In this document: piece after piece, positions 1 to 64,000 of the stretch
Layout of the letters: each line of letters starts with the position of its first letter
Numbering within the stretch: the stretch's first letter is position 1
Assembly (NCBI RefSeq): GCF_014678725.1
Contig: NZ_CP061497.1
Coordinates: 310,001 to 374,000 of the forward strand
Reading direction: 5' to 3'
Origin: Thermomonas sp. XSG
Lineage (GTDB): Bacteria > Pseudomonadota > Gammaproteobacteria > Xanthomonadales > Xanthomonadaceae
Length of the DNA: 64,000 bases
Notes under the pieces: generated by a model
The model's database searches: none
Told to the model about the DNA's origin: nothing
Seen by the model: the letters and a program-made list of their open reading frames with translations, nothing else
Translations under genes and position numbers: made by a program

Positions 1-684
1 GCCGCCCGCGCCGCGCTGCTGCGCAGGGAACTGGAAGCGGGCTGGCGGCCGGCTGTCGCGATGGAACAGTTCGACACCAGCCAGCAGCCGGCGCTGGACG
101 CGGCCATGGCCGAATGCGGCGATGCCGCCTGCGTGGTGGCGCGGGTGGCCCCGCCGAAGGCCAGCTGGACGTGGGCGTACTACCAGCCGGTGATCGCTTT
201 GGCGCTGGAGTACAAACTGCCGCTACTGGCCGCCAACCTGTCGCGCGCCGATGCATCCAAGGTGGTGAAGGAAGGCTTCGCCGCGGCGCTGCCGGCCGAA
301 CTCATCGCCCGCTACAGGCTGGACGCGCTGCCTGCGGAAGTGCAGGCAGCGCAGGAAACCGAAGTGCGCGACAGCCACTGCGGCGCGCTGCCGGAATCGC
401 TGGTGGCGCCGATGGCGAAAGCGCAGATCGCCCGCGACGTGGTGATGACCGAGACCATGCGCATGCACGCGGCCAGCGGCGTGGTGCTGATTGCCGGCAA
501 CGGCCATGTGCGTGGCGATATCGCGGTGCCGTTCTGGCTGCGCGGCGACGGCATGGCACCGCGCGCGGTGGGCTTCCTGGAGCCCATGTCCAGCCCGACC
601 GCGTTCGACGAGGTTCACCGCATCCCCGCGGCCCGGCGCCCGGATCCCTGCGCCGGCTTCAAGGCCCCGAAAGCCGCTGGCTGA
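1..684 (+). CDS. ChaN-like haem-binding (Tiki superfamily) protein, 5' end missing
   Basis: The reading frame is open from base 1, so the true start lies left of the window. An internal ATG at 61 is not taken as the start because 20 in-frame codons precede it. The C-terminal half holds the segment IAGNGHVRGDIAVPFWL, which fits the conserved GNGHxRxDxGVP block of ChaN/haem-binding-uptake proteins. These are usually periplasmic or outer-membrane lipoproteins implicated in iron or haem handling. The lipoprotein signal would be in the missing part. Family assignment is fairly secure; substrate and role are inferred from the family only. Confidence 0.75.
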   Translation, partial: AARAALLRRELEAGWRPAVAMEQFDTSQQPALDAAMAECGDAACVVARVAPPKASWTWAYYQPVIALALEYKLPLLAANLSRADASKVVKEGFAAALPAELIARYRLDALPAEVQAAQETEVRDSHCGALPESLVAPMAKAQIARDVVMTETMRMHAASGVVLIAGNGHVRGDIAVPFWLRGDGMAPRAVGFLEPMSSPTAFDEVHRIPAARRPDPCAGFKAPKAAG

Positions 685-907
685 GTGCGGCGCGCGGCGG
701 CGGCGGCGCATCGCCACTCGCACTGCGCAGCGCGCCTTGATGGCCCCGCCGGGGGCCGTACCCATCCGTATGCCGACCCCGCTCCGGAGAATGGCCTAAA
801 ATGCCCGGCTGTGACGGGGGGTTCACCCGGCCACAGCCACCATATCCGCTTCCATCCCATAGCCACCGGTTCCGTAGTTCGCGACGGACCCGGCCGGAGT
901 TATTGCA

Positions 908-2008
908 ATGATCTTCGAAACGCTCGACATCTACGGCCACGAGCAGGTCGTGTTCTGCCACAACAAGGACGCTGGCCTGAAGGCGATCATCGCCATCCAC
1001 AACACCGTGCTGGGCCCCGCGCTGGGCGGCACCCGCATGTGGCCGTACAAGAGCGAGGCGGAAGCGCTGAACGACGTGCTGCGCCTGTCGCGCGGCATGA
1101 CCTACAAGAACGCCGTGGCCGGCCTGAACATCGGCGGCGGCAAGGCGGTGATCATCGGCAACCCGGCCACCGACAAGTCCGAGGCGCTGTTCCGCGCGTT
1201 CGGCCAGTTCGTGGAGTCGCTGGGCGGCCGCTACATCACCGCCGAGGACGTCGGCATCGACGTCAACGACATGGAATACGTGTACCGCGAGACCGAGTAC
1301 GTGACCGGCGTGCACCAGGTCCACGGCGGTTCGGGCGATCCCTCGCCGTTCACCGCCTACGGTTCGCTGCAGGGCCTGATGGCCACGCTGAACCGCAAGT
1401 TCGGTGACGAGGACGTGGGCAAGTATTCCTACGCCGTGCAGGGCCTGGGCCACGTGGGCATGGAATACGTGAAGCTGCTGAAGGAACGCGGCGCCAAGAT
1501 TTTCGTCACCGACATCAACCAGGCGCTGGTGGACAAGGCCGTGACCGAGTACGGCGCCGAGGCCGTGGGCCTGGACGAGATCTACGACGTGCCGGCCGAT
1601 GTGTATTCGCCGTGCGCGCTGGGCGGCACCGTCAACGAGCAGACCCTGCCGCGCTTCAAGTTTAAGGTGATCTGCGGTTCGGCCAACAACCAGCTGGCCA
1701 ACAACGAGATCGGCGACGAGGTGGTCAAGCGCGGCATCCTGTACGCGCCCGACTACGCGGTGAACGCGGGCGGCGTGATGAACGTGGCGCTGGAGCTCGA
1801 CGGCTACAACCGCGAGCGCGCCATGCGCATGATGCGCACGATCTATCACAACCTCTCGCGCATCTACGAAATCTCCGACCGCGACGGCATCCCGACCTAC
1901 CGCGCCGCCGACCGCCTGGCCGAAGAGCGCATCGAGAAGATCGGCAAGCTGAAGCTGCCGCTGGGCCGCGGCCGCACCCGCTTCCAGGGCCGCATCCGCG
2001 GGAATTGA
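908..2008 (+). CDS. ldh: Leucine dehydrogenase (Glu/Leu/Phe/Val dehydrogenase family)
   Basis: 366 residues, the usual size for NAD-dependent leucine/branched-chain amino-acid dehydrogenases. The segment ALGGTRMWPY is the glycine-rich substrate site, followed by the catalytic-lysine region (RGMTYKNAVAGLNIGGGKAV). A Rossmann segment (VQGLGHVGMEYVKLL) binds NAD and the C-terminal half carries AVNAGGVMNVALE. The enzyme deaminates leucine, valine or isoleucine to branched 2-oxo acids in the cytoplasm. The start ATG at 908 is preceded by GGCCGGAGTTATTGCA, giving a GGAG ribosome site. Isovaleryl-CoA dehydrogenase follows 215 bp downstream, which supports leucine rather than glutamate as substrate. 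In this group the oxo-acids also feed iso-branched fatty-acid primers (inference). Confidence 0.93.
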   Translation: MIFETLDIYGHEQVVFCHNKDAGLKAIIAIHNTVLGPALGGTRMWPYKSEAEALNDVLRLSRGMTYKNAVAGLNIGGGKAVIIGNPATDKSEALFRAFGQFVESLGGRYITAEDVGIDVNDMEYVYRETEYVTGVHQVHGGSGDPSPFTAYGSLQGLMATLNRKFGDEDVGKYSYAVQGLGHVGMEYVKLLKERGAKIFVTDINQALVDKAVTEYGAEAVGLDEIYDVPADVYSPCALGGTVNEQTLPRFKFKVICGSANNQLANNEIGDEVVKRGILYAPDYAVNAGGVMNVALELDGYNRERAMRMMRTIYHNLSRIYEISDRDGIPTYRAADRLAEERIEKIGKLKLPLGRGRTRFQGRIRGN

Positions 2009-2030
2009 TCGGGCGTTGCCCGATCAATTC
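2002..2030 (+). terminator. Perfect 13-bp stem-loop overlapping the ldh stop codon
   Basis: GAATTGATCGGGC (2002-2014) pairs with GCCCGATCAATTC (2018-2030) around a GTT loop. The TGA stop of ldh (2006-2008) lies inside the left arm. No U-run follows, so this may be a 3'-end stabilising hairpin rather than a true intrinsic terminator. A better terminator follows at 2111. Confidence 0.6.
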
Positions 2031-2110
2031 TTGATGGGCTTCCACAACCCCGCCGCTGTCGTGGCGCCCCCTTGACTCAAGGGGGCTTGGCAAGTGGAGC
2101 TGCCTCGCTG

Positions 2111-2136
2111 AAACGCCCGGCTTGCCGGGCGTTTTT
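2111..2136 (+). terminator. Rho-independent terminator after ldh
   Basis: AAACGCCCGGC (2111-2121) and GCCGGGCGTTT (2124-2134) form a GC-rich stem that ends in a run of T (2132-2136). It separates ldh from the isovaleryl-CoA dehydrogenase gene, so the two are probably transcribed separately. Confidence 0.85.
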
Positions 2137-2159
2137 GTACGGCGAGGGCCCTGTTGCCG

Positions 2160-2175
2160 GTCAATTACAATTGAC
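2160..2175. promoter_or_regulatory. Palindromic candidate operator upstream of isovaleryl-CoA dehydrogenase
   Basis: GTCAATT-AC-AATTGAC is a 7-bp inverted repeat located 48 bp before the ATG at 2224, in an AT-rich pocket of otherwise GC-rich sequence. Its position and symmetry suit a dimeric repressor of leucine/isovalerate catabolism. Which regulator binds is unknown. Confidence 0.4.
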
Positions 2176-2223
2176 CTATCCGGCCCGCAGCCAGCGGGCC
2201 TTCCGACACCTTCGAGGAATCCC

Positions 2224-3381
2224 ATGCGTCCCTTCCCCCTTGGCGAAGACATCGATGCCCTGCGTGAGGCGGTCCGCCGTTTTGCCGAAACCGAGATCGC
2301 GCCGCGCGCGGCCAAGGCGGACGAGGACAACTGGTTCCCGCAGGAGCTGTGGCCGATGCTGGGCGAGATGGGCCTGCTGGGCATGACCATCCCGGGCGAA
2401 TACGGCGGCAGCGGCCTGGGCTACCTGGCCCACCTGGTGGCGATGGAAGAGATCAGCCGCGCCTCGGGCGCGATCGGCCTGTCCTACGGCGCGCATTCCA
2501 ACCTCTGCGTCAACAACCTGTACGCGAACGGCAACGAAGCGCAGCGGGCGAAGTATTTGCCCAAGCTGTGCAGCGGCGAGTTCAAGGGCGCGCTGGCAAT
2601 GAGCGAGCCCGGCGCCGGCTCCGACGTGGTGGGCTCGATGAGCTGCCGCGCAGAGCTCAAGGGCGATGTATGGATCGCCAACGGCAACAAGATGTGGATC
2701 ACCAACGGCCCCGAGGCCGACGTGCTGATCGTCTACATGCGCACCGCCAGCCGCGAGCTGGGCAGCAAATGCATGACCGCCTTCATCGTCGAGAAGGGCA
2801 TGAAGGGTTTCTCCACCGCGCAGAAGCTGGACAAGCTGGGCATGCGCGGCAGCAACACCTGCGAGCTGGTGTTCGAGAACTGCGAGATCCCGCAGGAAAA
2901 CGTGCTGGGCGAGGTCAACAACGGCGTCAAGGTGCTGATGAGCGGCCTGAACACCGAGCGCCTCGTCCTGTCCGGCGGCCCCATCGGATTGATGCAGGCG
3001 GCGCTGGACATCGCCCTGCCCTACGTGCGCGAACGCCGCCAGTTCGGCCAGGCCATCGGCACCTTCGAGCTGATGCAGGCCAAGATCGCCGACATGTACA
3101 CCGCGCTGCAGTCCAGCCGCGCCTTCGCCTACCAGGTGGCGCGCGACTACGACGCCGGCCACAAGAGCCGCATCGACGCCGCGTCCTGCCTGCTGCACTC
3201 CAGCGAGGCGGCGGTGCAGGTGGCGCTGGAAGCCATCCAGTCGCTGGGCGGCAACGGCTACATCAACGAATTTGCGACCGGCCGCATCCTGCGCGATGCC
3301 AAGCTGTACGCGATCGGCGCCGGCACCAACGAGATCCGCCGCATGCTGATCGGCCGCGAGCTGTTCGCCGGCAACCACTGA
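2224..3381 (+). CDS. ivd: Isovaleryl-CoA dehydrogenase (acyl-CoA dehydrogenase)
   Basis: 385 residues. This FAD enzyme oxidises isovaleryl-CoA to 3-methylcrotonyl-CoA in leucine breakdown and passes electrons to ETF. Visible signatures are [18 protein letters not shown] (FAD/substrate loop), [16 protein letters not shown], and the C-terminal [20 protein letters not shown] block. The conserved glutamate after the GLNTERLV segment fits the isovaleryl-CoA dehydrogenase subgroup. The ATG at 2224 is chosen because AGGAATCCC precedes it; an upstream in-frame ATG at 2122 would add a non-homologous extension overlapping the terminator. The usual partners (3-methylcrotonyl-CoA carboxylase, hydratase) are not in the next positions. 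The start and general function are well supported; strict chain-length specificity is inferred. Confidence 0.9.
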
Positions 3382-3396
3382 GTCACGCCCGCCACA

Positions 3397-3421
3397 GCCG
3401 ACGCCGGCAACCGGCGTCGGC
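3397..3421. terminator. Hairpin between convergent genes
   Basis: GCCGACGCCGG (3397-3407) pairs with CCGGCGTCGGC (3411-3421) around CAA. It sits in the 45-bp gap between the convergent ivd and diguanylate cyclase genes. There is no U-tract, so termination would rely on the stem alone or on Rho. Confidence 0.5.
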
Positions 3422-3426
3422 GCAGG

Positions 3427-4884
3427 TCAAGCCTGGCCGGCCGCGCGACATCCGGGCGGCGGCTGGTCCCAACTGCGCGCCCGCATCGCGCCTGGCCCGC
3501 TGCCGCCGGCCAGGCACTCCGCGCAACCGGTCATCTCGAAACGGTCGCGTCCGAGGTCCTTGGCCCGATACAGCGCGGCGTCGGCACGCTGCAGCAGCGA
3601 TGCGGCCGCCACATCGGCATCGCAGGCCTCGGCGCCGCCGGCGCTGCTGGTCAGCGGCCGCAGCGGCCACGCGTTGGCGCGGATGGCATGCAGCACGCGT
3701 TCGGCGATCGCCGGCAGCTGGTGCAGGTGGGCGCCGTGGATCACCAGCACGAACTCCTCGCCGCCATAGCGGAAGGCCGCGTCCTCCGGACGTAGCGTGG
3801 CGCGCAGTAGCCGGCCGATCTCGCGCAGGGCGTCGTCGCCGGCCTGGTGACCGAAGTCGTCGTTGTAGGCCTTGAAGTGGTCCAGGTCCAGCATCAGCAG
3901 CGAGAACGGCAGCCGCTGGCGGCGGTCCTGATGCAGCAGCCCCTGCAGCACTTCATCCAGCTTGCGCCGGTTGCCCAGCCCCGTCAGCGCATCGGTGTCG
4001 GCGGCATCGCGAAGTCGCAGCGAGGCTTCGCGCAGGCGTTCGCTGCGGTCCAGCAACGCCGCCACCAGCCAGATCATCCACGCCAGTGATCCGCCGGTGA
4101 ACACCGCGCCGAGGGTGGAAGCAACCACCTGCGACACGCCGAAACGGGTCTCCAGCAGCTTGAACGCGAAGGTGTAGGCCAACGGCAGCAGCAGCGCCGG
4201 CAGCAACAGACTGCGCGCCAAAACGCCACCCAGCGTCGCGGCGGTACTGACCCGGGTCAGGCCGGTGGTCGGCACCGACGACATCCACCCCAGCGTACCG
4301 AACAGCAGCAACGCGCCGGTGAGGATGGGCAGGCGCTCCAGCAGGCTTTCGCCGTGCTCGGCGAGCACGAACGCGAACGAGGCCAGGCTGGCCATCGCGA
4401 TGGCCAGCACGCCGAGCCCGAGCATCTCGCGCAGCACCAGCGCGCGGGCATTGAGGACCAGCAGCCCCTGCCCGCCGAGCAGCAGGAAGCCGCAGGCCGC
4501 CAGCTCCGCCATCCGCACCGGCGGCCGCTGGCCGGCGCCAGAAGCGGCATCCAGCCACGCGGCGATGCCGCGATAGCCGGCGTGCGTGTATTCCAGCAGC
4601 GAATCCGCCGCCAGCACCACGACTATCGTGCACAGCAGGCTGGCCAGACGCCGGACCCAGCGGCGGCCGGTACCGACCATGGCCAGCGCCAGCCCCGACA
4701 GCAGGACGCACAGCGCGGCGGTCAGGCGCATGTCGCGGCCGCCCAGGTCCGGCAAGAGATCGACCTGCGTCGCCCATTCCAGGCTGCTGCCAAGGCCGAC
4801 CCCGATCATGAGCAGGCTGGCCAGGCGCGAGTACAGCCGGTAGCCGCGCATCGCCCAGCGGCTGTGGACGAATTCGGTGTTCAT
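3427..4884 (-). CDS. Membrane diguanylate cyclase (GGDEF), paralogue A
   Basis: 485 residues. The first roughly 280 residues are mostly hydrophobic helices (about eight predicted membrane spans, unnamed sensor fold). A GGDEF domain opens with DTDALTGLGNRRK. The active site is GGEEF, preceded five residues earlier by RPED, an intact product-inhibition I-site, so it should make c-di-GMP and be feedback-inhibited. The tail contains GCAECLAGG and WDQPPPGCR, also seen in the neighbouring paralogue at 5183-6637. The ATG at 4884 has GGGGGAG upstream and matches the paralogue start; a longer in-frame start at 5076 would add low-complexity sequence absent from the paralogue. It lies 298 bp downstream of its paralogue, probably as a tandem duplication. 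The signal sensed is unknown. Confidence 0.88.
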   Translation of the reverse strand: MNTEFVHSRWAMRGYRLYSRLASLLMIGVGLGSSLEWATQVDLLPDLGGRDMRLTAALCVLLSGLALAMVGTGRRWVRRLASLLCTIVVVLAADSLLEYTHAGYRGIAAWLDAASGAGQRPPVRMAELAACGFLLLGGQGLLVLNARALVLREMLGLGVLAIAMASLASFAFVLAEHGESLLERLPILTGALLLFGTLGWMSSVPTTGLTRVSTAATLGGVLARSLLLPALLLPLAYTFAFKLLETRFGVSQVVASTLGAVFTGGSLAWMIWLVAALLDRSERLREASLRLRDAADTDALTGLGNRRKLDEVLQGLLHQDRRQRLPFSLLMLDLDHFKAYNDDFGHQAGDDALREIGRLLRATLRPEDAAFRYGGEEFVLVIHGAHLHQLPAIAERVLHAIRANAWPLRPLTSSAGGAEACDADVAAASLLQRADAALYRAKDLGRDRFEMTGCAECLAGGSGPGAMRARSWDQPPPGCRAAGQA

Positions 4885-5062
4885 CCCTGGCTCCCCCGGC
4901 GGCGGCCACGGCGTCGCGGCCACGGCCGGACCCGCGCCGGATCGCGCGTGCGAGTGGTCGTGAACGCCGGACTGTTGCCCAAGTGCCTGCCCCCCGTGGC
5001 CTCCGCACGCGCATGCAACACGGCGGATAACGCAGCGTAGGCACGGACCGGCCCCGGCCTTG

Positions 5063-5076
5063 TTGACTGGAGTCAA
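5063..5076. promoter_or_regulatory. Inverted repeat in the gap between the two diguanylate cyclases
   Basis: TTGACT-GG-AGTCAA is a perfect 6-bp inverted repeat with a 2-bp centre, in the 298-bp gap 4885-5182. Read on the minus strand it could serve as operator or -35 region for paralogue A, but no convincing -10 follows at normal spacing. The rest of the gap is GC-rich with no coding potential I can support. Confidence 0.3.
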
Positions 5077-5182
5077 TATATTCCCGGGCTGCGCGGCCGC
5101 AGCCCCAACCAGTCAGCTGCCATACGGCCCGGGCCGCAGCAGCCCGGTCCGACGCCGGCACCAACCGGCAGCAGCGACGGCA

Positions 5183-6637
5183 TCATGCCGCTACGCCACC
5201 GCGGCATCCCGGCGGCGGCTGGTCCCATTCCCGCGCGCGCAGCGCGGGCGGCGCACTGCGGCTGGCGAAGCACTCGGCGCAGCCCATCGCCTCGAAACGA
5301 TCGCGGCCATTGCGCTTGGCCCGGTACAGCGACGCATCGGCACGCTGCAGTAGGGTCGCCGCGGAGTCGGCATCGCAGACCTCGGCCCCACCGATGCTGG
5401 CGGTCAAGGGCAGCAGCGGCCAGTCGTTGGCGCGGATGGTGTGCAGGATCCGCGCCGCGATCACCGGCAGTTGCGGCATGCGCACGCCGTGGACGAGCAG
5501 GACGAATTCCTCGCCGCCGTACCGCACGGCAACATCGCGCGGGCGCAGCACGGTGCGCAGGAGCCGGCCGATCTCGCGCAGGGCCTCGTCGCCGGCCTGG
5601 TGCCCGTAACCGTCGTTGTAGGCCTTGAAGTGGTCGACATCCAGCACCAGCAGCGAGAACGGCGTGCGCTGCTGCCGGTATTCGCGCAACAGCGCATCGA
5701 TCTCGGCGTCGAACTTGCGGCGGTTGCCCAGACCGGTGAGAGAATCCGTATCGGCCACGTCGCGCAGCTGCAGCGAGGCTTCGCGCAGGCGCTCGCTGCG
5801 ATCCAGCAGCGCGGCGACCAGCCAGATCATCCACGCCACCGAACCGCCCGTGAACACCGCACCCAAGGTGGAAGCGATGATCTGCGGCACGCCGAAGCGC
5901 GTCTCCAGCAGCTTGAACGCGAAGGTGTAGGCCAGCGGCAGCAGCAGCGCCGGCAGCAGCAGGCTGCGGGCGAACACCCCGCCCAGGGTGGCGGCAGTGC
6001 TAATCCGGGTCAGCCCGGTGGTGGGTGTCGAAGACATCCATCCCAGCGTGCCGAACAGCAGCGAGATGCCGGTCAGCGGCGGCAGGTGGTCGAGCAGGCT
6101 TTCACCGCGCTGCGCCAGCAGGAATGCCAGCGAGGCCACGCTGGCCATGGCGATGGCCAGGACGCCGAGGCCGAACGCCTCGCGCAGCACCACCGCGCGC
6201 GAATTCAGGACCAGGATGCCCTGCCCGCCCAGCAGCACGAAGGCACAGGCCGCCAGCTCCGCCATCAGCACCGGCGGTCGCACCCCTGCACCGGACACGG
6301 CATCCAACCAGCCGGCCACGCCGCGATACCCCGCGACACCGTGTTCAAGCAGCGCATCGGCGCCAAGGCCGATTATCGCCGCGCACAGCAGGCTGGCGGC
6401 CAGCCGAAGGGCTTTGCCGCCAAGGCCGACCGCCGCCAGCGCCAGCCCGGACAGCAGGATGCACAGGGCTGCGGTCAGGCGCATGTCACGCCCGCCCAGG
6501 TCCGGCACCAGGTTGAGGTCAAGCCACCATTCCAGGCTGCTGCACAGGCCCACCAGCACCATCAGTGCACTGGCCAGCAGCGAGTACAACCGGTATCCGC
6601 GGACCGCCCAACCACTGTGACGGAATTCCGCCGTCAT
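5183..6637 (-). CDS. Membrane diguanylate cyclase (GGDEF), paralogue B
   Basis: 484 residues, colinear with paralogue A over its whole length: the same N-terminal multi-spanning region, the same linker (WMIWLVAALLDRSERLREAS) and the same GGDEF module. GGEEF is at residues 374-378 with the I-site RPRD at 365-368. The C-terminal tail again has GCAEC (452-456) and WDQPPPGCR (471-479). It should synthesise c-di-GMP at the inner membrane. Its ATG overlaps the stop of the upstream GGDEF-EAL gene by 4 bp (ATGA), so the two are translationally coupled. Enzyme type is well supported by active-site residues; the input signal is not known. Confidence 0.9.
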   Translation of the reverse strand: MTAEFRHSGWAVRGYRLYSLLASALMVLVGLCSSLEWWLDLNLVPDLGGRDMRLTAALCILLSGLALAAVGLGGKALRLAASLLCAAIIGLGADALLEHGVAGYRGVAGWLDAVSGAGVRPPVLMAELAACAFVLLGGQGILVLNSRAVVLREAFGLGVLAIAMASVASLAFLLAQRGESLLDHLPPLTGISLLFGTLGWMSSTPTTGLTRISTAATLGGVFARSLLLPALLLPLAYTFAFKLLETRFGVPQIIASTLGAVFTGGSVAWMIWLVAALLDRSERLREASLQLRDVADTDSLTGLGNRRKFDAEIDALLREYRQQRTPFSLLVLDVDHFKAYNDGYGHQAGDEALREIGRLLRTVLRPRDVAVRYGGEEFVLLVHGVRMPQLPVIAARILHTIRANDWPLLPLTASIGGAEVCDADSAATLLQRADASLYRAKRNGRDRFEAMGCAECFASRSAPPALRAREWDQPPPGCRGGVAA

Positions 6638-8178
6638 CCGGTCTGGTATCCGCAGGCGCCGCCCGCCGGCCGGAAGGAGGCCATCGCCACGCTTCCCAGC
6701 AGCGGCAGCGCGCAGCAGTCACTGGACTTGCCGCAGGCCAGCAGCTCCCCGCGGCAGCCGGCCAGTCCCCATGCGGTGCCCGGCCGGTAGTCCGACAGGA
6801 ACTCGCAGAGGTCGGCGACGGACAAAGCCTTGCTGGCCAGCCAGCCCTGGAATCCGTCGCAGCCGTAGCCACACAGCAGCGAGAGTTGCCGCGCCGTTTC
6901 CACGCCCTCGGCGATCACTGCAAGATCCAGGCTGTGGGCCAGCCGCACCAGCCCCTGGACCAGCTTGCGCGCCTTTTCCGACACCTCCAGCTGGCGCACG
7001 AACGACCGGTCGACCTTGATGGCGCTTACCGGCAGACCGCAGAGATAGGACAGCGACGAGAACCCGGTGCCGAAGTCGTCGATGGTGGTGCGGACACCGA
7101 AATCCGCGAGCTCGCGCATCACCGCCGCCGCCAGCTCCGGACTCTCGACCACCGCGCTCTCGGTCAATTCGATCTCGATGGACTCCGGCGGCAGCGCGTA
7201 CTTGCTCAACTCGATGCGCACCCGCTCCACCAGCTCGGTGCTGCACAACTGCAGCGCGGACAGGTTGATCGCGACACGCAGCGGCCAGCCGGCGTCATGC
7301 AGCATGCCGGCGCAGCGGCAGGCTTCGGACAACACCCAATCGCCGAGTTCGCCGATCAGGCCGCCGGCTTCGGCGGCGGGAACGAAGCGGGATGGCGGGA
7401 TGTCCCCATGCTGCGGATGGGTCCAGCGCAGCAGCGCCTCCACCCCCTGCAGATGGCCACCGGGCAGGTGGAACTGCGGCTGAAAATGCAGGGTCAGCTG
7501 GTCGCCGGCGCGCAGCGCCTCGCGCAGCAGCGACTGCATCTCGAGATGGTCCTCAGCCCGCTGCGCCAGTTCCGGCCGGAACCTGCAGACACCGCCACGG
7601 CGCTGGGCTTTGGCGCGATACAGCGCCATGTCGGCGCGGCAGACAAGGCTGGCGGCGGTATTGGCATCCGCGGGATATGCGGCAAACCCGATGCTGCAGC
7701 TGCTGTAGCGCAGGCCCGGGCCGACCCGGAATGGCTCCATGAACGCTTCGCGAAGCTGCAGTGCGCGCATGCGCGCGCCTTTGGCATCGACGCCGGGCAG
7801 CAGCACGCAGAATTCATCGCCGCCCATCCGCGCCAGCACCGCTTCTTCCGGCAGGCCGGCCCGCAGCCGCTCGACGACCCGCAGCAGCAGGCAGTCGCCC
7901 TGCTCGTAGCCATCGCAATCATTGATCGCGCGGAAATTGTCGAGATCCAGCAACAGTGCGGCGACCGGGAAGGCCGGCGCTGACCGCAGCCTGCGGTCCA
8001 GCCAGTCCTGCAGCCAGACCCGTCCAGGCAATCCGGTCAGCGGATCGAAGCCCACCCGGCTGGCACCGTCGTCGCCCGGCCGGCCGGTGCCCAACCACTG
8101 GCGCAGCTTCACCCACAAGCGCCGGTGACCCGCGCTTGCGTCTACCGCCACGTGCTGTCGTTCCGACACATGCGTCAC
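6634..8178 (-). CDS. Cytoplasmic GGDEF-EAL protein (c-di-GMP turnover)
   Basis: 514 residues with no membrane segment. The GGDEF domain begins near residue 42 (FDPLTGLPGRVWL), with MGGDEF at 118-123 and no RxxD I-site in the expected place. The EAL domain runs from about residue 215 to 470. It has EAL at 247-249, INLSALQ, IELTES, TIDDFGTGFSS, IKVDRSF and AEGVET, so the phosphodiesterase metal ligands look complete. Both activities are possible. The extreme C-terminus is cysteine-rich (CRGELLACGKSSDCC) and is not part of either domain. It is first in a three-gene c-di-GMP unit with the two membrane cyclases. It could act as their opposing enzyme (inference). Confidence 0.88.
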   Translation of the reverse strand: MTHVSERQHVAVDASAGHRRLWVKLRQWLGTGRPGDDGASRVGFDPLTGLPGRVWLQDWLDRRLRSAPAFPVAALLLDLDNFRAINDCDGYEQGDCLLLRVVERLRAGLPEEAVLARMGGDEFCVLLPGVDAKGARMRALQLREAFMEPFRVGPGLRYSSCSIGFAAYPADANTAASLVCRADMALYRAKAQRRGGVCRFRPELAQRAEDHLEMQSLLREALRAGDQLTLHFQPQFHLPGGHLQGVEALLRWTHPQHGDIPPSRFVPAAEAGGLIGELGDWVLSEACRCAGMLHDAGWPLRVAINLSALQLCSTELVERVRIELSKYALPPESIEIELTESAVVESPELAAAVMRELADFGVRTTIDDFGTGFSSLSYLCGLPVSAIKVDRSFVRQLEVSEKARKLVQGLVRLAHSLDLAVIAEGVETARQLSLLCGYGCDGFQGWLASKALSVADLCEFLSDYRPGTAWGLAGCRGELLACGKSSDCCALPLLGSVAMASFRPAGGACGYQTG

Positions 8179-8321
8179 GTCACCCCCTGGTACCAGCCAC
8201 CCGGCATCGTTGCAGCAGCCGTGAAGTGGTGGCCATCAGCACAGGATTACTTGCGCTGTAGGCGCAGGATTCATTTTCCGCGACCGCATTCGAAGCGGAT
8301 TTCCACGCGCTACCCTCGCGC

Positions 8322-8954
8322 TCACTTCACCAGCCGGTGCCGCAGTGCATAGCGAATCAACTCGCCATCCGACGCCACGCCGAGCTTCTGCATCAACCGG
8401 AACTTATGGGTGCTGACGGTCTTGGGGGAAATCCCCAGTGCAGCCGCGATCGCCGGAATGGTGTCGCCTCCGGCGAAGCGGCGGAACACGTCGAATTCCC
8501 GGTCGGACAACTGGTGGTGCGGCACGGCTCCTTCCTCGGCACTGCCCTGGAACAGTACCCGCGAGGCCACCGCCTGCTCCACGTAGGGCCGGCCGCGCGA
8601 CACCGTGCGAACCGCGTCGAACAGCGCTTCCGGTTCGCCATCCTTGGTGAGGTAGCCGGCCGCGCCGGCCGCGATCGCGCGCCGCGCGATTTCCGCCTCG
8701 TCGTGGACGGTCAGCACCAGAACAGGCAGCTTCGGCAACTCGTTGCGAACCCGCTTGATCAGCTCGATACCGTTCGGACCGGGCATGTTCAGGTCGAGCA
8801 ACAGCACGTCGTGTCCACCCCGTGGCGCCTGCGACAGCACTTCCCGGCCGCTGCGTGCCTCGCCGGACACTTCCATGTCGCCGGCGAACGCGAGGACCCG
8901 GCGCAGCCCCTCGCGGAAGATCGCATGGTCGTCGGCGATGAATACCCTGATCAT
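8322..8954 (-). CDS. NarL/FixJ-type response regulator
   Basis: 210 residues. A receiver domain has the acidic pair IADDH and phospho-acceptor Asp54 in LLLDLNMPGP, with TKD near residue 105. The C-terminal LuxR-type helix-turn-helix carries the core LSDREFDVFRRFAGGDTIP and GISPKTVSTHKFRLMQKL. ATG at 8954 is preceded by AAGGGGAG and overlaps the kinase stop by 4 bp, so kinase and regulator are co-translated. It likely acts as a transcription factor phosphorylated by the adjacent HisKA_3 kinase. Targets are unknown; the divergent chemoreceptor genes or the downstream c-di-GMP genes (143 bp away) are candidates by position only. Confidence 0.92.
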   Translation of the reverse strand: MIRVFIADDHAIFREGLRRVLAFAGDMEVSGEARSGREVLSQAPRGGHDVLLLDLNMPGPNGIELIKRVRNELPKLPVLVLTVHDEAEIARRAIAAGAAGYLTKDGEPEALFDAVRTVSRGRPYVEQAVASRVLFQGSAEEGAVPHHQLSDREFDVFRRFAGGDTIPAIAAALGISPKTVSTHKFRLMQKLGVASDGELIRYALRHRLVK

Positions 8955-10672
8955 GTCGCTGCTCCCCTTTGCATCTGTTCGGGTGTCGCGACAGTGCGAC
9001 ACCGCGCAGGTCCGGCGTCGACGCCGCGGTCCCTGCAAATTCCGGCGCCAGCCGCGATGCGGCCGGGAGACCCCGGCGCCAGCGCAGCGGCATCCGCAGC
9101 CTCCCTGTCGCCAGCGTGCTCCGCACCGGCGTCAAGCACGGCCATCAGCGTGGTGCCGCCGCCGGCGGTCTCCCTGAAATCGATCCAGCCGCCAAAAGCG
9201 CGCGCGCGCTCGCGCATGCCGGCGACGCCGAACGAACGGGCGCGCGAAAGGATCTCCGGATCGACGCCGACGCCGTCGTCGACGACCTGCAGCTGCAGGC
9301 GACCAGCGTCATCAAGCGTGATGACCACCCGCACGGAGCGCGCATGCGCGTGACGCACGACATTGGTCAGTGCTTCCTGCAGGATCCGGAACGCCGCGGT
9401 CCGCACCGCCTGGCCCATCGGCACGTCCGCAGCGGCGGCCAGACTGCAGGCAAGCCCGGCCCGCTCCGGGAGCGTCGCCAACAGCCATTCGGCAGCCGGA
9501 ACCAGGCCTTCGTCCAGGGGGCCGGGACGCAACGTGGACACCATGCTGCGCATCGACCGCAGCATGGCATCGAGGATGGCCTTGCTGCGCGTCACCTGCG
9601 GCGCCAGCGCAGGATCAAGACCGCCGAACCGCATCCGCATCAATCCCAGTTCCATCCGCAGCGCGGTGATCGACTGGCCGAACTCGTCGTGCAGTTCCCG
9701 CGCCAGCGTCAGCCGTTCGTGTTCCTGCAGGGATTCGGCATGCGTCACCCACTGGCGCAGCTGGGCCCGGCTTTCCCGCAGCGCCCGCTCGGTGGCCTGA
9801 CGGCGCGCGCGATCCAGGCGCAGGGACTCGGCCATCTGCCGCAGCGCGGCGGCGAGCTGCCCGACCTCGTCACGGCCGCGCGCCGCGGGCTCGGCATCGA
9901 GATTGCCCTGCGCCACCACGCGTGCCCAGACCGCTGCATCCTCCAGCGGCACCGTGATGCTGCGCAGCACCGCGATGCCGACCAACCAGGCCAGCAGCAG
10001 CACCATGGCGGAGACGCCCATCAGCAGATACAGCGTGCGCTCGTATTCGACGCGCGTGCGTGCAGCGGCGGCGCCGGCATGTGCGTTTTCCAGATCGACC
10101 AGCTGGCCGAGCAGGCGGACGTAGTCCTGCTGCATGCCGAGCACGTCCGCGAGGTAGTAGGCCCTGGCCGCCTGCGGGTCCTGCTGGACGAGGGCGAACA
10201 GCCGATCCTGTCCCGCCCAGTAGCGCAGGCGCTGGGTGGCGATGCCGCCCAGCAGCTTCCGCACCTCCTCGCGGGCGGCACGGGCCTCGAACCAACGCAC
10301 ATCCGCCGCCACTTGCTGGCGGATGGCCCGGATCCGGCCGATGCGCTCACGCACCCGCCCGGAGTCATCCACCAGCTGCATCTCGCCCATCAGGCGCGCG
10401 GTCTGGTTGGCCCGGTCGATCAGCGCATTCGCGTACATCAACCGCGGCAGGTGCTCGAGCCCGATCTGTTCGGCGCGCTGGTGGATGCGCGCGACCTCCG
10501 ACAGCATCGCCGCCGACGCCGCGCACCAGAGCAACAGCAGCACGGCCAGCGCCCCGGTCAGGCGCCCTCGGATCGTCGTGTCCTTGAACAGCCGGCTACA
10601 GCCCAAATGCGTGCCTCGCGAACGTCGCGCACGAGGGCGCTGCCTGATGGATCGGGCCGCAGGGTAATCCAT
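8951..10672 (-). CDS. NarX/UhpB-type membrane sensor histidine kinase
   Basis: 573 residues from ATG 10672. Two membrane segments (about 40-58 and 214-234) enclose a helical periplasmic domain of about 155 residues resembling the four-helix-bundle sensors. A HAMP linker follows (VPLEDAAVWARVVAQGNLDA). A HisKA_3 dimerisation domain has phospho-acceptor His328 in ARELHDEFGQSITALRM. The ATPase domain has EALTNVVRHAHA, DDGVGVD, GVAGMRERARAFGG and GGGTTL. It overlaps its response regulator (ATGA). The start is uncertain: no strong ribosome site precedes 10672 and the first 25 residues are basic and non-conserved in appearance. It is divergent from the first chemoreceptor gene. Confidence 0.85.
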   Translation of the reverse strand: MDYPAARSIRQRPRARRSRGTHLGCSRLFKDTTIRGRLTGALAVLLLLWCAASAAMLSEVARIHQRAEQIGLEHLPRLMYANALIDRANQTARLMGEMQLVDDSGRVRERIGRIRAIRQQVAADVRWFEARAAREEVRKLLGGIATQRLRYWAGQDRLFALVQQDPQAARAYYLADVLGMQQDYVRLLGQLVDLENAHAGAAAARTRVEYERTLYLLMGVSAMVLLLAWLVGIAVLRSITVPLEDAAVWARVVAQGNLDAEPAARGRDEVGQLAAALRQMAESLRLDRARRQATERALRESRAQLRQWVTHAESLQEHERLTLARELHDEFGQSITALRMELGLMRMRFGGLDPALAPQVTRSKAILDAMLRSMRSMVSTLRPGPLDEGLVPAAEWLLATLPERAGLACSLAAAADVPMGQAVRTAAFRILQEALTNVVRHAHARSVRVVITLDDAGRLQLQVVDDGVGVDPEILSRARSFGVAGMRERARAFGGWIDFRETAGGGTTLMAVLDAGAEHAGDREAADAAALAPGSPGRIAAGAGICRDRGVDAGPARCRTVATPEQMQRGAAT

Positions 10673-10797
10673 TCCGGGCCCGCGGATTCTGATCGGAATC
10701 AAATCACGCGGCCGCGCGCGATCGCTGGATGGCCGCCGGCATCCGCGGCGCACCCGCACCATTTCATCCGCAAACACATGTTCCGGGGGGGAACACC

Positions 10798-13008
10798 ATG
10801 ATCCGTTGGCTCCAGAATTTCCGCATCGGTACCCGCCTGGCCTGGGGCTTCGGCTGGATGTTGTTGCTGCTCGCCCTGCTGGCCGCGATTACCCTGTCGG
10901 GTCTGCGCACCATCCAGTCGCAGCTGGACACGATCGTCCTGCAGAACGTGGCGAAGACCAAGCACCTCAACGCGATGGTTGACGAAAGCAACCGCATCGT
11001 CATCGCCGTACGCGACATCTCCTTCGAAACCGAGGCAGCGCGCATGCAGGAGCATCGCGGGGCCATCGCCAAGGCACGCGAAGGCTACGTCAGGGCCACC
11101 GAGGCGCTGGCGCGGCTGCCCGCCAGCCCGGAGGAAACGGCCGTGCTGGCCGAGATCGCGCGCAATCGCGCGGCCACCCTGCCACTGAACAACAAGGTGA
11201 TGGAACTGGCCGCCGCCAACCGGATGCCCGAAGCGATGGCATTCCTGCACGACCAGGCGGCGCCCTCGCTGCAGCGTTGGCAGGGCGGGTTGGCAGAGGC
11301 CATCACCCGCCAGGAGAAGAGCAACGACGCGGCCTACGCCACAGCCCTGACTGCCTACAGGCAGGCAAGAATGAAGCTGATGCTGCTGGCCTGCGGCGCG
11401 CTGGTCGTCGCGACGCTGCTGGCATGGCTGACCACCCGCAGCCTGCTGCAGCCGGTGCGGGAGATGATCCGGGTGGCCAGCGACATCGCACACGGCAGGC
11501 TGGACACCAGCATCCGGCGCAACGGCAAGGACGAAATGGCGGAAATGCTGGGCTCCATGCAGGACATGCAATCCGTCCTGCGCCGCTATGCCGCCGCCCA
11601 GCAGCGCATGTTCGAGCAGCACGAGCTTGGCGAGATCGACCACCGCATCCCCACCAGTGAATTCGAGGGCGACTACGCGCGGATGGCGACGCAGACCAAC
11701 GAGCTGGTGGCCTCGCACATCACCGCCATCCTGCACATCCTCGACGTGGTCGGGGACTACGGGCGCGGCGATCTGTCCCGCGACGTCGACCGCATGCCCG
11801 GCAAGAAGGCCGACGCGATTGCCGCGGTGGACGCGGTCAAGGCCGGCCTCCTGGCCGTCAATGGCGAAATCAAGGGACTGGTGGATGCCGCCATCGCCGG
11901 CGACTTCGCCCGCCGCGCGGACGCGCAGCGCTTCACCCACTTCTACCGCGAACTGATCGAGTCGCTGAACAGGCTGATGGGCACCGCGGATGCCGGCCTT
12001 GCCGAGATCGGGCAGCTGCTTTCCGCGGTGGCCGACGGCGACCTGGCAAAGCGTGCCGATGCCGGATTGCCGGGCCAGTTCGGCCAGCTGGCGGCGGACG
12101 CCAACCGCACCGTCATGCAGCTGTCCGGGGTGGTCACCGGCATCCGCGAGGCGACCGACGCCATCAACAGTGCCTCCGGCGAGATCGCCGCCGGCAACGG
12201 CAATCTCTCGGCGCGCACCGAGCAGCAGGCCGCCGCACTCGAGGAAACCGCCTCCTCGATGGAAGAGCTGACGTCCGCGGTCCGCCTGAACGCCGATAAC
12301 GCCCGCCAGGCCAGCCAGCTGGCCCGCGACACCACCGATATCGCCGTGCGCGGCGGCGAGGTGGTCGGCGAGGTGGTCGAAACCATGGGCGGCATCGCCG
12401 CGTCCTCGCGGCGGATCGCCGACATCATCGGGGTGATCGACAGCATCGCCTTCCAGACCAACATCCTGGCCCTGAACGCGGCGGTGGAGGCCGCGCGCGC
12501 CGGCGAGCAGGGCCGCGGCTTCGCGGTGGTGGCCGCCGAGGTGCGCGCACTGGCCCAGAACAGCGCCGGCGCCGCACGCGAAATCAAGCAGCTGATCACC
12601 GATTCGGTGTCCCAGGTCGAGCACGGCAGCAGCCTGGTCGACCGCGCCGGCCACACCATGGGCGAGATCGTCGACAGCGTGAAGCGCGTCACCGACATCA
12701 TGGCCGAGATCTCCGCCGCCTCGCAGGAACAGAGCGCCGGCATCGAGCAGGTCAACCAGGCCATCACCCAGATGGACGAAGGCACCCAGCAGAACGCCGC
12801 GCTGGTCGAGGAAGCCGCCGCCGCGGCCGAGAACCTGCGCCACCAGTCCACCGCCCTGGTGGCCTCCGTCGCGGTCTTCCGTACCGGCGCGCCGCGGCCC
12901 GGCAACGCCGTGGGCACGGATTCCCGGGCGCTGCAGGCCCGGCCTCAAGAATCCGCGCTGCCGGCCGATGACATGACTGCCCAAACCCTGAACCCGGATA
13001 TTCCATGA
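10798..13008 (+). CDS. Methyl-accepting chemotaxis protein 1 (four-helix-bundle sensor)
   Basis: 736 residues. TM1 is about 12-33, a periplasmic helical bundle of about 155 residues matches the 4HB_MCP type, and TM2 is about 192-214. A first HAMP follows, then further HAMP-like repeats (segments around [19 protein letters not shown] and [15 protein letters not shown]). The signalling hairpin carries [20 protein letters not shown] at its tip. The C-terminus (TLNPDIP) has no CheR-binding pentapeptide. Start ATG 10798 has a GGGGGG ribosome site. The stop overlaps cheW by 4 bp. It would control a CheA kinase encoded elsewhere. The ligand is unknown. Confidence 0.92.
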
Positions 13009-13520
13009 ATAGCCCCGCAGCGCCGCATTCCGCCACCAGCGCCTCCGCCAAGGCCGCTACCGCCGGCGAATTCCTCACCTTCACCCTCGGGCAGGAGGAA
13101 TACGGGGTCGACATCCTGAAGGTGCAGGAGATCCGCGGCTATGACGCGGTGACCCGGTTGCCGGACGCGCCGGAATACATCAAGGGGGTCATCAACCTGC
13201 GCGGCACCATCGTGCCGGTGATCGACATGCGGGTGAAGTTCCGCCTGGAGGCCAAGGTCGACGCGCTGACCGTGATGATCGTCCTCAACGTCGCCAACCG
13301 CGTGGTGGGCATGGTGGTGGACAGCGTCTCCGACGTGGTGCAGCTGACCGCCGAGCAGATCCGCGCGATGCCCGAGGTGGGTACCGGCATCGACCGCCGC
13401 TTCCTGACCGGGATCGGCGCGCTGGACGAGCGGATGCTGATCCTGCTCGACATCGAAGGCCTGATGACCAGCACCGAGATGGGGCTGGTGGTCGACAACG
13501 CCGCCGCGCAGGCGGCCTGA
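13005..13520 (+). CDS. cheW: Chemotaxis coupling protein CheW
   Basis: 171 residues, a single CheW domain ([21 protein letters not shown], then [19 protein letters not shown] and [14 protein letters not shown]). It links receptors to the CheA kinase in the cytoplasmic signalling array. It is translationally coupled to receptor 1 (ATGA overlap) and sits 96 bp before receptor 2. About 20 extra residues at the N-terminus are Ala/Ser-rich and probably disordered. No CheA is found in the window, so its kinase partner must be elsewhere. Confidence 0.95.
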
Positions 13521-13616
13521 CGCCGACCGGAGCACGCCCGCCGCACCGTCCCCAGCCGGGGCGGTGCGCGCACCCTGCCCCGATCCCGCGCCCCCTACCC
13601 CGGTATCCGAGATCGC

Positions 13617-15827
13617 ATGAGCATCCTCACGTCGCTGTCGAAAAAGCTCGCCAACCTGTCGGTCCAGCGCAAACTCATCCTGCTGACGCTGATCGCCGCA
13701 GTGGGGATCATCGCCGTATCCGTCATCGCGGCGCGCTTCCAGTACCTGGACGTCTACAAGACCCGCAAGGTGGCGCTGGATATCCGCGTGCAGCTGGCCA
13801 ACAGCGTGATCGACCACTACCACGCGCTGGAACAGAGTGGCCAGCTGCCCCGCGCCGACGCCCAGCGCCAGGCCCTGGCCGCGCTGAGCACCATGCACAC
13901 GGACGACAACGACAACTATTTCTACGTCCTGGATACCGGCAACCGGATGCTGATGCACCCGCTGCGCAAGGATCTGGTCGGGCAGGACCTGAAGGACTAT
14001 CGCACCGAGCACGGTGACCGCCTGTTCCACGACCAGCTGGAATCGGTGCGCAGCGGCGACGGCTATACCGCCTACCACTGGGCCAAGCCCGGTCACGGCG
14101 ACAAGCCCGTGCCGAAGATGGCGTATGCGCGGCTCTACAAGCCCTGGAGCTGGGTTGTCGCCACCGGCGTCTACATGGACGACGTGCAGGCACAGGCATG
14201 GCGCTTCACGGGGATCATGACGTTGGCCGGCGGCATCCTGGTGCTGCTCTTGCTCGGCCTGGGCTGGCTGATCGGAAACCGCATCGTCGAACCGCTGCGC
14301 AAGGCCACGGCAGTGGCGGATGCGATCGCCCACGGCCGTCTGGACAACGTCATCGTGCAGACCACCGCCGACGAATGTGGCCAGCTCCTGGGCAGCATGC
14401 GCGGCATGCAGGACCGGATCCAGGCGGTGCTGGCCGCGCAGCGCGAGATGGAGCGCCAGCACGAAGCCGGCGCGATCAGCTACCGGATGGACGAAAGCGC
14501 GTTCCCGGGCGAATACGGCGCCATGGTGGCGGGCACCAACCAGCTGGTCGCCACCCACATCGGCGTGAAAATGCAGGTCATCGCCCTGGCCCAGCGCTAT
14601 GCCGTCGGCGACTTCAGCCAGGACATGCCGGCGCTGCCCGGCGAGAAGGCCGAGATCACCGAGACGATGGCGACCATCAAACGCAACCTCGGCGCGATCA
14701 GCCAGAGCATCCGGCAGCTGGGCGATGCGGCCGCACAGGGCGACTTCAGCCTGCGCGGCGACGCTGCCGCCTACCAGTACGAGTTCCGCGAAATCCTGCT
14801 CAGCCTCAACCGGCTGATGCAGACCACCGACGACAACCTCGGCCAGATCTCCGGCCTGCTCCAGGCCATCGCCCGCGGCGACCTCACCGCACGCATGGAT
14901 GGCGACTTCCGCGGCGTATTCGCACGCATGCGCGACGACGCCAACGCCACCGTCGCCCAGCTCACCGGGATCGTCTCCGGCATCCAGCAGGCCGCCGGCA
15001 ACATCAATGCCGCCGCCAGCGAGATCGCCGCCGGCAACGACAACCTCTCGCGCCGCACCGAACAGCAGGCAGCCTCGCTGGAGGAAACCGCGGCTTCGAT
15101 GGAGGAGCTGACCTCCACGGTGAAGCAGAACGCCGACAACGCCCGCCAGGCCAACCAGCTGGCGCAGGGCGCGGCCGGGGTGGCGGCGCAGGGCGGACAC
15201 GTGGTCGAGCAGGTGGTGACCACCATGGGCGCGATCGAAGCGTCATCGAAGAAGATCGCCGACATCATCAGCGTGATCGACGGCATCGCCTTCCAGACCA
15301 ACATCCTGGCGTTGAACGCGGCGGTGGAAGCCGCCCGCGCCGGCGAACAGGGCCGCGGCTTCGCGGTGGTGGCCGGCGAAGTGCGGGCGCTGGCGCAGCG
15401 CAGCGCCGGCGCGGCCAAGGAGATCAAGCAGCTGATCGAGGAGTCGGTGGACAAGGTGACCGACGGCTCGGCGCTGGTGCGCGAGGCCGGCAGCACCATG
15501 CGCGAGATCGTGACCTCGGTGCAGCGCGTCACCGACATCATGGCCGAGATTTCCGCGGCCTCGCAGGAGCAGAGCTCGGGCATCGAGCAGGTCAACCGCA
15601 CGGTGACCCAGATGGACGAGACCACCCAGCAGAACGCGGCGCTGGTGGAGGAAGCGACCGCGGCCGCCCGCTCGATGGAGGACGAAGCGCGCCAGCTGAG
15701 CGCCGCAGTGGCGGTGTTCCGGCTGGACGGCAGCACCGCACGCACGCACGCCAGCCCGCGCACGGACGGCCCGGCGGGCAGCGATGCCGCCCTCGCCTCC
15801 TCGGAAGCGCTGGCCGACTACGCCTGA
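13617..15827 (+). CDS. Methyl-accepting chemotaxis protein 2 (single Cache sensor)
   Basis: 736 residues. TM1 is about 18-42. The periplasmic part looks like an sCache_2 domain, with [18 protein letters not shown] near residue 100 and [13 protein letters not shown] near 180. TM2 is about 198-222. The cytoplasmic part repeats the family pattern: HAMP, HAMP-like repeats and a signalling hairpin with [20 protein letters not shown]. sCache receptors commonly bind small organic acids, but no ligand can be assigned here. The C-terminus (ALADYA) lacks a CheR-tethering pentapeptide. It belongs to the plus-strand chemosensory run after cheW. Confidence 0.92.
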
Positions 15828-15847
15828 AGCCCGGGGCGGTTGACGCC

Positions 15848-15879
15848 ATCGGCCTGGCGCCCGCGGGCGCCGGGCCGAT
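15848..15879 (+). terminator. Long stem-loop in the 328-bp gap after receptor 2
   Basis: ATCGGCC (15848-15854) pairs with GGCCGAT (15873-15879), enclosing the self-complementary GGCGCCCGCGGGCGCC (15856-15871). There is no U-tract. It probably marks the transcript end of receptor 2 or stabilises it. The rest of the gap 15828-16155 is GC-rich with no supportable gene; the promoter for the porin/receptor 3 unit should lie in it. Confidence 0.45.
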
Positions 15880-16155
15880 ACGGTTCCGCGTGACGCCTGC
15901 TGGCAGGGCTGCGCTTCCGCCGGCTGTCGCTGGCCGCCGAACCGGCAAGGCGGAATGCGCAAACCGCCAGCATGCCCCGCCCCCGCGACCTGCACCACGA
16001 CGACGCACCCGGTGGCGGCAGGACCGCCACCAACGCGCCCCGGCGGCACTCAAGAATCACCCGCGCCCGCCGTAGCCAATGGAGAACCCGCAGTCCGACC
16101 CGCGCGCGCGGCTCGGGCCGCCCGCTGTCCCCGCAACATCGCCCCGGAAATCCAC

Positions 16156-17247
16156 ATGCGCCATCCGCCGTCGCTCCGCCTCGCCCTCCCCCTGCTCGCT
16201 ACCTGCATCGCCCCGGCGGCCGCATCCGACCTGCCGTTCGACATCGCACCCATCGCCAACGTGCAATACGAGTGGGCGCGGGTGGATTCCGACCTCGGCC
16301 CGCTGCAGACCGAGGACGGCTTCCGGCGCGCGCGGCTGGGCTTCCGACTGAAGGGCGACAACAAGCGCTGGCAGGTGGTGGTGGACCACGATCTCGCCGA
16401 CAGGACGCCGCCGGATGCCTACCTCGAGCTGACCCCGGGTGAAGGCCACTCCTTCCGGCTCGGCCAGTTCAAGCAGCCGTTCGCGCTGGAAGACGCGATT
16501 GCCGACAAGCAGACCGCCTTCCTCGAGGCGTCCCCGGTGGGCGCCTTCGCGATCAGCCGCCGGATCGGCGCGGAATACGCCCGCTGGGGCAAGCGCGGCA
16601 CGTTCAACGCTGCCCTGTTCGGCCATCGCCTGGACGGCACCAGCGATTCGCCGGGTGCCACCATGCGCGGCACCTGGCTGCTGCGCTCGGGCAAGGAGGA
16701 AAGCGCCCACGTCGGCCTGAGCCTGGCCAGCGAACGGCCGCGCAGCCACAGCGCCAGCTACAGCCTCAACGCCGGAAGCGTGCTCAGCGACCTGCGGGTG
16801 GCGTCCACCGGCGCCATCACCGGCGTGGACCGGATCGACCGCGCCGCGGTGGAGGGCCTATGGGTGCGGGGCACCTGGTCGCTGCAGGCGGAATCCGCGA
16901 AAGTGTTCCTGCGCCGCGATACCGGCGACGTCAGCGGCGATGCCGCCAGCGTGCAGCTGACCTGGTCGCCCACCGGCGATGGCCGCAGCTACAAGCGCGG
17001 CGTGGCCACCGCACCCTCGCCCAAGGGGCACGTCGGCTGGGAACTGGCGCTGCGCTACAGCGTGATGGACCTCAACGACGGCCCGGCCATGCGCGGCGGC
17101 CGCGCCGACAGCTGGGGCCTGGCCGCCACCTGTTACCCGCATCCGAACATGCGGGTGATCGCCAACCTCCTGCAATACGACAGCAGCCGCCGAGGCATCG
17201 CCAACGATCCGCTGACCGTCGGCCTGCGCGTGCAGTTCACCTACTGA
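16156..17247 (+). CDS. Outer-membrane porin of the phosphate-selective O/P type
   Basis: 363 residues. A signal peptide is visible ([18 protein letters not shown], cleavage near residue 24), and there is no upstream homologous extension. The segments [27 protein letters not shown] and the final [10 protein letters not shown] (aromatic C-terminal residue, outer-membrane insertion signal) fit OprO/OprP porins. The mature protein would be a beta-barrel passing anions such as phosphate or pyrophosphate. Start at 16156 follows GGAAATCCAC. A chemoreceptor gene begins only 14 bp after the stop, so the porin and receptor 3 are one transcription unit. The functional link (uptake plus sensing of the same solute) is inference. 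Confidence 0.82.
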
Positions 17248-17260
17248 CCGGGAATCCGCC

Positions 17261-19336
17261 ATGCTCCAGAACCTCACCATCGGCAAGCGCCTGGCGATCG
17301 GCTTTTCCGCACTCGCGGTCCTGATCCTCGTCACCGGCGCGTTCTCCGCCCTGCGCATGGGCAATACCCAGCGCATGGTCCAGAAGGTCACCGACGAGTC
17401 GGTGCCGGCGATCCGCGACCTCGGCCGGCTGGCGACCATGCTGGCCGAATACCGGGTCAGCGAACGCGGCCTGGTGGCCAGCGCCGACGACGCGGCCAAG
17501 CGCGAGGAATACGCCGGCGAACTGGCGGAAGGCAGCAAGGCCTTCTTCGCCCTCGCGAAGACGTACGAATCCAAGATCAGCGATGCCCGCGACCGCGCGC
17601 TGTACAAGGAAACCATGGCGCGCGCCGACCGCTACTTCGACAACAGCCGCAAGCTGGTCGAGGCCTTGAAGGTCGGCGACATGGGTCCGGCCAAGGGCGC
17701 CGCCGACCTGCGCCAGGCCACCGCCGACCAGCTGGGCAGCCTGCTGGACTACAACATGCAGCGGCTGGACCAGGCGGTGGAGGCGCAGCAGCGCAGCTAC
17801 CGGCTCAGCCTGCTGGCCATCGCGGTGCTGCTGGTAGTGGCGCTGGTGCTGGCCTCGATCGGCGCCATCGGCATCAGCCGCTCCATCGTGCGTCCGCTGC
17901 GCGAAGTGGTCGGGGTGGCCAACGCGGTGTCGCAGGGCGACCTGGACGGCCGCCTCGCCTGCAACGACGGCAGCGAGATCGGCGACCTGGCCCGCGCCAT
18001 GCGCGGGATGACGGCGACGCTGGGCGAATTCGCCGCGGCGCAGGCGCACCTGGAGCGCGAGCACGACGCCGGCAACATCGATTTCCGCATGGATCCCTCG
18101 CGGTTCCGCGGCGCCTACGGACGGATGGCGGAAGGCATCAACTCGGTGGTGGCCGCGCACGTCCAGGTCAAGATGAACGCAATCAGGATCGTGGCGCAGT
18201 ACGCCCGCGGCGACCTGGCCGAGGACATCGAACGCTATCCCGGCCAGAAGGCGCGGGTGACCGAGGCGGTGGACGCGGTGAAGGCCGGCATGCTGGCGAT
18301 CAATGCCGAGATCAAGGCATTGGTGGACGCCGCGGTGGCAGGGGATTTCGGCAAGCGCGGCAACGCCCGCCGCTTCGAATTCGTCTACGCCGAACTGGTG
18401 GAAAGCCTGAACACCCTGATGGCGACCGCCGACCATGGCCTGTCCGAAGTGGGCGAAGTGCTGTCCGCCGTGGCCGATGGCGACCTGACCCGGCGCATCG
18501 ACACCCGCCTGCCGGGCCGCTTCGGTGAACTGGCCAGCGACACCAACCGGACCGTCGAGCATCTCACCGGCATCGTCGGCCAGATCCGCACCGGCAGCGA
18601 ATCGATCAATGCCTCGGCGTCCGAAATCGCCCGCGGCAACGAAGACCTGTCGCGCCGGACCGAACAGCAGGCGGCGGCGCTGGAGGAAACCGCCTCGTCG
18701 ATGGAGGAACTCACCTCCACCGTCCGGCAGAACGCCGACAACGCCCGCCAGGCCAGCCAGCTCGCCCACGGCGCCGCCGGGGTCGCCGTGCGCGGCGGCG
18801 AGGTGGTGGGCCAAGTGGTGGAAACCATGAGCGGCATCACCGCGTCCTCGCACCGGATCGCCGACATCATCGGGGTGATCGACGGCATCGCCTTCCAGAC
18901 CAACATCCTGGCGCTGAACGCCGCGGTGGAGGCCGCCCGCGCCGGCGAACAGGGCCGCGGTTTCGCGGTGGTGGCTGCCGAGGTGCGCACCCTGGCGCAG
19001 CGCAGCGCCGGTGCCGCCAAGGAAATCAAGCAGCTGATCACCGACTCGGTGGTGCAGGTGGAGGAAGGCAGCGCGCTGGTCGACCAGGCCGGCCGCACCA
19101 TGAGCGAGATCGTCGACAGCGTGAAACGCGTCACCGACATCATGGCCGACATCTCCGCCGCCTCCCAGGAACAGAGCGCCGGCATCGAGCAGGTCAACCA
19201 GGCCATCACCCAGATGGACGAGGGCACCCAGCAGAACGCCGCACTGGTCGAGGAAGCGTTCGCCGCCGCGCAGAGCATGGAGCATCAGGCCAACGAACTG
19301 GTGGGCCTGGTGGCCGCCTTCAACACCCGGCGCTGA
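17261..19336 (+). CDS. Methyl-accepting chemotaxis protein 3 (four-helix-bundle sensor)
   Basis: 691 residues. TM1 is about 10-31, the periplasmic four-helix bundle about 32-185 ([20 protein letters not shown] resembles the Tar/Tsr-like helix 1 pattern), and TM2 about 188-210. HAMP plus HAMP-like repeats follow, then the shared signalling hairpin ([20 protein letters not shown]). The C-terminus (AAFNTRR) has no pentapeptide. It starts 14 bp after the porin stop with GGGAATCCGCC as ribosome site. The cytoplasmic half is nearly the same as receptors 1 and 4, while the sensor differs. Confidence 0.92.
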
Positions 19337-19475
19337 GTGCGCGCCGGCCGCTGCCGATGCAGCGGCCATCGACGGACGCAGCTGCGCCAACGCGCAGGCG
19401 GCGGCTTACCCAGCAGTCACGACGGGGCGTCGCCGGCATCCGGGCAGCATGCAGCAGCCGCTGCCGTTCGGGCAC

Positions 19476-19504
19476 GAAAAAGAGCGCGCCGGCAGCCGGC
19501 GCGC
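19476..19504 (-). terminator. Rho-independent terminator of the small TonB-like gene
   Basis: On the minus strand, GCGCGCCGGC and its complement (19484-19504) form a strong stem followed by TCTTTTTCG. It lies 46 bp beyond the stop at 19550, between the convergent receptor 3 and TonB-like genes. Confidence 0.8.
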
Positions 19505-19549
19505 CCCATTGCTGGACATGGCCGCCGGCGCAACCGCCGGCGGGATCGA

Positions 19550-19864
19550 TCAGAGCTTGAACTCGAGCTTGACCTTGCCGCGGCTCTCGCCCGGGGCGAA
19601 CTCCCACTGCTTGACCGCCTTCACCGCGGCGGCGACGAACACGCGGCCGGGCTTGGCATCGACCACCGACACGTCGGAAACCTTGCCATCCGGACCGATG
19701 CTGTACTCCAGTTCCACATAGCCGGTGGTGCCCGAACGGGCCGCATCGGCGGGGTACACGGGGTCGACCCGCTTGATCGGGCTCCCCGCCAGCACCGGCA
19801 GGGACAGGGCCATCGCGCCGGCGAACATCGCCGCATTCAGAATCCGATGGAAGGGTCGGGACAT
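19550..19864 (-). CDS. Small secreted protein consisting of a TonB C-terminal domain
   Basis: 104 residues. The N-terminus has a cleavable signal peptide (AAMFAGAMALSLPVLA, cleavage after ALA near residue 27). The rest is a TonB_C domain: KRVDPVYPADAARSGTTGYV, then ELEYSIGPDGKVSDVSVVD and AVKAVKQWEFAPGES. It lacks the membrane anchor and proline-rich spacer of energy-transducing TonB, so it cannot work as a normal TonB and may be a periplasmic adaptor or modulator. ATG 19864 has GGAGTTCC upstream. It is isolated on the minus strand between receptors 3 and 4. Confidence 0.82.
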   Translation of the reverse strand: MSRPFHRILNAAMFAGAMALSLPVLAGSPIKRVDPVYPADAARSGTTGYVELEYSIGPDGKVSDVSVVDAKPGRVFVAAAVKAVKQWEFAPGESRGKVKLEFKL

Positions 19865-20090
19865 GGCAGGAACTCCGTGATGATGTGCAGGCGCGCATGC
19901 GCTCGTCACCTGCATCGGCAGCGTGCGGCCGGACTTGAGCGCACGGGCGGGCCGGTCGCCCAGAGTGCGATCCGCGTCACGATTGCGCACCGCTGCGCCC
20001 GTCGCCGTTCGGTTCCCATTAAAGATTCGGGCCGCCGGGCCGATGCCGCCACTGACCCAACCTTCGATTGCGCCGCACAGGGGCCCCACA

Positions 20091-22814
20091 ATGCCGCAAA
20101 GCCTTTCTCTCGCCGATCGCCTGCTCGCGCCCGCCACGAACCTGATGGGGCGATTGCGCTTCAGCCAGAAGGCGATCCTGATCGGTGCGGCGTTCACGCT
20201 GACCTGCGGCGTGCTGGCAGGACTGGTGGTCACCCGCTCACTGGGCGAAATCTCGGATGCGCGTACCGCTCGCTCCGCCACCGTTGGCTTGGACATCCTC
20301 CACGACGCCCAGCTGGCCATGCAGGACCACCGCCAACTGCGAGCGCGCAAGCTGGCCAACGACACTACCGTCACCGACCAGGGCATCACCGATGCCGCAG
20401 CAAGGGCGGACAAGGCGCTGGCGGCATTCGACAGCTGGCGCAGCCAGGCAGGCTTCGACGACCGCGCCCTGGTCGAGTCGATGAAAGCCACCAGTGCAGC
20501 CTGGAAAAAAGCGGTTGCCACCGAGGGCGAAGCTGGCCCGGAAGCGGACTCCGTCGCGCTGGAAGCATTGCGTAAGGAAATCGGCAACATCGCGTTCACT
20601 GCGATATCCGCCACTGCCTCCGATACCGCGATGCTGCGAGGTGGCGAGATCGGCGGCAACCTGCTGCCGGAGCTGGCGTCGGCCAGCGCCAAGCAGGCCA
20701 TCGTCGGTATCCGCGTGCTGGGCGAAGGCGCGATCTGGGTGAGCGACCGCACCGAGCTGGCGGTACGAAAGAACATGCAGGGCTATCTGACTGGCTATAT
20801 TGCTGACGGCGGCAAGTACATCGAGAAGGAACTGCCAGAGGGCGCCGTGCTGTTCGGCAAGCCGATGGCCGCAGCACTGCAAGCGATGGAAAGGCAGAAC
20901 AAGATGATCCAGGAACAGATCCTGGACGCGGAGACGCCGGAATCCCCGGTGGCTGTCCTGGCCAAACAGGATCAAGCCACCCGCACCGCCATGAACAAGG
21001 CGATGAAGGCGACCAGCGCCGCCATCAATGCTGCCGGCGACCGTGCCATCGCCAATCTACAGATGAAGGCCTTCGCCACGCTCGGCTTCGTGGCACTGTC
21101 GCTGCTGGCCGCGGCCTACCTCTTCATGGGCTTCACCCGCGGCACCCGCAAGGCGCTGCAGAGCATCGGCGCCGGCGCACGCGCACTGGCCGCCGGCCAG
21201 TTCTCCGATCGCATCCACGTGGACACCCGCGACGAACTGAACGACATCGGCCGCGGGATGGAGGACGCCGCCGCCGCGCTGCGCAAGTTCGCCCAGGCCC
21301 AGCAGACCCTGTTCGAACAGCAGCAGGCCGGCGACCTGGACAGCCGGATCGACGCGGAGAACTTCCCCGGCGCCTTCGGGGTGATGGCCGAGCAGGTCAA
21401 CACCCTGGTGGCTTCCTTCATTGACGAAACCCTGCACATCATCGAAGTGATCGGTGATTACGGCCGCGGCGACCTGTCCCGCGACGTCAACCGCATGCCC
21501 GGCAAGAAGGCCGAAGCGATCAAGTCGGTGGACGCGGTCAAGGCCAGCCTGCTGGCGGTCAACGGCGAGATCCAGACGCTGGTGGACGCGGCGGTGGCCG
21601 GCGATTTCAGCAAGCGCGGCGACGCCAGCCGCTTCGAATTCGTCTACCGCGAGCTGGTGGAACGCCTTGACCAGCTGATGGCCACTTCGCAGAACGGCCT
21701 GAACGAAGTCGGCACGTTGCTGTCCGCAGTGGCCGACGGCGACCTCAGCCGCCGCATCGACGCCAAGCTGCCCGGCCAGTTCGGCCAGCTGGCCACCGAC
21801 GCCAACCGCACCGTCGAGGGCCTGGCGCAGATCGTCGGCAACATCCGCCAGACCTCCGACGGCATCAACGCCGCCGCGGGCGAGATCGCCGCGGGCAACA
21901 GCGACCTGTCGATGCGCACCGAGCAGCAGGCGGCGTCGCTGGAGGAAACCGCCTCGTCGATGGAGGAGCTGACCTCCACCGTCAAGCAGAACGCCGACAA
22001 CGCCCGCCAGGCCAACCAGCTGGCGCAGGGCGCGGCCGGCGTGGCGGCGCAGGGCGGCGAGGTGGTGCAGCAGGTGGTCGCCACGATGAGCGCCATCGAG
22101 GCTTCGTCGAAGAAGATCGCCGACATCATCAGCGTGATCGACGGCATCGCCTTCCAGACCAACATCCTGGCGCTGAACGCGGCGGTGGAAGCGGCGCGCG
22201 CCGGCGAACAGGGCCGCGGTTTCGCGGTGGTGGCGGGCGAAGTGCGCGCGCTGGCGCAGCGCAGCGCCGGCGCCGCCAAGGAGATCAAGCAGCTGATCGA
22301 GGAATCGGTGGGCAAGGTGACCGACGGTTCGGCGCTGGTGCGCCAGGCCGGCAACACCATGGGCGAGATCGTGTCGTCGGTGCAGCGCGTGACCGACATC
22401 ATCGCCGACATCTCCGCCGCCTCGCAGGAGCAGAGCAGCGGCATCGAGCAGGTCAACCAGGCCATCACCCAGATGGACGAGGGCACCCAGCAGAACGCCG
22501 CGCTGGTCGAGCAGGCCTCCGCCTCCGCGGAAAGCATGCGTCAGCAGGCCGCCCAGCTGGTCGAAGCAGTGTCCGCGTTCAGGACCGCGGCCGCTGCCGT
22601 GGCCGCGGCCGCACCGCCCGCACGCGCCGCCGCACCCCGTGCGGCAACGCCGACCGCAGCACCGGCACCGGCGAGCGCGCGCCGCCAGTCCACGCCCCTG
22701 CGGAAGACCCGGGGTGATGACGCCCCCGTCGCAGCGCCCCCCGCCCCCACGCCGCTGCGGTCCCGCACGCCGGCAACGGTCAGCGGTGGCGACCAGCACT
22801 GGCAGGAGTTCTGA
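20091..22814 (+). CDS. Methyl-accepting chemotaxis protein 4 with CheR-binding C-terminus
   Basis: 907 residues. TM1 is about 28-48; a long, mostly helical periplasmic region of about 275 residues (unassigned, roughly twice a 4HB sensor) precedes TM2 at about 326-345. HAMP and HAMP-like repeats and the shared signalling hairpin follow. After the hairpin comes an Ala/Pro-rich tether of about 75 residues ending in HWQEF. That fits the xWxxF pentapeptide with which chemoreceptors dock CheR, and the gene is followed at once by a c-di-GMP gene and cheR. Start 20091 is chosen because the upstream in-frame extension to 19923 looks non-coding. The ligand is unknown. Confidence 0.92.
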
Positions 22815-22887
22815 TGCGCGCCGCGGGCGGGGCCCTGCCCCGCCCGGTTCTTGCTGTCCCTTCCCCCTTCGGTCCCGCCTCGCGCAG

Positions 22888-25002
22888 ATGACATTCGAGC
22901 TTCCGCCCGCCCGCGATCTGCACGATGCCGCCTCCACTTCGCCGGCCTTTCCGGCTTGCGAGGCGTCGGCGCGTCTGGCCGATCTGGCCACGCTGGCCGC
23001 GGCGATACTGCAGGCGCCGATGGGCGTCGTCGCCGCCTGCGACGACGAACGAGTGTTGATGCTCGCCGGCCACGGCGTCGAAGGCGGTCCGCGCCAGCTC
23101 TCGCGCGACCACCTGATCGTGCGCACCTGGGAGCAGCACACCCCGCTGCTGGTGCTGCCCGACATGCCGGCGGACCCGCGTTGCGGCGCCCGCTTCTACG
23201 CGGGTGTCGCCCTGCGCGGCCGCGCCGGTCAGCGTCTTGGCACCTTGGCGGTATTTGCCCACGAGCGCCGCGAAGCACCGGGCCAAGACCAGCTGGATGC
23301 CCTGGTGCGGCTGGCACGCATCGCCGCCACGCTGCTGGAGCAGCGGCACCTGGAGCGCCGCGCGCTGATCGTCTCGCAGGCCGGTGAACAGGCACGCGAA
23401 GCCGTTCTGGTCGGCGATCGGCACGGACGGGTGCGCTGGCAGAACCGTGCCGCCGAACAACTGTTCGGCAGCCAGCTTGCCGGCCAGCCGCTGTTCTCGC
23501 TGTTCCCGCTGCGCCTGCAATCCGACCAGGACATTGCCCAGGCGTGGCTGTCCGGGCGCATCGAAGGCAGCCAGCACCTGCGCATCGTGGCCCCCGATGG
23601 CAGCCTGCGCCTGCTCGATGCCACTCGCTCCACCTGGCGCTACGGCCCGGACCGGGGCGTCACCCTGGTCTTGCATGACATCACCGAGGCGGCCCACCAG
23701 CGCGCCCAGCTCGACCGGCTGGCGCACTACGACTCGCTGACCGGATTGCCCAACCGCAACGCCCTGCTCGACGCGCTGGAGCGGCACCCCGACTGGGGCG
23801 TGGCGCTGTTCGCCATCGACCGCTTCAAATGGATCAATGACGGGCTTGGCCATGTGGTTGGCGACCGCGTGCTGCAGGCGGTCGCCGATCGCCTGCAGGC
23901 CAATGCCGATGCCGACGCCTGCCTTGCCCGCGTGGGCGGCGACGTATTCGCGGTGGCCTGCAGCGACGCCCGCCTGGCGGCCTGCGAACACCATGCCACC
24001 AGCGATGCCGCGATGGTCCCGGCGCTGGTCCGAAATCTGGAACAGACCCTGCGCGTGCGCGGGCACGAGATCAACATCGACGTCAGCGTCGGTATCGCCC
24101 TGCGCGCGGATGTCCGCGGCCAGGGCGACCTGCTGGCCAGCGCCGACCTTGCGCTGAACCGCGCCAAGTCGGCAGGCGGACGCCAGGTCTGCCGTTACCA
24201 GGCGGCAATGCGCACTGACGCGCTGACGCGTCGCGACCTCGACCGCGACCTGCGCCGCGCCTATGCGCAGGGCGAGTTCGAGCTCCACTACCAGCCGCAG
24301 GTCGAACTGGGCACCGGGCGGATCTGCGGCGCCGAGGCGCTGCTGCGCTGGCGACATCCGCAGCGCGGCATGGTTCCGGCGGGCGATTTCATCGACCTGC
24401 TGGCGCGCAGCCCGCTGGGTGCGGAAGTCGGCGCGTGGGTATTGAAGCGCGCCTGCCAGGACGCCGCGAAGTGGCCGGACCCGGATACGTCGGTGAGCAT
24501 CAATCTGTTCCCCGCCCAGCTCGCCGAGTCGCTGGTGGCGGAGGTCCAGATGGCCCTGGCGGCAGCGGGGCTGCCGGCGGAGCGGCTGGAGCTGGAGATC
24601 ACCGAAACCATCGCCCTGACCCAGGACAGCGCGGGTGCCGAGGCGCTGGCGGCGCTGCGCTCGCGCGGGGTGAACCTGGCCTTCGACGACTTCGGCACCG
24701 GTTACGCGTCGCTGTCGATGCTCCGTCGGTTCCGCATCGACCGGGTCAAGATCGACCGCAGTTTCGTCAGCGGGATGCTGGACAACGGCGAGGATGCCGC
24801 GATCGTCCGCTGGATCCTGATGCTGGCGCGCGCCCTGGGCCTGCGGGTGGTAGCGGAAGGCGTGGAGGACATGCCGCAGGCGGCCTGGCTGCACGACCAC
24901 GGCTGCGAGGAGGCACAGGGCTACCTCTATGCCCCGGCACTGGACGCGGCCGCCCTGCAGACGCGACTGCTGGCGCAGCAGGCGGAGATGGCCCATGGCT
25001 GA
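22888..25002 (+). CDS. GAF-PAS-GGDEF-EAL protein, likely c-di-GMP phosphodiesterase
   Basis: 704 residues, soluble. A GAF domain spans about 25-155, a PAS domain about 160-265 (VGDRHGRVRWQNRAAEQLFG), a GGDEF-like domain about 278-435 and an EAL domain about 448-695. The cyclase signature is degenerate: GGDVF at 350-354 instead of GGDEF. The EAL side is complete: EAL 483-485, SINLFPAQ, LEITET, FDDFGTGYAS, VKIDRSF and AEGVE. It should hydrolyse c-di-GMP, with the GGDEF part perhaps a GTP-sensing regulatory domain (known in the family, inferred here). The stop overlaps cheR by 8 bp, so it is co-translated with the receptor-methylation genes. Confidence 0.88.
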   Translation: MTFELPPARDLHDAASTSPAFPACEASARLADLATLAAAILQAPMGVVAACDDERVLMLAGHGVEGGPRQLSRDHLIVRTWEQHTPLLVLPDMPADPRCGARFYAGVALRGRAGQRLGTLAVFAHERREAPGQDQLDALVRLARIAATLLEQRHLERRALIVSQAGEQAREAVLVGDRHGRVRWQNRAAEQLFGSQLAGQPLFSLFPLRLQSDQDIAQAWLSGRIEGSQHLRIVAPDGSLRLLDATRSTWRYGPDRGVTLVLHDITEAAHQRAQLDRLAHYDSLTGLPNRNALLDALERHPDWGVALFAIDRFKWINDGLGHVVGDRVLQAVADRLQANADADACLARVGGDVFAVACSDARLAACEHHATSDAAMVPALVRNLEQTLRVRGHEINIDVSVGIALRADVRGQGDLLASADLALNRAKSAGGRQVCRYQAAMRTDALTRRDLDRDLRRAYAQGEFELHYQPQVELGTGRICGAEALLRWRHPQRGMVPAGDFIDLLARSPLGAEVGAWVLKRACQDAAKWPDPDTSVSINLFPAQLAESLVAEVQMALAAAGLPAERLELEITETIALTQDSAGAEALAALRSRGVNLAFDDFGTGYASLSMLRRFRIDRVKIDRSFVSGMLDNGEDAAIVRWILMLARALGLRVVAEGVEDMPQAAWLHDHGCEEAQGYLYAPALDAAALQTRLLAQQAEMAHG

Positions 25003-25849
25003 GGGCGCCAGCGACCGCGACGGTACCGGCACGGGCTTCGAGTTCAACGACCGCGATTTCCGTCGCGCCTGCCGGATGATCTACACCCGCGCCGGCATCC
25101 ACCTTGCCGAGCACAAGCGCGACATGGTCTACAGCCGGCTGTCGCGGCGCATCCGTGCACGCGGCCTGTCCAGCTGCGCCGACTACCTCGACCTGGTCGA
25201 AGCCGACCCGGACAGCGAGGAACAGGCGTTCATCAACGCACTGACCACCAACCTGACCTCGTTCTTCCGCGAGGCCCACCACTTCGATGCCCTGCGCGAC
25301 CAGTTGCGCGCGGTACCGCGCGGAGAACCGGTGGACATCTGGTGCTGCGCAGCCTCCACCGGCGAAGAGCCCTGGTCGCTGGCGATCACCGCCTGCGAGG
25401 CCTTCGGTTCGGACACCCCGCCGGTACGCATCCTGGCCACCGACATCGACACCAACGCGCTGGCCACCGCCGCCGCCGGCAGCTACGGCGCCGACCGCAT
25501 CGCCGACCTGTCGCCCGAGCGCAAGCGCCGCTTCTTCCTGCGCGGTACCGGGCCCAACGAGGGCATGGTCCGGGTCAAGCCGCACCTGCGCCAGTTGGTG
25601 GACTTCCGCCAGCTCAACCTGCTGGCACCGGACTACGGGATGCGCCAGCGCTTCCTGGCGGTGTTCTGCCGCAACGTGATGATCTACTTCGACAAGCCCA
25701 CCCAGTACGAGGTGCTGCGCAAGATCGCACCGCTGCTGGCGCCGGGCGGCCGCTTCTATGCGGGGCATTCGGAAAGCTTCGCCCACGCGCTGGACGTGGT
25801 GCAGCCCTGCGGCAGGACCATCTACCGCGCAGCCCAGGACGGTCGATGA
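24995..25849 (+). CDS. cheR: Chemoreceptor methyltransferase CheR
   Basis: 284 residues. The N-terminal helical domain comes first, then the SAM-binding domain with DIWCCAASTGEEPWSLAI and LATDIDTNAL, and the late motif FCRNVMIYFD. The beta-subdomain contains FLRGTGPNEGMVRV, very like the E. coli CheR segment that recognises the receptor pentapeptide. This suggests docking on the HWQEF tail of receptor 4. It uses S-adenosylmethionine to methylate receptor glutamates. ATG 24995 lies inside the end of the EAL gene; the stop overlaps cheD (ATGA). Confidence 0.95.
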   Translation: MAEGASDRDGTGTGFEFNDRDFRRACRMIYTRAGIHLAEHKRDMVYSRLSRRIRARGLSSCADYLDLVEADPDSEEQAFINALTTNLTSFFREAHHFDALRDQLRAVPRGEPVDIWCCAASTGEEPWSLAITACEAFGSDTPPVRILATDIDTNALATAAAGSYGADRIADLSPERKRRFFLRGTGPNEGMVRVKPHLRQLVDFRQLNLLAPDYGMRQRFLAVFCRNVMIYFDKPTQYEVLRKIAPLLAPGGRFYAGHSESFAHALDVVQPCGRTIYRAAQDGR

Positions 25850-26448
25850 GCGTCCTGCCGGCCAGCGTCGCCACGGCCCGGACACCGCCGCCGGGCACCT
25901 ACTACGACCCGGCGCTCGACGCGGACGTGATCAAGCTGCTGCCGGCGGAGTGGCGGGTCTCGTCCGACCCCATCGCGCTGGCCACCGTGCTGGGTTCCTG
26001 CGTCGCCGCATGCCTCTATGACCCCAGCGCCTGCGTCGGCGGAATGAACCATTTCATGCTGCCGGACGCCGCACCCGGCGACGGCAGCGCGCGTTACGGC
26101 GCCCATGCGATGGAACTGCTCATCAACGGGCTGCTCAAGCATGGCGCCATGCGTTCGCGCCTGCAGGCCAAGGTGTTCGGCGGCGGCAATGTGCTGCCGG
26201 GCATGACCCTGGACCCGATCGGCACGCGCAACGGCAATTTCGTGCTCAACTACCTCACCGCGGAACGCATCCCGATCGTGGCCCAGGACCTGTTCGGGGT
26301 GCAGCCGCGCAAGGTCTGTTTCTTCGTGCGCACCGGCCGTACCCTGGTCAAGCGCCTGCCGGCGGCGGGCGAGATCGCGCGGGTCGAGCGCGCCTATCGC
26401 AGCCAGCTGGCGCAGAAGCCGGTGGCAGGTTCGGTGGAGCTGTTCTGA
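25846..26448 (+). CDS. cheD: Chemoreceptor glutamine deamidase CheD
   Basis: 200 residues. The CheD signature is clear: [16 protein letters not shown] holds the catalytic cysteine, [10 protein letters not shown] the histidine, then [13 protein letters not shown] and [11 protein letters not shown]. It deamidates receptor glutamines and modulates adaptation. The gene overlaps cheR (ATGA) and shares one base with cheB (TGATG). The last six residues, GSVELF, are the same as the end of the short receptor-like protein two genes downstream, a shared tail that is not part of the CheD fold. Confidence 0.94.
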
Positions 26449-27518
26449 TGGCCATGCAGACCCCCCAGCGCCCGGGCAAGGTGCGCGTACTGGTCGTCGA
26501 CGACTCGGCGCTGGTGCGCCAGGTGCTGAGCGAAATCCTCTCCCAGGACCCCGGCATCGAGGTCGTCGGCACCGCGTCCGATCCGCTGATCGCCAGGGAG
26601 AAGATCAAGCAGCTCGAACCCGACGTGCTCACCCTCGACGTCGAAATGCCGCGCATGGACGGGCTGACCTTCCTGCAGAACCTGATGCGGCTGCGGCCGA
26701 TGCCGGTGGTGATGGTGTCCTCGCTCACCGAGGCGGGCGCGCAGGTCACCCTGGACGCGCTGGCGCTGGGCGCCGTGGACTTCGTCACCAAGCCCAAGCT
26801 CGACGTGGAGCGCGGCCTGAACAACTACGCCAGCGAGCTCTGCGAGCGCGTGCGCCACGCGGCCCGCGCCCGGGTCGCCCGCCTGCAACCCGGCGCATCC
26901 GCGGCCAGCACGCAGCCCACGGCGATCAAGTACCGCACCACCGATCGTCTGATCGCCATCGGCGCGTCCACCGGCGGCACCGAAGCGATCCGCGTGATCC
27001 TCGAACAGATGCCGGCCGACGCGCCGGCCACGGTCATCACCCAGCACATCCCGGCGGCCTTCAGCAAGCCGTTCGCCGAGCGTCTGGACCGGCACAGCAA
27101 GATGACCGTGGTGCAGGCCGAGGACGACATGCAGCTGCTGGCCGGCCATGCCTACGTCGCGCCGGGCGGGCTGCACCTGCGCGTGCAGCGCAGCGGCGCG
27201 CGCTGGCGCTGCCGGCTGGGCGAGGACGATCCGATCCGCCGCCACCGTCCCAGCGTCGATGCGCTGTTCGAATCGGTGGCGCAGGCCGCCGGCGCCAATG
27301 CCAGTGCCGTCCTGCTCACCGGGATGGGCGACGACGGCGCGCGCGGCCTGCTGGCGCTGCGCAAGGCCGGCGCCGCCACCATGGTCCAGGACGAGGCCAG
27401 CAGCGTGGTCTGGGGCATGCCAGGGGCCGCCTACACCCTTGGCGCCGCCCAGCAGGTGCTGCCGCTGTCCGAGATCGCCGGCGCCCTGCTGGCCAGCACC
27501 AACGCCGGCGGCACCTGA
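26448..27518 (+). CDS. cheB: Chemotaxis response regulator methylesterase CheB
   Basis: 356 residues. The receiver domain has VVDDSALVR and phospho-acceptor Asp64 in [12 protein letters not shown]. After a linker (about 135-165) the methylesterase domain has the catalytic Ser174 in [10 protein letters not shown], His200 in TQHIPAAFS, and an Asp in [10 protein letters not shown] near 295. It removes methyl groups from receptors when phosphorylated by CheA. It starts at the last base of cheD's stop codon (TGATG). The CheR-CheD-CheB order gives a full adaptation set. Confidence 0.96.
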
Positions 27519-27593
27519 CCGCCGCCACCGGCGCTGCTAAAGCTGACGGCCCCCTCGGCCGTTATCTCCATCGAGTCCCCGACGAGATCGACG

Positions 27594-28766
27594 ATGGAAC
27601 CCCGCGCCCTGCTCCGCATCGCCGCACCGATGGTGCTGATGCTGCTGTTGTTCATTGCCGAGGCCCTGAACTGGCCGATGGCCGTCCGCATGGCCCTGGT
27701 GGTCACCGCTGCCGCCGCCTGGTGCGCGGTGGTCTGGCGTTCGCTGCCGAACAAGGCCGAAGCCCAGGTGCTGCGCGACCACGCCAAGCTGCTGGGCGAG
27801 CTTCGCGGCTTCGTCGGCAACGAGATCAGCGGTTCGCACGCGGAGATCGAGCGCACCCGCACCCTGATCCGGGAATCGGTGTCCAAGCTCGGCAGCAGCT
27901 TCGACGCGGTCAACCGCAAGTCCCGCGAGCAGAGCACGGTGGTGGCACGGCTGGTCGAGCGCACCGGTGACGACAGCGGCTCCATCGACATCTCGCGCTT
28001 CGCGCAGCAGGCCACCCAGCAGATGGAGCAGCTGGTCGAGGCGCTGGAAGCGGCCAGCGGCCAGAGCGGCGTCACCGTCAGCCACATCGACGCGATGGCC
28101 GGCCACCTGGATGGCATCTTCGCCCTGCTGGAGGACGTCAAGTCGATCGCCGACCAGACCAACCTGCTGGCGCTCAACGCCGCCATCGAGGCGGCCCGCG
28201 CCGGCGAGGCCGGCCGCGGCTTCGCAGTGGTGGCCGACGAGGTCCGCAATCTCTCCGAACGCAGCACCGCGTTCAACGAACAAATCCGCAAGCTCGCCCA
28301 CAACGCCAAGGAATCCATTGCCAAGGTGCGCGATACCGTCTCGCAGACCGCCTCGCGCGATCTCGACCGGGTCCGCGTCGCACGCAGCGAGTCGGCCTCG
28401 ATGATGGACCGCGTCGAGGGCATCCACCGCAGCCTGGGCAACGGCATGCGTGACATCGCGGACTGCGGCCGGGCGATCGACGCCTCGGTGGCGGAAGCGG
28501 TCCGCTCGTTGCAGTTCGAGGACATCGCGACCCAGGCGCTGGGCGCCGCCGGCGTGCACCTGCAGCGACTGGAGCAGATCAACAACGAAGCCACCACCCT
28601 GCACGACCTGCTGCGCGGCAGCCACGGCTTCCAGGACCCGGAAATGCGAAAGGCGCTGGCCAACATCGGCAACCGCATCGCGCAGATGCGCGGTGAATGG
28701 GAACGCCCGCCGCACAAGCCGGTCCTGCAGCAGACGATGGACGCCGGCAGCGTCGAACTGTTCTGA
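27594..28766 (+). CDS. Short membrane receptor-like protein with a CheZ-like C-terminal motif
   Basis: 390 residues. Two N-terminal hydrophobic helices (about 10-25 and 30-48) leave almost no periplasmic sensor. There is no HAMP. An MCP-type signalling core has [21 protein letters not shown] at 184-204. After it comes [10 protein letters not shown] (305-314): Asp310 and Gln314 match the spacing of the Asp and Gln that CheZ uses on phospho-CheY (DxxxQ). The protein ends GSVELF, identical to the end of CheD. It is the last gene of the run, 75 bp after cheB, and is followed by a strong terminator. It may be a cytoplasm-facing receptor, an adaptor, or a receptor-phosphatase fusion; the last is inference from one motif. 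Confidence 0.85.
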
Positions 28767-28793
28767 TCCACGCCCAAGCAGGCACCCCTAGAG

Positions 28794-28819
28794 TCCCGGC
28801 CAATGGCCGGGATTTTTTT
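28794..28819 (+). terminator. Rho-independent terminator ending the chemosensory run
   Basis: TCCCGGCC (28794-28801) and GGCCGGGA (28805-28812) form an 8-bp stem with an AAT loop, followed directly by a run of seven T. It is 27 bp after the stop at 28766. Confidence 0.93.
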
Positions 28820-28867
28820 GCGGTCATGCCTTGCCGGCGGTACGCGGCAGGCCGCACGCCGCGCATG

Positions 28868-28910
28868 AAAAACCCGGTCTCGCGGGCATTGCGCCTGGAG
28901 GGGACCGGGT
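28868..28910 (-). terminator. Candidate terminator of the minus-strand PHB genes
   Basis: ACCCGGTC (28872-28879) and GACCGGGT (28903-28910) are inverted with a 23-nt loop. Read on the minus strand the stem is followed by TTTTT. It would end transcripts arriving from the phaC unit about 135 bp upstream. The gap 28767-29045 otherwise shows nothing coding. Confidence 0.55.
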
Positions 28911-29045
28911 CGGGGCCGGAGCGATTCTCCTTGACGCCTTGCGCGCCTTGGAGTTTTTCTCCGGTACGGCGAGGTTACCGCCGGTCAGGTTAGGAAAAGG
29001 CTAAGCAGCGTCCATTCAGGCGAACCGCCCGTCGGCCAGCCGCAT

Positions 29046-29501
29046 TCAGTCGCGCAGCCAGGGCCACCAACCGCGGCCGGTACGCGCGTAGCGGTCCGCC
29101 GCCCGCTCGAACGGGTTGCGCGCGGCCACTCCACCCTGCAGCACGTACAGGGGCAGGAACAGCACCCCCAGCACCATGTACTGCAGGACGTGCGCGCGCT
29201 CGTGGTCGCACAGCCGGATGCGCGGCTCGTGGCCGTGGCCGGCGTCGTGCGCATAGGTATTGCAGGAACGACCTAGGTCATCGCCAGTGTCGAGGATCAC
29301 GTTGCCCAGCGTCAGCGCGCCGCCCGGCCCCCACGGCACGCGGTGGAAGGTGCAGGCCAGGTCGCGCCGGCTCAGCTGCATGCGCGCCCCACCCGCCAGC
29401 GCGGCGAGGCCTGCCACCAGCCCAATCGCGCTGACCGGCGACGCCCACAGGATGCCCAGGCACTGCACCGCGTGCAGCAGCCAGCGCGGCGGCGCGCGCA
29501 T
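29046..29501 (-). CDS. Unrecognised membrane-associated HExxH protein coupled to phaC
   Basis: 151 residues, no firm family. The N-terminal hydrophobic segment (about 8-38) suggests a membrane anchor or signal, and a second hydrophobic stretch is at 108-122. Between them is HERAH (100-104), matching HExxH zinc-protease helices, followed 28 residues later by FERAADRYA, which resembles the third-ligand ExxAD pattern seen in DUF4157-like putative peptidases. Its ATG lies only 2 bp beyond the phaC stop, so it is translationally coupled to the PHA synthase. Function is not known; a protease or zinc-binding role is inference from the motif. Confidence 0.72.
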   Translation of the reverse strand: MRAPPRWLLHAVQCLGILWASPVSAIGLVAGLAALAGGARMQLSRRDLACTFHRVPWGPGGALTLGNVILDTGDDLGRSCNTYAHDAGHGHEPRIRLCDHERAHVLQYMVLGVLFLPLYVLQGGVAARNPFERAADRYARTGRGWWPWLRD

Positions 29502-29503
29502 CT

Positions 29504-30574
29504 TCAGCGCGACCGCTTCGCCAGCCAGTCGTGGATGGTCTGCGGCACTTCCTTCTGCGCCCGGCCGGACACGTAGATGCCGATGTGGCCGCCCTTGAAC
29601 GACAGCTCGGTGTAGTCCTCGCTGCCGCACAGCCCGCGCAGCGCGCGCGAGGCATCCGGCGGCACCAGGTGGTCCTGCTCGGCGTAGATGTTGAGAATCG
29701 GCATTTCCAGCAGCCCGAGGTGCACCTCGCGCCCGCCCACCTTCGCGCCGCCGGTGACGAAGCGGTTCTCCTGGAAGAACTGCTTGCTGAACTCGCGGAA
29801 CGCCTCGCCGGCCTGGTCGGGTGAATCGAAGATCCACTTTTCCATGCGCAGGAAGTCTTCCATCGCCTGCCTGTCGTCGAGGATGTCGACCATGCCCACG
29901 TATTTCTGCGCGAACAGCCGCCAGGGCTTCAGCATCAGGTAGGTGAAGTTCATCATGTCGGCCGGCACGTTGCCGAGCGTGTCGACCAGCAGGTCCACGT
30001 CGATCTCGCGGTTCCAGTTCGACAGCATGTTGTCGCTGGTGTGGAAGTCCACCGGCGTCACCATGGTGATCAGGTTCTTGACTTTCTCCGGATGCAGCGA
30101 GGCGTAGCACAGCGAGAACGCACCGCCTTGGCAGATGCCCAGCAGGTTGATCGACGGCAGGCCATGGGCGTCGCGCAGGTAGTCCACGGCGCCGCCGATG
30201 AAACGCTCGATGTAATCCTCCAGGGTGAGGAAGCGGTCGGAGCGGTCCGGGTAGCCCCAGTCGAGGATGTAGACGTCCTCGCCACGCGCCAGCAGGCCCT
30301 TGACCAGCGAGCGGTCGGCCTGCAGGTCGACCATGTACGGACGATTGACCAGCGCATAGGCGATCAGGATCGGCACCCGCGCGGTGGGCGCATGCTCGCC
30401 CTTGAAGCGGTACAGCACCACCTTGCCGTCGCGCCAGACCTCCTCGCGCGGGGTGACCCCGAAATCTACGTCGCCCATTTCGCGCAGCGTTTCCACGCTG
30501 GCGGAAAGCTTGCGCTGAAACCGGCCGGTTTCCTCGGCCAGCGACTCCAGAGTGATGTTCAGCGGCCCGATCAT
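29504..30574 (-). CDS. phaC: Class III polyhydroxyalkanoate synthase catalytic subunit PhaC
   Basis: 356 residues, the short class III length. The lipase-like box GICQG places the catalytic Cys at 148; the charge-relay Asp is at 301 (AEQDHLVPP) and His at 330 (FKGGHIGIY). The enzyme polymerises (R)-3-hydroxyacyl-CoA into PHB on granules together with PhaE. It starts 1 bp after the phaE stop, fitting the obligate PhaE/PhaC pair. Short-chain (3HB) specificity is expected for class III and supported by the 3HB dehydrogenase and oligomer hydrolase nearby. Confidence 0.95.
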   Translation of the reverse strand: MIGPLNITLESLAEETGRFQRKLSASVETLREMGDVDFGVTPREEVWRDGKVVLYRFKGEHAPTARVPILIAYALVNRPYMVDLQADRSLVKGLLARGEDVYILDWGYPDRSDRFLTLEDYIERFIGGAVDYLRDAHGLPSINLLGICQGGAFSLCYASLHPEKVKNLITMVTPVDFHTSDNMLSNWNREIDVDLLVDTLGNVPADMMNFTYLMLKPWRLFAQKYVGMVDILDDRQAMEDFLRMEKWIFDSPDQAGEAFREFSKQFFQENRFVTGGAKVGGREVHLGLLEMPILNIYAEQDHLVPPDASRALRGLCGSEDYTELSFKGGHIGIYVSGRAQKEVPQTIHDWLAKRSR

Positions 30575-30575
30575 C

Positions 30576-31694
30576 TCAACGCCTCCTGGCGGCGGGCTTG
30601 CCCGCGCGCGCGTTCACCCCGGCCGCACTGTCCTTCGCGGCCGGCTTCACGATCTTCCCTGCCATTTTCGTCGCAACTCTCCTGGCCGCACCCGCTGCCG
30701 GCGCTTTCTTCGCCGGCGCATTGGCCGATGCAGCCTTGGCCGCGGGCGGCTTCTTGGCCCCGGGCGTCCGCTTCGACGGCGCCTTGCGCGGTTCCACGTC
30801 GCCGGCAGCCGCCGGCACGGGCGCGCGCTGCATGCGCCGCAGCTGGCGCTCCAGCTCGGCGATCTTGCGGTGGGCGCTGTCCAGCTCGCCGCGCTCCGGC
30901 CAGCCGTAGGTGCTGGCCACCTGCTCGCCAATGGCCTGTGCGGCGGCGCGCTGGCGCATCTGCGCGTTCACCAGCGCACCGAACGCGTGGCGGTATTCCT
31001 GCGACAGCGCCAACTCCGCCCAGGCCTCCTCCGCAGCCTCCACCCACAGATCGAACAGCGCACGCACGCTGGAGATCTGCCGACCGGGCTCCTCGTGGCT
31101 GGCCAGCTTGGATTCGAAGCGCGAAAACGCGTCGCGCGACGCCTTCGCCATCAGCCTGCCGTAATCCTGCTGCGCCTCCTGCCAGCGCAACTGCGCCAGC
31201 GCCAGCGCCTGCAACCGCTCCTGGTGCTCGCGGGCGAAGCCGAATGCCGGCATCCGCATCGCCGCTGCGGTCTCCGCGCGCAGGCCGTGGAGCGACGGCA
31301 TGCCCGCCTCTCCCCACTGCGCGATGGTTTCCAGCCCCGGCCCGCGCATGCTTTCCATCAGCCCTGCGAACGGGTGGGTGCCGGCAAACGCCTCGCGCCA
31401 AGCGCCGGCAACGTCGCCCGCGCTGTGGTCGCGGCCGCTGAACCGCGACGCCACCTGCTGCATCTGCGCATACCAGTCGCTGCTCTGCCGGTTGAAGTGC
31501 TCCATCGCGGGGCCAAGCCCACCCTGCCCGCCGGCCTTGCGCCCCCACGCCTCCAACATGTCGTTCAGCCCGGGCACGCCCACAGCGGCGGGCTGTGGCG
31601 CGCTCCCGCGCAGCGCCTGCCCCCACAAGTCCAGATATTGGCGCGTCAGCGCCGCGAAATCATTGGATGCGTCCGCCATGTCCCCTCCGTCCAT
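30576..31694 (-). CDS. phaE: Class III PHA synthase subunit PhaE with a long basic tail
   Basis: 372 residues from ATG 31694; a second ATG at 31679 (MADASND) is also possible. The helical core has the PhaE-type segments DFAALTRQYLDLW, FNRQSSDWYAQMQQ and FDLWVEAAEEAWAEL, and a coiled segment near 270-290. Residues 291-372 form an unusual Lys/Ala/Pro/Arg-rich tail of histone-H1 style (KRTPGAKKPPAAKAAS, APAKKAPAAGAARR), which ordinary PhaE lacks. Such tails in PhaF or PhaM bind DNA, so this PhaE might tie PHB granules to the nucleoid (inference). It is immediately upstream of phaC and 46 bp downstream of pssA. Confidence 0.9.
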   Translation of the reverse strand: MDGGDMADASNDFAALTRQYLDLWGQALRGSAPQPAAVGVPGLNDMLEAWGRKAGGQGGLGPAMEHFNRQSSDWYAQMQQVASRFSGRDHSAGDVAGAWREAFAGTHPFAGLMESMRGPGLETIAQWGEAGMPSLHGLRAETAAAMRMPAFGFAREHQERLQALALAQLRWQEAQQDYGRLMAKASRDAFSRFESKLASHEEPGRQISSVRALFDLWVEAAEEAWAELALSQEYRHAFGALVNAQMRQRAAAQAIGEQVASTYGWPERGELDSAHRKIAELERQLRRMQRAPVPAAAGDVEPRKAPSKRTPGAKKPPAAKAASANAPAKKAPAAGAARRVATKMAGKIVKPAAKDSAAGVNARAGKPAARRR

Positions 31695-31740
31695 GCAGCG
31701 ATGCTAGCAACGCCGCGGTGACACCGCCATTGCAGGAACC

Positions 31741-32358
31741 TCAGGGTTTGGGGATGCGCAGCGTCTTGCTGATCATCAGCGCGCCGGACAACGCGAACAC
31801 CAGCGCCAGCGGATGCAGCTGCCAAGGGCCCAGCCGGACCACGCCCAGCCACAGGTCGGCACCGATGTCGCCGCGCCAGGCCGCCCACGCCAGCATGCCA
31901 ACGATGACCACGCTGGTCGGGATCGGCGTGCCTTCGAAGTACTTCACCTTGTCGCCCCCATCCGCCAGGGTCTCCGCGGTGACGTTGTAGCGCGCCAGCC
32001 GGCTCACCCCGCAGCCGACGAAGCCGCTCAGGATCAGCCAGTCCCAGCCGCCCTGCAGGCCGCAGGCATAGCCCAGCGCCGCCGGGGCGACGCCGAAGCT
32101 GATCACGTCGGCAAGCGAATCCAGCTCGCGCCCCAACGTCGAAGACACCTTGCGCCAGCGGGCGATGCGCCCGTCCAACGCGTCGAACACGAACGCCAGC
32201 GGGATCAGCGCCATGCCGATGAGCAGGTCGCGCACCACGCCGTCCTGCAGGAACCGCATCGCCGCGAAGATCGCGCCGGTTCCGCAGAAGGCATTGGCCA
32301 GGGTGAACCAGTCGGCGAGGTGGAACTCCCGCAACATCGAGAAATGGCGCTGCTTCAT
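31741..32358 (-). CDS. pssA: CDP-diacylglycerol-serine O-phosphatidyltransferase
   Basis: 205 residues, an integral membrane protein with several spans. The CDP-alcohol phosphatidyltransferase signature is complete: DALDGRIAR, then eight residues, GRELDSLAD, that is DxxDGxxARx8GxxxDxxxD. The serine-specific continuation FGVAPA follows. It makes phosphatidylserine, the precursor of phosphatidylethanolamine, in the inner membrane. It lies in the same direction as phaE and phaC, 46 bp upstream, so a housekeeping lipid gene heads the PHB unit. Confidence 0.93.
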   Translation of the reverse strand: MKQRHFSMLREFHLADWFTLANAFCGTGAIFAAMRFLQDGVVRDLLIGMALIPLAFVFDALDGRIARWRKVSSTLGRELDSLADVISFGVAPAALGYACGLQGGWDWLILSGFVGCGVSRLARYNVTAETLADGGDKVKYFEGTPIPTSVVIVGMLAWAAWRGDIGADLWLGVVRLGPWQLHPLALVFALSGALMISKTLRIPKP

Positions 32359-32431
32359 CGGCTGCTCCGGTTGGCCTGTAGGCAGAGCCTAACCCACCGC
32401 GCGCGTGGCCTGCGTGGAGTCGGCCGCGCGG

Positions 32432-34219
32432 TCAGCGCGGCATCGCAAGGTGTTCCGGCGCCAGCGGCTTGCCCATCCGCGGCACCGTGGCCACCACCGC
32501 ATCGGCCGGCAGCGCGGCCTTGCCGTCCAGGTACGCATCGATGCGGTCCAGCGCCTCGTACACGTACGGCAGCAGCGGCAGGTAGGCCGCCGCCATATGC
32601 GGCAGCGCCAGGAAACCGTCGAAATGCTGGGCGTTGCGCACCTGCCAGTAGCGCACGTCCCGCCCGGCCGCCTTGGCCATCGCCACGTACGGCGCGCTGG
32701 AGAACGCCTGCGGCACCAGCCCGTCGTCGGTGCCATGGACGACAACCACCGGCAGGCCGGTGCGTGGCGCGCTGGCGCGGGTCCGGGCGATGCCGTCGCG
32801 CACGCGCTGCGCATCCGCGCCGTCGTCCGTCCACAGCGCGCGCAGGCACTGCAGGCCGGTCAGGCCCAGATCGGCGAGCGGCTGTGGATCGACGATGCCC
32901 ACGCCGGCGCCCGGCGGAATGCCGCTGCCGTCGGCCCACCACGCAGCTCGCTCGGCATCGGTCACCGCGCGCGGCTGCATATCCGCACCCAGCGCCGCAT
33001 AGCGATACCCGCAGGGATGGGCGTCATGCGCGTAGCGGCCATAGGCGGAGGCATAGCCCACCGCCACCGCGCGCCATAGGTCGAAGCCCACGCTGATCGC
33101 ACCCGCCCGCAGCGCCGCATCGGTCCAGCCGGCCGCGCGCAGCTTCGCCAGCGCGTCCTTCTGCAACGCGTCCGCGCTGGCGCCGGACAGCAGGCCGCGC
33201 GCGGACAGCGCCGCGCACTTCGCATCCAGTCCCGGCATCGCCGGAATGCCCAGCTGCGGCAGCGCGCACGGCATCAGCAGCGCGGCTTCGGTGGTGTAGT
33301 CGTACAGGCTGCGCGCACCCGCGCCTTCGGCCAGCACGTTGGGTTCGCCGGCCACCACCGCGTCCAGCCACGGCTCGCCGTCTTCCGCCGCGCGCAGCAC
33401 TGCGCCGCCGCCGTTGGAGATGCCCACCGCGATGACGCGGGTGTTTTCAAAGGTGAACGGCGCCTGCTGCGGCAGCTGCGCATCCAGCGTGGCCAGCGCG
33501 AACTGCGCGGCCTGCTTGACGTGGCGACCCCAGTCGGCCTCCGGGTTGTCCTGTGAATGCGCGTGCTTGAACGCCACGCCGCTGCCACCGGCCGGTTGCG
33601 GAACAAATGCCAACGCCGCATCCGCAGAGGCCAGCGTACCGTCGGCGGCCACGCCCTGCCCCGCATCGAGATCGAAATAGTCGGTGCCCGCGCCCTTGTC
33701 GGTATAGGCCACTGCGCAGCCGCGCGGCAGCCCCCACGCACCGGCTACCGCGATGGCGCCATAGATGCCGCGCGACCCCGATGACGCGGCCACCACTACG
33801 CAGCGCTTGCCGGCATCGAAGGCGTCCGGCAGCTGCACCAGCACGCGATGCGGCTGGGTCGCCCCGGCGAGCTTGGCGAACGCGCTGAACTCGCGGCCCG
33901 GCACGGCGGCGACGCTGCCGTAAAGACTGCCGTAACCACCGCCGGGCGAAAGATCCGCGATCCCGCGCCAGTTGCTCCACAGCGCGCGTTTGCGCAGCTC
34001 GGCCGGGGCCGGACGCGCGGCGTCGGCGAAGCCTGGCGGCAGCATGGACTGCAGGCCGGCAAGCCCCAGCCCGCCGGTAAGCAGGTCGTCCTGCCCGCGA
34101 TGTTCGGTGGCACGCGGCTGGCTGAACATGGCGGCGGTTTCCTTCGCGGCGGGCAGGCTGGCGCAGCCGGCCATCAGGGCGACGGTCGCGGCGAGGGCGC
34201 AATGGCGGAGTGTGTTCAT
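32432..34219 (-). CDS. 3-hydroxybutyrate-oligomer hydrolase, lipoprotein
   Basis: 595 residues. The N-terminus is a lipoprotein signal (ATVALMAGC, lipobox LMAGC with Cys19). The body matches the 3HB-oligomer hydrolase family: long alpha/beta-hydrolase with AVGISNGGGAV (serine nucleophile), HGTDDGLVP (Asp) and AQHFDGFLALP (His). It cleaves linear 3HB oligomers to monomers, here probably from an envelope location. ATG 34219 gives the signal peptide directly; longer in-frame starts are rejected because they run into the divergent bdhA. The product is then a substrate for BdhA, divergently encoded 109 bp away. Confidence 0.87.
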   Translation of the reverse strand: MNTLRHCALAATVALMAGCASLPAAKETAAMFSQPRATEHRGQDDLLTGGLGLAGLQSMLPPGFADAARPAPAELRKRALWSNWRGIADLSPGGGYGSLYGSVAAVPGREFSAFAKLAGATQPHRVLVQLPDAFDAGKRCVVVAASSGSRGIYGAIAVAGAWGLPRGCAVAYTDKGAGTDYFDLDAGQGVAADGTLASADAALAFVPQPAGGSGVAFKHAHSQDNPEADWGRHVKQAAQFALATLDAQLPQQAPFTFENTRVIAVGISNGGGAVLRAAEDGEPWLDAVVAGEPNVLAEGAGARSLYDYTTEAALLMPCALPQLGIPAMPGLDAKCAALSARGLLSGASADALQKDALAKLRAAGWTDAALRAGAISVGFDLWRAVAVGYASAYGRYAHDAHPCGYRYAALGADMQPRAVTDAERAAWWADGSGIPPGAGVGIVDPQPLADLGLTGLQCLRALWTDDGADAQRVRDGIARTRASAPRTGLPVVVVHGTDDGLVPQAFSSAPYVAMAKAAGRDVRYWQVRNAQHFDGFLALPHMAAAYLPLLPYVYEALDRIDAYLDGKAALPADAVVATVPRMGKPLAPEHLAMPR

Positions 34220-34328
34220 GCTGCGACCATAGCTGCTGCCGCGGCGCGTCGCATCGTACTTTCGTACCAGCAGGCGGCGTCGCGTTCCTGCTAGCGTATG
34301 CGCCTCTCCTCCGTTGCAGAGCCGCACC

Positions 34329-35138
34329 ATGAGCGACACCTTCCTGCTGGGCCGCACCGCGCTGGTGACCGGCAGCACGTCCGGCATCGGGCTGGCCATC
34401 GCCAAGGGGCTTGCGGCCGCCGGCGCGAAGGTGGCGATCAATGGCCTGGGCTCGCCCGAGCAGATCGCTTCCGCGATCGCCGAGGTGGATGCCGCGGGCG
34501 ATGGCGGGACCCGGCACTTCGGCGCCGACCTGCGCGACCCCGCCGCCATCGAAGCAATGATGGCCGATCTTGCCGGCTGGTCGAACGGCGGCATCGACAT
34601 TCTGGTCAACAACGCCGGCATCCAGCACGCGGTGCCGCTGCACGAGATGCCGGTGGGAAAGTGGAACGACATCATCGCCATCAACCTGTCCTCGGCCTTC
34701 CACACCATGCGCCTGGCGATGCCGGCAATGGCCGGCCGCGGCTACGGTCGCGTAGTGAACATTGCCTCGGTGCACGGGCTCGTAGCCTCGAAGGACAAGG
34801 CCCCGTACGTGGCCAGCAAGTTCGGCATCGTCGGCCTGAGCAAGGTCGCGGCGCTGGAATACGCCGCGCAGGGCAACCGTGACTCCGGCGGTGTCACCGT
34901 CAACTGTATCTGCCCGGGCTGGGTGGAAACCCCGCTGATCGAGCCGCAGATCGAGGCGCGCATGCAGGGCGGCAGCTGCGACGACGGCGTGCGCGCGCTG
35001 CTGGCGGAAAAGCAGCCCAGCCTGCGCATGACCCTGCCCGCCGAAATCGCTGCGCTGGCGGTGTTCCTGTGCCGGCGCGAGGCCCACAACATCACCGGTA
35101 CCGCGATGCCGGTGGACGGGGGCTGGACGGCGCAGTAA
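34329..35138 (+). CDS. bdhA: 3-hydroxybutyrate dehydrogenase (short-chain dehydrogenase)
   Basis: 269 residues. SDR features are TGSTSGIG (NAD site), NNAGIQH, the serine in VNIASVHGL, and YVASK (catalytic Tyr-Lys). The long substrate loop after CPGWVETPLIEPQIEAR and the end TAMPVDGGWTAQ are typical of D-3-hydroxybutyrate dehydrogenase. It interconverts 3-hydroxybutyrate and acetoacetate. It is divergent from the oligomer hydrolase with a 109-bp shared promoter region, and 4 bp upstream of a response regulator with which it is surely co-transcribed. Confidence 0.9.
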   Translation: MSDTFLLGRTALVTGSTSGIGLAIAKGLAAAGAKVAINGLGSPEQIASAIAEVDAAGDGGTRHFGADLRDPAAIEAMMADLAGWSNGGIDILVNNAGIQHAVPLHEMPVGKWNDIIAINLSSAFHTMRLAMPAMAGRGYGRVVNIASVHGLVASKDKAPYVASKFGIVGLSKVAALEYAAQGNRDSGGVTVNCICPGWVETPLIEPQIEARMQGGSCDDGVRALLAEKQPSLRMTLPAEIAALAVFLCRREAHNITGTAMPVDGGWTAQ

Positions 35139-35142
35139 CGCC

Positions 35143-35808
35143 ATGGCCTCCCTGCTGATCGCCGACGACCACCCGCTGTTCCGCGCCGCGTTGCGGCAGG
35201 CCGCGCGCGACGCGCTGGGCGACGTACAGCTGTTCGAAGCCGGGACGCTGGACCAGGTGCTGGCGCTGCTGGATGCGCAGCCGCAGGTCGACCTGGTGCT
35301 GCTGGACCTGCACATGCCGGGCAACCACGGGCTGGCCGGTCTGGCGGCGATCCGCGCGCAGTTCCCGGGCGTGGCGGTGATCGTGGTTTCGGCCAACGAC
35401 GACCCGCGGGTGGTGCGCCGCGCGCTGGACCACGGCGCCGCCGGCTACCTGCCCAAGAGCGCCGGCCTCGACGAACTGCGCGACGCCATCCGCAGTGTGC
35501 TGGCCTGCGAGACCTGGCTGCCGCCGGCGCTGCGCGCAAGCGTGGCGCGGGCGCAGAGTGCGCCGCAGGATGCGGATCTTGCCGCGCGCCTGGCCAGCCT
35601 GTCGCCACAGCAGTTCCGGGTGCTGGCGCTGGTCGCCGAGGGCCTGCTCAACAAGCAGATCGCCGACCGCCTGGACGTGCAGGAGCGGACGGTGAAGGCG
35701 CACCTGACCGCCATCTTCGAGCGCCTCGGCGTGCGCAACCGCACCCAGGCCAGCGTGGTGCTGCGCGAGCTGGAGCTGTCGGATCCCGCGCGGCAGATCG
35801 AGGCCTGA
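35143..35808 (+). CDS. Orphan LuxR-type response regulator downstream of bdhA
   Basis: 221 residues. The receiver has IADDHPLF and acceptor Asp55 in VLLDLHMPG, with YLPKSAG carrying the switch lysine. The output domain is a LuxR/GerE helix-turn-helix (LSPQQFRVLALVAEGLLNKQIADRLDVQERTVKAHL). No kinase gene is adjacent. Only 4 bp separate it from bdhA, so it may regulate 3-hydroxybutyrate/PHB use (inference by position). A 412-bp non-coding, DnaA-box-rich region follows. Confidence 0.9.
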   Translation: MASLLIADDHPLFRAALRQAARDALGDVQLFEAGTLDQVLALLDAQPQVDLVLLDLHMPGNHGLAGLAAIRAQFPGVAVIVVSANDDPRVVRRALDHGAAGYLPKSAGLDELRDAIRSVLACETWLPPALRASVARAQSAPQDADLAARLASLSPQQFRVLALVAEGLLNKQIADRLDVQERTVKAHLTAIFERLGVRNRTQASVVLRELELSDPARQIEA

Positions 35809-35855
35809 CCCGCACCACGGGAGGGAACCGCATGGCTATTTTTTAGCCAACGCCA

Positions 35856-35935
35856 TTGACAGCCGCACCCCGCCTCGCGCTCGGACGGTTATCCACACCG
35901 TTATACGATTTCCATCCACAGCGGCTGTGGACAAC
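35856..35935. repeat. DnaA-box repeat unit A
   Basis: The core 35889-35935 holds TTATCCACA (perfect DnaA box, 35889-35897), TTATACGA (35901-35908) and an inverted repeat TCCACAG-CGG-CTGTGGA (35915-35931). The last runs into TGTGGACAA (35926-35934), which is TTGTCCACA on the other strand. The similarity with unit B starts about 33 bp earlier, at TTGACAGCCGC (35856), so A and B are 80-bp copies. No gene overlaps. Confidence 0.9.
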
Positions 35936-35994
35936 GCACTTGCCGGAACGCGCCGGCAACCGGAAAAACTCTGGCGAATTTTTCACCACGCCTG

Positions 35995-36074
35995 TTGACA
36001 GCCGCGCCACGCCTGTCGCGCAGGTGGTTATCCACACTCTTATACGAGTTCCATCCACAAGCGCTGTGGACAAC
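35995..36074. repeat. DnaA-box repeat unit B
   Basis: The second copy, 139 bp after unit A, is aligned without gaps over 80 bp. It holds TTATCCACA (36028-36036), TTATACGA (36040-36047), TCCACA (36054-36059) and TGTGGACAA (36065-36073). The preceding TTGACAGCCGC is shared with unit A. Confidence 0.9.
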
Positions 36075-36104
36075 CGCCACCGCGCGGGCCGTCGCAACGG
36101 GAAC

Positions 36105-36129
36105 GGGGTGGCGAAATATTCGCCACCCC
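36105..36129. repeat. Perfect 11-bp stem-loop between DnaA-box units B and C
   Basis: GGGGTGGCGAA (36105-36115) and TTCGCCACCCC (36119-36129) pair around ATA. It has no U-run on either strand. A truncated relative (GGCGAATTTTTCACC) lies between units A and B at about 35973-35987. Confidence 0.8.
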
Positions 36130-36163
36130 GTTGGAAGCATTGGCACGGCTTGCGATCAGCCGC

Positions 36164-36211
36164 TTATCCACATCGTTATGCGACCACCGATCCACAGCGA
36201 TTGTGGACAAC
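36164..36211. repeat. DnaA-box repeat unit C
   Basis: The third copy, 136 bp after unit B, is more diverged: TTATCCACA (36164-36172), TTATGCGA (36176-36183), TCCACAG (36191-36197) and TGTGGACAA (36202-36210). It ends 10 bp before the stop codon of the minus-strand alcohol dehydrogenase gene. Confidence 0.88.
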
Positions 36212-36220
36212 CGTCGCGAC

Positions 36221-37267
36221 TCACATCGTCGCCGCGTCGATCACGAAGCGGTACTTGACGTCGCTCCTGAGCATCCGCTCGTAGGCCGCGTCGATGTCCT
36301 GCGCGCGCACCATCTCGATGTCGGCGACGATGCCGTGCTTGGCGCAGAAGTCCAGCATCTCCTGGGTCTCGGCAATACCGCCGATCAGCGAGCCAGCGAT
36401 CGCCCGGCGCTTGAAGATCAGGTTGCCGATGTTCGGCGAGGGGTGCGCATGCTCCGGCACGCCCACCAGGCACAGGGTGCCGTCACGCTTGAGCAGCGCG
36501 GAGAACGCATCGAGATCGTGGCTGGCCGCCACGGTATCCAGGATGAAATCGAAGCTGTTGCGCTGCGCCTTCATCTGCGCGGCATCGCGCGAGATCACCA
36601 CTTCGTCGGCACCGAGGCCGTGTGCTTCGGCGCGCTTGGATTCGCTGGTGGTGAACGCCACCACCCGCGCGCCCATCGCGTGCGCGATCTTGATGCCCAT
36701 GTGGCCCAGCCCGCCGATGCCGACGATGCCGACCTTCTTGCCGGGCCCGACGTTCCAGTGCCGCAGCGGGGAATAGGTGGTGATGCCGGCGCACAGCAGC
36801 GGCGCCACTGCCGCCAACTGCTCCTTCGGGTGGTGCACGCGCAACACGAAATCCTGGTCGACCACGATGCGCTGCGAATAACCGCCCAGCGTATGGCCCG
36901 GCGCGTCCGCGGTGGGGCCGTTGTAGGTGCCGACCATGCCCTGCTCGCAGTACTGCTCCAGCCCTTCGCCGCAGGCGGCGCAATGCTGGCAGCTGCCCAC
37001 CATGCAGCCCACGCCGACGGTATCGCCCACCTTGAAGCCGGAGACTTCGGCGCCAACCGCGCTGACATGGCCGACGATCTCGTGCCCGGGCACGCAGGGA
37101 TACAGCGTGCCCGCCCATTCGGCGCGCACGGTATGCAGGTCGGAATGGCAGATGCCGCAATAGGCGATTTCGATCTGCACGTCGCGCGGCCCCGGCGCGC
37201 GACGCTCGATGTCCATGGCGACGATGGGTTTGTCGGCGGCGTGGGCGCCCCAGGCTTTGATGGTCAT
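36221..37267 (-). CDS. Zinc-dependent alcohol dehydrogenase, YahK/AdhC (cinnamyl) type
   Basis: 348 residues. Catalytic zinc ligands are in CGICHSDLH and GHEIVGHV; the structural-zinc cysteines are in GSCQHCAACGEGLEQYC. NAD(P) binds at GIGGLGHMGIKIAHAMGA. The family reduces a wide range of aldehydes, usually with NADPH. ATG 37267 follows AGGAAGCC; upstream in-frame sequence looks non-coding. It stands alone on the minus strand; its 3' end abuts the DnaA-box repeat array, so read-through transcription could cross the array. Confidence 0.9.
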   Translation of the reverse strand: MTIKAWGAHAADKPIVAMDIERRAPGPRDVQIEIAYCGICHSDLHTVRAEWAGTLYPCVPGHEIVGHVSAVGAEVSGFKVGDTVGVGCMVGSCQHCAACGEGLEQYCEQGMVGTYNGPTADAPGHTLGGYSQRIVVDQDFVLRVHHPKEQLAAVAPLLCAGITTYSPLRHWNVGPGKKVGIVGIGGLGHMGIKIAHAMGARVVAFTTSESKRAEAHGLGADEVVISRDAAQMKAQRNSFDFILDTVAASHDLDAFSALLKRDGTLCLVGVPEHAHPSPNIGNLIFKRRAIAGSLIGGIAETQEMLDFCAKHGIVADIEMVRAQDIDAAYERMLRSDVKYRFVIDAATM

Positions 37268-37356
37268 GACGGCTTCCTGTCGGGGGGAAACGCCAGATTC
37301 TGCACCCGTCGCGGCCGCGCGGGGAGTGCCCGGCCGGGATGCAGCGTTGCGCCCGT

Positions 37357-37845
37357 TCAGACCCGGGAATAGCGCCAGGACAACATGCGCCCGCCGCTGT
37401 AGGGCATCACCCCATGGAACGCCCGCGGATCGTCGTCGAACACCAGTGGCAGGAAGTGGCGGTCGCCCTCCCACAGCGGCAGCTCCAGGAGGCGCTCGCG
37501 TGCCACCCACTCCAGCGCACCTTCCGGGTTGCGCTCCAGCGGCGCGCCTTCGAACGCATCCACCACGAACACGAAACCCAGCCAGTCCTCGCCATGCTTG
37601 CCGAAGCCCGGCCAGCTGATCGTGCCGCGCAGGCGCAGCGACGTGCACTCGATCCCAGCCTCCTCGCGGATCTCGCGGCGCATGCCGGCCAGCACGTCTT
37701 CATCCGGCTCGATTTTCCCGCCCAGGCCGTTGTACTTGCCGAGGTGGTGATCGCCGGGCCGTGCGTTGCGATGGATCATCAGCACGCTGCCGCCATCGGG
37801 CGACAGCACGTAACCGAGGGTGGCGACGATGGGGGTGTAGGGCAT
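37357..37845 (-). CDS. Nudix hydrolase, MutT/8-oxo-dGTPase-like
   Basis: 162 residues from ATG 37845 (AAGGAC upstream); a longer start at 37881 is less likely. The Nudix box is complete in GGKIEPDEDVLAGMRREIRE followed by EAGI (GX5EX7REUXEEXGU). Flanking features such as GKYNGLGGK and the end GGRMLSWRYSRV resemble MTH1/MutT-like oxidised-nucleotide hydrolases. It hydrolyses a nucleoside diphosphate-linked substrate, with 8-oxo-dGTP a reasonable but unproven choice. It is separated by 89 bp from the alcohol dehydrogenase start, same strand. Confidence 0.88.
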   Translation of the reverse strand: MPYTPIVATLGYVLSPDGGSVLMIHRNARPGDHHLGKYNGLGGKIEPDEDVLAGMRREIREEAGIECTSLRLRGTISWPGFGKHGEDWLGFVFVVDAFEGAPLERNPEGALEWVARERLLELPLWEGDRHFLPLVFDDDPRAFHGVMPYSGGRMLSWRYSRV

Positions 37846-37904
37846 GGGGTAGTGTCCTTGCGGGTCAGGGCAGCCGGACATCGGTTCGGCAAAGTCATTT
37901 GCCT

Positions 37905-39002
37905 TTATCTCATCTGCCCGCCCGCTCTCTGCCCATGTCCTCCGGTAAATGCTTGTCTCAGCCAGTCATAACGGAACGGCTCGAACACCAGCAACTGTTC
38001 GATGACCTTTGCCCTCTCCTCCTGTGGCATCTGCGTCAAGATCGAGCGGATCTCCGAATCGACATGCTTGGGGGGCGCACCACGCTCTTCGGCCTTTTGA
38101 TACCACTCATGCCCCAGGGCAATTTCCCGTTGCTCCATGTGGATCGCACCCAACAAGGTGCAGGGACGAAAATCGTCAGGAAGCAATGTGTGCGCATCTT
38201 CCGCCAGGCGCAAGGCTACCTCGCGTCGGTTGAGGTCGCGCAGAGCACCTCCGTGCGTCGTGCGTACCGCCGACTTGAGTTTCGGCGAATGCTGACGCCG
38301 CTCCGGAATGTTGGCCAGCAAATCGTGAGCTTCCTGCGACGCACCGCATTTCCGCAAATGCCCGCTTGCCGTCACCGCCTTCCAGACGTTTGCGGTGGTG
38401 TGGTACTCGGCCAAGGCCGCATCCGCCTCGATGCGATGATACGCGCGCAACACCTGTTCCGTCCGATGTTCACGCCCCTCAGTCGCAAGCCAGACCATCT
38501 CCGTTTCCGCAACACGGCCGCGGTTGTCCAGCCGGGTCAGGATGGCCATCAACCGCTGGAAGTGGTCCTGCTCGACATAGCCCGGAATGCCGTATTTTTC
38601 ACGCAGCGCTTGGTTTCTCCTCCGGGCGATGCAACGCGGGTCGCTCTCGCGGCGCAGCCTGTCCGCTTCGATGGCTTGTTGATGGGCTTGCATCTCCGCA
38701 TTCCGCGCGTCCGCCCTTGCGGTCGCCTCCGCCCGCGCTTGCTCCGCGGCCCCGCGTCGGGCCTCTTGCTCGGCTTGTGCGGCCTTGGCGAAGTCAGCAT
38801 CGGCCATACCGCCTTTCGCATAGCTGCTCAAGGCATGTAGTCCGCGCGAGGCCAAGAACGCTTGCGTGGTTTCCGACGCCGGTCGACCCGCCTCGAGCAA
38901 TTGCAGGATGTTGGCAAGTCTGGTTCCTGGCACGTTGGCCGCCGGCACGTCCTCCACCCGATATCGCTCCGCGCGTTGTCTCACCGAATCCTGCATCAGC
39001 AA
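37905..39002 (-). CDS. Unrecognised protein with coiled coil and helical repeats
   Basis: 365 residues; I recognise no family. Residues about 65-125 are a charged Ala/Arg/Glu-rich coiled coil (AAQAEQEARRGAAEQARAEA), followed by helical repeat-like sequence (about 145-345) reminiscent of TPR arrays (AHDLLANIPERRQHSPKLKS, LRLAEDAHTLLPDD). There is no signal peptide or membrane segment. The start could be either ATG at 39002 or 38996. Codon use is visibly less GC-biased than in its neighbours, and it lies 121 bp from a tRNA-Ser with a duplicated 3' end. Together these suggest acquired DNA (inference). Confidence 0.75.
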   Translation of the reverse strand: MLMQDSVRQRAERYRVEDVPAANVPGTRLANILQLLEAGRPASETTQAFLASRGLHALSSYAKGGMADADFAKAAQAEQEARRGAAEQARAEATARADARNAEMQAHQQAIEADRLRRESDPRCIARRRNQALREKYGIPGYVEQDHFQRLMAILTRLDNRGRVAETEMVWLATEGREHRTEQVLRAYHRIEADAALAEYHTTANVWKAVTASGHLRKCGASQEAHDLLANIPERRQHSPKLKSAVRTTHGGALRDLNRREVALRLAEDAHTLLPDDFRPCTLLGAIHMEQREIALGHEWYQKAEERGAPPKHVDSEIRSILTQMPQEERAKVIEQLLVFEPFRYDWLRQAFTGGHGQRAGGQMR

Positions 39003-39123
39003 TTCCTCTTTGGCCCACCAAGCATGTGGCTACCCCAGAAGCTATCCGAATCGGCAGATTGATTGGGAACCCGGTGCAATCAGGCATCGGCGATGCCCAT
39101 GGCATGCGACAATGACGACCGAG

Positions 39124-39213
39124 GGAAGCGTGGCCGAGTGGTTTAAGGCAGCGGTCTTGAAAACCGCCGATGGGTCAAACCATCCGTGAGTTCGAATCTC
39201 ACCGCTTCCGCCA
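39124..39213 (+). tRNA. tRNA-Ser (TGA anticodon)
   Basis: 90 nt. The acceptor stem GGAAGCG (39124-39130) pairs with CGCTTCC (39203-39209), with discriminator G and an encoded CCA (39211-39213). The anticodon stem GCGGT/ACCGC surrounds loop CTTGAAA, giving anticodon TGA (39158-39160). The long variable arm (GATGGGTCAAACCATC) and T-loop TTCGAAT mark a class II serine tRNA. Confidence 0.97.
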
Positions 39214-39352
39214 AATCGCATTGCATTCCGCAAAGCGGGATCGTGAGTTCGGCGAATCGGCAGGACTGCCGATTTGGACAACCGAAGGCTGCCCCACGCA
39301 CAGCGTGGGGTGAGGCCCAGCGACGGGCCGAATCCATCTCACCGCTTCCGCC
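39196..39352 (+). repeat. Direct repeat of the tRNA-Ser 3' end, possible att scar
   Basis: ATCTCACCGCTTCCGCC occurs at 39196-39212 inside the tRNA and again at 39336-39352. The 123 bp between them hold no gene but two clean hairpins: AATCGGCAG/CTGCCGATT (39255-39274) and CCCCACGC/GCGTGGGG (39292-39310). This is the expected footprint when an element integrates at a tRNA 3' end and is later lost. No integrase is present. Confidence 0.7.
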
Positions 39353-39357
39353 CCCCT

Positions 39358-40341
39358 CTACGCCGCCTTGGCCTTACCGCCGGCCTTGGCCTTGGCCTTT
39401 GCCTTCAGGCATTCCGGGTCGCTGCATTCCAGCCGCGCCTCTTCCAGCATCTTCGGCAGCTTCTGGGCGAGGAAGTCGATGAATACCCGCACCGCCGGCA
39501 GCATGCCGCGGCGCGAGGCGAACACGGCATGCGCGATGCCCTGCGGCAGCCGCCAGTCCGGCAGCACCACTTCCAGCGCACCGCTGCGCACCGCGTCGGC
39601 GCAGATGGTTTCCGGCAGCAACGTGATGCCCACCCCGCCTTCCGCCATCGCCTGCATCATCGGGAAATCGAAGCCGGTGACCCGCGGCTGCAGCTCGATG
39701 CGGCGCACCTCGCCATTGGGGCCGTGCAGCTCCCAGCGCTGGCGGGCCTCGTCTTCGCTCACGCTCAGGGTGACGTGGTCGGCCAGCTCTTCCGGCACGC
39801 GCGGGCGGCCGGCGCGGTCCAGGTATTTGGGGCTGGCGACCAGCAGTTCCTGGATCTGGCCGAAGCTGCGCATCACCAGGCTGCCGTCCTCGTCCAGCTT
39901 GCTGCGCACGCGGATGGCGACGTCCACGCCCTCGTTGATGACATCGACGCGCCGGTTGCTGACGGTCAGCTGCACCCGCACCTTCGGATACAGCGCCATG
40001 AATTCCGGCAGCAGCTTGGGCATCTGCTGCTGCGCCATCGACACCGGCACGCTGACCCGCACGCTGCCGCGCGGCTCGGCGCTGAGCCGGTCCACCGCCT
40101 CGCGCGCGGCCTGCGCCTCGGCCAGCATCGACTGTGCGTGGCGATGCACGCTGGTGCCGACGTCGGTGACGGCGAAGCGCCGCGTGGAACGCTGCAGCAG
40201 GCGCACGCCCAGCTCCGCCTCCAGCGCGCTGATGCGCCGGCTCAGGCGCGACTTGGGAATGCCCAGCGCGCGTTCGGCAGCGGCGAATCCACCGTGGTCG
40301 ACCACCGCGGCGAAGTAGTAGAGATCGTTGAGATCCTGCAT
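39358..40341 (-). CDS. LysR-type transcriptional regulator
   Basis: 327 residues. The N-terminal helix-turn-helix reads [20 protein letters not shown] and [20 protein letters not shown], followed by the LysR substrate-binding domain ([41 protein letters not shown]). The C-terminus has an extra [17 protein letters not shown] tail. It is divergent from the azoreductase gene and probably controls it, as LysR proteins usually regulate the adjacent divergent gene. Its inducer is unknown. The stop codon lies 5 bp beyond the tRNA-derived repeat. Confidence 0.92.
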
Positions 40342-40349
40342 TGGGGCAA

Positions 40350-40389
40350 TTCCAAATATGGAACGTAAAGTAGTATTTGACTTACTTTA
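40350..40389. promoter_or_regulatory. Divergent lysR/azoR control region with two inverted repeats
   Basis: TTCC-AAATAT-GGAA (40350-40363) and TAAAGTA-N10-TACTTTA (40366-40389) lie side by side in an AT-rich 115-bp gap between the divergent genes. The second has the size and spacing of a LysR-type activator site. Promoters for both genes must be here. Confidence 0.6.
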
Positions 40390-40456
40390 TCCCAAAAAAG
40401 CAACAATCTACATTGATCCCATCGCGGCTGCGCCGCACCTACCGGGATCGCCCACC

Positions 40457-41041
40457 ATGAAACTGCTGCATCTGGACTCCAGCATCCTCGCCGAAAACTC
40501 CGCCAGCCGCGAACTCTCCGCTGCCATCGTGGCCCGCTGGCAACGCGAGGTCCCAGGCATCGAGGTCCTCCACCGCGACCTTGCCGGCAGCCACGCCCTG
40601 CCCCATCTCGACGGCGCCAGCCTGGCCAAGGCGGACGCCGTGCAGGCGGCCCGTGCACAGCGCGCGCTGGATGAGTTCCTGGCCGCCGACGTGGTGGTCA
40701 TCGGCGCGCCAATGTACAACTTCGGCATCCCCAGCCAACTCAAGGCATGGATCGACCGGGTGGCGGTGGCCGGGCAGACCTTCCGCTACACCGAAGCCGG
40801 CCCGGTGGGGCTGGCCGGCGGCAAGAAGGTGATCGTGGCCGGGACCTACGGCGGGCTGTACCCGGTGGAGGAAGGGCGAAATTTCATCGAGCCCTACCTG
40901 CGCCAGGTGTTCGGCTTCTTCGGCATCGACGACATCAGCTTCATCACGGCCGAGGGCCTGGCCATCTCGCCCGCAATGCGCAGCGAAGCCATGGCCGCCG
41001 CCCATGCGCGGATCGACGAGGCGCTGCCGCTGGCGGCTTGA
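40457..41041 (+). CDS. azoR: FMN-dependent NADH:quinone/azo oxidoreductase
   Basis: 194 residues of flavodoxin-like fold. The N-terminal [17 protein letters not shown] holds the FMN phosphate site, and [20 protein letters not shown] and TYGGLYP are the AzoR family signatures. It reduces quinones, azo dyes and nitro compounds using NADH, usually as a thiol/electrophile-stress defence. ATG 40457 is preceded by GGGATCGCCCACC (weak ribosome site); an upstream ATG at 40328 would overlap lysR. It is divergent from and probably controlled by the LysR regulator. Confidence 0.92.
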
Positions 41042-41052
41042 CGGCGCCCCGC

Positions 41053-41097
41053 GATGCAAACGCGAACGGGCCCTCCCGGACCCGTTCGCTTTGCATC
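41053..41097. terminator. Bidirectional terminator between azoR and serS
   Basis: GATGCAAA-C-GCGAACGGG (41053-41070) pairs with CCCGTTCGC-TTTGCATC (41081-41097) around a 10-nt loop, with one bulged C. The A/T part of the stem supplies a short T-stretch in each direction. Confidence 0.8.
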
Positions 41098-41108
41098 GGT
41101 GGCGGCGA

Positions 41109-43181
<2,073 letters not shown>

Positions 43182-43238
43182 CGCCGGGCAAGGCATGGGT
43201 CGCGCGCAACACCCGTCCGCGGGGCGCGTTCGCCCCGG

Positions 43239-44645
43239 TCATCCCGCCTCGCTCTTGATCCCGCCCTTCGTCAGCGCCGCCGGGTCCAGCAGCTTGCGCA
43301 GCTGCTTTTCGCTCAGGTCGCTGTCTTCCAGCGCCACCTCCAGCACCGGGCGCCGCTCGGCATAGGCACGCTTGGCGATCTTCGCGGCCTTCTCGTAGCC
43401 GATCACCGGATTGAGCGCGGTGACGAGGATGGGGTTGCGGTCCAGCGCCTGCGCCACCACGTCGCGGCGGATCTTCAGGGTGGCGATGGCGTTGTCGGCC
43501 AGCTCGCGCATGGCATTCGCCAGCAGGCCGATCGCCTCGTCCAGGTTGCCGGCCAGCAGCGGCAGCATCACGTTGAGCTGGAAGTTGCCGCTCTGCCCGG
43601 CCACGGTATTGGCCTGGTGCAGCCCGATCACCTGCGCGCAGACCATGCACAGCGCCTCGGGGATCACGGGATTCACCTTGCCCGGCATGATCGAACTGCC
43701 GGGCTGCAGCGCCTGCAGCTCGATCTCGCCCAGCCCTGCCAGCGGGCCGGAGTTCATCCAGCGCAGGTCGTTGCCGATCTTCATGAGCGCCACCGCCAGT
43801 GCGCTCAGCTGACCGGACAGCTCCACCAGGTCGTCCTGCGCGGCCAAGCCTTCGAAGGTGTTGGGGTTCTGACTGAAACCCAGACCGGTGGCGGCGTTGA
43901 GCGCCTTTGCCACCGCTTTGCCGAACTTTGGATGGGCGTTGATGCCGGTGCCGATGGCGGTACCGCCGATCGGCAGCCGCGCCACCCGCTTCAGGCTGTC
44001 CTCGATCCGCGCCTGCGCCGACGCCAGCTGCGCCTCCCAGGCGCCGAACTCCTGCGCGAAAGTCAGCGGCATCGCATCCATCAGGTGGGTGCGCCCGGTC
44101 TTCACCACCGCACCGATCGCCTTGGCCTGGGCGTCGATGGTGTTGCGCAGATGCTCCAGCTGCGGCAGCAGCGCGGCTTCGGTTTCGCGGACCGCCATCA
44201 CCCGCAGCGCGGTGGGGATGGTGTCGTTGCTGCTCTGGCCTAGGTTGACGTGGTCGTTCGGATGGACCGACAGGCCGGTGGCCTTGCCAGCGAGGTGCGC
44301 GATCACCTCGTTGGCGTTCATGTTGGAGGACGTGCCGGATCCGGTCTGGTAGCGGTCGATCGGGAACTGGTCGGCATGGGCGCCACCGGCCACGGCGGTG
44401 GCGGCCTCGACGATGGCGTCGGCGCGCTTGCCATCCAGCAGCCCCAGGTGCCCGTTGACCAGCGCCGCCGAGGCCTTCACCAGCGCCAGCGCGCGGATGA
44501 ATGCCGCCGGCATCGGCCGTCCGGAGATGTGGAAATTGTCCACCGCGCGCTGGGTCTGCGCCCCCCACAGCGCATCTGCGGGCACCTGCAGCTTGCCCAT
44601 GCTGTCGTGTTCGCTACGGAATCCCTTGCGCTTGCTGCTGGCCAT
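43239..44645 (-). CDS. fumC: Class II fumarate hydratase
   Basis: 468 residues. Signatures are QTGSGTSSNMNANEVI, the catalytic-base region (KTGRTHLMDAMPLTF) and GSSIMPGKVNPV, the fumarase/aspartase superfamily motif. It hydrates fumarate to malate in the citric-acid cycle without an iron-sulfur cluster. ATG 44645 has AGGGCGAC upstream. A convergent TonB-like gene ends 57 bp away. On the other side it is divergent from purB, another member of the same superfamily, with a 119-bp gap. Confidence 0.95.
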   Translation of the reverse strand: MASSKRKGFRSEHDSMGKLQVPADALWGAQTQRAVDNFHISGRPMPAAFIRALALVKASAALVNGHLGLLDGKRADAIVEAATAVAGGAHADQFPIDRYQTGSGTSSNMNANEVIAHLAGKATGLSVHPNDHVNLGQSSNDTIPTALRVMAVRETEAALLPQLEHLRNTIDAQAKAIGAVVKTGRTHLMDAMPLTFAQEFGAWEAQLASAQARIEDSLKRVARLPIGGTAIGTGINAHPKFGKAVAKALNAATGLGFSQNPNTFEGLAAQDDLVELSGQLSALAVALMKIGNDLRWMNSGPLAGLGEIELQALQPGSSIMPGKVNPVIPEALCMVCAQVIGLHQANTVAGQSGNFQLNVMLPLLAGNLDEAIGLLANAMRELADNAIATLKIRRDVVAQALDRNPILVTALNPVIGYEKAAKIAKRAYAERRPVLEVALEDSDLSEKQLRKLLDPAALTKGGIKSEAG

Positions 44646-44665
44646 GTCGCCCTGCCGTTCATTGA

Positions 44666-46129
<1,464 letters not shown>

Positions 46130-46130
46130 G

Positions 46131-47060
46131 GTGCCGTACGGCCGCCAAGGAGTCCTCGTGGCGGCCATGCTGGCGCTGGCGGCCTGCGCCTCGCGGACCG
46201 CACCGTCGCTGGACCGCGCGGCCCCCGGCGCAACGCATGAAGACGGCGTGCCGGCCTGCCCGGCCGACGCCAGCCCGATGGACGGCTGGAACGACCGCGC
46301 GCCGCCGCGCAGGATCTTCGGCAACACCTACTACGTCGGCACCTGCGGCATCGCGGCCATCCTGGTGGTGGGCGATGCCGGCGCGATCCTGATCGACGGC
46401 GCAACCGACCGCGCACCCGCCGCCATCCTCGCCAACATCCGCGCGCTCGGCTTCGCCCCCCGCGACATCAGGCGGCTGCTCAACACCCACGAGCACATGG
46501 ACCATGCCGGCGGACTGGCTGGCCTGCAGCGCGCCACTGGCGCCCCCGTGCTGGCCCGTGCCCCCGCGGTCGCCACCCTGCGCAGCGGCAAGCCAGGCCA
46601 GGACGACCCGCAGCTGGGCGAGCTGGCCGGCTTTCCGGCCGTGGCGGACGTGCGCACATTGAGCGAAGCCGAAACCGTCCGGATTGGCGACCTCGTGCTG
46701 CAATCGCATGCAACCCCCGGCCACGCTCCCGGTGGCACCAGCTGGACCTGGCGGTCCTGCGAGGGCCCACGCTGCCTCGACATCGCCTACGTCGACAGTC
46801 ACACCGCGCTGACCGACGGCCACTACCGCTTCGCCGACCACCCCGGCTACGTGGCCGCGTTCGAACGCAGCCTCGACACCGTCGCTGGCCTGCCCTGCGA
46901 CCTGCTCCTCACCCCGCACCCGGCCGCCAGCAACCTGCTGGCGCGGCTACATGGCGAGGCGCCGCTGGTCGATGCCGGCGCCTGCAAGGCCTTCTCCGCG
47001 AATGCGCGCACCAATCTCCGCGTGCGCCTGGCCAACGAACGCAAGGAACCGTCGCGATGA
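46131..47060 (+). CDS. Subclass B3 metallo-beta-lactamase, predicted lipoprotein
   Basis: 309 residues from a GTG start, chosen because GGGAGG lies 6 nt upstream and because it yields a full lipoprotein signal (MLALAAC, Cys19). Zinc ligands of subclass B3 are in place: His120, His122, Asp124 and His125 in NTHEHMDHAGG, His198 in TPGHAPGGTSW, and His263 in LLTPHPAASN. B3 enzymes hydrolyse most beta-lactams including carbapenems; actual activity here is untested. The gene is 1 bp after purB and overlaps roxA by 4 bp, an embedded, vertically inherited-looking position with no mobile elements. Confidence 0.88.
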   Translation: MPYGRQGVLVAAMLALAACASRTAPSLDRAAPGATHEDGVPACPADASPMDGWNDRAPPRRIFGNTYYVGTCGIAAILVVGDAGAILIDGATDRAPAAILANIRALGFAPRDIRRLLNTHEHMDHAGGLAGLQRATGAPVLARAPAVATLRSGKPGQDDPQLGELAGFPAVADVRTLSEAETVRIGDLVLQSHATPGHAPGGTSWTWRSCEGPRCLDIAYVDSHTALTDGHYRFADHPGYVAAFERSLDTVAGLPCDLLLTPHPAASNLLARLHGEAPLVDAGACKAFSANARTNLRVRLANERKEPSR

Positions 47061-48283
47061 CCGACGCACGCCCCACGGCGACACCTCCCATCGAGATCGA
47101 CGCCGCCGCCGGGCCGGCCCCGCTGGGCATGCCGCCGGCGACGTTCCTGCGCGACTACTGGCAGAAGCGCCCGCTGCTGGTCCGCAACGCCTTCCCCGGC
47201 TATGCGTCCCCGATCGAACCCGAAGACCTCGCTGGCCTTGCCTGCGAGGACGGCGTGCTGGCGCGACTGATCGAGCACGACAAGGCCAGCGATGGCTGGA
47301 AGGTGCGCCACGGGCCGTTCGCCGAGGACGATTTCCCCGGCCTGCCCGACCATGACTGGACCCTGCTGGTGCAGGACGTGGACAAGTGGGACGCCGACAT
47401 CCGCACCCTGCTCGCCCATTTCGATTTCCTGCCGCGCTGGCGGATCGACGACGTGATGGTGAGCTTCGCCGCCACCGGCGGATCGGTAGGCGCGCACGTG
47501 GACCAGTACGACGTGTTCCTGCTGCAGGCGCACGGCCAGCGGCGCTGGCAGATCGATGCCAGCGCCCACCCGTCGCTGGATTTCCGCAACGACGTGGACA
47601 TCAAGCTCCTGCGCGAATTTCACCCGACCCACGACTGGGTGCTGCAACCCGGCGACATGCTCTACCTGCCGCCGGGTGTGCCGCACCACGGGGTGGCGGA
47701 AAGCCCCTGCCTGACCTTCTCCGTGGGCATGCGCGCGCCCGCCGCAGCCGAACTGCTGGGCGACTACGCCGACACGCTGGCCGCCGACGCGCCGGACGAA
47801 CTGCGCTACGCCGATCCGGACCTGGCCCTGCCGGGCGACGCCGGCGAGATCGACGATGCGGCCATGCAGCGGGTGGAAGCCGCCCTGCACCAGCTGCGGA
47901 TGGACGATCCCGACCGCTTCGGCGACTGGTTCGGCAGCTTCATCACCACCTACCGCAGCGCGGTGCTGCCTGCCGCCGAGGAACATCCGCTGCCGCGCGC
48001 CGCGATGGAACAGGCGCTGGCCGGCGGCGCGCAGCTGTGGCGGCACCCCTGGTCGCGCATGGCCTGGCGCCGCGCCCGCCAAGGGGGCGACGCGGACCCG
48101 GGCCGGCTGTATGCAGGCGGCACCGCCTATCCGCTTGGCTTGGACGACGCCCGCCGGGTGGCCGCCGCGGACAGCATCGACCACACGCTGTACGCTGGGC
48201 TGGGCGAGTCGGGACGGGCGGCGGTGGTCGCCCTGCTGGCCGCCGGCCACTACCGGCTGGAACAGGAGGAGGACGAAGCATGA
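47057..48283 (+). CDS. roxA: Ribosomal oxygenase RoxA (YcfD type, JmjC cupin)
   Basis: 408 residues. The JmjC-type 2-oxoglutarate/iron domain has the YcfD signature GAHVDQYDVFLLQAHGQRRW (His and Asp iron ligands) and the distal His in LPPGVPHHGVA. The early DYWQKRPLLVRNAF is the family N-terminus and the C-terminal winged helix is about 300-408. In E. coli the homologue hydroxylates an arginine of ribosomal protein L16. ATG overlaps the beta-lactamase stop (ATGA), and its own stop overlaps the next gene (ATGA). Confidence 0.92.
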   Translation: MTDARPTATPPIEIDAAAGPAPLGMPPATFLRDYWQKRPLLVRNAFPGYASPIEPEDLAGLACEDGVLARLIEHDKASDGWKVRHGPFAEDDFPGLPDHDWTLLVQDVDKWDADIRTLLAHFDFLPRWRIDDVMVSFAATGGSVGAHVDQYDVFLLQAHGQRRWQIDASAHPSLDFRNDVDIKLLREFHPTHDWVLQPGDMLYLPPGVPHHGVAESPCLTFSVGMRAPAAAELLGDYADTLAADAPDELRYADPDLALPGDAGEIDDAAMQRVEAALHQLRMDDPDRFGDWFGSFITTYRSAVLPAAEEHPLPRAAMEQALAGGAQLWRHPWSRMAWRRARQGGDADPGRLYAGGTAYPLGLDDARRVAAADSIDHTLYAGLGESGRAAVVALLAAGHYRLEQEEDEA

Positions 48284-48777
48284 ACGGCGACCCCAGCAGC
48301 GAACCGGTCCGCATCACCGACCATCCGGCGGCCATCGAGGCCGCCACCCGCATCGCCGCGGACGCACGGCGCAGCCTGTGGATCCGCAGCCTCGACCTTG
48401 AAGGCTGGCTGTTCGACCACCCCGACTTCCTGGCCGCGCTGCGCGGCTTCGCCACCTCCGGCCGCGACGTGCAGGTACTGGTGCTGCTGCACGATGCCGC
48501 CGCCCCGCAAGCCGCCCACGCCAAGCTGCTGGCGCTGGCCCAGCGTCTGCCCAGCGTGTTCCAGTTCCGTCAGGTGGACGATCCCGTCTACCGCGAGGAG
48601 CGCGTGGCGCTGGTTGCCAATGACGCCGGCGGCTACTACGTCCGCACCCAGGGCGACCGCGTGGAAGGCATCGCCGCGTTCGATGCGCGCGCGCGGGTGC
48701 GCCAGCTGCAGCAGCGTTTCGAGGAAATCTGGGAGCGTTCCCGCCCGGTAACCGAATATCGCGCCCTCGGGATATGA
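48280..48777 (+). CDS. Small conserved-looking protein (DUF7931-like), function unknown
   Basis: 165 residues, cytoplasmic, no membrane segment. The segments ATRIAADARRSLWIRSLDLE, EGWLFDHPDFLAALRGFATS and RQLQQRFEEIWERS resemble a domain that in related bacteria is often fused to or adjacent to GNAT acetyltransferases. Its fold looks phospholipase-D-like (inference). It is coupled to roxA by ATGA overlap and is last in the purB-bla-roxA unit. No function can be assigned. Confidence 0.75.
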   Translation: MNGDPSSEPVRITDHPAAIEAATRIAADARRSLWIRSLDLEGWLFDHPDFLAALRGFATSGRDVQVLVLLHDAAAPQAAHAKLLALAQRLPSVFQFRQVDDPVYREERVALVANDAGGYYVRTQGDRVEGIAAFDARARVRQLQQRFEEIWERSRPVTEYRALGI

Positions 48778-48828
48778 AATCGCCGCGTTCTTGACTTTGG
48801 TCGCATGCGCCCGCGACACCCCAGCGGC

Positions 48829-48834
48829 TATAAT
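48829..48834 (+). promoter_or_regulatory. Likely -10 element of the sucABlpd promoter
   Basis: TATAAT in GGCTATAATTCC, 105 bp before the sucA start. No matching -35 is at normal distance (TTGACT at 48791 is 32 bp upstream of it), so activation by a regulator or an alternative -35 is likely. Confidence 0.5.
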
Positions 48835-48938
48835 TCCGACTCTTTGCTTGCGCGCATTCAGAATTTGTCCCGCCCGGTCTGGCGCCAGTACCGGCGCGGG
48901 CGCACCCCCCACCCCACCGATAGGTTGCTAGCCACACC

Positions 48939-51773
48939 GTGGACAGTCTCCTCAAGCAGTTCGCTCAAACCTCCCAGCTCGGCGCCAACGGCGCGTTCAT
49001 CGAAGACCTCTACGAGCAGTATCTGGTCGCGCCCGACAGCGTCGACCCCAAATGGAAGCAGTATTTCGATGGCCTGAAGGGCCGCGAGGCCGGGGATATC
49101 CCGCACTCCGCGGTGATCGACCAGATCGCCGAGGCCGGCCGCCAGGCCGCGCGCGGGGTGGTTCCCGCCAACAGCGGTAGCGGCGACGAGCGCGAGCGCC
49201 ACGTCGGCCGCCTGATCACCGCCTACCGTTCGCGCGGCCACCTGGGTGCGCACACCGACCCGCTGGGGCTGACCCCGCCGGTCAACCCGCCGGACCTGGA
49301 CCTCGCCTTCCACAAGCTGTCCGGCAGCGACCTCGACACCGAATTCAGCACCGGCGGCGTCGGCGGTGAGCCGCGGATGAAGCTGCGCGACCTGTACGCG
49401 CGCCTGCGCGCGACCTATGCCGGCAGCATCGGCGCCGAGTTCATGCACATCACCGACGCCGACCAGCGCCGCTGGATCTACGAGCGCCTGGAGAAGGCGG
49501 CCGGCAACTACGGCCGCAGCAAGGAAGACAAGCAGCGCATCCTCGAGCGGCTGACCGCCGCGGAAGGCCTGGAACGCTACCTGCACACCAAGTACGTCGG
49601 CCAGAAGCGCTTCTCGCTGGAAGGCGGCGACTCACTGATCCCGCTGCTGGACGTGACGATCCGTCGCGCCGGCCAGGCCGGGGTCAAGGACGTGGTGCTG
49701 GGCATGGCCCACCGCGGCCGCCTGAACGTGCTGGTCAACACCCTCGGCAAGCCGCCGCGCAAGCTGTTCGACGAGTTCGAAGGCAAGTTCGAGCACACCC
49801 GTCAGGGCGACCACGCCCATACCGGCGACGTGAAGTACCACATGGGCTACAGCGCCGACGTCGCCACCCCCGGCGGCCCGGTCCATCTGGCCCTGGCGTT
49901 CAATCCCTCGCACCTGGAGATCGTCGACCCGGTGGTCGCCGGCAGCGTGCGTTCGCGCCAGCATCGCCGCGGCGATGCCGAGCGCAAGCAGGTCATGCCG
50001 GTGCTGATCCATGGCGACGCGGCGTTCGCCGGCCAGGGCGTGGTGATGGAACTGCTGCAGATGTCGCAGGCCCGCGGCTTCCGCGTTGGCGGCACCCTGC
50101 ACGTGGTGGTCAACAACCAGGTCGGCTTCACCACCAGCGCTGCCGAAGACGCGCGTTCCACCCTGTACTGCACCGACGTGGCCAAGATGGTCGGCGCGCC
50201 GGTGCTGCACGTGAACGGCGACGACCCGGAGGCCGTGGCGTTCGTGGCCGAGATGGCGTTCGATTTCCGCCAGACCTTCGGCAAGGACGTGGTCATCGAC
50301 CTGGTCTGCTACCGCCGCCACGGCCACAACGAGGCCGACGAACCTGCTGCCACTCAGCCGGTGATGTACAAGAAGATCCGCGCGATGAAGACCACGCGCG
50401 AGCTGTACGCCGACAAGCTGATGGCCGAAGGCACGCTGTCCGCGGCCGATGCGCAGGCGCTGGTCGATGCCTGCCGCGACCGCCTTGATGCCGGCGAGGT
50501 CACCACCGACGTGGTGCCGGCCGAGGCCAACGCACTGACCGTCGACTGGTCGCCGTACCTGGCCGGCAAGCTGTCCGACCCGGTGGACACCAAGGTGCCC
50601 CGCAAGGCGCTGGACAAGCTGGCATCGCAGATCAACACCATCCCGGACGCGGTGAAGCTGCATCCGCGCGTGGCCAAGATCTACGAGGACCGCCGCAAGA
50701 TGGCCGCAGGCGAACAGCCGGCCGACTGGGGATTTGCCGAGAACCTGGCCTACGCCACCCTGCTGCAGGACGGCTACCGCCTGCGTCTGGTCGGCCAGGA
50801 CTGCGGTCGCGGCACCTTCTTCCATCGCCACGCGATCCTGCACGACCAGAACACCGACGCCTACCACCTGCCGCTGCGCGAGCTGGTGCAGAACCCGGAA
50901 GACGTCACCATCATCGACTCGCTGCTCAGCGAGGAAGCGGTGATGGCGTTCGAATACGGCTACGCCACCGCCGATCCGATGACCCTGGACATCTGGGAAG
51001 CGCAGTTCGGCGATTTCGCCAACGGCGCGCAGGTCGTGATCGACCAGTTCCTGGCCGCCGGCGAAGCCAAGTGGGACCGCCTGTGCGGGCTCGCGCTGTA
51101 CCTGCCGCACGGCTATGAAGGCCAGGGACCCGAGCACAGCTCGGCGCGCCTGGAGCGCTTCCTGCAGCTGTGCGCGCTGGACAACATGGTGGTCTGCACG
51201 CCGACCACCCCGGCGCAGGATTTCCACATGATCCGCCGCCAGATGCGCCAGAGCACCCGCAAGCCGCTGGTGGTGATGACGCCGAAGTCGCTGCTGCGCC
51301 ACAAGCTGGCGGTGTCGAGCCTGGACGAACTGGCCAACGGCGAGTTCCAGCGCCTGATCCCCGATACCACCGCCACCGCGAAGAAGGTCAAGCGGGTGGT
51401 GGTGTGCGCCGGCAAGGTCTATTACGACCTGCTGGAAGAAGCGCAGAAGAAGGAGATCAAGGACGTGGCGCTGGTCCGCGTGGAGCAGCTGTACCCATTC
51501 CCGCGCCCGGAGCTCGTCGCCGAGCTGAAGCGCTTCGGCTCCGCCACCGACGTGGTCTGGTGCCAGGAAGAGCCGCAGAACCAGGGTGCCTGGTACCAGA
51601 TCCAGCACCACCTGCGCGCCTGCCTGCAGCCCAAGCAGGTGCTGGGCTACGCCGGCCGCCTGCGCTCGCCCTCGCCCGCGGCCGGCCACATGGCCGAGCA
51701 CGTGGCCGAACTCAACAAGCTGCTTGCCGACGCACTGGTCAACCCGGTGGGCAACGACAGCGACGCCGACTAA
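48939..51773 (+). CDS. sucA: 2-oxoglutarate dehydrogenase E1 component
   Basis: 944 residues from a GTG start (48939). The usual E1 N-terminus is present (TSQLGANGAFIEDLYEQYL). TPP-binding and catalytic blocks include MAHRGRLNVLVNTLGKPP, GDAAFAGQGVVMELLQMSQ and HVNGDDPEAV, with RRHGHNEADEPAATQP and HGYEGQGPEHSSARLERFL further on. It decarboxylates 2-oxoglutarate and transfers the succinyl group to SucB. First gene of sucA-sucB-lpd, 30 bp before sucB. Start choice is supported by the conserved N-terminus; no ATG is near. Confidence 0.97.
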   Translation: MDSLLKQFAQTSQLGANGAFIEDLYEQYLVAPDSVDPKWKQYFDGLKGREAGDIPHSAVIDQIAEAGRQAARGVVPANSGSGDERERHVGRLITAYRSRGHLGAHTDPLGLTPPVNPPDLDLAFHKLSGSDLDTEFSTGGVGGEPRMKLRDLYARLRATYAGSIGAEFMHITDADQRRWIYERLEKAAGNYGRSKEDKQRILERLTAAEGLERYLHTKYVGQKRFSLEGGDSLIPLLDVTIRRAGQAGVKDVVLGMAHRGRLNVLVNTLGKPPRKLFDEFEGKFEHTRQGDHAHTGDVKYHMGYSADVATPGGPVHLALAFNPSHLEIVDPVVAGSVRSRQHRRGDAERKQVMPVLIHGDAAFAGQGVVMELLQMSQARGFRVGGTLHVVVNNQVGFTTSAAEDARSTLYCTDVAKMVGAPVLHVNGDDPEAVAFVAEMAFDFRQTFGKDVVIDLVCYRRHGHNEADEPAATQPVMYKKIRAMKTTRELYADKLMAEGTLSAADAQALVDACRDRLDAGEVTTDVVPAEANALTVDWSPYLAGKLSDPVDTKVPRKALDKLASQINTIPDAVKLHPRVAKIYEDRRKMAAGEQPADWGFAENLAYATLLQDGYRLRLVGQDCGRGTFFHRHAILHDQNTDAYHLPLRELVQNPEDVTIIDSLLSEEAVMAFEYGYATADPMTLDIWEAQFGDFANGAQVVIDQFLAAGEAKWDRLCGLALYLPHGYEGQGPEHSSARLERFLQLCALDNMVVCTPTTPAQDFHMIRRQMRQSTRKPLVVMTPKSLLRHKLAVSSLDELANGEFQRLIPDTTATAKKVKRVVVCAGKVYYDLLEEAQKKEIKDVALVRVEQLYPFPRPELVAELKRFGSATDVVWCQEEPQNQGAWYQIQHHLRACLQPKQVLGYAGRLRSPSPAAGHMAEHVAELNKLLADALVNPVGNDSDAD

Positions 51774-51803
51774 TTCCCCTCCGAATTCCGACAGGACGCC
51801 CTC

Positions 51804-52994
51804 ATGGCCATTGAAGTCAAAGTCCCGGTTCTCCCCGAATCCGTTTCCGACGCCACCATCGCCAGCTGGCACAAGAAGGCCGGTGACGCGGTCAAGCGCG
51901 ATGAAAACCTGCTCGACCTCGAAACCGACAAGGTGGTGCTGGAAGTGCCCTCCCCGGTCGACGGCGTGCTGAAGGAGATCAAGTTCGACGCCGGCGCCAC
52001 CGTGACCAGCCAGCAGGTGATCGCCGTGATCGAGGAAGGCGCCGTCGCCGCAGCCGCGCCGGCCGCCCCTGCCGCGGAAGCGCCGAAGGCCGCCGCGCCC
52101 GCCGCTGCCGCCCCGGCCAAGGCCGCGGCACCGGCCGCCGCCTCCGCCGACGTGCCGCCGGGCGCGCGCTTCGCCGCCGCCACCAGCGGCGTCAACCCGG
52201 CCGAGGTGGCCGGCACCGGCCGCCGCGGCATGGTCACCAAGGAAGACATCGTCAACTACGCCAGCGGCAAGACCGCCGGCGTGGCCGGCGGCGCGCGCCC
52301 GGAAGAGCGCGTGCCGATGACCCGCATGCGCGCCCGCATCGCCGAGCGCCTGATGCAGTCCAAGAACTCCATCGCCATGCTGACCTCGTTCAACGAGGTC
52401 AACCTCTCCAAGGTCATGGAGATGCGCAAGGAGCTGCAGGATGACTTCGTCAAGGCGCACGGCATCAAGCTCGGCTTCATGAGCTTCTTCGCCAAGGCCG
52501 CCGCGAACGCGCTGCAGAAGTACCCGGTCATCAACGCCTCGGTCGATGGCAATGACGTCATCTACCACGGCTACGCCGACATCAGCATCGCCGTGTCCAC
52601 CGACAAGGGCCTGGTCACGCCGGTGCTGCGCAACGTCGAACGGATGGGCTTCGCCGAGATCGAACAGGGCATCGCCGACTACGCCAAGAAGGCGCGTGAC
52701 GGCAAGCTGGGCCTGGACGACCTGCAGGGCGGCACCTTCACCATCACCAACGGCGGCACCTTCGGCTCGCTGATGTCCACCCCGATCGTGAACCCGCCGC
52801 AGAGCGCCATCCTCGGTATGCACGCGATCAAGGAGCGCGCCATCGTCGAGAACGGCCAGGTGATCGCCGCGCCGATGATGTACATCGCGCTGAGCTACGA
52901 CCACCGCATCATCGACGGCAAGGACGCGGTGCTGTTCCTGGTCGACATCAAGAACCAGCTCGAGAACCCGCACCGCATGCTGCTGGGCATGTGA
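51804..52994 (+). CDS. sucB: Dihydrolipoyllysine succinyltransferase (2-oxoglutarate dehydrogenase E2)
   Basis: 396 residues. One lipoyl domain (1-75) has the lipoylated lysine in ETDKVVLEV. An Ala/Pro-rich linker follows (about 75-115), then a short E3/E1-binding domain ([12 protein letters not shown] through KEDIVNY). The acyltransferase core ends with [13 protein letters not shown] holding the catalytic His and Asp. It passes succinyl to CoA. ATG 51804 has ACAGGACGCC upstream. A perfect 10-bp hairpin follows the stop. Confidence 0.97.
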
Positions 52995-53001
52995 TTCCGG
53001 C

Positions 53002-53027
53002 GACGGGAACCGGCAACGGTTCCCGTC
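53002..53027 (+). terminator. Intra-operon stem-loop between sucB and lpd
   Basis: GACGGGAACC (53002-53011) and GGTTCCCGTC (53018-53027) pair around GGCAAC, followed by CTGTTTC. The U-tract is weak, so it may only attenuate transcription or protect the sucAB message, adjusting E3 output relative to E1/E2. Confidence 0.6.
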
Positions 53028-53089
53028 CTGTTTCGGGGCACCGCAGGTTCGGATCCTGCCCCCCCGCTACCAAGTTCAGGAATGAAGCA

Positions 53090-54520
53090 ATGAGCGAACA
53101 ACAGCAATTCGACGTCGTCGTCATCGGTGCCGGTCCCGCCGGCTACCACGCCGCCATCCGCGCCGCGCAGCTGGGCCTGAAGACCGCCTGCATCGACGCC
53201 GCGCTGGGCAAGGACGGCAAGCCGGCGCTGGGCGGCACCTGCCTGCGCGTGGGCTGCATCCCGTCCAAGGCGCTGCTGGATTCCAGCCGCCAGTTCTGGA
53301 ACATGGGCCACCTGTTCGACCAGCACGGCATCAGCTTCGAGTCGCCTTCGATCGACGTGAAGAAGATGGTCGCCCGCAAGGACGGCATCGTGAAGCAGTT
53401 CACCGGCGGCATCGCCGCGCTGTTCAAGGCGAACAAGATCACCGCGTTCTACGGCTTCGGCCAGCTGCAGCCGGGCAACGTGGTGACGGTCAAGCAGCAC
53501 GACGGCAGCGAAGTCGCGCTGAAGGCCACCAACGTCATCCTCGCCGCCGGTTCCGATTCCATCGAGCTGCCGTTCGCCAAGTTCGGCGAGCACATCATCG
53601 ACAACGTCGGCGCGCTGGACCTCGAGAAGGTGCCGAAGCGCCTCGGCGTGATCGGCGCCGGCGTGATCGGTCTGGAACTGGGCAGCGTGTGGAAGCGCCT
53701 GGGCGCCGAGGTCACCATCCTCGAAGGCCTGCCGAACTTCCTCGCCGCCGCCGATGCGGAAGTGGCGAAGGTCGCGGCGCGCGAATTCAAGAAGCAGGGC
53801 CTGGACATCAAGCTGGGCTGCAAGTGCACCGCCACCGAGGTCAAGAAGGACGGCGTCCATATCAGCTACACCGACGACAAGGGCGCGGCCCAGGAACTGG
53901 TGGTCGACAAGCTGCTGGTGGCCGTGGGCCGCCGCGCCGCCACCAAGGGCCTGCTGGCCGATGGCACCGGCGTGCAGGTCAACGAGCGCGGCCAGATCGT
54001 GGTCGACGAGCACTGCCACACCGGCGTCGACGGCGTGTGGGCGGTCGGCGACTGCGTGCGCGGCCCGATGCTGGCGCACAAGGGCTTCGAAGAAGGGATC
54101 GCGGTGGCGGAACTTATTGCCGGCCTGCCGGGCCACGTCAACTTCGACACGATTCCGTGGGTGATCTACACCGAGCCGGAAATCGCCTGGGTCGGCAAGA
54201 CCGAGGAGCAGCTGAAGGCCGAAGGCGTCCCCTACAAGGCCGGCAGCTTCCCGTTCGCAGCGGTCGGCCGCGCGGTGGCGATGGCCGAGCCGGCGGGCTT
54301 CGTGAAGGTACTGGCGCATGCCGAGACCGACACCATCCTGGGCATGCACCTGGTCGGCGCCAACGTGTCGGAACTGGTCCACGAGGGCGTGCTGGCGATG
54401 GAGTTCAAGGGCAGTGCCGATGACTTGGCGCGCATCTGCCACGCCCACCCGTCGCTGAGCGAGGCCGTGCACGACGCCGCGATGGCGGTGCACAAGCGGG
54501 CGATCCACAAGGCCAACTGA
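53090..54520 (+). CDS. lpd: Dihydrolipoyl dehydrogenase (E3)
   Basis: 476 residues. An FAD site (VVIGAGPAGYHAAIRAAQLG), redox cysteines in GGTCLRVGCIPSKALL, an NAD site (GVIGAGVIGLELGSVWKRLG) and the dimer-interface catalytic pair in CHAHPSLSEAVHDAA are present. It reoxidises dihydrolipoamide of the SucB subunit. ATG 53090 follows AGGAATGAAGCA; the longer frame from 52991 is not homologous. The last gene of the operon, closed by a terminator 23 bp after the stop. Confidence 0.97.
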   Translation: MSEQQQFDVVVIGAGPAGYHAAIRAAQLGLKTACIDAALGKDGKPALGGTCLRVGCIPSKALLDSSRQFWNMGHLFDQHGISFESPSIDVKKMVARKDGIVKQFTGGIAALFKANKITAFYGFGQLQPGNVVTVKQHDGSEVALKATNVILAAGSDSIELPFAKFGEHIIDNVGALDLEKVPKRLGVIGAGVIGLELGSVWKRLGAEVTILEGLPNFLAAADAEVAKVAAREFKKQGLDIKLGCKCTATEVKKDGVHISYTDDKGAAQELVVDKLLVAVGRRAATKGLLADGTGVQVNERGQIVVDEHCHTGVDGVWAVGDCVRGPMLAHKGFEEGIAVAELIAGLPGHVNFDTIPWVIYTEPEIAWVGKTEEQLKAEGVPYKAGSFPFAAVGRAVAMAEPAGFVKVLAHAETDTILGMHLVGANVSELVHEGVLAMEFKGSADDLARICHAHPSLSEAVHDAAMAVHKRAIHKAN

Positions 54521-54542
54521 TACGCGGCTCTGCATCGCATGG

Positions 54543-54568
54543 AAACGGCGCCAAGGTGGCGCCGTTTT
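54543..54568 (+). terminator. Rho-independent terminator of sucA-sucB-lpd
   Basis: AAACGGCGCC (54543-54552) and GGCGCCGTTT (54558-54567) form a perfect 10-bp stem with loop AAGGT, running into TTTTC. It sits between lpd and the DUF3147-like gene. Confidence 0.88.
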
Positions 54569-54594
54569 CGTATGCGCCGCGCGATAATCGCCTG

Positions 54595-54944
54595 ATGAAC
54601 GCGCAATTCCTGCTGAAACTCGCAATCACCGTGGTGCTGGTGTTGACCGCCTCCGCGCTGTCCAGGCGCCCCGGCGTGCTCGGCGCACTGGTGGCGGCAC
54701 TGCCGGTGACATCGCTGCTGGCGCTCGGCTGGTTGCAGGTCGAAACCGGCGACAGCCAGCGCGTGGCCATGATGTCGATGGACATCTTCTGGTTCGTGCT
54801 GGGTGGCCTGCTGTTCTTCCCGGTGCTCAGCCTTTGCCTGAAAGCCGGCTGGCAGCCTTGGCTGTGCTTCGTCGCAGCGGGGATCGCGGGCTTCGCCGGC
54901 ATGAACGGCGTGCAATACCTCCTTACCCAATTCAGGGCTCCGGC

Positions 54945-54948
<4 letters not shown>
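54595..54948 (+). CDS. Small inner-membrane protein, DUF3147-like
   Basis: 117 residues with four hydrophobic helices (about 4-22, 28-48, 58-80, 88-110). The pattern LGALVAALPVTSLLALGWLQVETGD followed by DIFWFVLGGLLFFPVLSL fits the DUF3147 family of unknown function. ATG 54595 is the first after the lpd terminator. The stop overlaps the LOG-family gene by 4 bp (ATGA), so the two are coupled. No role can be assigned. Confidence 0.8.
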
Positions 54949-55552
<604 letters not shown>

Positions 55553-55556
<4 letters not shown>

Positions 55557-56557
55557 CCATCCCGGCGACGTTCCGCGCCTTCCGCATCCACAGCGACGCC
55601 GCCGGCTACCGCAGCGGCATCGAGACCATATCGCTGGGTGATCTCAATCCCGGCGAGGTGGTGGTCAAGGCCGCGTACTCCTCGGTCAACTACAAGGACG
55701 CGCTGGCCGGCACCGGCAAGGGCAAGATCCTGCGCAGCTTCCCGCTGGTCGGGGGGATAGATGTGGCCGGCCACGTGGTGGCATCCACCGACCCCGCGTT
55801 CCGCGAGGGTGACGCCGTGCTGGTCACCGGCAGCGGGCTGTCGGAAACCCGCGACGGCGGCTATTCGGAGTACGCGCGGCTGGATGCACGCTGGGTCATC
55901 CCGCTGCCTGCCGGGCTGAGCCTACGCGAAGCGATGATCCTCGGCACCGCCGGTTTCACTGCGGCGCTCGGCCTGCTGCGGATGACCGAGAACCGGCAGA
56001 CGCCCGCGCTGGGCCCGCTGGCCGTGACCGGTGCGACCGGCGGCGTGGGTTCACTGGCGGTCGCGATCTACAGCCAAGCCGGTTACCAGGTCCATGCGAT
56101 CAGCGGCAAGCCGGAACATGCGGTCTACTTGAAGGCGCTGGGGGCCTCCGAGGTGCTGGGCCGCGACGCACTGTCGACCACCAAGCCAATGGACAGCGCC
56201 CGCTTCGGTGGCGGCCTGGACAATGTCGGCGGGCCAATGCTTGCGGCGCTGCTGGCGCAGACCGCCCCCTATGGCAACGTCGCCAGCTGCGGACTGGCCG
56301 CTTCGCCCGAACTGCACGCCACCGTGATGCCCTTCATCATCCGCGGCGTCTCGCTGCTGGGCGTGGCCTCGGCCGGCACCGCCCGCGACATCCGCGACGA
56401 GGTCTGGCGCCGCCTGGCCGGCGACTGGAAGCCGGACAACCTGGAGGCGATCTGCACCCGCGAAGCCAGCCTGGACGAGCTGCCGCAGGTATTCGACGGG
56501 ATGCTTGCCGGCGGCGCGCTGGGGCGCACGCTGGTGCGCATCCAGCCTGTCATCTGA
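55553..56557 (+). CDS. acuI: NADPH-dependent acrylyl-CoA reductase-type quinone oxidoreductase (YhdH/AcuI)
   Basis: 334 residues, zinc-free medium-chain dehydrogenase. YhdH/AcuI markers are SSVNYKDALAGTGKGKILRS, FPLVGGIDVAGHVV and the NADPH site VTGATGGVGSLAVAIYSQAG. In other bacteria AcuI reduces the toxic intermediate acrylyl-CoA to propionyl-CoA. ATG 55553 has CGGAGG upstream and overlaps the LOG gene stop. Substrate is inferred from the family. Confidence 0.9.
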
Positions 56558-56615
56558 CCGCGCTTGCAGGCCGCTGGCCTGCGGCTACAATCGACCCGCA
56601 TACCCGGGGATTCAC

Positions 56616-56996
56616 ATGGCACGCATCCTGATTGTCGACGATTCGCCCTCCCAGCTGATGAGCATCCGACGCATCGTCGAGAAACTCGGCCACGATGCGC
56701 TCACCGCCGAGGACGGCGCCGCCGGCGTGGAAGCGGCCAAGCGCGAACTGCCCGACCTGATCCTGATGGACGTGGTGATGCCGAACCTCAACGGCTTCCA
56801 GGCCACCCGTTCGATCAGCCGCGAAGCCACCACCAAGCACATCCCGGTCATTCTGGTCACCACCAAGGACCAGGACACCGACCGCGTCTGGGGCATGCGC
56901 CAGGGCGCCAAGGCCTACATCACCAAGCCGTTCAGCGAGTCCGAACTGGCCGACGTCATCAACCAGTACATCGCCACCGGTCCCAGCGCCGCGTAA
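56616..56996 (+). CDS. pilH: PilH-like single-domain response regulator
   Basis: 126 residues, receiver only. Acidic pair VDDSPSQ, phospho-acceptor Asp52 in LILMDVVMPNLNGFQATR, VTTKDQDTDRVWGMRQGAK and the conserved lysine in ITKPFSE. The NGFQATR and TTKDQDTDxVWGxRQGA blocks are specific to the PilH (twitching-motility Chp system) group rather than CheY. It should act as a phosphate sink or retraction regulator for type IV pili. It has its own short upstream region (58 bp) and is followed by a long palindrome. Confidence 0.87.
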   Translation: MARILIVDDSPSQLMSIRRIVEKLGHDALTAEDGAAGVEAAKRELPDLILMDVVMPNLNGFQATRSISREATTKHIPVILVTTKDQDTDRVWGMRQGAKAYITKPFSESELADVINQYIATGPSAA

Positions 56997-57003
56997 GGCG
57001 TTC

Positions 57004-57087
57004 TTTGTAGGAGCGCACCGCAGGGGCGCGATGCTCTTGGCGGGATCCTGCGAAAGCGTTCGCGCCCCTGCGGTGCGCTCCTACAAA
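57004..57087. repeat. REP-like palindrome with GTAG termini between convergent genes
   Basis: The 28-nt arms 57004-57031 and 57060-57087 are perfectly inverted around a 28-nt loop. The outer ends read TGTAGGAGCG and CGCTCCTACA. GTAG-headed stem-loops of this kind are known extragenic palindromes in Stenotrophomonas and other Xanthomonadaceae. It lies between convergent pilH and cbpA and could stop transcription from both sides. Confidence 0.85.
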
Positions 57088-57099
57088 AATGGGGCAGCG

Positions 57100-58005
57100 T
57101 CAGCCGCGCCGCCAGTCGTCACCGAACGCGTCGCGCATCTTCGCGTAGGCCTTCCGCTGGGCGTCGTTGTGCGCCTTCGGCGCGAGGATTTCCAGCTCCA
57201 CGATCTGGTCGCCGGCCGCCGCACCCGTGGTGCCCGGCAGCCCGCGTCCGCGCAGCCGCAGCTTGCGTCCGGATTCGGAATCGGCCGGAATCTTCAGCTC
57301 CACCGGGCCGCCCAGGGTGGGCACGCTGAGGGTGGCGCCCAGCGCCGCTTCCCACGGGGCCACCGGCAGCACGTGGATCACGTTGCGACCATCCACCTCG
57401 AACTGCGGATCGGCGGCGTATTCGACTTCCAGCAGCAGGTCCCGGCCGCCGTTGCCCTGCCGGGCCAGGCGGATGACCTGGCCCGGACGCACGCCCTTGG
57501 GCACGCGGACGTCCAGAGTCTTGCCGGCCACGCCGATGCGCACGCTGCTGCCGTTGTAGACGGCATTCAGCGGCACCGCCAGTTTGGCGCGGGTGTCGCC
57601 GGCCGGCTGGCCGCCGCGGGCGCCGCCGTTGCCGCGCCCGCGCTGACCGAACAGGTTCTCGAAGAAGTCGGAGAAGCCGCCGCCCGCGCCGCCACCGGCG
57701 AAGATCTCGTCGAAGTCGAAGTCCGGCTGGCCACCCTGGCCACGTCCGAAACCGCCGGGCGGCGGACGGATCTCGTCGCCGGGGCGGTAGCCGCCTGCGC
57801 GCAGCTGGTCGTAGGCCGCGCGCTTCTGCGGGTCGCGCAGCGCCTCGTAAGCCTCATTGACCGCCTTGAACTTCTCCTCGGCGCCCTTTTCCTTGCTGAC
57901 GTCGGGATGGTATTTGCGCGCCAGCCGCCGATAGGCGGTTTTGATCTCGGCCTCGCCCGCGCTGGGCTCGACCCCGAGGATCCCGTAGTAGTCCTTGAAT
58001 TCCAT
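57100..58005 (-). CDS. cbpA: CbpA-type DnaJ-family co-chaperone
   Basis: 301 residues. J-domain (about 4-70) with the HPD motif in YRRLARKYHPDVSK, a Gly/Phe-rich linker (about 80-135, GGGAGGGFSDFFENLFGQRG) and two C-terminal beta-sandwich domains without the cysteine zinc-finger of DnaJ. That layout is CbpA (curved-DNA-binding protein), which stimulates DnaK and in E. coli binds DNA in stationary phase. It is convergent with pilH and divergent from a peroxiredoxin gene with a 103-bp gap. Confidence 0.92.
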   Translation of the reverse strand: MEFKDYYGILGVEPSAGEAEIKTAYRRLARKYHPDVSKEKGAEEKFKAVNEAYEALRDPQKRAAYDQLRAGGYRPGDEIRPPPGGFGRGQGGQPDFDFDEIFAGGGAGGGFSDFFENLFGQRGRGNGGARGGQPAGDTRAKLAVPLNAVYNGSSVRIGVAGKTLDVRVPKGVRPGQVIRLARQGNGGRDLLLEVEYAADPQFEVDGRNVIHVLPVAPWEAALGATLSVPTLGGPVELKIPADSESGRKLRLRGRGLPGTTGAAAGDQIVELEILAPKAHNDAQRKAYAKMRDAFGDDWRRG

Positions 58006-58108
58006 CGATGCTCCCTGCCGCGGCCTGCGTACGGGGGATTATCCCACCGCGCATCGCAACCGCAGCCACAGGCCTTAGACTGTATTCCCGTCGAAGTGAG
58101 GTCCGGTC

Positions 58109-58591
58109 ATGTCGATTCAAGTCGGCCAGCACGTTCCCGCGGCGATCCTGCAGTACATCGACAACGGTGTGCACCGGATCGATACCCACAGCCTGTTCGG
58201 TGGGCGCAAGCTGGTGCTGTTTTCGGTGCCGGGCGCGTTCACGCCCACCTGTTCCGAACGCCACCTGCCCGGCTTCATCCAGCATTTCGATGCGTTCCGA
58301 GCGAAAGGCATCGAGGTCGCCTGCATGGCGGTAAACGATGCCTTCGTGATGCAGGCGTGGGGCAGGAGCCAAGGCGTACCGCAGGGCATGAAGATGCTCG
58401 CCGACGGCAATGCCGACTTCACCCGCGCGCTCGGGCTGGAACTGGACGCCAGCGGCTACGGCATGGGCGTGCGCAGCAAGCGCTTCGCGCTGTATGCCGA
58501 AAACGAGATCGTGCGCGGCCTGTGGGTGGAAGCGCCGGGTGAATTCCGGGTGTCGTCGGCGGAAAACGTGCTGGCGAACCTGCCCGGCTGA
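58109..58591 (+). CDS. Prx5-type peroxiredoxin
   Basis: 160 residues. The peroxidatic cysteine is in VPGAFTPTCSERHLPGF, the Prx5 signature, followed by VNDAFVMQAWG and MLADGNADFTRALGLELD. It reduces peroxides in the cytoplasm; family members use glutathione/glutaredoxin or thioredoxin. ATG 58109 follows GTGAGGTCCGGTC. It is convergent with pbpC and divergent from cbpA. Confidence 0.93.
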   Translation: MSIQVGQHVPAAILQYIDNGVHRIDTHSLFGGRKLVLFSVPGAFTPTCSERHLPGFIQHFDAFRAKGIEVACMAVNDAFVMQAWGRSQGVPQGMKMLADGNADFTRALGLELDASGYGMGVRSKRFALYAENEIVRGLWVEAPGEFRVSSAENVLANLPG

Positions 58592-58618
58592 TTGCAGCGC
58601 CCGCCCGGGCACCACGCC

Positions 58619-61024
58619 TCAACGGGGCGGCAGGATCGCAAAACGCAGGCTGTCCCAGGCACCGCTGTCGGCCAGCGCGGTGAGTTCGTGCCGGCCCGGC
58701 TCCGCGAACTCCCGAAGCAGCGGGCGCGCACCTTTGGTTTCGCCGATCCAGCGCCCATCCAGCAACCACTGCACCCGGGTGCTGGCGCCCAGCGCACGCA
58801 GCGAGAGCCGCACCCCGCGCGCACTGCCCGGCGCCGCGGCAAGCGCCGCGCCATCGTTGAGTCCTTCGATGCGCAGGGTTTCCAGCGCACCGCGGCCATC
58901 GTCGGCGCAGTCCGTGGCCAGCGGCGGCAGGCTCGCCGCCGCCCGCCATGCTGACGGCAGCCACGGCATCGCCAGCGCCGGCCAGCGTGCGATCTGCCTC
59001 TCCTGCGCGGCATGCGGCAAGCGGCAGTCGGCCGACAACCGGCGTCCGCTGCCGGCGTCCACTTCGAAGCGTTCGATGCCGGCGCTCCACAACCGCGCCT
59101 GACGCTCCGGCAGGGTCGGCGGCACCATCCCGTCCAGCGTCCAGGCCTCGCGCCGGTGCTGGCACAGCGCCTCCGGCTGCGCGGCGGCGGCAGTGCCCAG
59201 CGGCCAGCAGATCCCGGTTTCCGCCACGCTGGCCGGCATCGGCACGCGCCGTGCGTCGCCTGGCGCGCGCGGCAGGCTGTCGATCACTTCGAACAGCAGC
59301 GGCAGTGCGGTAACCGCGCCGTACTGGCCGGGCAGCGGCGTGCCGTCCGGCCGCCCCACCCAGACACCCACGCTGTAACGCGGGGTGGCACCGATCGCCC
59401 AGGCGTCGCGGAAGCCGTAGCTGGTGCCGGTCTTCCACGCCACCTGTGGCCGCCGGTCCGTGTCGAACATGCCCTCGGCCTCGCCGGGACGCGGATTGGC
59501 GGCGAGGATCTCGCGCACGATCCAGGCCGCGCCGGGCGACAGCAGGCGGCGCTCGAGCTTCGGCGCATCGCCGGTGTAGCGCACACGCCCGGCGATGCCG
59601 CCACGCTGCAGGGCGGCAAAGGCGCCAACCAGGTCTTCCAGCCGCGCGCCGGTGCCGCCGAGGATCATCGACAGGTTCGGCGCCGCCCCGCGCGGAAAAC
59701 GCAGCGCGATGCCCGCATGCTCCAGCCGCGCAGCGAAGCGCGCCGGGCCCACCCGGTCCAGCAGGTCCACCGCCGGCACGTTGAGCGACAGCCGCAGCGC
59801 CTCGGCGACGCTGACCGGGCCGTTGAAGGCGGTATCGAAATTGGACGGCCGGTAGCCGTCGAAGGACTGCGGCGCATCGACCAGCAGGCTTTCCGAATGC
59901 ACGAGCCCATCGTCCAGCGCCATCCCGTACAGGAACGGCTTGAGCGTCGAACCGGGCGAGCGCCAGGCCTGCACCATGTCGACATGCCCCAGCCGCGCCT
60001 TGTCGGCAAACGCCACCGAACCGACGTAAGCGCGAGCCTCCAGGCTGGCGTTGTCGACCACCAGCAGCGCCGCCGAGGTCCGCGGCGGCAGGCCAGAGAA
60101 GTACGCGGCGACCCGCTCCTCCAGCGCACGCTGCAGCGCCGGCTCCAGGGTGGACACGATGCGGCGGGCATCCGGCTGCGCGGCATGCAGGCGCTGCGCC
60201 AGCAGTGCGGCATCCATCGGCGTGCGCAGGCGCCGCGACACCACGTTCTCGATGCGCGCATCGTCCACCTGCGCGCGTGTCCACACGCCGCGCGCGGCCA
60301 TCCGCGCCAGCAGCTTGTCGCGCGCCGCCTGCGCGGCATCCGGGTAGCGGTCCGGCCGCAGCCGGCTGGGCGCCTGCGGCAGCACCGCCAGCAGCGCCGC
60401 TTCGGCATGCGACAGCTTTGATGCCGGCTTGCCCAGATAGGCCCAGCTGGCGGCTTCCACGCCCTCGATGGTGCCGCCGAACGGCGCGCGCTCCAGGTAC
60501 AGGGTGAGGATCCCGCGCTTGGACAGGTGCGCTTCCAGCTGCAGCGCGCGCAGCAGCTGCCGCAGCTTGCCGGCGGCGCTGCGGGTGCGCGCGCCGTGCA
60601 GGCCCGGATCGATGATCCGCGCCACCTGCATGGTCAGGGTGGAGCCGCCGGAGACGATGCGGCGGTTGCCCAGCACCTGCGCGCCGGCGCGCAGCATCGC
60701 CACCGGGTTGACGCCGGGATGGCGCCAGAACCAGCGGTCCTCGTAGCCCAGCAACGCCTGCACGTACAGCGGCGACACCTGCTCCGGCGTGGCCGGATAG
60801 CGCCAGACGCCGCCGGCATCGGCAAACGCGCGCAGCGGGCTGCCGTCGCGGGCGGTCACCACGGTCGCGGCGTCACGGCGGCTGGGCAGCGGCAGCGGGA
60901 AGGCGACGTCGAGCAACAGCAAGCCGACCAGCAGGGCCACCGTGCCCCAACGCAGCCAGGGCAGCAGCGCGCGCAGGGCACCGCGGAGCCGGCGGATCCG
61001 CTGACCGGGAAGTGCGTGCGTCAC
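58619..61024 (-). CDS. pbpC: Penicillin-binding protein 1C
   Basis: 801 residues. One N-terminal membrane helix (about 25-45) is followed by a GT51 glycosyltransferase domain (EDRWFWRHPGVNP, GGSTLTMQVARI), then a transpeptidase domain with active Ser in SPGSTLKPF, SLNVPAVD, and KTGTSYGFRDAW. The C-terminal PBP1C-specific beta domain covers the last roughly 90 residues. It polymerises peptidoglycan and is the usual genetic partner of periplasmic alpha-2-macroglobulin. The alpha-2-macroglobulin gene lies directly upstream, 29 bp away. Confidence 0.95.
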   Translation of the reverse strand: MTHALPGQRIRRLRGALRALLPWLRWGTVALLVGLLLLDVAFPLPLPSRRDAATVVTARDGSPLRAFADAGGVWRYPATPEQVSPLYVQALLGYEDRWFWRHPGVNPVAMLRAGAQVLGNRRIVSGGSTLTMQVARIIDPGLHGARTRSAAGKLRQLLRALQLEAHLSKRGILTLYLERAPFGGTIEGVEAASWAYLGKPASKLSHAEAALLAVLPQAPSRLRPDRYPDAAQAARDKLLARMAARGVWTRAQVDDARIENVVSRRLRTPMDAALLAQRLHAAQPDARRIVSTLEPALQRALEERVAAYFSGLPPRTSAALLVVDNASLEARAYVGSVAFADKARLGHVDMVQAWRSPGSTLKPFLYGMALDDGLVHSESLLVDAPQSFDGYRPSNFDTAFNGPVSVAEALRLSLNVPAVDLLDRVGPARFAARLEHAGIALRFPRGAAPNLSMILGGTGARLEDLVGAFAALQRGGIAGRVRYTGDAPKLERRLLSPGAAWIVREILAANPRPGEAEGMFDTDRRPQVAWKTGTSYGFRDAWAIGATPRYSVGVWVGRPDGTPLPGQYGAVTALPLLFEVIDSLPRAPGDARRVPMPASVAETGICWPLGTAAAAQPEALCQHRREAWTLDGMVPPTLPERQARLWSAGIERFEVDAGSGRRLSADCRLPHAAQERQIARWPALAMPWLPSAWRAAASLPPLATDCADDGRGALETLRIEGLNDGAALAAAPGSARGVRLSLRALGASTRVQWLLDGRWIGETKGARPLLREFAEPGRHELTALADSGAWDSLRFAILPPR

Positions 61025-61053
61025 GCCTTACGCCCCGCCGCGCGCGCCCCGCC

Positions 61054-64000
61054 TCACGGCTGCACCACCGTGATCCGCTCCGGCACGGCTCTGCCCACGC
61101 CGCGCAGGTCCGGACGGTACATGTCCTCCACCAGCGGCGGCGGCACTGTGTAGTTGCCGGGGGTGACCGCGCGCACGAGGTAGAACACCTTGGCGGTGCT
61201 GCCCGCGTCCAGCTTGAGCGCCGCCACGTAACGGTCGTCGCGGAACTCCTCGTGGCGCAGGTTGGCGCTGTCCCCACGCTCGCCGATGCCGATGCCGTCC
61301 ACCACCACCTCGGCCCATTGCTTGGCGTCACCCAGGTTGAAGTTCTCGATCTCCAGCCCCGCCGGCAGCAGGTCGGTCAGCAGCGCGTCGGGCATGTCGC
61401 GGTCGGCGGTGACGGCAACCCGCACGATCAGCGCCTCGCCTTCCTTCAACGCTCGCGGCGCCCACGGCTTGCCGTCGGTGCCGAACAGCGCCCGCTCGAC
61501 CTTGATCACGCTGGCATCCGGCGCAGGCGCGGCGCGCGGCACGCCGGCCACCTCGAGGCTGGCGTAGAACGGCGGCTCGCCGGCCGGCAGGAAGCGCAGG
61601 CCCTTGGCCAGGGTGGCGTAATCGACGTCGCGGGCAAAGCTGCGCGCCTTGGCGATGGCTTCCTCGGTGCCGCCGCTGGCCAGCTTGCCGGCCACTTCCT
61701 TCTTCACGTCCATCAGCAGCGCCTTGCCCAGCCGCGCCAGCGCGATCTGTTCCTGCGTGCTCAGCCAGAACCACGACGATGCGCGGCGGCGCGCGTCCAG
61801 TTCGCGGCTAACCTCGATCACCTTGGCGTCAAAGGCCGGGGCGGCGTAACCGCGCTCGTGGGTCATCGCGATCATCAGCGCCAAGTCGCGCAGCGGCGTG
61901 CCGTAGTCACCCAGCCAGTCGTGGCGGTCGCCCTCGAAGGCGAAACCGGCGGCAATCGCCTTGCCGCCGCGCACCTTGTCGCCCTGCATCGACAGCGCCA
62001 GCCCGAGGTGCACCAGCGGCAGCCCCTTCAGCGCCTGCTTGCGGTCGTTGTCGTACAGCGCCCGCAGCGTTCCCAGCGGCGCGCGGTTGACCCGCGCCAG
62101 CACATAGCCGGCATGCGCCTGGTAGGCGAACTTGAGGTACTGCCGGTGGCTGCGCCCGTAGAACTCGTTGCCACCGGACAGCAGGTCCTCGCTGAGCCGC
62201 TGCAGCGCCTTCTGCAGCACCGCCTCGGGCACCACGAAGCCGGCCTGGCGCGCGTCCAGCAGGAACTCGGCGATGTACGGCGTCAGCAGCGGATCGACGT
62301 TGTCATCATCACCCCACATCGAGAAATGGCCGTTGCCCGCCTGCATCGACGCCAGCCGGCCGAACGCGCCCTCCATCCGCGCGCGCCGCTTGCCGGCGTC
62401 CAGCCCGGCCACGCCGAAGCGCCGGGCGGTTTCCGCATCCAGCGCCAGCGCCGCGTAACCCTTGCTGGTGGTCTGCTCGGCACAGCCATAGGGATAGTCC
62501 AGCGCGCCCTTCAGCGCGGCGCCGAACGGGATCGGCGGCAGCGCGCTGACCAGCATGCGCGCACGCACCGAACCCGGCAGCAGCCCCTCGGCAAGGCCGG
62601 CATCCATCGACGCCGCTTCGCCCGCGCCCAGCACCTGCGTGCGCGAGCGCAGCACCTGCGGCCACGCTGCACGCACCGGCAGGTCGTACTTGCGGTCCAC
62701 CTTGAAGCCGTTGCCGTCCACCCGCACCCGCACCTGCGCCATGCCGTAGCCTTCCTGCGCGGTGAGCGGGAAACTCAGCGTAGACTTGGCCTCGCTGCCC
62801 AGCGTGAGCGTGCGACTGGCCTCACCGATCGCGGCAGGCCCGATCCCGTCCAGCTTCACCTTGAACGCGCCGGCCTTGCCGGTGAAGTTGGTGATGTCCA
62901 GGCTGACCATGCCGCGATCACCCGGCGCCATCGCCCGCGGCATGCTGGCCTCGGCCACGATCGGCGCGCGCACCACCACTTCGGCATCACGATTGCCGTA
63001 CTGCGCATCGGCATAGACCAGCGCCGACACCCGCAGGGTGCCGTTGAAATCCGGCACCGGCAGCGACACGCGCGCGGTGCCCCTGGCGTCCAGCTTCACC
63101 GGCCCGGAGAACAGGTCCACCGTCTGCACCCGCGCGGTCGGCCGCCGCGCCTGCGGCAGCGCGGCCAGCGCCATGTCGCCACCGAAGCGCAGCTTGGCGA
63201 TACCACCGTCGAAACTCTCGATGACCCGGCCATAGATGTCGTACGCGTCCACGCCCAGGCGGCGCTGGGCGAAGAAGTGCGCGCCGGCATCCGGCACCGG
63301 GAAGCGGGTGATGTTGAGGATGCCGACATCCACTGCCGACACCGTGGCATAGGCCGTCTTGCCGGCCAGCTGCGGCGCGCTCAGCGTGACCTGCAGCGGC
63401 TGCTGCGGGCGCACCTGTTTCTTCACCGCCAGGCCCACGGCGACGCGGCGGTCACGCCGATCCATCGGCACGAACGCCTCGCCCACCGCCCGCGCGGGGG
63501 TGATCTTGCTGGCCGCGCTGCCGCCACGGAACACCAGCGCGGTCACGTACACGTCGTGGCGCTCCCAGTCCTGCGTCACCGGGATTTCCACCACGGTGCC
63601 CGGCTTCACGTCCACCGACTGCACGAACAGCATGCGGTCGCTTTCCACCATCACCAAGCCCTTGCCGGCATGCGGCGGCGTCAGGGTGACCTTCAGCTTG
63701 TCGCCGGCGCGATAGGCGGTCTTGTCCAGCGCCAGCTTGACCTTGTCGGGGCGCGCGTCCAGTCCGCGGTTCTCGTCGCCCCAGCCCCAGCCGGCGCGGA
63801 ACGGATAGCGCATGGTCAGCCTGGTCGCCGGATCGAACACCTCCAGCCGGTAGTCGCCCCACTCCACCGGAAAGTCGATGCGCGCCGCGGTGGCGCCGGC
63901 GTCGATGCTGCGCGTCTCCACGGTCTGGAAGCGACGGGTGAAATCGTGGCGCCAGCCGCTGTCCTCGTCGTGGCTCCAGTGGTAGTCGCGGAGTTCGCGC
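61054..64000 (-). CDS. Bacterial alpha-2-macroglobulin family protein, N-terminal part beyond the window
   Basis: At least 982 residues are visible and the frame is open to the right edge, so the start is missing; a GTG at 63921 is internal. The thioester region reads PYGCAEQTTSKGYAAL, a CxEQ thioester motif, followed by the all-helical thioester domain with IAEFLLDARQAGF and GNGHFSMWGDDD. The preceding sequence is beta-sandwich macroglobulin domains (ALPQARRPTARVQTVDLFSG). Such proteins sit in the periplasm, trap attacking proteases and are paired with PBP1C for wall repair. The C-terminus is here; expected family length is well over 1500. Confidence 0.92.
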   Translation of the reverse strand, partial: RELRDYHWSHDEDSGWRHDFTRRFQTVETRSIDAGATAARIDFPVEWGDYRLEVFDPATRLTMRYPFRAGWGWGDENRGLDARPDKVKLALDKTAYRAGDKLKVTLTPPHAGKGLVMVESDRMLFVQSVDVKPGTVVEIPVTQDWERHDVYVTALVFRGGSAASKITPARAVGEAFVPMDRRDRRVAVGLAVKKQVRPQQPLQVTLSAPQLAGKTAYATVSAVDVGILNITRFPVPDAGAHFFAQRRLGVDAYDIYGRVIESFDGGIAKLRFGGDMALAALPQARRPTARVQTVDLFSGPVKLDARGTARVSLPVPDFNGTLRVSALVYADAQYGNRDAEVVVRAPIVAEASMPRAMAPGDRGMVSLDITNFTGKAGAFKVKLDGIGPAAIGEASRTLTLGSEAKSTLSFPLTAQEGYGMAQVRVRVDGNGFKVDRKYDLPVRAAWPQVLRSRTQVLGAGEAASMDAGLAEGLLPGSVRARMLVSALPPIPFGAALKGALDYPYGCAEQTTSKGYAALALDAETARRFGVAGLDAGKRRARMEGAFGRLASMQAGNGHFSMWGDDDNVDPLLTPYIAEFLLDARQAGFVVPEAVLQKALQRLSEDLLSGGNEFYGRSHRQYLKFAYQAHAGYVLARVNRAPLGTLRALYDNDRKQALKGLPLVHLGLALSMQGDKVRGGKAIAAGFAFEGDRHDWLGDYGTPLRDLALMIAMTHERGYAAPAFDAKVIEVSRELDARRRASSWFWLSTQEQIALARLGKALLMDVKKEVAGKLASGGTEEAIAKARSFARDVDYATLAKGLRFLPAGEPPFYASLEVAGVPRAAPAPDASVIKVERALFGTDGKPWAPRALKEGEALIVRVAVTADRDMPDALLTDLLPAGLEIENFNLGDAKQWAEVVVDGIGIGERGDSANLRHEEFRDDRYVAALKLDAGSTAKVFYLVRAVTPGNYTVPPPLVEDMYRPDLRGVGRAVPERITVVQP

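Follow-up and report, generated by a model that had tools for sequence, protein, structure and literature searches.

Layout of the Array

The window, that is, the whole stretch of 64,000 nucleotides of Thermomonas sp. XSG that was analysed, contains a non-coding gap at 35809-36220, of 412 bp as given in the first-pass annotation, enclosed by the stop codons of two convergent genes. The gene on the left, on the forward strand at 35143-35808, encodes a NarL/ErdR-like response regulator (Response_reg and GerE by family search). On the right, an open reading frame with an uncertain start occupies the reverse strand at 36221-37648; from a reading of its sequence, we take it to be alcohol-dehydrogenase-like. 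The only tRNA gene found within the window is a tRNA-Ser (TGA) at 39124-39213.

Three tandem units, with their first boxes 139 and 136 bp apart, lie in the gap. Structurally, each unit is an AT-cored dyad of 17 bp followed by a spacer of 39 bp (38 in the third) and by four DnaA boxes. All three units are read on the forward strand and are matched by R1, a sequence-only profile built from 49 modules: unit A at 35833-35934 (match 35830-35936, 63 bits), unit B at 35972-36073 (match 35969-36075, 69.4 bits), and unit C at 36109-36210 (match 36105-36212, 56.2 bits). The dyad of unit A, TGGCTATTTTTTAGCCA, lies at 35833-35849, and its inner 15-mer is an exact instance of the Fis consensus given in PMC4245941. 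It is followed by box 1, TTATCCACA (35889-35897, forward), by box 2, the degenerate DnaA box TTATACGAT (35901-35909, forward), by box 3, CCATCCACA (35912-35920, forward), and by box 4, TTGTCCACA (35926-35934, reverse), which stands head to head with box 3. Boxes 2, 3, and 4 take the positions of boxes III, II, and I in the core of DARS, the chromosomal sites of Escherichia coli where the replication initiator DnaA is recharged from its ADP-bound form; box 1 is an extra to this core.

In unit B, the dyad is at 35972-35988 and the boxes are at 36028-36036, 36040-36048, 36051-36059, and 36065-36073. The corresponding positions in unit C are 36109-36125 for the dyad and 36164-36172, 36176-36184, 36188-36196, and 36202-36210 for the boxes. 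The gaps between successive boxes are 3, 2, and 5 bp in units A and B and 3, 3, and 5 bp in unit C. In all three units, box 2 is in line with box 3 (across 2 bp in A and B and 3 bp in C), boxes 3 and 4 face each other across 5 bp, and the end of the dyad lies 62 bp before box 3. Perfectly complementary arms of 14 nt, with 3 nt between them, enclose the dyad of unit C (36102-36132) and are longer than the dyads of units A and B. Rfam gave no matches in three loci (L034, L060, and L061), and an RNA gene was rejected.

Most of this layout had been sketched in the first-pass annotation. Three modules were placed at 35889, 36028, and 36164, and at each position the exact TTATCCACA is indeed followed, after 3 bp, by TTATRCGA and then by TCCACA/TGTGGACAA. 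The size of 47-48 bp assigned to them is too small, as the upstream dyad at its fixed distance was missed and the first unit starts at 35833, to the left of the range noted. The middle element TTATRCGA, part of an architecture that the annotation had left unnamed, is box 2, a degenerate DnaA box in register; its majority form in the alignment of 49 modules is TTATGCAG, and it is more variable in modules obtained from the profile search. Units A and B are gap-free copies as proposed, but the repeat is 103 nt long at 78% identity rather than 80 bp. The periods of 139 and 136 bp are correct as well, whereas the conclusion that the boxes face the same side of the helix does not hold: at 10.5 bp per turn, these values amount to 13.2 and 13.0 turns, which leaves A and B offset by roughly a quarter of a turn, and the spacing is different in relatives (about 181 bp in Luteibacter anthropi, for example).

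Rarity and Constraint

The 20-bp sequence with which the box part opens, TTATCCACANNNTTATNCGA, occurs three times in the window when up to three mismatches are allowed, against 0.02 expected from shuffled sequences. With up to two mismatches, the whole 3.05-Mb genome holds four occurrences, namely, the three array copies and one poor single. The exact TTATCCACA is found 11 times in this genome, and a reversed control pattern 4 times. The array accounts for three of the 11, and two head-to-head pairs located upstream of priA account for four; of the remainder, two are at dnaA and two are single. The array also contains three copies of TTGTCCACA.

In a comparison with one close relative, a metagenome bin (L060), substitutions affect 0 of 139 positions in the boxes, 1 of 51 in the dyads, and 19 of 213 in the rest of the gap (boxes and dyads against the remaining gap, Fisher P = 4e-5). 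The genome of the window encodes Fis (NF001659, 113.5 bits against a cut-off of 99) and Hda (TIGR03420, 213.2 bits against a cut-off of 194.8). As both are present, inactivation of DnaA by Hda, and with it a need for recharging, is probable in this host.

Occurrence in Relatives

The R1 alignment comprises 49 of 66 collected modules, the copies from Luteibacter having been thinned; its counts per genome pool the four-box form with a three-box form found upstream of priA, and stricter filters apply to searches over 40 genomes. In the search of family genomes that the first-pass annotation had proposed, R1 matches were obtained in 313 of 395 genomes and 45 of 54 genera and, at the level of the order, in 205 of 249 genomes, both forms being counted in each case. 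A second family (f2), which we take to be Rhodanobacteraceae, reaches 13 matches in one genome among those listed. Outside the two families f1 and f2, matches are few, weak, and mostly limited to one per genome. Within the window's own genus, the strict filters return a match in 12 of 25 genomes and none in the other 13, and the 20-bp motif of the window, with one mismatch allowed, is present in 9 of 198 family genomes.

Named genomes were also scanned with a pattern, which yielded at least 118 stretches. The pattern required TTAT in box 2 (absent from many modules found by the profile) and a 3-bp gap before it and allowed gaps of 3-9 bp between the head-to-head boxes and of 4-12 bp between boxes 2 and 3. 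In Lysobacterales, sorted by record title (40 loci among those listed), the head-to-head gap is 5 bp in 64 of 64 hits and the gap between boxes 2 and 3 takes its common value in 62 of the 64 hits listed; across the 80 hits listed from other taxa, both gaps scatter.

The number of tandem copies varies, with arrays of up to six among the matches listed, and in Luteibacter many loci are found per genome, again among the matches listed. These two features would suit a remnant of a mobile element or of a cryptic origin, or a dispersed repeat with no role in DnaA control. Such an origin is the least probable of the explanations considered, and a very improbable one: several loci are common across genera, the boxes are constrained while their surroundings drift, and DnaA boxes are present at dnaA as usual. 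The scattering at hundreds of unrelated loci that the first-pass annotation regarded as the mark of a generic repeat was not seen, since each of 28 complete genomes carries from 2 to 13 R1 matches among those listed, at a few loci, several of which are shared between genera. A dispersed mobile repeat was accordingly rejected for the subset of loci whose flanking genes were checked.

The locus in the window is common to genera g1, g7, g11, g17, and g18, where a gene for 3-hydroxybutyrate dehydrogenase and/or a response regulator flanks it on one side and the opposite flank is a gene for a NUDIX protein or an alcohol dehydrogenase. Further shared loci lie, for example, between prephenate dehydrogenase and an MsbA-like ABC transporter and between folP and miaA. 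The flanking genes are convergent at some loci and tandem (folP-miaA) or divergent at others. Loci that are shared across genera, with varied gene orientation, point to vertical inheritance and count against a role as promoter.

This orientation bears on the proposal that DnaA, and possibly Fis, acts at the array to control or terminate transcription of the neighbouring genes, of which cell-cycle control had been suggested in the first-pass annotation. In the window, the two genes converge on the gap, and two terminator-like sites are found around it (shuffle mean 0.4), both touching the dyad of unit B. No sigma-70-like promoter was found at 35700-36320, so a promoter in the gap was rejected, and because gene orientation differs among loci, regulation of the flanking genes by the array seems very unlikely.

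The Dyad and Its Fixed Distance

Exact matches to the Fis consensus, GnnYAnnnnnTRnnC, are present in 24 of the 49 aligned four-box modules, and all of them fall at nearly the same place: the distance to the following box 3 is 62 bp in 20 modules, 63 bp in 3, and 61 bp in 1, with no other offset occupied. When the dyad region is shuffled, 0.5 exact matches are obtained on average and 4 at most. When palindromes are ranked with no preference for any offset, the unique best one is located at 62-63 bp in 21 of 34 modules; in another 15 modules, the best palindromes are tied. In the array itself, the exact consensus is found in unit A only, and units B and C miss the exact form. The spacer that separates the dyad from box 1 also contains, in many four-box modules (L206-L236), the inverted repeat CTTGC-n3-GCAAGG.

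The best evidence on the dyad comes from 30 loci spread over the class (presumably Gammaproteobacteria), since these were chosen by the core alone and the dyad played no part in their choice. Exact Fis sites at 61-63 bp occur in 10 of these loci, from 7 genera, whereas the other 131 offsets together hold 7 exact matches, although the 30 loci are the subset returned and not a random draw and, coming from related genomes, represent fewer than 30 independent trials. Of the seven matches elsewhere, four are at 50-52 bp and one at 71 bp, and these five are about one turn away from 61-63 bp. This distribution suggests that the dyad is a Fis-type site held in fixed phase with the core.

The fixed dyad is also relevant to the main rival explanation, titration, according to which the array would be a sink that keeps DnaA away from oriC and leaves its nucleotide unchanged. 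An array that gathers three of the genome's 11 exact TTATCCACA together with three TTGTCCACA, and whose tandem copy number varies up to six among the matches listed, would suit a sink. A sink, however, needs neither a constant 5-bp gap between head-to-head boxes (64 of 64 hits listed) nor a dyad at a fixed distance, and the sequences of boxes 2 and 3 differ widely from the consensus. On balance, we consider titration unlikely, while ranking it above the other rivals.

The priA-Linked Form and the Class-Wide Core

The weak R1 matches at 0.11-0.31 of the chromosome arm are located, in 13 of 13 genomes fetched, upstream of one and the same gene, identified as priA by a family search on one genome. 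The element found there has three boxes: a forward box, then the forward box TTATCCACA after a gap of 3 bp, and a reverse box after a gap of 5 bp. In each of the 13 genomes this is an exact DARS core, including the 3-bp gap to box III. The core is preceded by a TGG...CCA dyad, the end of which is 62 bp away from the TTATCCACA box in 12 of the 13 genomes and 61 bp away in one, tied palindromes having been resolved toward 62 bp, which favours that value. Upstream of priA, the own genome of the window contains a pair of DARS-type cores at 1718082-1718465 (G000:C1; L192 2071-2470), separated by about 360 bp; one of them carries the dyad at 61-62 bp, and together they account for four of the genome's 11 exact TTATCCACA.

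The priA-linked form of Lysobacteraceae and the array have in common the head-to-head pair and the dyad at 61-62 bp; they differ in that the former is an exact three-box DARS core and is proximal to the origin (13 genomes). Because the dyad offset is the same in both, the four-box module resembles the three-box form with one box added in the same frame.

At the level of the class, 302 of 370 genomes contain the three-box core when up to two mismatches are allowed. The reversed pattern gave none among the matches listed, but it is a weak control in which the DnaA box is destroyed. The spacing of head-to-head boxes provides a better one: when exact pairs separated by 0-30 bp were collected from 102 of 232 genomes, the gap was 5 bp at 69 of the 75 places listed. 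Among seven proteins searched by tblastn beside the 30 class-level loci, PriA was found at 8, and the neighbours of the E. coli DARS, MutH, RppH, YgdQ, UvrB, BioD, and PtsP, some of which were represented by fragments, at none of the 30. The exact Fis match at 61-63 bp is present at only one of the eight loci beside priA.

Chromosome Position and Orientation

In the genome of the window, dnaA is located at 1,543,526-1,544,836 with its own flanking DnaA boxes, 1.2 Mb away from the array at 345,889. The array was therefore rejected as oriC, in agreement with the first-pass annotation. Mapping relative to oriC and ter, which had likewise been proposed there, places the array at 0.79 of the chromosome arm when dnaA is taken as the mark of the origin; it lies between oriC and ter and at neither, which is the location expected of a DARS.

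Positions were compiled with dnaA as the origin mark for 28 single-contig genomes of 13 genera, with lengths rounded to 0.1 Mb for all but the genome of the window (G000) and with the omission of six matches of at most 20.5 bits (one each in G000, G096, G173, and G105 and two in G302). Among the matches listed, 69 loci reach at least 35 bits, of which 66 are in the terminus-nearer half of the arm and the other three at 0.49-0.50; the modules point toward the origin at 57 of the 69, and as genomes of one genus share loci, these counts are not independent. The 35-bit threshold drops weak copies of g16, g20, and others, and in g30 a weaker three-copy cluster (below 35 bits) is found at 0.35-0.46 of the arm. 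In nine genomes of family f2, out of 13 in which dnaA was located, the listed matches extend from 0.32 to 0.93. Three genomes of g357, probably Luteibacter (G832, G886, and G925), have copies on both arms at nearly equal distances from dnaA, 0.36-0.41.

Proposed Function

The array is probably a set of three tandem copies of a four-box DARS-like element, which would serve as a platform for changing the nucleotide state of DnaA. The support for this reading consists of sequence, geometry, conservation, chromosome position, and the presence of the fis and hda genes. Against it count the weakness of box 2 as a DnaA box and the 2-bp gap between boxes 2 and 3 in units A and B, where E. coli has 3 bp. 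Among the candidate roles listed in the first-pass annotation, the DARS-like one agrees with the head-to-head 5-bp geometry of E. coli DARS; no support was found for the datA-like and cryptic-origin roles.

The proposed sequence of events would begin with the binding of Fis, or a similar protein, to the AT-cored dyad and the bending of the DNA. DnaA would occupy all four boxes, and the pair bound at boxes 3 and 4 would meet through its AAA+ domains, with release of ADP, after which the freed DnaA could rebind ATP. Boxes 1 and 2 may strengthen the assembly as box III does in E. coli, and the presence of three units would multiply the output.

A wider scheme can be put forward more tentatively, as possible but rather doubtful. 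In it, a Fis-like dyad placed 62 bp before box II, or a whole turn away from that distance, would form together with the head-to-head core a general DnaA-recharging element of gammaproteobacteria, of which DARS2 would be a derived, IHF-dependent form. Lysobacteraceae and Rhodanobacteraceae would have acquired in addition a version with four boxes, amplified into arrays that occupy the middle and terminal stretches of the chromosome arms and mostly point to the origin, so that recharging would rise when those regions are copied.

The DARS experiments in the literature consulted, as far as its accessible parts go, are on E. coli. A short and rigid element whose core is found by pattern in so many genomes of the class would allow DnaA recharging to be tested in many species beyond it. 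In addition, models of initiation timing could be tested on the four-box arrays, which reach six copies among the matches listed and differ naturally in copy number and in their place on the chromosome. The four-box form, its arrays, and the priA-linked form are apparently new: no description of them was found in titles and the beginnings of abstracts, PMC12371093 included in the part available, within a literature that mostly leaves subscription journals out.

Comparison with DARS1, DARS2, and datA of Escherichia coli

According to reviews, boxes I and II in head-to-head orientation are characteristic of and essential to DARS, box III helps, and both Fis and IHF are required by DARS2. Many proteobacteria are stated to possess DARS-like sequences (PMC10380432), and conservation of the DARS2 core is reported for E. 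coli-related species (PMC4245941).

Like the array, datA is a non-coding cluster of DnaA boxes, and an array of this type would promote ATP hydrolysis by DnaA. The presence of Hda, with which DnaA inactivation probably exists in the host, is compatible with this reading, to which we nevertheless give little probability. datA works with IHF (PMC10380432), whereas the best IHF match in the gap has two mismatches, and an IHF site of the datA or DARS2 type was rejected. Its box layout is different, with no 5-bp head-to-head pair in the stretch scanned. R1 has no match, up to E = 1, to datA, DARS1, DARS2, or the dnaA locus of the own genome. As R1 misses both DARS1 and DARS2, the link of the array with DARS rests on geometry and not on sequence similarity.

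The cores of DARS1 and DARS2, in reverse complement, read forward, 3 bp, forward, 5 bp, reverse. DARS1 (bioD-uvrB) shares with the array the head-to-head pair across 5 bp, the further box in line with box II, and the intergenic location between oriC and ter. It has three boxes, a 3-bp gap between boxes II and III, and one copy; each of the three tandem units of the array has four boxes and, at 62 bp, a Fis-like dyad, and in two of them the gap is 2 bp. In DARS1, no Fis site within one mismatch was found at the 62-bp offset. The sequence TGGCG does occur where the near half of the dyad falls at that offset (TGGCGTTAAAGACGGCT; L137:893-909), the far half being unmatched, and this may be due to chance. 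The DARS1 flank also contains GGCAAGC and GGCTTGC (L137 859-884), spaced differently from the CTTGC-n3-GCAAGG of the modules. DARS1 needs a flank beside its last box (PMC4585315), which by our reading would be the side of the conserved flank of the array.

DARS2 (rppH-mutH) shares the core geometry and a Fis-consensus site on the side of box III. Its exact Fis match, however, lies at 121 bp, with IHF-like sites in between, and it needs IHF, for which the array has no good site. A second head-to-head 5-bp pair, with the weak left box TTATCCCAG, is found in rppH-mutH (L138:1952-1974) about 316 bp from the DARS2 core and resembles the doubled cores upstream of priA.

The gap before box 3, which is 2 bp in two of the units and 3 bp in unit C alone, the two mismatches of the best IHF match, the inexact Fis sites of units B and C, the 121-bp offset in DARS2, the lack of R1 matches to the E. 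coli elements, and the lack of a match in about half of the genus set the array apart from strict DARS membership. In its working, as judged from the sequence, the array would be DARS-like, and the four-box form is best regarded as a putative variant of the known DARS kind.
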